A DNA stretch of 20,970 nt from a virus. Positions 1 to 20,970 of the stretch are shown here, in pieces. Numbering within the stretch: the stretch's first letter is position 1; every line of letters starts with the position of its first letter. The notes beneath the pieces are model-generated. The model worked only from the letters and a program-made list of their open reading frames with translations. It ran no database searches and had not been told where the DNA came from. The stretch lies in IMG/VR virus record IMGVR_UViG_3300049914_000023, positions 1-20,970 of that record, one strand, 5' to 3'. The position numbers and the translations under genes were made by a program.

Positions 1-238
1 CTGCCGCGAGGTCGGGTCGGAAGGTTAGGATGCCGTCGGCGTGGTCGGTGACTTTGCGCAAGTCCGGCCCCAGGGATGGAAAGTACACCCATCCGGCCAT
101 GAAGGTGTTGTCCTCAAACAGGTGCAACACGTCCTCGTCGTGGATGGCGTTGACAGCCGGTGCGTCCACAATGCCGTAGGCGACGATGTTCAGGTAATCG
201 CCGACCTCACGCCGTAGTTCCTGTAGGGTCTTTGCCAT
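1..238 (-). CDS. Partial small virion-type protein, cut by the window edge
   Basis: An open frame starts with ATG at 238 and runs without a stop to base 1, giving 79 codons. It begins MAKTLQELRREVGDYLN. A good ribosome binding site (GAGGAG, 7 nt before the ATG) lies inside the end of the upstream glycosyltransferase gene, which it overlaps by 32 bases. The LRREVGDYLN-type amphipathic helix start resembles small head-tail connector (adaptor) proteins of phages, and a neck gene would fit downstream of a capsid gene, but this is inference from a short fragment. The rest of the visible chain is acidic and ordinary. The C-terminus is missing because of the window edge, not because the gene is broken. 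Confidence 0.75.
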   Translation of the reverse strand, partial: MAKTLQELRREVGDYLNIVAYGIVDAPAVNAIHDEDVLHLFEDNTFMAGWVYFPSLGPDLRKVTDHADGILTFRPDLAA

Positions 239-1283
239 GCGCCTTCTCCTCGAGGAGCCTCACGTAGTTCTCCTCCCACAAGGGGGCGATCTTGTCCCAG
301 GTATAACTTGTGGCGAACGTTAGGCCCTTCTGCATGAATGGTTGCGCCGTCTTGGGGTCGAGCAGTGACCGGATGGCGTGCGCCCACGCGTCGTACTCGA
401 TCGGCAGCGGCATGAGCGGGGCAACGTCACCGTACAGGCTGGGCAGGCAGTCCGCCTCCGAGATCAGCGGCACGCACCCACAGGCCATGCTCTCCAAGAT
501 CGTCGTGCAGAAGGTCTCGGTGGGCACCACTGGATCGCAGGGATAGATCAGCAGGTCAGCCTGGCGATACCAGTTCGCCAACTCATCCTGCCGTGTGGGG
601 CCATGATACACGACGTAGGGCTTCTTCATGCCCTCAAAGATGGCCCGCGCCCTGAGTGCCATTTCATCGTGCGCCCACCAGCACGATCTCATCCAGCCAT
701 GCACATTGTAGAAGACATGGAACTCAAAACATAGATCGCTAAGCCTGTCCAGGATTGGAAAGACGTGATGCAGTCCGCGATCGGGCGAGGAGGTGTGCAG
801 AAATATCGCCTTACTGCGGGGTTCCCTTTCCGTGGCCGGATAGAAGATCGCCGGGTCTTGGCCGTTGGGGATGATGTAGTGGGCTTCGATGAGACCCTGG
901 GCAGCGAGTTGTTCAGCCTGCCACCCTGAGTGACATTGCACGGCGTCAATGTGCGGCAGTTTCAGGTTCCAACGTGGTATCCCGACCTGACAGTCTACCA
1001 CGAACACCTTCGTGGGCCAGTCTATCACCACCTGCATACTGGAACAGATCGTGATGTCGAAGGGTCCGAAGACCTCCGCCGCATAACGTAGTCGCTCGCA
1101 GAAGCGCACCCCTTGCCAGGTATGATCCTTGGTGTTGCCAACCCAGTAGACCTCATGGCCGTTCTTGGCGGCCCACTCCGCCTGTTTCACGAGGGCAGTG
1201 GTTGTGCCGGTCATCAGTTTCATATCGTCTGGCACCACCTTGCCGTGTGGGTCGTCGTGCGCCATCAAGATACACAGTTTCAT
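207..1283 (-). CDS. GT4-family glycosyltransferase
   Basis: This 358-residue protein is a GT-B fold glycosyltransferase of the GT4 type, expected to move a sugar from a nucleotide-sugar donor to an acceptor in the cytoplasm. Seen: an N-terminal Rossmann-like start (MKLCILMAHDDPHGK), a linker with IIPNGQDPAIFYP near residues 137-149 matching the family's PNG.D...F motif, a TSSPDRGL motif at about 164-171, and the family's EX7E pair at E256 and E264 (ETFCTTILE) followed by SMACGCVPLIS. Length is normal for GT4. The ATG at 1283 overlaps the preceding stop as ATGA, with GGAGGAG just upstream. It closes the sugar-transfer cassette. The SSPDRGL motif is shared with the C-terminal half of the 793-residue fusion upstream, so the two are probably paralogous. 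The acceptor is unknown. Confidence 0.88.
   Translation of the reverse strand: MKLCILMAHDDPHGKVVPDDMKLMTGTTTALVKQAEWAAKNGHEVYWVGNTKDHTWQGVRFCERLRYAAEVFGPFDITICSSMQVVIDWPTKVFVVDCQVGIPRWNLKLPHIDAVQCHSGWQAEQLAAQGLIEAHYIIPNGQDPAIFYPATEREPRSKAIFLHTSSPDRGLHHVFPILDRLSDLCFEFHVFYNVHGWMRSCWWAHDEMALRARAIFEGMKKPYVVYHGPTRQDELANWYRQADLLIYPCDPVVPTETFCTTILESMACGCVPLISEADCLPSLYGDVAPLMPLPIEYDAWAHAIRSLLDPKTAQPFMQKGLTFATSYTWDKIAPLWEENYVRLLEEKAHGKDPTGTTA
705..739 (-). promoter_or_regulatory. Putative promoter C, inside the GT4 gene
   Basis: The minus strand reads GCGATCTAT (739-731), 20 nt, then TACAAT (710-705), the best -10 match of the three related sites. Twelve bases, TTAGCGATCTAT, are identical to site A. 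Unlike A and B it lies within coding sequence, about 470 nt before the next start codon (238), so it would drive the downstream genes past the window edge. It may also be a chance match in a coding region, so the confidence is lower. Confidence 0.35.
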
Positions 1284-1564
1284 GTCTCCTCCAGTGGCAA
1301 CCTACCAGGCAGTTGATCAGCGTCCAGCCGCTGCACGGACACCAGCCAACAATCGTTTATCTTGTCATAGACATACACGGCAGAGACAGGAAACTCTCGC
1401 ACGGGGCAAGCCTTCACGAGGAGTTCCCAGTCCTCCGTCCTAGCCATCACGACACTATCTCGCGGCCCCTCCCACCTCCACCCTGTAGGACGACCGAAAA
1501 CACCCATGATCGGATACATCATGGCCTTTCCGTCTTCGGACGAGAACACGGGTATCGTTATCAC
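1280..1564 (-). CDS. Small hypothetical protein in the glycosylation cassette
   Basis: I do not recognise this 94-residue protein. The start chosen is the GTG at 1564, which overlaps the methyltransferase stop codon as GTGA and has GGAG 8 nt upstream; the frame stays open further 5' but only inside the methyltransferase gene. The sequence begins VITIPVFSSEDGKAMM, has a Trp/Arg-rich middle (GRPTGWRWEGPRD) and ends acidic. No signal peptide, membrane segment or catalytic motif is visible. Its stop overlaps the next start (ATGA), so it is translationally coupled to genes on both sides and probably has a role linked to the methyltransferase and the GT4. Confidence 0.7.
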   Translation of the reverse strand: MITIPVFSSEDGKAMMYPIMGVFGRPTGWRWEGPRDSVVMARTEDWELLVKACPVREFPVSAVYVYDKINDCWLVSVQRLDADQLPGRLPLEET

Positions 1565-2157
1565 TTTGCACACTCCATGCCGATACACTTCGGCTTGATG
1601 CGTCCCTGCCAGGGGGCAGTCGCTCGCAAGGTGTCCCATTCTTGCGCGTTGCGCCGGTAGGCGACGATAAACCACCCGCACGGAAAGTCGGTCATGCCGT
1701 AGTCCGCTTCAATCCAGATTGCCACTTCCCAGTTCGCCGCTTCCAGCCACCGCCACAGGTTGTGATCGTCTACCCACAGGCGGTGCGACCCCGGGGCCAT
1801 CAGGTTGCACTCCCAGATGGCCTCCCTGCATATCCCGTCGTCACGGGGCACGGTGAGCACGAGCTTCTTGGCGATGCGGTGCGCTTCCTTGAGACACTTG
1901 ATCGCCTCGTCCTCGGTCTCAAAGTGCTCCAGGATGTCGCCCAGGATGATCGTGTCGAAGGAGTTGTCGGCCACGGGGATACTGCGTGCGTCCGCCTGCA
2001 AGAACGGCTCCGGCCTTGGTCCATCTACGAAGGGACCCGCCAACTGGTCAACGTGCAGTGCCTTGATGCCGCCAGCGTTACCGGAGCAGCCGACGTTGAT
2101 CACGCGCCCCGTTGCGTGCTGCCGCTGGAAGTGGAAGCGATCACCTAATGGTCTCAT
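1561..2157 (-). CDS. SAM-dependent class I methyltransferase
   Basis: This 198-residue protein has the layout of a small class I (Rossmann-fold) SAM methyltransferase of the Methyltransf_11 type. Motif I is VINVGCSGNAGG (about residues 19-30). An acidic and hydrophobic stretch with SIPVADNSFDTIILGDILEHF (about 59-79) is the typical post-I/motif II region, followed by LVLTVPRD as the next strand. The ATG at 2157 overlaps the stop of the upstream GT2 as ATGA, with GGGAG before it. Lying between glycosyltransferases, it may methylate a sugar or a glycosylated acceptor, but the substrate cannot be read from the sequence. A protein or nucleic-acid substrate is not excluded; no DNA-methylase catalytic motif such as DPPY or NPPY is visible. 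Confidence 0.85.
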   Translation of the reverse strand: MRPLGDRFHFQRQHATGRVINVGCSGNAGGIKALHVDQLAGPFVDGPRPEPFLQADARSIPVADNSFDTIILGDILEHFETEDEAIKCLKEAHRIAKKLVLTVPRDDGICREAIWECNLMAPGSHRLWVDDHNLWRWLEAANWEVAIWIEADYGMTDFPCGWFIVAYRRNAQEWDTLRATAPWQGRIKPKCIGMECAK

Positions 2158-2846
2158 AGTGCTCCCAGCGGGTGTCCGCTTTTCATTTGGAACAGCATGG
2201 CCCCGAAGGGCTGCATCGTTGACTCGGGGTTCTGGGGATGGTTCCAGTGGATGCAGCGTATGTCGCTCTCAAACCAGAACTTGATCCCAGCCCGGTGCAT
2301 CCGTAACGCCCACTCCATGCCACCGTAGCCCTCGAATTGATTGAATTCCTCATCGAAGGGCAGAAACTTCTCCCGCCACAGGGCAACGAATTGGCGGTCG
2401 GCAGCCATGGGGAAGATGAAACCCGTCTCGTAGTTGGGTGCGCTGCCCGCCGAGCCGGGGCCATACTTGCCGGGGTCGTTGGTAGCGAGGAATGTCAGTA
2501 AGACGACATTCTTGTCCAGTTCCTGCATCTTGCTACGCACGCGCTCCAGGAACGACGGCGGAAACTCCATGTCCTGGTTCGTGATGCAGAGGATGTCCCC
2601 CTTCGCTGCCGCCGCCAGTCTGTTGTAGACCGTCCAGAGACGCGACCGGCTGTGGGGTTCGGGCAACTGCATGTAGTCGCTCACCCGCATACCGATGCGC
2701 TCGCGCACGTCGTCGGGTACCGACTTGCCATCCTCGCACACGATGATCTCGTCGCCGTCCTTGATCTGTGGCACAAGCGAGTCCAGGCAGCGGTCCATCC
2801 AGGTGACACGCTTATAGAACGACATCCCTATGCTGATCGTCGGCAT
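2154..2846 (-). CDS. GT2-family (GT-A fold) glycosyltransferase
   Basis: This 230-residue protein begins MPTISIGMSFYKRVTWMD, the nucleotide-sugar-binding start of GT2 enzymes, followed by GDEIIVCEDGK. The metal-binding DXD position is replaced by a NQDM stretch (CITNQDMEFP), as in several galactosyltransferase-like GT2 proteins. The C-terminal part holds the acceptor-side motif EGYGGMEWALRMHRAG followed by IHWNHP. The ATG at 2846 was chosen because the protein family starts there; AAGGAGG lies 11 nt upstream, inside the last codons of the Cys-rich gene. Further upstream in-frame starts fall inside that gene. It overlaps the methyltransferase by 4 bases. It probably adds a hexose to the same product as its neighbours; donor and acceptor are unknown. 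Confidence 0.87.
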   Translation of the reverse strand: MPTISIGMSFYKRVTWMDRCLDSLVPQIKDGDEIIVCEDGKSVPDDVRERIGMRVSDYMQLPEPHSRSRLWTVYNRLAAAAKGDILCITNQDMEFPPSFLERVRSKMQELDKNVVLLTFLATNDPGKYGPGSAGSAPNYETGFIFPMAADRQFVALWREKFLPFDEEFNQFEGYGGMEWALRMHRAGIKFWFESDIRCIHWNHPQNPESTMQPFGAMLFQMKSGHPLGAL

Positions 2847-2853
2847 CAGGTCA

Positions 2854-3201
2854 CTACCTCCTTGGTCTTGGGCAGCCAGTCCCCTTGAACGACACGCACC
2901 ACTCAAGTGGACCAACAGACTTCCACCGATAGTCACAGACCAGGTGGCCCTTCTCATCAAGGCAACCCAGCGCAGTATCTACAACATGGCAGTGTGCGCA
3001 CCCACCGCACCACTGATCCTGCCCTCCGCCGCAGAGATCCCTGTCCGCAGGGCCGGAATCTTTTATCATCAATGCGCTGACCGCATTGGCAAGGTGATTC
3101 AGGATCACGGACACCTTTTCCCAATCACTACAGGGCTGACCCTTCTTGCGTTGCTCCACACCAAACTCGTCAATGTACTCGTGCAACTGCCTCAGATTCA
3201 C
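2854..3201 (-). CDS. Cys-rich small protein, putative zinc binding
   Basis: This 115-residue protein is not recognised. It starts with GTG at 3201, overlapping the stop of the fusion glycosyltransferase as GTGA, with AGGAGG 7 nt upstream. The N-terminal 50 residues look helical (NLRQLHEYIDEFGVEQRKKG). The C-terminal half carries about eight cysteines, including C..(7)..CGGCAHCH and later LGCLDEKGHLVCDYRW and WCVSFKGTGCP, so one or two zinc sites are likely. The final codons also contain the ribosome binding site for the next GT2 gene. It may be a partner of the sugar-transfer enzymes, which rests only on its place between them. Confidence 0.75.
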   Translation of the reverse strand: MNLRQLHEYIDEFGVEQRKKGQPCSDWEKVSVILNHLANAVSALMIKDSGPADRDLCGGGQDQWCGGCAHCHVVDTALGCLDEKGHLVCDYRWKSVGPLEWCVSFKGTGCPRPRR

Positions 3202-5579
3202 GCTAGTACCTCCTTGATCTTGGGTAGCCAGTCCTCTTGCACGACCCGCTCCCAGGTCTGCCTGTCAACGTTCCCCTGTTGTGTGGCCGCGTAGTCGAAC
3301 TCCTCCGGGTGCTCCCACCAGTAACTCATCATGCCGATGAAGCGTTGCTGCGCCGGCGCATTCGTGGCAGACATGGGGATGGTCACACCCCCGCCGTGTA
3401 GCGTCTCAGGGATGGCCGCCACGTCGGAGGCGATGATGTTCATTCCCGCCGCCTGCCCTTCCAGGCCAGTGATCCACGAGACCTCAGTGAACGTCGTCGG
3501 GTAGATGAGCCAGGTCGCCTTGCGCTGCGCCAGGGCCAACTCCCGCTGGCCGACGCGCCCGTGCATGATGACGTGCTTCTCGTTCTTCTTGATGACCTCG
3601 TTGAGTGACCCCAAGAACGATGACGCCCCCAGTTCACCCATGCGCGCCACGGCCTCCAGGTTCTGCGTCCCGTAGTAGACGTGGATGGCGATGTCCTTGC
3701 TCAGTTCCTTAAAGTAGGGCAGCATGGAGATCAGGATGGGCAGGCCACGATCAGGAGACGATGACCAGATGATGGCATTCTTGTCCCGCGTCACCCGCTT
3801 CCCCGTATAGCGCCCCAGGTCTATGCCGTTGCGCAGGACGCCCATCTTGTCTTTGATCAGTGGGTACGTCTGCGCAAGGTACTGGCTGTGCCACTCGGAC
3901 ACGCCGCATACCAGGTCAATCTTCTCCGCCACCTCCGGGTTGAACAGGGCCTGCCGGTAGTTGAGGTCGTGCAGCCAGGCGATGATCTTCTGTGCCTTCC
4001 AGGGCAGTGTCGCTGCCCCTGGCTGCCGCCATAGCACGAGGATGTCCCGCCGCGAGTCCTGCGGCACGAGGTTCCAGTCCCAGTATTCCACACCGTCGTG
4101 GATGCCAGCGTAGCGGCCGGGGTTGCCCAGCACGCGTACCTGGATGCCGACTTGGGCGAGCAGTCGTGCGACGTGGATCACCGCCGTCTCACTGCCGCCG
4201 ATGCCGCCGGCGTCTATGCTGGGTGGCCCCCACGCTTCGCCGACCCCCACGTTGCCGCAGAAGATGTCCAGGCGCGGCTGCGTCCCCTTATCCTTCAGGA
4301 GAGTAGCACGCCCCAGGACCTCCTGGCGGTAACTGCGGAACAGGCGCACGTCCTGCGGCATCTGCTTGTCAAAGGCCAGGATGTCCTTGTCACCAACGTT
4401 GTCGGCCAGCAGGATAGCCCCCTTCGCCATCTCTTTCTGCTTGATGCCCCTCTCGTAGGTCTCCTTGGCCTCCAAGAGCGGCTTGGAATCGGGGAACCAT
4501 TTCAGGCCCGCCTCGACATCTTTCAGTGCGCCTTCCACATCGCCCAGCTCAGACCGCGCAATGTGGGAGACCAGATAGGCGTTGTAATCGTAGTCGCGGG
4601 GGTTCATAAAGATCACGGGGTCGCAACTCTCCATCTCCAAACCCTGCTCGTGCCAGAACAACGCCTTTTTCCACTCTCGGATCTGCACGTAGCCCTCGGC
4701 CATCCCGAAGTAGGGGTCGGCCCAGGTCGGCTCAAGCTCGATGGCACAGAAGTCCATGTCCAGCGACATCTCGACCAGTTGGCGGGCCTCGTCCTTCTGG
4801 CCGCGCGCCTCGCGCTCCTTCGCCATCTGTCTGAGACAGTCGGCCCGGAACTCCGCAGAGCGCCACATCTCCTGTGGCCACACCCCACTGTCCAGGTACT
4901 TCATAAACCAGGAGGCTGCCTTCTGCCATTGCCCCATCGCGTAGTGCTGGCAACCCATGTAGAAGTAGGTGCGGTGATTCTCTGGCTGCTCCATGAGTTG
5001 CAGTTGCAAGAGGTGGAGGTTACGCTGCGCCGTGTCCTTCAGTGAGAGGCCAGGATAGTGCCGCCAGACGATATCGTCGCAGTTCAGGAAGGGGACGTTT
5101 GCATTCGGGGCCAGGACCTCGTGGACTCTATTTTCCCAACGCCAGCGGGCACCCGTCCAGCGGAGGTCCACGACACGCTCACGGTCAATGATGACGATGG
5201 GATTGCCGTTCTTGTCCGTCTGGTAGATGTAGCCGCAGTTCAGCCAGGCCCACTCATCCCGCATCTTCTCGCAGTATTCCGGCAACTTCTCGAAGCCCTC
5301 GATCAGGTCGTCGGCGTCCATCCAGACGAAGAAGCGGGTCTTGACCACTGCCAGGTTCGCGTTGCGGGCACGCGAGAAGTCATCGTCCCAGTGGTACTGC
5401 GTCACCGTCCAGCCGAAGGACTTGGCAACCCCCACCGTGTCATCTTCGGAGCCGGTATCTGTGATGACGACTTCATCCACCACGTCCAGGGGGTGCATGG
5501 CCTCCTGGATACGTTTCAGGTTCTTACTCTCGTTCTTGACGATGAGGCCGAGGGTCAGGCCATCGGCTACTTTCGACAC
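3198..5579 (-). CDS. Fusion glycosyltransferase: GT2, TPR-like helices, GT4
   Basis: This 793-residue protein joins two different glycosyltransferase folds. Residues about 1-190 are GT2: LGLIVKNESKNLKR, then VITDTGSEDDTV, then the metal-binding FVWMDADD at 85-91. Residues about 190-385 are helical repeats resembling TPR (for example YFYMGCQHYAMGQWQKA). Residues about 425-793 are GT4: GGIGGSETAVIHVARLL for donor-side binding, LRNGIDLGRY, SSSPDRGL and the EX7E pair at E699 and E707 (EVSWITGLE). GTG at 5579 was chosen because GGAGGTGAT precedes it. The start overlaps the zinc-ribbon gene by 56 bases; the end overlaps the Cys-rich gene by 4. Two active sites in one chain suggest two successive sugar additions, with the helical part binding a protein acceptor; this role is inferred. 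Confidence 0.88.
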   Translation of the reverse strand: MSKVADGLTLGLIVKNESKNLKRIQEAMHPLDVVDEVVITDTGSEDDTVGVAKSFGWTVTQYHWDDDFSRARNANLAVVKTRFFVWMDADDLIEGFEKLPEYCEKMRDEWAWLNCGYIYQTDKNGNPIVIIDRERVVDLRWTGARWRWENRVHEVLAPNANVPFLNCDDIVWRHYPGLSLKDTAQRNLHLLQLQLMEQPENHRTYFYMGCQHYAMGQWQKAASWFMKYLDSGVWPQEMWRSAEFRADCLRQMAKEREARGQKDEARQLVEMSLDMDFCAIELEPTWADPYFGMAEGYVQIREWKKALFWHEQGLEMESCDPVIFMNPRDYDYNAYLVSHIARSELGDVEGALKDVEAGLKWFPDSKPLLEAKETYERGIKQKEMAKGAILLADNVGDKDILAFDKQMPQDVRLFRSYRQEVLGRATLLKDKGTQPRLDIFCGNVGVGEAWGPPSIDAGGIGGSETAVIHVARLLAQVGIQVRVLGNPGRYAGIHDGVEYWDWNLVPQDSRRDILVLWRQPGAATLPWKAQKIIAWLHDLNYRQALFNPEVAEKIDLVCGVSEWHSQYLAQTYPLIKDKMGVLRNGIDLGRYTGKRVTRDKNAIIWSSSPDRGLPILISMLPYFKELSKDIAIHVYYGTQNLEAVARMGELGASSFLGSLNEVIKKNEKHVIMHGRVGQRELALAQRKATWLIYPTTFTEVSWITGLEGQAAGMNIIASDVAAIPETLHGGGVTIPMSATNAPAQQRFIGMMSYWWEHPEEFDYAATQQGNVDRQTWERVVQEDWLPKIKEVLA

Positions 5580-5712
5580 GTATCACCTCCGGGCCGTCTG
5601 GCAGCCCATAGTCGCAGCGCGGGTAGTTCTCGCAGCCCGTCCGCTCGATGCCCGTCTGCGTCTCGATATAATCCACGATCTCCCCTCCACAGCGAGGACA
5701 GCGACTAACCAC
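5524..5712 (-). CDS. Small zinc-ribbon protein (topoisomerase C-terminal type)
   Basis: This protein of about 62 residues contains CPRCGGEIVDYIETQTG followed by GCENYPRCDYGLPDG, the four-cysteine zinc ribbon known from the C-terminal repeats of bacterial topoisomerase I (zf-C4_Topoisom), where it binds single-stranded nucleic acid. The start is probably the GTG at 5712, which overlaps the upstream stop and has GAGGG 5 nt before it; the frame is also open a few codons further up. Its last 56 bases run under the start of the fusion glycosyltransferase and contain that gene's binding site. No topoisomerase catalytic domain is present, so it may be a free-standing zinc ribbon with an unknown partner. 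Confidence 0.75.
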   Translation of the reverse strand: MVSRCPRCGGEIVDYIETQTGIERTGCENYPRCDYGLPDGPEVIRVESSRWPDPRPHRQERE

Positions 5713-6166
5713 GAAATCCCTCAAAGGGCACAGCGCCAACGGGCTTCGCGTCCACGTCCAGGCTCAGGCGGAACCTCTCACTTTGGGCGTTGTCGCGGGC
5801 CATCTGGTCAATGGCTGCCAGCACCAGGGGGTGTATCTTCGTGGGAACACCCGCCTTCCAGTCATAGCGCACGCCGTTCAGGGTGAACGTGCCATCGCTG
5901 GGCGGTGTCCAGTCCACCCTCCGCTGTTCCTGGGCGCGGGCCTCCCGCTGATAGTGTTCCTCTGCTGATTCCAACATGGTGGGGGAGTCGGGGTCGAAAC
6001 GTCTCTGCGCCTCGGCGCGCTCTGCGTCCTTCGCCTTTTCTTCTGACTTCTTGAGTTTCGACTGGAGAAGCTTCACTTCCGTCTGTAACTTCGCCAGGGT
6101 CTCAGCCATGGGGCCATAGTCGGCCTCGACCGATGGGGGTACGTCATACTTCTTGCGTCGTGCCAT
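5705..6166 (-). CDS. Coiled-coil hypothetical phage protein
   Basis: This 153-residue protein directly follows the capsid gene and its trailing hairpin. ATG at 6166 was chosen because GGGAGG lies 2-4 nt upstream and because in-frame starts further up run into the capsid coding region. A charged coiled coil spans about residues 17-60 (PMAETLAKLQTEVKLLQ and onward), followed by a linker and a compact C-terminal part with FTLNGVRYDWKAGVP and HPLVLAAIDQMARDN. The basic start is MARRKKYDVPP. I cannot name it. By position it may be a head accessory or head-completion protein. Confidence 0.8.
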   Translation of the reverse strand: MARRKKYDVPPSVEADYGPMAETLAKLQTEVKLLQSKLKKSEEKAKDAERAEAQRRFDPDSPTMLESAEEHYQREARAQEQRRVDWTPPSDGTFTLNGVRYDWKAGVPTKIHPLVLAAIDQMARDNAQSERFRLSLDVDAKPVGAVPFEGFRG

Positions 6167-6180
6167 GTCCTCCCTCAGAC

Positions 6181-6210
6181 TGGGGGCAGGACAGGATCGC
6201 CCTGCCCCCA
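6181..6210 (-). terminator. Perfect hairpin after the capsid gene, possible terminator
   Basis: A perfect inverted repeat with 10-bp arms (TGGGGGCAGG and CCTGCCCCCA) and a 10-nt loop lies between the capsid stop codon (6217) and the start of the next gene (6166). In the transcript it forms a very stable GC-rich stem. There is no run of U after it in the direction of transcription, so it may act as a partial terminator, a pause site or an mRNA-stabilising 3' end rather than as a full intrinsic terminator. It would lower expression of downstream genes relative to the capsid gene. Confidence 0.6.
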
Positions 6211-6216
6211 CTGTTT

Positions 6217-6948
6217 CTAGGTGATGTAACCGCTCTGTCCGCTGTAGGCGTGCTCGATGCGCACGATGGCGCTCTGGTTGAGGATGACCTGCCCATGCAG
6301 GGCCTTCCACCCAGCGTACCAGCGCTGCCCCAACGGGTCGGACTTCGAGGCTTCGAGGCCGACGAAGTAGGTCTTGACGGAGCCTGCATCGTGACCGATC
6401 ACGCCGTAGGCCCCTTCGCCGAGAAGTAGGCCGATGTACACGTCAGCCTGGCTCATGCCTGCCGTCGGGTACACCTTGGCGTTGGTGCTGTCGTAGATGC
6501 GCACACCCACCACATCCAGGGTCGGTACAACCTGGCCTTCCTCCCACGATGGCACACTGTCCTTCGTGGTCGTCTGGCCGAAGCCGTACAGCATGGCCGT
6601 CTGGAGGTTCGAGTCGTGCATCAGGTCATAGACCGCGTTCGGGTGGTCAATGAGGACGTAACGACTCTTGCCGCCAAAGGTCAGTGGCTTGACGTTGGCC
6701 GCCCTCATCGTGCGCACGGCCTTCTGCAAGGCCGTCACGCTGAGGTTCTGGCCCGATCCAACCGACATCCGGTTGGAAAGGTTCGTCGAAAGAATCTCGT
6801 ACTGCACAGTCGTGGTGCTGCCGACCAGGTAGTCCCGGGTGATCTGGTCAATCGAGTCCCCTGCCGACTCGCCGAGTAGAGAATGAACCTCGGTCACGAC
6901 AGGATCAATGGACATCAGATCAACCAGGTCCGAACTGTATACCCACTG
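6217..6948 (-). CDS. Major capsid protein, N4-gp56 family, exon 2
   Basis: This is the larger part (243 residues) of the head-shell protein. It starts QWVYSSDLVDLMSIDPVV, exactly where the N4-gp56 family continues after its NQYG motif, and includes LLGESAGDSIDQITRDYLV and later FVGLEASKSDPLGQRWYAGWK and HGQVILNQSAIVRIEHA near the end, the family's usual C-terminal pattern. The reading frame is open upstream into the intron but has no start with a binding site; the in-frame ATG at 6915 has no Shine-Dalgarno sequence. Joined to exon 1 it gives 332 residues, normal for the family. The exon border at 6948 is inferred from protein continuity and from the intron ending in G, so it could be off by a codon. 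Confidence 0.88.
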   Translation of the reverse strand, partial: QWVYSSDLVDLMSIDPVVTEVHSLLGESAGDSIDQITRDYLVGSTTTVQYEILSTNLSNRMSVGSGQNLSVTALQKAVRTMRAANVKPLTFGGKSRYVLIDHPNAVYDLMHDSNLQTAMLYGFGQTTTKDSVPSWEEGQVVPTLDVVGVRIYDSTNAKVYPTAGMSQADVYIGLLLGEGAYGVIGHDAGSVKTYFVGLEASKSDPLGQRWYAGWKALHGQVILNQSAIVRIEHAYSGQSGYIT

Positions 6949-7596
6949 CGCTTTGTTATCTTGTGCTTTCGCACAAGGCCAGACTATCGCTTCTCCCCTA
7001 GGGGAGTCGGGTCGCTTAGTCGTTGCGGGTGGTTAAGAGCCTTCATGCTCAGATAGTAAGCGTCCAGGCTGTCGAGAACCTCTTGCGACCGTGGACGGTT
7101 TTGCCCATACTGGCCTCCGCCCCACGTGTGCCCCAGTTGCCTGACGTGTTCCTGGAACTTCAAAGCAAGTTCCGCCTGACGTTTCTTCGTAATCATGTGC
7201 GGATACACTTCCTGTAGGAAGGCGTAGGCCCTCTTAGCAGTCAGCACCCAGCGCATCATGCAGCACGTCTTGTCGCCATAACGGGTGATGTACCCAGGAA
7301 CCAGTTCATGGAGCCTCACGATCGCCTCTGCTGGCTCTTTCATGCCAATCTGTATCCTCAACTGATAGCCGGGTGTCTTTTGTCTTCCAGCCCGAACGAT
7401 ACACCATATCTTCAAGATGGTGACAGTTCCCTCGCCATCCATGAGGCCAGCAAAGTATGCCTGTTGCTCACTATTCATTTTTCACCTTCCCTCTGGTGGC
7501 CCTCATCGCTTCTGGTCAGAATACCAGGCTGTGGGCTTTCCATGTTCTTCAGACCCGAACCGGCCATCGGCATCCTAGCAAAGCCAGGAGCCTCCT
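6949..7596 (-). mobile_element. Group I intron with homing endonuclease, within the capsid gene
   Basis: This 648-nt insert divides the capsid gene between GGT and CAG codons without shifting the frame. In the transcript the group I core pairings can be read. P3 is UCGGGUC (7552-7558) with GACCCGA (7007-7013), 7 bp. P7 is GACUA (7017-7021) with UAGUC (6982-6986). P8 is CUCCCCUAGGGGAG (6993-7006), followed by J8/7 AAGCGA. P9 is a perfect 7-bp stem with a GAAA loop (6960-6977). Tentative P4 is GCCC/GGGC (7533-7536, 7499-7502) and tentative P5 is CUGGU/ACCAG (7512-7527). The 5' exon ends in U and the intron ends in G, as the family requires. P1 may be exon CGGU with intron GCCG. The exact ends are inferred; the presence of the intron is well supported. 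Confidence 0.85.
6984..7478 (-). CDS. LAGLIDADG homing endonuclease inside the intron
   Basis: This 164-residue protein carries one LAGLIDADG motif near its start (AYFAGLMDGEGTV, about residues 7-19, with the catalytic acid at D14 or E16). Single-motif members of this family act as homodimers that cut an intron-less copy of the target gene, so that repair copies the intron in. The C-terminal SLDAYYLSMKALN is the usual closing helix. Start: ATG at 7478 with AAGGTGA close upstream. The last 13 or so codons coincide with ribozyme elements P7, P3 and P8, and the TAG stop is part of the P7 3' strand. The expected target is the capsid gene at the NQYG codons of relatives that lack the intron. Confidence 0.9.
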   Translation of the reverse strand: MNSEQQAYFAGLMDGEGTVTILKIWCIVRAGRQKTPGYQLRIQIGMKEPAEAIVRLHELVPGYITRYGDKTCCMMRWVLTAKRAYAFLQEVYPHMITKKRQAELALKFQEHVRQLGHTWGGGQYGQNRPRSQEVLDSLDAYYLSMKALNHPQRLSDPTPLGEKR

Positions 7597-7863
7597 ACCG
7601 TATTGGTTCAGCGTGGCGTTGAGAGAACTGATGGAGAAGGCCGCCTCGGTTCCTGCCGTGCCTTCGGTCAGGGCCGTGGTGGTGGCGGTGATCTTCTCGA
7701 ATTTCCGGAACAAAATACTTCTGCCCCAGTTGCTCGGCACGCTTCGCTTCGTGCCGAACTGGGTGTGGAGCAATCGCGGAAGCAGCCGGTCGAGCAGCAC
7801 CTTGTCGTAGAAGCTGCGCAACTCGGTTGAAAACCCGCTTGATGTAGTTCCATGCATTGCCAC
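7597..7863 (-). CDS. Major capsid protein, N4-gp56 family, exon 1
   Basis: This exon encodes the first 89 residues of the head-shell protein. The family's hallmarks are clear: FSTELRSFYDKVLLDRLLPRLL, a FGTKRSVP segment, SILFRKFEKITATTTALTEGT, and NQYG at the end of the exon. The start is GTG at 7863, with AAGGAGG 6 nt upstream; the ATG at 7857 is less well spaced. Reading on into the intron gives an unrelated tail of 15 residues and a stop at 7549, so the gene makes a full product only after splicing. The binding site lies within a hairpin (see 7868-7896). The gene follows the scaffold-like gene after 43 nt. Confidence 0.9.
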
Positions 7864-7867
7864 TGTA

Positions 7868-7896
7868 GTCCTCCTTATTCGTTGTTAGAGGAGGAC
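7868..7896 (-). promoter_or_regulatory. Hairpin covering the capsid gene's ribosome binding site
   Basis: An 8-bp perfect inverted repeat (GUCCUCCU and AGGAGGAC in the mRNA) with a 13-nt loop fills most of the 43-nt gap between the scaffold-like gene and the capsid gene. The downstream arm contains the capsid gene's AGGAGG, and the GTG start follows 4 nt later. Folded, the stem would hide the binding site until a ribosome finishing the upstream gene, or another factor, opens it. This suggests translational coupling or timed synthesis. The repeat is seen; the regulatory role is inferred. Confidence 0.55.
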
Positions 7897-7906
7897 CACC
7901 GCGTGT

Positions 7907-8644
7907 TCACACGAACTGTGCGCCCTTCTTCCTAGCTTCGGTCTTCATCTTCTCGAAGCCGGACTTGTCCTTCTCCCAGTCAGCCACCGTCTCGTGCTTG
8001 GACGCTTCCGGTGCGCTGCCTGTGCCGCCAGGTACAGCGGTCTCGCCACGCGCCTCGCGCAGAAGCCTCTGTATCTCAGCGAGTTCCTGCTTCAGGGAAG
8101 CGAGTTCGCTGGTCGGAGCCTGCTTCTGCAACTCTGTCTGCTTCTTGTCTCGCGCCTCCACCAACACGTCGTCGAAGAACTCAGGGCTGCCCTTCGCCAG
8201 CCTGTCCAGGCTGAACGGTAGGTCGGTCTCCTTGAGTCCTGCCTTGCGTAGTTCTTGACTCATGTAGGTGTAGGGGTCGAGGGGAGCATTTTGGCGTGCG
8301 GCTTGCCCCTGCTGGCGTGCGGCCTGGGCACGTTGGCGGGCTGCCTGTACCTTCGGCGCGGTCTCCTCGGTCTCCATCGCCTCGGCCAGTGCATCCGTTG
8401 ATGTGCCCATTTCCTGGGAAAGACCCTCAATCCTCTCGTTCAGTTCGCGTCGGAGAGACGCTGTCAGGCGGTCGTTACTTGATTGCACAGCCCGTTGCAA
8501 CTTGTCAACGATGGGCGTCAATTGCTCGGCCACCACAGCAGCGATCTCCTCTTTCGACAATGGCCCGGGCGGTGTCCCTGTGCTGGCTCCCCCCTGCGGG
8601 GAAGTCCCAGCGGAACCCTGTGCCCCTGGGGTATCGTCTGCCAC
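7907..8644 (-). CDS. Probable head scaffolding protein
   Basis: This 245-residue protein has the composition and place of a scaffold: directly upstream of the capsid gene, rich in charged and small residues, and largely helical. Residues 1-30 are a Gly/Pro/Thr-rich arm. Residues about 30-95 form a coiled coil (EEIAAVVAEQLTPIVDKLQ and onward). Residues about 96-118 are Gln/Ala/Arg-rich with QAARQ-type repeats, and a second coiled coil lies at about 170-205. The C-terminus is basic (KMKTEARKKGAQFV), the usual capsid-binding end of scaffolds. GTG at 8644 is preceded by a near-perfect AAGGAGGTGAT and, about 50 nt upstream, by a putative promoter. No protease motif was seen. The assignment rests on composition and context rather than on a sequence family. 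Confidence 0.7.
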   Translation of the reverse strand: MADDTPGAQGSAGTSPQGGASTGTPPGPLSKEEIAAVVAEQLTPIVDKLQRAVQSSNDRLTASLRRELNERIEGLSQEMGTSTDALAEAMETEETAPKVQAARQRAQAARQQGQAARQNAPLDPYTYMSQELRKAGLKETDLPFSLDRLAKGSPEFFDDVLVEARDKKQTELQKQAPTSELASLKQELAEIQRLLREARGETAVPGGTGSAPEASKHETVADWEKDKSGFEKMKTEARKKGAQFV

Positions 8645-8667
8645 TCGGTATCACCTCCTTAATGATG

Positions 8668-8702
8668 ACTGTACCACAACTCCAAACTGGTGTATAGATC
8701 GC
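8668..8702 (-). promoter_or_regulatory. Putative promoter B, before the scaffold and capsid genes
   Basis: On the minus strand the sequence reads GCGATCTAT (8702-8694), then 20 nt, then TACAGT (8673-8668) preceded by TGG, an extended -10 form. It lies in the only gap (58 nt) between the 1606-residue gene and the scaffold-like gene, and the 9-mer abuts the TAG stop. Start of transcription would fall near 8660, giving a short leader with the Shine-Dalgarno sequence. Two other sites (20924-20958 and 705-739) have the same 9-mer and the same spacing to TANANT. The upstream box does not resemble the sigma-70 -35 sequence, so an alternative sigma factor or an activator is likely. Confidence 0.5.
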
Positions 8703-11700
8703 CTAGCCAACATGCCACGCACCGGCGCGCGTTGCCTTGGGTGCTGGTCGCGCCCGCCAGACACGCGAGCCGTAGAACGCCGATGGTCGCCTCGGCCCAC
8801 GGGAGCGCCTGCTGTACTCTCCCGGCGTCGCCTTGGCGTACGGCACGTTGTACGTCTTGCCCCCGTAACTGACACCCGTGCCACCTGCGGTCGCGCCACC
8901 GTAGTATGTCTCCAAGAGCGGGTGCGCGGCCCAGTAAGCCCGTGCCGCCGCCGTGCCCTGGGCCTCCTTGACCTTGTAGTACTCAGCAATCTCCTTCTTG
9001 GCCTGCGTCCGCTGCGCCTGCTCCTCCTTGGGAACCTCTGGGTACTTCTCCTGCAACTGATCCATGAGGGCGGAAAGGCCCTTCTGCTCGGTGTTGGTGA
9101 GTTTGCCCCAGTCGCCGTCCACGTCGTAGAAGCGACTGATGAGCGCCTTTTCCTTCTCGTTCAGGCTGCGTGTGTAGCCAGGTGGCAGCCTCTCGATGAG
9201 GACGCCCCACGTGCGCGACTTCTCGTACCAGGCCAGTTTCTCCTCTTTGGTCTCGTCGTAGTACGTGCTCGACAGACCGAAGAACCAGGGGTACTTCTCC
9301 TTGAAGGCGTTGAGACGGCTGGTGTAGGTCGTCTTGTCGGTCGTCTGGAGCGGCCTGATCTCGTTGTAGTATTCGTTGCGGGCCGTCGCCAACTCCTGCT
9401 CGTCAACGTCCCGCAGTCTGGCCGTGCCGCCAATCAGGAGCGATGACAGTGCAGGGACAGCCGCCGAGACAGCCTGCTTCTCCTGGGCAGCCTTCCACAG
9501 TGCGCCGTCCTGGAGTTGCAGGGCCTTGGTCGCCTCGTCTTTGGTGATGACCTGGCCGGTCTCCGGGTTGATCTCCTTGTTCTCGAACATAGTAACCAGG
9601 GTCTTGCCGACCCGACTGGGATCATACTTCTCGTCGGGCGTCAGGCCGAAGCCCTTGCCCTCGCGCTCTGCCTTCATCTCCTCCGGCATGAGCATGGTCG
9701 TGGTGCGCTGGAAGACCGGCGACGCGGCCTCGCGCAGTGGCCGCTCCACGTTGATGCCCTCCGGCGGGATGATCCCCTTGAGGACACCCCAGTGCGCCAA
9801 CAGTGCCGTTGCCGCCTTGAAGGGGCGTGTCCATGCCGACTGATACGAGACCCAGTCGTTGGGGTCGCCCAACGCTCCCGTCGCCGCCGTGCCGATGATC
9901 CAGTGGGCAAACAGGTTCGGCCCCCAGCCCTGCAAGCCCTGCACGGCTCCACCCACGGGCGTTGTCTTGCGTTCGGCGTTGTAGAAGCTGGCCGTGAGCG
10001 GCTGATACAGCGGGTTGAACAGCGACTCCAGGTTGACGAAGAGCGGGTTGTCATCCCAGAAGTTCAGGGGGATCTGATTGCGCCACTGTACCGGCAGGTC
10101 TTTGTGGAGATCGGCCTGGGCTTCCTTGAGCCGCATGTACCCCATTGCCAGTGCCGGATACCTGGCTGCCCTCTCTGCCCAGCGTGCGATGCTGCGGGTG
10201 TACCAGAAGTGGAACGGGTAGATATATGCGAGAATTGTGTCCAGATTATTGCGTTCTGCGTAATTATGCAACGCAAAATCACGCATTAACACGCCGTACT
10301 TGGCAGCCACACCCTTCGCCGCGTTCATGGCCGGTAGCACATCGTGGTAGACCCACTGGCGGGCAGCGACGACACCGGCCGCGTTGGGCGAGTCTACGGT
10401 CGCCTCCCAGTGCTCAGTCGTCCAGCGCAGGAAGTCATCAAACACGGCATTGACCCGATCCCACGACTCCGCTGCCGCCGACGCTTGCATCTGGGCAGGC
10501 CCCTCAAGATGCGGCACTTGCGCGGCCACAGCAGGGGCAGGTGCGGCAATAGGCGGGGCAATAGGCGCGGCAATAGGGCCTTCCGCAGCAACAACGGGCG
10601 CAGGGGCAACGGCCGGGGCAGGCGCTGCCACTTTGCGGGCCTGGGCGACGATGGCGTCCTGGGCGCCCGTCGCCCCCATCATGTTGATCTCGTCGTCCGT
10701 GTAGCCCCATTCCCGGAGCAGCGTACGCGCCTTCACCGTGATCTCGCCACCAGGTGGCAAGGATCGGATGCGACTCACGGCGTCCTCGTAGTTCGTCTTG
10801 GTCGTCAGGCGCACGTCGTCCCACAGTTTGGCCGCGCGGGGGAAGTACCAGTCCCACGCCTCAGCCCGTTCCTGCCCCGCCTTCGTCAACGGGGCCAACG
10901 TCTCCTCGCCTGGGATCGCCTCTCCTGGCTTGCCCAAGAGCCAGTGGTTTTGCGCACGCGCCAGGTTCTTGAGTCGTTGTGTCTCCTCCCACGACTGCTG
11001 AGCGATCTTGAACGCTTCATCGTTGCGGCTACGGGCCAGGGCCTGGCTCACCGCAGCCATGCCCGCCGACTCGGTTTCCTCATACGCCTTGACGGCGTTA
11101 TCAATGACCTTCGCCACCTTGAGGGCCTGGGCCTGCTTCATGCCACCCTCAATGGCATCGGCCATCACCTGACTGGCATCCTCCCGAATGGCCCCCGTCT
11201 CCACGGTCGTTATCGCGGCGCGCTGTTCCATGCGCAACGACTCGGTGGCCCTACGAAACTGCTTCTGCGCCGTTGCCGCATCGCCGCTGAGCGACTTATT
11301 GAGCAAGCCCTGCAACTCATCGGCCATGCCGACTTCCCGCGCACGCGTGGCGATGTCGTCGGGCAAGACAGCACGCTCGTAGCGCACACCGGCCATGCCG
11401 ACTTCCCGCGCACGCGTGGCGATGTCGTCGGGCAAGACAGCACGCTCGTAGCGCACACCGGCCACGCCGGAGAGTTTCTGCATGGCCGCGTCCAGGTCAC
11501 CGCGTGAGAGGGACCCGTCCATCAGCGAGTCCAGGACACCAGCGTTCTGCGGCCCCAATGCTGTGCGCACCGCCTCCGGCATGGCGGGCCGGATGAGGCG
11601 TTGTACCCAGAGGCGGTTCCACACCCGCTCGGCGGCGTGCTTGTAGATGCGCATGGACGCCGCCCGCTCGATGGCCTGGCCCAGTCGCAAGAACGGCTCG

Positions 11701-13523
11701 CCACGCCGGAACGTCTTCAGCACGCCGCCCTCGAAGACGACATCCTTGAGTGGTGTCTTGACCAGGTACTCCGCACCGCCACCCACCTCGCCTGCGCCGA
11801 TGCCCGCAAAGGCACGGGGTACGGGGCCGAACTTATCTATCCACTTAGCCACCCCCTGCATGTTCTCCCAGGTGAACGTACCGTCCACCAGCTGCGGCAT
11901 GGTGTTGCCCATGAAGTTGCGCACGTTGTAGCCTGCGCCAAACAAGCCCATGTAGAGGTAGCGGGCTGACCAGTCCTTGATGGCCGCGTTCATGCGCTGG
12001 ATGGGGTTCATGGGGGAGTCGGGGAAGATGAGTTTGGCGGCGTCGTTGGTGAGACGCGCCATGCGCCCGCCCCACAGTGAAGCGGCGGCCCCCGCTTGCA
12101 CCTCGTTCAGAGGAACGTCGTCAGCCAGGTTGTACGACTTACGCACGGCAGCGATGGCTTCCTGGGCGATGCGTTCGGCCTTCGCCCAATCGGGAGCCTC
12201 GGTGTAACTGAGGGGATTGACACCCTTGGGGGCCAGGGCCGCCCGCCACAGAATCTGAGCACGCTTGCCCACCGCACTCTCACCGTAGACGGCCAGGTCG
12301 GGGATCTTGGCCTTGCCCTCCACCCAGGCCAGCACGCGAGCGACGCGTGCTGCTACGTCGTTGCCGCCGGTCGTTGAGATCAGGGCCGCCGTCTCGCCAG
12401 CATCTTCGACGAGGCGGGACCGCATGGCCGCATTGGTGGGGCGAAAGAGGTTGAACATCGAGCCGAGTTTCTCACCCACGGTCGGCGCAGCCAGACCGTG
12501 CTCTGTCATGTAACCCTTCGCGCCCGTCATGGCTGCCTTGCCCGCGTTCTGCATGGCGGCGGTGATCTCCTCCAGGCTGCGGGGGTCGGGGGCAAAGTGC
12601 AGTCGCGCCGCTTTGAGCATGGTGGTGGCATCCCAATCGTTGAGAGCGGACGGCAGTTTCACAGCAGACGTCAGGCGCTCGGCGAACCCTGGCTGCTCAG
12701 CGACGACTTTGCGCACCGCACTCAGCCACTTAGCGGAGTCCACCGCTCCACTTGCCGTCGCCTCAGCGATGGCCGTGTCAGTCAGTTTCAGTTCGTTGGC
12801 GATCTTGAGTTTGCCAAACACGGCCCCCGGCACCCACGTTGACGGGTCAGTCAATGCCCCCATAACCAACTGCACGGGGAAGCGTTGCCGGTAGAAGACT
12901 TCACGGGCTGCCTCATACGCCTTACCACCAAAGAGAGCATCAATACCCATAGCGGGGGTCCAATCGAGGAGTTCTCCTGCCACTGGTATAGCGATGCCCT
13001 CGGAGATGGCCCCCACGATGTTCAGGATACTTTCGCCACTGCGCACGACACCTCCCAGTATCGGCACGTCGCGCAGTGTACCACCCATGTACTCCTCTGG
13101 GGTCTCGGTCGGCTGCCATGCTTGCTGCGCGGCCTCACCCAAGAAGTGTGTCAGTGGCAACTCACCTGCCGCTGGCGGGGTGAACCGAGTATGTTCCCAG
13201 GCCACTTCCTGCGGCGTCAGTTCTCGCCGCTTACGGTCCTCGGAGGTGAACCAGCGCGTCAGTCCCTGCGTCAACTCCTGGCTGCCAGAATACCAGCCGG
13301 TCGGTGCCCAGTCGGTCGGTGCATATGGGGAAGCCGGGGCGGCACTCCGCTCCATGTAGTCGTCGGTGGCCGCGGCCTTCGCGTAGCCGAGGTCGTCCTG
13401 CTGCTGCTGTGACCAGCGGCTGTTCCAGAAGTCGCGCGCGCCCGTCGCAAGGTTAGCCTGCCACGCCTTGCGTTCGTCGTTGAGGCGCGTCCACCAGTCA
13501 GGCGAGCTCCAGGGGTCGGGCAT
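8703..13523 (-). CDS. Giant (1606 aa) probable internal virion protein
   Basis: This is the largest gene in the window and lies between the portal region and the scaffold. Start: ATG at 13523 with GGAGGTAGCG directly upstream. The N-terminus is Trp-rich (WSSPDWWTRLNDERKAW). A Gly/Ile-rich hydrophobic stretch follows at about 150-215. A segment with LFGAGYNVRNFMGN at about 525-540 and another with FHFWYTRSIARWAERA at about 1101-1116 resemble conserved patches in large phage polyvalent and internal virion proteins. An Ala/Pro linker lies at about 964-1006. The rest is mostly helical. A 23-residue unit (AGVRYERAVLPDDIATRARE...) is present twice in tandem at about 689-734. No catalytic motif was found. 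It is probably packaged in the head and ejected with or before the DNA; a tail tape-measure role is less likely given its place before the capsid gene. Confidence 0.75.
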   Translation of the reverse strand: MPDPWSSPDWWTRLNDERKAWQANLATGARDFWNSRWSQQQQDDLGYAKAAATDDYMERSAAPASPYAPTDWAPTGWYSGSQELTQGLTRWFTSEDRKRRELTPQEVAWEHTRFTPPAAGELPLTHFLGEAAQQAWQPTETPEEYMGGTLRDVPILGGVVRSGESILNIVGAISEGIAIPVAGELLDWTPAMGIDALFGGKAYEAAREVFYRQRFPVQLVMGALTDPSTWVPGAVFGKLKIANELKLTDTAIAEATASGAVDSAKWLSAVRKVVAEQPGFAERLTSAVKLPSALNDWDATTMLKAARLHFAPDPRSLEEITAAMQNAGKAAMTGAKGYMTEHGLAAPTVGEKLGSMFNLFRPTNAAMRSRLVEDAGETAALISTTGGNDVAARVARVLAWVEGKAKIPDLAVYGESAVGKRAQILWRAALAPKGVNPLSYTEAPDWAKAERIAQEAIAAVRKSYNLADDVPLNEVQAGAAASLWGGRMARLTNDAAKLIFPDSPMNPIQRMNAAIKDWSARYLYMGLFGAGYNVRNFMGNTMPQLVDGTFTWENMQGVAKWIDKFGPVPRAFAGIGAGEVGGGAEYLVKTPLKDVVFEGGVLKTFRRGEPFLRLGQAIERAASMRIYKHAAERVWNRLWVQRLIRPAMPEAVRTALGPQNAGVLDSLMDGSLSRGDLDAAMQKLSGVAGVRYERAVLPDDIATRAREVGMAGVRYERAVLPDDIATRAREVGMADELQGLLNKSLSGDAATAQKQFRRATESLRMEQRAAITTVETGAIREDASQVMADAIEGGMKQAQALKVAKVIDNAVKAYEETESAGMAAVSQALARSRNDEAFKIAQQSWEETQRLKNLARAQNHWLLGKPGEAIPGEETLAPLTKAGQERAEAWDWYFPRAAKLWDDVRLTTKTNYEDAVSRIRSLPPGGEITVKARTLLREWGYTDDEINMMGATGAQDAIVAQARKVAAPAPAVAPAPVVAAEGPIAAPIAPPIAAPAPAVAAQVPHLEGPAQMQASAAAESWDRVNAVFDDFLRWTTEHWEATVDSPNAAGVVAARQWVYHDVLPAMNAAKGVAAKYGVLMRDFALHNYAERNNLDTILAYIYPFHFWYTRSIARWAERAARYPALAMGYMRLKEAQADLHKDLPVQWRNQIPLNFWDDNPLFVNLESLFNPLYQPLTASFYNAERKTTPVGGAVQGLQGWGPNLFAHWIIGTAATGALGDPNDWVSYQSAWTRPFKAATALLAHWGVLKGIIPPEGINVERPLREAASPVFQRTTTMLMPEEMKAEREGKGFGLTPDEKYDPSRVGKTLVTMFENKEINPETGQVITKDEATKALQLQDGALWKAAQEKQAVSAAVPALSSLLIGGTARLRDVDEQELATARNEYYNEIRPLQTTDKTTYTSRLNAFKEKYPWFFGLSSTYYDETKEEKLAWYEKSRTWGVLIERLPPGYTRSLNEKEKALISRFYDVDGDWGKLTNTEQKGLSALMDQLQEKYPEVPKEEQAQRTQAKKEIAEYYKVKEAQGTAAARAYWAAHPLLETYYGGATAGGTGVSYGGKTYNVPYAKATPGEYSRRSRGPRRPSAFYGSRVWRARPAPKATRAGAWHVG
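10249..10276. repeat. Inverted repeat in an AT-rich patch
   Basis: TTGCGTT and AACGCAA form a 7-bp inverted repeat with a 14-nt centre. It sits inside an AT-rich patch (27 G+C of 70 at 10221-10290) in an otherwise GC-rich gene, within the codons for residues about 1083-1092 of the 1606-residue protein. It could be chance or a protein-binding site. Confidence 0.4.
10545..10577. repeat. 12-bp microrepeat, three units, Ala/Pro linker
   Basis: GGCAATAGG occurs at 10545, 10557 and 10569, with a 12-bp period. On the coding (minus) strand it gives the IAAPIAPPIAAP part of a flexible Ala/Pro linker in the 1606-residue protein. The period is a multiple of three, so copy-number change would alter linker length without breaking the frame. 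Confidence 0.7.
11321..11458. repeat. Perfect 69-bp tandem duplication in the giant gene
   Basis: Bases 11321-11389 and 11390-11458 are identical over 69 bases. The unit is 23 codons, so the frame is kept, and it repeats a helical segment of the 1606-residue protein. The absence of any difference between the copies points to a very recent duplication, or to an assembly error. Confidence 0.95.
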
Positions 13524-13525
13524 CG

Positions 13526-14305
13526 CTACCTCCGGGCGGGTGCCCTACGCTGTGGCACACGCTGAATGGGCCAGGGGCTGGCGTAACTCCCCATGCCGGT
13601 CGGATTTGCCATAACCCCCTGTTGCGCCTGGCGCTGCGGCGTCTGGCTGAGACTGGGCCGCACGACATCGCCAGGGCCTCCGACATCGGAGAACAGGCCA
13701 TGTTGGACGAACCAGTTGTAGCGCCAGTCTGCCTCGCTGGGCGGACGCCCATAGGTGGCGGCGAACTTCTCGCCCCATCCCCTATCGCGCATGGCAGCGG
13801 TGATAGCCGCTTGTGGCGTTTTGTTTTCACCACCAGCCATGTAGAAGTCAACCATGTTCTGCCCGCCGTGCGCTGCCTTGAATGCCGACCACCAGGCCGG
13901 GTCGTAGAAGCCAGAGGGCATATCCTCGGTGCCGGTGCCTGCCTGGGCAGTGGCGGCAGGAAGCCCCGGAGCATTGGGGGCGAATCCCTCTTTGTAGATG
14001 GAGAAGTTGGGACTTGTCCCCGCCCATGGGTCACGACTTGCTGGGGTTTCAGGATTTGCCGTTGCAGCGGGCCATAGCCCCGCCACGCCTGCTTCGGGTT
14101 CCGTGCCAGGGCTGTAGCCCGTTGCCCAGTTAGGGTTCGCAGCGGGCCGATTTTCCCCTTGCTCAATCCCGGGCGGCAAGGGCGTTGCAGTAGGTGCCGG
14201 TGCGCCCCACTGTTGCTGCGACCAACTCGTCGAGGGCTGCGATTTACGCGCCTTCACGGGTGGCAGTCCCTCGTCTTCCTCGTAGAGCCATCGTTTCTTT
14301 GCCAT
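13526..14305 (-). CDS. Hypothetical protein, Pro/Ala-rich N-terminal half
   Basis: This 259-residue protein is not recognised. The start ATG (14305) has GGAGGGTGAC directly upstream, and its stop lies 2 nt before the start of the giant gene. Residues 1-20 are charged (MAKKRWLYEEDEGLPP). Residues about 20-125 are low-complexity and rich in Pro, Ala, Thr and Gly, probably disordered. Residues about 125-215 look folded and aromatic (GFYDPAWWSAFKAAHGG, MRDRGWGEKFAATYGRPP, WRYNWFVQHGLF). The end is Gln/Pro/Arg-rich. Coupling to the 1606-residue gene suggests a partner virion protein, for example one that guides it into the head; this is inference from position. Confidence 0.8.
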   Translation of the reverse strand: MAKKRWLYEEDEGLPPVKARKSQPSTSWSQQQWGAPAPTATPLPPGIEQGENRPAANPNWATGYSPGTEPEAGVAGLWPAATANPETPASRDPWAGTSPNFSIYKEGFAPNAPGLPAATAQAGTGTEDMPSGFYDPAWWSAFKAAHGGQNMVDFYMAGGENKTPQAAITAAMRDRGWGEKFAATYGRPPSEADWRYNWFVQHGLFSDVGGPGDVVRPSLSQTPQRQAQQGVMANPTGMGSYASPWPIQRVPQRRAPARR

Positions 14306-14306
14306 G

Positions 14307-14534
14307 TCACCCTCCCTGGTACAGTCTTGCCGCGTCTATGTCTGCCTGTCGCCCTGCCGCGTGCACGTCCATGCCCTTCGCAACATTCTGCTCAAAGAGC
14401 ATGTTGTGGACGATGGGACGGTCGCTGGGCGTCAACGATCGGCGTGCCGCCTCCAGGTCAAACGTCGGCTCCTGGAGACCGAGTACCTTCAGATTGCGTT
14501 GCACGCCGTCCTGGACGAGTTTGAGAACATCCAC
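14307..14534 (-). CDS. Small hypothetical protein after the portal
   Basis: This 75-residue protein is not recognised. GTG at 14534 was chosen as the start: it lies 1 nt after the portal stop and has GGAGGGTAAC directly upstream. The frame is open further 5', but only inside the portal gene in another frame. It begins VDVLKLVQDGVQRNLKVLG and is mostly helical, with LEAARRSLTPSDRPIVHNM in the middle. Its TGA stop lies within the binding site of the next gene, so translation is coupled. By position it may be a small head accessory protein. Confidence 0.7.
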   Translation of the reverse strand: MDVLKLVQDGVQRNLKVLGLQEPTFDLEAARRSLTPSDRPIVHNMLFEQNVAKGMDVHAAGRQADIDAARLYQGG

Positions 14535-14535
14535 G

Positions 14536-16317
14536 TTACCCTCCTTGTGGTTGTGGGCCGGACATACCGCCGGGGAACGGCTGGCCCTGCATACCCATCT
14601 GTTCGGCCAGTCCCGTCGGTTCCTGTTGTGGCGCGACCGCGTACGGTGGCGCACCAGCGGGCGCTCCCTGTTGTACTGCGCCACCGCCTGCACCTTGGAT
14701 CGGGATGGTATTCTGCATCTTGGCTGCTACCAGAGTCTGGTAGGCTTGCAGGGCAGCCATCGTCTCGATGTTGGCCTTGCCCTCGGTGATCTGCTCAGCG
14801 ACACGCTTCTCGAACTCCTCCTCCGGCGACTTGTTGGGCAGATCCATGAGGTTTTGCAGGTACTCGGCTGCGGTGCGCTTCGACAACACGCCCTGCTGTG
14901 CGGAACTGTTGATCAGTTGTCCCAAGATCGGTACGTCTTTCGGCAGGCTGGACGACAACTGGACGACGTTGTGCGTGTACTTGCCCAGCATGGGCACCTG
15001 GCGCAGATCAATCTCGAAGGGGGTGCCCTTCTTGTCCACGCCAAAGAGTGGCACCGATCCAGGCAGCCGCGCCAGGGTTCTGAGAATGCGAGCGTTCACG
15101 TTCTGCAATGCGCCCTCGATGCGCCGTTGTGCCAGGGCCTGTCGGATCAGCACGGGATTGGTCAAGAGTGACAAGGCGATGCCGCTCATGGCCCCCTCGT
15201 ATTGGCCATACATGGCAGCCGGGAAGGTCGAGCGTCCGCCCATGCGCTCAAGTTTCTCGTACAGTTGGGATGTCAACTGGTGATCCATCGTGCCGGGCAC
15301 CACGTCCAACTTTGCCCCTGGCGACACCTGGGTGAAGCCGCCCGCATCGGTGTCAATGTAGGGCTTCCCCTGGGCGTCCAGTGGGAACAGTATCTGGCCG
15401 TCCGTCCACATGGGCTGATTGCCCCGATTGAAGGCGTCCGAGGCCAGCACGGTCATCAGCATGGACTTGGCCTTCTGCACTTCCAGGATGTTAGCGATCA
15501 CCGACTCGCCCTCGCGTCCCTTCTCGGCGCGCCCCGTCGCACGCGGGAAGAAGTATTCGTAGGGAATGTCCGGGTAGTCGTCGCTCAGGTCTACCGGCTC
15601 CTTGAGCCAACTGCCGATCTGCAAATCGTTTGGCCCCACCGCCTCGTCCACGGTCGGGTTGACGGCGATGGCGTGCATGAGGCGATCATCGTGCCAGCCC
15701 CAGTATTCCATCCACCGCACTTCCTTGTCGTCTTCCATGTCGGCGATGAGGTCGCGGTGCCAGACCGACGGCAACCGTCCCCGCTGGCGCGGCAGGTCGG
15801 CCTTGACATCGGCCACGCTGCGCTTCGTGACGAAGAAGTTGAAGCGCAGTCGTCCATCTTCGTCGAAATCGGGGTAGCACTGGCGGGGGTCACAGGACGT
15901 GATGCGCAGTGGGAACTCCTTGCGCGCTACGACCACCGGCCCCCGTATCACGCCCCAGCCGGTCGCCGAAGCCATGCGGCACGCCTTGTCCAGCACAATC
16001 AGCATCTGACACGCCTGCCAGACGCCGTACAAGACCTGCTCGTAGAGTGACGCCATCGTGCCATCCACGCCACTCACCGCCGAGGTCGGCACGGTGATGA
16101 TGGGACTCTTGGAGACGAGCAGGGCCACGTCCAGGTCTACGGTATCCGAGCACAAGGGGTCGGTGACGCGCACCTCGTTGGTTCCTGGGTCCTCAGCCCA
16201 GATGTCGCCGTCAATGGCCTTGAAATACTCGACGAAGTGGTTGTCACGGTCGGCGTAGTCGTTGCGCGCCTTGGTGTACCGCCTATTTATGAGGCGGAGC
16301 AAGTCGTCCTGGGTCAT
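14536..16317 (-). CDS. Phage portal protein
   Basis: This 593-residue protein is the likely portal, the dodecameric ring at one head vertex through which DNA is packaged by terminase and later leaves. Evidence: it follows the terminase large subunit directly; it has an early helical region with DPLCSDTVDLDVALLVSKSP, a DPRQCYPDFDEDGRLRF segment typical of portal wing regions, and a long helical part (QLYEKLERMGG, IALSLLTNPVLIRQALAQRR). The C-terminal 70 residues are Gln/Gly/Pro-rich and probably disordered. ATG at 16317 has AAGGAGGGAGAT just upstream and overlaps the terminase gene by 35 bases. Length is in the normal range for portals. Confidence 0.85.
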   Translation of the reverse strand: MTQDDLLRLINRRYTKARNDYADRDNHFVEYFKAIDGDIWAEDPGTNEVRVTDPLCSDTVDLDVALLVSKSPIITVPTSAVSGVDGTMASLYEQVLYGVWQACQMLIVLDKACRMASATGWGVIRGPVVVARKEFPLRITSCDPRQCYPDFDEDGRLRFNFFVTKRSVADVKADLPRQRGRLPSVWHRDLIADMEDDKEVRWMEYWGWHDDRLMHAIAVNPTVDEAVGPNDLQIGSWLKEPVDLSDDYPDIPYEYFFPRATGRAEKGREGESVIANILEVQKAKSMLMTVLASDAFNRGNQPMWTDGQILFPLDAQGKPYIDTDAGGFTQVSPGAKLDVVPGTMDHQLTSQLYEKLERMGGRSTFPAAMYGQYEGAMSGIALSLLTNPVLIRQALAQRRIEGALQNVNARILRTLARLPGSVPLFGVDKKGTPFEIDLRQVPMLGKYTHNVVQLSSSLPKDVPILGQLINSSAQQGVLSKRTAAEYLQNLMDLPNKSPEEEFEKRVAEQITEGKANIETMAALQAYQTLVAAKMQNTIPIQGAGGGAVQQGAPAGAPPYAVAPQQEPTGLAEQMGMQGQPFPGGMSGPQPQGG

Positions 16318-17743
16318 ATCTCCCTCCTTGTGCCACGCGAGCGATGACGGGTTTGCCACGAGCATACGATTTGTACGCCCACGGCGCAGAGTAGCCAAAG
16401 TTGCCCACCAGCCCGTAGGCCACCGCTTTCCAGGCATGGTTGTTGGTGTCAATGGGCTTCGACCCCGCGGTCGTCAGTCCACGACCGTAACGGTACAGGC
16501 TGGCCTCGCGTATCAGGTTCGTGCAGCGTGGATTGACCAGAATGCGAGCGACGCCCTGCTGCCCGTGTAGATCATACGGCTCCTCAGAGAGCCGATCGAA
16601 GACCTTGGAGTGCAGCATGGTGCGCGTCCGCTCGATGCCGATCTCGATGTCCACATGGCGGGTGTTGAGGGGCACGCCATGATACATCTGGCCCCGCTCC
16701 TGACCAAGTGCCCGATAGATGGCCCCCTGCAACCAGACCTCACGGTTCTCCGGGGCAGCAATATCTATCCAGCCCCCGGACACGTCTTTCCACCAGGGCC
16801 GCAACGTCGCCTCCCTGATGGACCGCTCCGCCGATCCCGCGTCCCGATAATAGACCTCATCGAAGATGTACACACAGCGCCCATCGGCGATGTGCACGGC
16901 AAGTACGGCATACGTCCGCCCCGGGTCAATCCACAGTTGCACCGGCCAGCCTGGATGATACTCGGCGCGACCGGTGATGTGGCGCTGCGACTCAAACTCC
17001 TTGAAGACCAATCCCTCCGGGGCCATCGGCACGGCCCCGAAGCGCTGCAAGAACTCCTCTTGGCTCAGGGTGGCCTCGGCGAGTTTGATCTTGATGCCGT
17101 CCCGCCCGCCCGGGAAGTCGTAGGGGTTCTCCCACGAGGGCATACAGTATGACTTCCAGCCGTCCTGCCCGTCTCCCTGCCCCCGCCAGAAGGAGTTGGC
17201 GTACCAGGTGTCCGCTCCCTCAAACGTGCCGTCAAACAGTATCCAGCCCGGCTCCGCCCCCCTCGCCCGCAAGATACGCGGAATGATACGGTTGAAGACG
17301 AACCACTCGGCAAGTAGTCCCGCCTCCGGTACCACGATGCCATCCAGCGGTTCGGCATGAATGCTCTCCGGATCGGTCGCGCTCTTGGTCGTCACCTGCG
17401 TTTTGTTGGCTAAACGCAGGTACCACTCGCCCTTGGAGGGCATGTTGGGACCCTGTGCAAACTCGGTCCCCAGTTTCTGTAGATCGTTCACCAGGTAACT
17501 GAACTCTGGCTTGGTCAGGTCGTAAGAGTCCCCGATGATCCAGTAATTGTGATCGTCGTGCTTGATAACTTCCGGCAAGAGATATTTCGATGCGGTCAAT
17601 GACTTGCCACTGCCCACCCCGCCCGCAAAGATGAGGAACGTGTGGTCAATATCCCTGAGCACGTCCTCCTGCGCCGTGTTGGGCAATGGCACGTACTCGA
17701 TGAGATCGTACAAGACCGTGCGCCGCTCCCAGGGTACTCTCAC
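16283..17743 (-). CDS. terL: Terminase large subunit (TerL)
   Basis: This 486-residue protein is the packaging motor. Walker A is GGVGSGKS at 41-48. The Walker B-like strand with its catalytic glutamate is GIVVPEA at 135-141. A motif III-like ILFDGTFEG lies at 168-176. The RNase H-fold nuclease shows WIDPGRTYAVLAV (D273), WIDIA (D328) and IDTNNHAWKAVAYGL (D432), the expected three acidic positions. The start chosen is GTG at 17743, which overlaps the upstream stop as GTGA with GGGAG before it. The frame is open 56 codons further up, but those codons lie over the preceding gene and look unlike protein. It works with the portal encoded just downstream. Confidence 0.93.
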   Translation of the reverse strand: MRVPWERRTVLYDLIEYVPLPNTAQEDVLRDIDHTFLIFAGGVGSGKSLTASKYLLPEVIKHDDHNYWIIGDSYDLTKPEFSYLVNDLQKLGTEFAQGPNMPSKGEWYLRLANKTQVTTKSATDPESIHAEPLDGIVVPEAGLLAEWFVFNRIIPRILRARGAEPGWILFDGTFEGADTWYANSFWRGQGDGQDGWKSYCMPSWENPYDFPGGRDGIKIKLAEATLSQEEFLQRFGAVPMAPEGLVFKEFESQRHITGRAEYHPGWPVQLWIDPGRTYAVLAVHIADGRCVYIFDEVYYRDAGSAERSIREATLRPWWKDVSGGWIDIAAPENREVWLQGAIYRALGQERGQMYHGVPLNTRHVDIEIGIERTRTMLHSKVFDRLSEEPYDLHGQQGVARILVNPRCTNLIREASLYRYGRGLTTAGSKPIDTNNHAWKAVAYGLVGNFGYSAPWAYKSYARGKPVIARVAQGGRYDPGRLAPPHK

Positions 17744-18135
17744 ACCGTCGTCTCCCACTCCCCCGCGTTCGCTTTCAGGTACGCCCGTGCCGCCTCTCCG
17801 CTCACCATGCGCGGCTTGTTCAACTGCCACACCGTGACGTTGTTTACCAGGGCCGTCTTCACCTGCGCGGGCGTGTACTTGCCGCCCAGAGCATCGCTGA
17901 TGTACTTGCACAAGCGTGTGAGATTTGTCGGATCGAGGTCAAGCTCATCGAAATGCGCCTGGATGATTATCTTCGTCTTGTCGTTGCTGAACCGCCAGTG
18001 AAGTTTGTCCGAAGGCATGTCGCTGTCGTCGCGCTTGCCCAGAATGCGGTAGAGCGCCAGGAGCACCGTCTGCCAGTCGGCCATGCTCAGAAGCGTTGGC
18101 TTGCAAAGCAGGCAATATCCCGACCACATGTTCAT
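17740..18135 (-). CDS. Small protein before TerL, possible small terminase
   Basis: This 131-residue protein occupies the usual place of the small terminase, with its stop overlapping the TerL start by 4 bases. I do not recognise its sequence. A strong GAGGAGG precedes two candidate starts, ATG at 18135 (3 nt spacing) and ATG at 18129 (9 nt spacing); the second is better spaced. The N-terminus contains CLLC, and the body has DWQTVLLALYRILGKR, LTRLCKYISDALGG and YTPAQVKTALVNNVTVWQL, all helical. A helix-turn-helix is not obvious. The small-terminase role is inferred only from position and size. Confidence 0.75.
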   Translation of the reverse strand: MNMWSGYCLLCKPTLLSMADWQTVLLALYRILGKRDDSDMPSDKLHWRFSNDKTKIIIQAHFDELDLDPTNLTRLCKYISDALGGKYTPAQVKTALVNNVTVWQLNKPRMVSGEAARAYLKANAGEWETTV

Positions 18136-18143
18136 CTACCTCC

Positions 18144-18920
18144 TCAGTCAACAGTACCTACACGAGCCACTTCCTGCGCTGACAGCGCGCAGTTCCAGAG
18201 GACGCAGGAGCCCGCCGAACCATTATATGAGCCGGATGGGATGGTGTTGTATGCACCTATCACGGCAAAGCTTGGATCCAAGGCACCCGCCCATGTTCCC
18301 AGTCCCGATACTGTCTGTCGCAACAGACCATCTACATAATGCCGTACAGTATCAGTGGCTTTTGACCAAGTCATGCTTAGACACACCCAGTCCAATCGAG
18401 TGCAGGAGTAAATGAGTGATGATGAGACGCCACCAGCCTTATATACTAATATCAACTGGTTGACGTTAGCAGCCTTGCGGAAGTAAATGCAGTTATCGGT
18501 ACCAGTAACCGCCATGAGCATAACGATATAGCGGTTCGTCGCATCTGTCCAAACAGCCGCGCTGCTAACTTTCGCCCAGCATAATAGTGTTCCTTCCGCG
18601 GCATTGAACGCTGCCGCCAGCGCCGCCGAGTAGATGTTGACGTAATCATTCGTGCCGTCAAAGTAGGGACTTGTCCGCCCGTCCCCGATGCCCTGCCGCC
18701 CCAAGTCAACGCCGACATACGTCCCGTTGTGCCTGCGCCCTGAGAGGTCGTGCGCGACCGTGCCCGCCACCTCGTCCAAGAACCAAGCACTGATGATGCT
18801 CTCCGGCCGCGTGTGAAGCGCGCGCCACCCCCAGTCCCGGCACTCGTGCGGCGCTTGCATGGCGCGCGGGATGACGAGCCTGTTTTTATCACCTGGCAGG
18901 ATTAATGCCGGTTCTGGCAT
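18144..18920 (-). CDS. LamG/concanavalin-like lectin-fold protein
   Basis: This 258-residue protein has the pattern of a LamG-type (concanavalin A-like) beta sandwich: ISAWFLDEVAGTVAHDLSG with the N-terminal GTYVG strand, SPYFDGTNDYVNI, EGTLLCWAKVSS, LDWVCLSMTWSKATDTVRHYVDG and the closing VIGAYN and GSAGSCVLWNCALSAQEV. This is the usual order in LamG domains that bind sugars or surface polymers. The start is the ATG at 18920 with AGGTGA 7 nt upstream; a longer open frame runs into the previous gene and was not used. The region around 18361-18540 has about 45-48 percent G+C, clearly lower than its neighbours, so it may be acquired. Probably a virion-surface or receptor-binding protein. Confidence 0.8.
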   Translation of the reverse strand: MPEPALILPGDKNRLVIPRAMQAPHECRDWGWRALHTRPESIISAWFLDEVAGTVAHDLSGRRHNGTYVGVDLGRQGIGDGRTSPYFDGTNDYVNIYSAALAAAFNAAEGTLLCWAKVSSAAVWTDATNRYIVMLMAVTGTDNCIYFRKAANVNQLILVYKAGGVSSSLIYSCTRLDWVCLSMTWSKATDTVRHYVDGLLRQTVSGLGTWAGALDPSFAVIGAYNTIPSGSYNGSAGSCVLWNCALSAQEVARVGTVD

Positions 18921-18928
18921 GTCGTCAC

Positions 18929-20902
18929 CTATGCCTTCTCGATCCACACGCTCGCGGCAGCCCCTTGCCCTGTCAGCGTGCCCACCAGGACCCGCAGGGC
19001 CGTCTCGCCATCCACGCTCAAGACATATTCCCTTTCTAGTGACTGCCCCAGGTCGTTGAGTACCGACACTGGTTCCGCCACGCCTTGATGCCAGTCGCCC
19101 GTGCTCACCTGATTGCCAAAGAATGGGACAATGGTCAGGGCAGGCGCTGTGCGCAGATCTGTGAGCGCAAACTTCGCCTTGATGTGCGCTTTGCTCCACC
19201 CCGTGCAGTCAATAGTTCGGATGTTGGTCGCCACATTTGGCGTGTAGGCGTTGTTGTTCTTGAACACGTTGTCCGATGTCTGAATCCCTGTCCCGACGAC
19301 CTGGATGCTGCATGTGCCCGCCGTGATACCCGTGCGCCCCACGTCACTCACTGTCACGGGAACGACAATGGGCGAACTCGCCAGGGCCGTCGAGGTGACG
19401 ATGACAATGGCCGTCCCTGTTTTCTTGATGTTGGCGACGATCACCGCCGTCTCCACCTGGGCCGTGCCCGCTGCACCCGCCGTGGTGTGCGTTGAACTGG
19501 TGGCGTTGGTGAAGCCCTCACAGGTGTCGTTGTGCAGGTTGATGTTCATGGTGTTGTCGTCAGCCGCAGCCGCTTTGGTCGTCAGGACAATTGTGGTCGC
19601 TGTGCCGCCGATCGTGAACCAGGCCACGATGTTGGCGTTGGCCGCCATCGCTGCCTTGACCTTCGTGCAGACCGCAGTAGCAGTATCAGCCAGGGCCACA
19701 GCAACCTCTAGCGTGATCGCCGATCCGGTCATGCCTGCCGCCGTCAGAACACAGTGCAGGTTGCCCGCCTTGGTGATCGTACCCGCACAGGTGGCCGTCT
19801 CGACCTGCAACACGGAGACGACACCTGCTGTCGTGTTGTCGGAACTTGTATCTGCCGTGAAACCCAACGTGGTATTGATGCTGCCCGCCGTGGTGTGCGC
19901 CGATGTCACAACTGCCGTGACGCCCGCACCGGTGTCGTGATGGATGGCGATGTTCAGCGTGGTGTCGTTGACCGCCGCCGTCTTCGCCGTCAGGACCACC
20001 GCAGACGTGGAGCCGCTGACCGTGAAGAACACAGGGATGTCAGGATCAGCGTTCAGGGCCGCCCTGATCGCCGTGGCGGTATCGTTGACCGACTCCTCTG
20101 CCGTGACCGCAACAACGACCTGCTTGGGCGAGTTGAACATGCCCGCCGCCGTGACGACGACATGTAGATTGCCTGCCTCCGTGACCGCCCCCACAACCGT
20201 CGCCGTCTCGACCTGCGCAACATCGCCCGGGACGCTGATGTTCAGGGTTGTATCGTTGGCCGTGTACAGGGCGTTGATGCGGCGCTTCGTGAGGAGGACG
20301 TTGTTCGTGGATGAGGTGGGCGCAAACGCAGTGTTGATCTCAGTCTGGGCAACGAGCGCCGCCGCGATAGCCGCTGCTACCTGCGTCGCTGTCTGTCCTA
20401 CCACCGTGCCGAGAGCCGAAATCTGACAGCCCGCAGCGCGCTGGGCCTCGGTGATGCGCGCGACCCACTTGGGCGCCGCATCCACCGAGCAGAATATGTC
20501 GTACCACTCGGCAATGGCCCCGTTCGGCCCCGTCCCCTGCGCAATGGTGGCGACGAGACTGCCATCGTCGTGCGTGTAGGCCGCCGTGGTCACGGTGTCA
20601 ATGGCGGCGCTGGATTTGGTCGGCCCCCAACGGTTGCCAGGGATCGCACAGATGTAGTGCGCCGTGGACTTCGCCAGCGAGCCGGTGTCCTCGCCGCCAT
20701 CAGCCACGGTCATATTGTCCGCCGTGAAATCGGTCAGCTTGTCCACAACGGTGATCGCACTCCGATGCAAAACCCCCGCGTTGCGCCGGCAGTTGGGCTT
20801 CACCTCCGCCTTGAGGAAACCCGCATTGTCCCCGCTGTCCTCCAGCACGACGTTCTTGATCTTGTACGCCAACCAGTCCCAAAACGGTATCATCGTCGCC
20901 AT
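18929..20902 (-). CDS. Beta-repeat virion protein, probable fibre or appendage
   Basis: This 657-residue protein has an N-terminal part of about 165 residues, then repeated beta-rich units rich in Val, Thr, Ala and Gly. Full units of about 110 residues lie at about 230-340 and 366-476; each runs VETATV...TEAGNLHVVVTAAGM...DTATAIRAALNAD...VVLTAKTAAVNDTTLNI...AHTTAG. A half unit precedes them (about 170-229) and another follows (about 482-520). Residues about 535-657 form a separate C-terminal domain with DCTGWSKAHIKAKFAL and a final VWIEKA. Such units occur in phage fibres and other virion surface proteins. ATG at 20902 is preceded by GGAGGGGTGAAAG and, 48 nt upstream, by putative promoter A. 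It lies just before the LamG gene, so both may form one surface appendage. Confidence 0.8.
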   Translation of the reverse strand: MATMIPFWDWLAYKIKNVVLEDSGDNAGFLKAEVKPNCRRNAGVLHRSAITVVDKLTDFTADNMTVADGGEDTGSLAKSTAHYICAIPGNRWGPTKSSAAIDTVTTAAYTHDDGSLVATIAQGTGPNGAIAEWYDIFCSVDAAPKWVARITEAQRAAGCQISALGTVVGQTATQVAAAIAAALVAQTEINTAFAPTSSTNNVLLTKRRINALYTANDTTLNISVPGDVAQVETATVVGAVTEAGNLHVVVTAAGMFNSPKQVVVAVTAEESVNDTATAIRAALNADPDIPVFFTVSGSTSAVVLTAKTAAVNDTTLNIAIHHDTGAGVTAVVTSAHTTAGSINTTLGFTADTSSDNTTAGVVSVLQVETATCAGTITKAGNLHCVLTAAGMTGSAITLEVAVALADTATAVCTKVKAAMAANANIVAWFTIGGTATTIVLTTKAAAADDNTMNINLHNDTCEGFTNATSSTHTTAGAAGTAQVETAVIVANIKKTGTAIVIVTSTALASSPIVVPVTVSDVGRTGITAGTCSIQVVGTGIQTSDNVFKNNNAYTPNVATNIRTIDCTGWSKAHIKAKFALTDLRTAPALTIVPFFGNQVSTGDWHQGVAEPVSVLNDLGQSLEREYVLSVDGETALRVLVGTLTGQGAAASVWIEKA

Positions 20903-20923
20903 CTTTCACCCCTCCTCCCTATA

Positions 20924-20958
20924 AGTCTATCACGCCCCGCCCTCACATGATAGATCGC
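20924..20958 (-). promoter_or_regulatory. Putative promoter A, before the virion module
   Basis: The minus strand reads GCGATCTAT (20958-20950), 20 nt, then TAGACT (20929-20924) preceded by TGA. It lies in the short non-coding stretch before the ATG at 20902, where transcription would start near 20917 and leave a leader of about 15 nt. The 9-mer, the 20-nt spacing and the TANANT pattern match the sites at 8668-8702 and 705-739. The hexamer itself is only a fair match to TATAAT, so the upstream box is probably needed. Confidence 0.5.
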
Positions 20959-20970
20959 TAACCTTGAAGA

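Follow-up and report, generated by a model that had tools for sequence, protein, structure and literature searches.

Group I introns in the capsid genes of phages are already known. In the mycobacteriophage LittleE the in vivo splicing of such an intron has been proven by RT-PCR and protein sequencing (PMC3706429), and that paper also cites a capsid-gene group I intron in the lactococcal phage Tuc2009. They are also found in the crAss-like phages of the Delta and Zeta groups, with up to four intervening segments per gene (PMC7886860), and huge phages rich in introns are known (PMC12363816). Endonuclease insertions in phage methylases have been described in which an intron is not detectable (PMC11855218). 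A search of the open-access literature turned up no description of introns that interrupt capsid genes of the N4-gp56 type, and a hotspot in this type of capsid gene is the newer point of the present analysis.

The DNA considered here, which we refer to as the window, is a stretch of 20,970 nucleotides comprising positions 1 to 20,970 of the virus record IMGVR_UViG_3300049914_000023. A preliminary description had proposed that it holds an N4-gp56 capsid gene joined at GGT-CAG across a group I intron with a LAGLIDADG endonuclease, and the present analysis supports it on each of these structural points. We are confident that a mobile group I intron splits the capsid gene after codon 89, splices to give a 332-residue capsid protein and encodes a homing endonuclease of the I-CreI kind. 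The evidence comes from the integrity of the exons, the elements of the intron core, a covarying family, relatives at the same site and the predicted endonuclease fold, from which we infer splicing, cleavage and homing.

The interrupted capsid gene

Joining the exons at GGT-CAG, where exon 1 ends in ..AATACGGT, gives a stop-free frame of 332 amino acids. The joined product matches the NCBIfam model for N4-gp56 major capsid proteins (TIGR04387) at 4.6e-49, with a score of 167.5 bits against a cutoff of 60 and coverage of model positions 1–323 of 324. Exon 1 by itself covers positions 1–85 and exon 2 covers 85–323, and therefore no part of the capsid has been lost or doubled. The PHROG 1357 assignment (major head protein; exon 1 corresponds to positions 20–115 of phrog_1357) is consistent with this result. 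A search of the joined protein against Pfam, suggested in the preliminary description, left PF13252 under its cutoff. A lack of uninterrupted relatives, in combination with the lack of a group I hit, had been named as grounds for abandoning the intron; 12 such relatives were found among phages and viral contigs, each in a single frame and aligned across NQYG-QWV with no gap. The junction ranks seventh in conservation among 328 five-residue windows of the capsid, which bears out the claim that a conserved stretch was invaded. The product is presumably the most abundant virion protein of virus IMGVR_UViG_3300049914_000023.

Features assigned to the capsid locus of the window (positions of the window; all on the minus strand)
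Feature	Positions	Strand	Details	Evidence or comparison
Capsid exon 1	7597..7863	(-)	GTG start, 89 codons, last residues NQYG, last base U	
Group I intron	6949..7596	(-)	648 nt, 5' end AGGAGG.., last base G	Joined capsid score, core elements, same-site relatives
Internal guide GCCG (P1)	7564..7571	(-)	Pairs with exon CGGU, U.G at splice site	
P3 5' strand UCGGGUC, then J3/4 UGA	7552..7558	(-)		Shuffle test, covariation in relatives
J3/4-P4 segment UGAAGAACAUGG	7540..7551	(-)		Family consensus UGAUUGACUUGG
LAGLIDADG homing endonuclease, I-CreI/I-MsoI type (predicted)	6984..7478	(-)	164 aa; crosses 3' core, stops in P7	
P7 5' strand GACUA	7017..7021	(-)		
P3 3' strand GACCCGA	7007..7013	(-)		
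P8 hairpin CUCCCCUAGGGGAG (CUCCC..GGGAG)	6993..7006	(-)		Covaries in relatives
J8/7 AAGCGA	6987..6992	(-)	Immediately before P7 3' strand	
P7 3' strand UAGUC	6982..6986	(-)	Its UAG doubles as endonuclease stop codon	
P9 hairpin CUUGUGC-GAAA-GCACAAG	6960..6977	(-)	7 bp, GAAA loop	
Intron 3' end AUAACAAAGCG, terminal G	6949..6959	(-)		Same-site relatives: UAACA..G
Capsid exon 2	6217..6948	(-)	243 codons and stop	TIGR04387 positions 85–323

Several further features of the surroundings were observed. Downstream of the capsid module lie several glycosyltransferase-like genes (window 207–5579), one of which has a 793-aa product weakly similar to SunS-type S-glycosyltransferases. A 1606-aa ORF (8703–13523) contains a 69-bp unit repeated 2.2 times with 98% identity (11321–11469), duplicating about 23 residues (GVRYERAVLPDDIATRAREVGMA). 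In the Stenotrophomonas phage StenR_269 (L012, positions 1–194), a gene annotated as an intron homing endonuclease immediately precedes a capsid gene that belongs to this family and has no interruption.

The group I core and its detection

The proposed P3, P7, P8 and P9 pairings can all be written out in the insert, which has the 3' end ..AAAGCG. Of all the U/G junctions tried, the chosen one, with an exon ending in U and an insert ending in G, gave the joined capsid its highest score. Another GCCG lies a few bases further along and could serve as the guide instead; it is this second copy that pairs in the thermodynamic fold. The 7-bp P3 helix followed by UGA arose in 0.06% of shuffles. No copy of the P7/J8-7 pattern appeared in 100 shuffles, compared with one in the window itself. 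Of the P4-P6 domain, the J3/4 UGA and the P4/P5 landmarks GGAAAGCC..GGGC are present, with a weak P4 (~3 bp) and a short P6 that was assigned by eye. The features that place the insert among the group I introns are the in-frame restoration of the gene, the exon U facing a guide G together with the terminal G, and a P3, P7 and P8 with conserved P7/J8-7. Inteins and LAGLIDADG-bearing group II introns exist, and either could in principle account for such an insert; we give this reading almost no weight, since the capsid frame stops soon after the junction (ORF 7549–7863 terminates within the insert), the 5' end does not carry the GUGYG of group II introns and the insert contains the P3, P7 and P8 of group I.

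The Rfam group I model (RF00028), the Infernal check put forward in the preliminary description, did not find the intron: the window has no match at the gathering threshold and none at E ≤ 10. This silence is not disqualifying, because the experimentally proven phage introns of LittleE and Baka fall short of the cutoff of 50 bits, at 30.7 and 28.6 respectively (the T4 nrdD intron scores 105), and the related introns that were tested are missed as well. At the gathering cutoff, 16 sources of such relatives gave one hit, to a different intron in one of them (L133), and a search of nine sources at E ≤ 5 produced no hit. The endonuclease frame, which parts the halves of the core by ~430 nt, probably defeats the model further. 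A match to RF00028 is in any case a detection test and not the biochemical definition of a group I intron. BLASTN of the intron against phages returned chance matches only, and a narrower DNA pattern (GACTAAGCGACC..GATAGTC) had no match, the J8/7-P7 pattern being used instead.

It could be argued from the weakly paired P4 and the silence of Rfam, and from the fact that splicing is deduced here from sequence, that the insertion is degenerate or does not splice, leaving either a broken capsid gene or a contig that represents a decaying copy. We regard this as very improbable, as both capsid exons are full length with neither frameshift nor stop. The guide and the bases at the splice sites are likewise undamaged, no stop interrupts the endonuclease frame, and the invariant core bases are retained. 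For a functional intron, the capsid pre-mRNA would fold as a P3-P8/P4-P6 ribozyme in which exon 1 CGGU pairs with the internal guide GCCG. A guanosine bound at P7 would attack after the U that ends exon 1, and the freed exon would then attack after the intron's terminal G, restoring the 332-residue capsid through a ligated RNA with the junction AAUACGGU-CAGUGGG.

The endonuclease in the insert

The ORF within the insert has a weak Pfam match and a match to phrog_5046 at 3.5e-18. The label that PHROG gives to this family, HNH endonuclease, was rejected on the basis of profile and fold searches, both of which indicate LAGLIDADG. A profile of 22 homologues, of which one is the window's protein and 21 come from viral contigs, finds I-MsoI at 2.3e-26 and I-CreI at ~1e-13, and a Foldseek search with the predicted structure (pLDDT 87) finds crystal structures of I-CreI at 3.7e-9 with a TM score of ~0.7, so the preliminary assignment to LAGLIDADG holds. 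The predicted fold has the helix with a catalytic acidic residue and the alpha-beta-beta-alpha-beta-beta-alpha arrangement of I-CreI-type enzymes; the motif reads FAGLMDGEG, with AG..DGEG invariant. I-CreI and I-MsoI originate from introns in algal chloroplast rRNA genes. They share with the window's protein a single-motif LAGLIDADG fold and a similar length, and differ from it in sequence (~15–20% identity). The protein is a single-motif LAGLIDADG enzyme, presumably dimeric, that may be active and cleave the intron-less site. In co-infecting relatives such a homodimer would cleave QYG sites that have no intron, and the intron would be copied in. A pseudo-palindrome, ATAC-N9-GTAT, spans the capsid junction and is a possible endonuclease site. 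The reading frame crosses P7, P3 and P8, so that any one RNA should be able either to have this frame translated or to splice, but not both, a competition between ribosome and core folding that the layout suggests.

Used as a single query against the viral contigs, the endonuclease gave no confirmed relative, and sense-strand homologues of it do occur in related introns. The closest phage homologues with an annotation are either free-standing genes next to thyX or lie within methylases; among the actinophage relatives (L014–L019), the genes are free-standing next to thyX or within DNA methylase genes. This distribution, along with the phage methylase insertions lacking a detectable intron (PMC11855218), is what would be expected if a free-standing endonuclease gene had entered the capsid gene with no intron, the capsid then being made as two polypeptides or by ribosomal bypassing. 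Such an arrangement is extremely unlikely here, given that the insert contains a group I core and that the same core is found in introns of ~200–230 nt which are too short to hold an endonuclease (L051, L060, L078, L085, L089 and L133).

An intron family and its relation to known systems

Relatives were collected from IMG/VR with a pattern made up solely of P7 and J8/7 bases (ACGACTA..GAAGCGATAGTCTG), which is blind to gene context, and at least 119 stretches from uncultivated phages were recovered. Agreement among them in P7/J8-7 is by construction, because the 21 fixed bases of the search came from the window's own P7/J8-7; this effect does not extend to the guide, to P3, P8 and P9 or to the genes in which the introns lie. 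The arms of P3 covary, with 193 of 196 cells paired compared with 136 ± 5 (maximum 154) when the arms are reshuffled, and at one P8 pair 24 of the 49 sequences carry changes on both sides, while 2 have the pair broken. The J3/4-P4 motif of the table's consensus is common to the relatives. Introns at precisely the QYG site of the window (..CARTACGGT, with the insertion after the last base) are present in five contigs, namely L048 and its near-copy L071, L068, L082 and L099, and all have a GCCG(TA) guide and a 3' end of UAACA..G as in the window. Recovery of a family by its core RNA alone, the covariation of P3 and these same-site introns together argue strongly that the insert was rightly called a group I intron.

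The same-site introns thus resemble the window's in capsid site, guide, core and 3' end. An endonuclease homologous to that of the window is encoded on the sense strand in L068, L082 and L099 and on the opposite strand in L048; the endonucleases of QYG-site relatives are ~26–31% identical to it, and P4/P5 of the window diverge from the main consensus. Most QYG-site introns carry the LAGLIDADG gene on the sense strand, overlapping the core. Capsid introns at several sites have a homologous LAGLIDADG gene in antisense (L044, L048, L049, L056, L105, L125 and L033), and one contig (L073, 3516–4113) contains a pair of GC-rich cores from this family that lie only 556 nt apart.

Among the matches listed, an N4-gp56 capsid match lies in or beside the interrupted gene at ~63 of ~117 loci examined, and both capsid exons are present in 43 loci besides the window. 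On the capsid profile, which has 302 positions, the insertions among these matches fall at ~20 sites; for at least 15 of them the two flanks agree on the position to within one residue. The three stretches of the capsid with the highest conservation, EGT, QYG and DPLxQR, are among the sites used. Some capsid genes apparently have two or more introns (e.g. L026, L067, L070, L108, L129 and L133). Many of the remaining introns in the window-type set (L024–L142, viral contigs) are in tape-measure, portal and other capsid genes. In a control set of introns with canonical J8/7 (GAAGATATAGTC), 6 of 122 touch an N4-gp56 capsid gene among the matches listed. After similar loci were clustered, the counts among the matches listed were 40 of 69 clusters for window-type introns and 5 of 60 for canonical ones (Fisher p ~1e-9, assuming an independence of clusters that is only approximately true); the IMG/VR contigs are a non-random sample, which bears on the capsid-gene share.

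We think it probable that the intron of the window is a member of a separate family of group I introns, undetected by Rfam and marked by J8/7 AAGCGA and the J3/4-P4 motif UGAUUGACUUGG, with N4-gp56 capsid genes and, more widely, virion genes as its main habitat, inserted at ~20 sites, several per gene in some cases, with or without an endonuclease and in both orientations. If this is true, many uncultivated phages have capsid genes that appear in pieces in assemblies and are overlooked by gene-calling programs, and introns favour late virion genes as a niche. The family is unseen by a standard Rfam search and splits a gene used for phage recognition and classification. It offers many natural insertions at differing sites in one virion protein, and makes it testable why homing introns favour late, highly expressed virion genes.

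Among described systems, LittleE resembles the window in having a group I intron with a LAGLIDADG gene in the major capsid gene, an exon ending in U and an intron ending in G, and a score under the Rfam gathering score (30.7 bits for LittleE). It differs in its HK97-type capsid and its insertion site, in J8/7 (AAGUUA in LittleE, AAGCGA in the window) and in the endonuclease, which in LittleE is on the opposite strand outside the core, whereas that of the window is on the sense strand inside it. The crAss-like Delta and Zeta phages likewise have group I introns in the capsid gene; they are a different phage group, and the likeness noted is in gene location.
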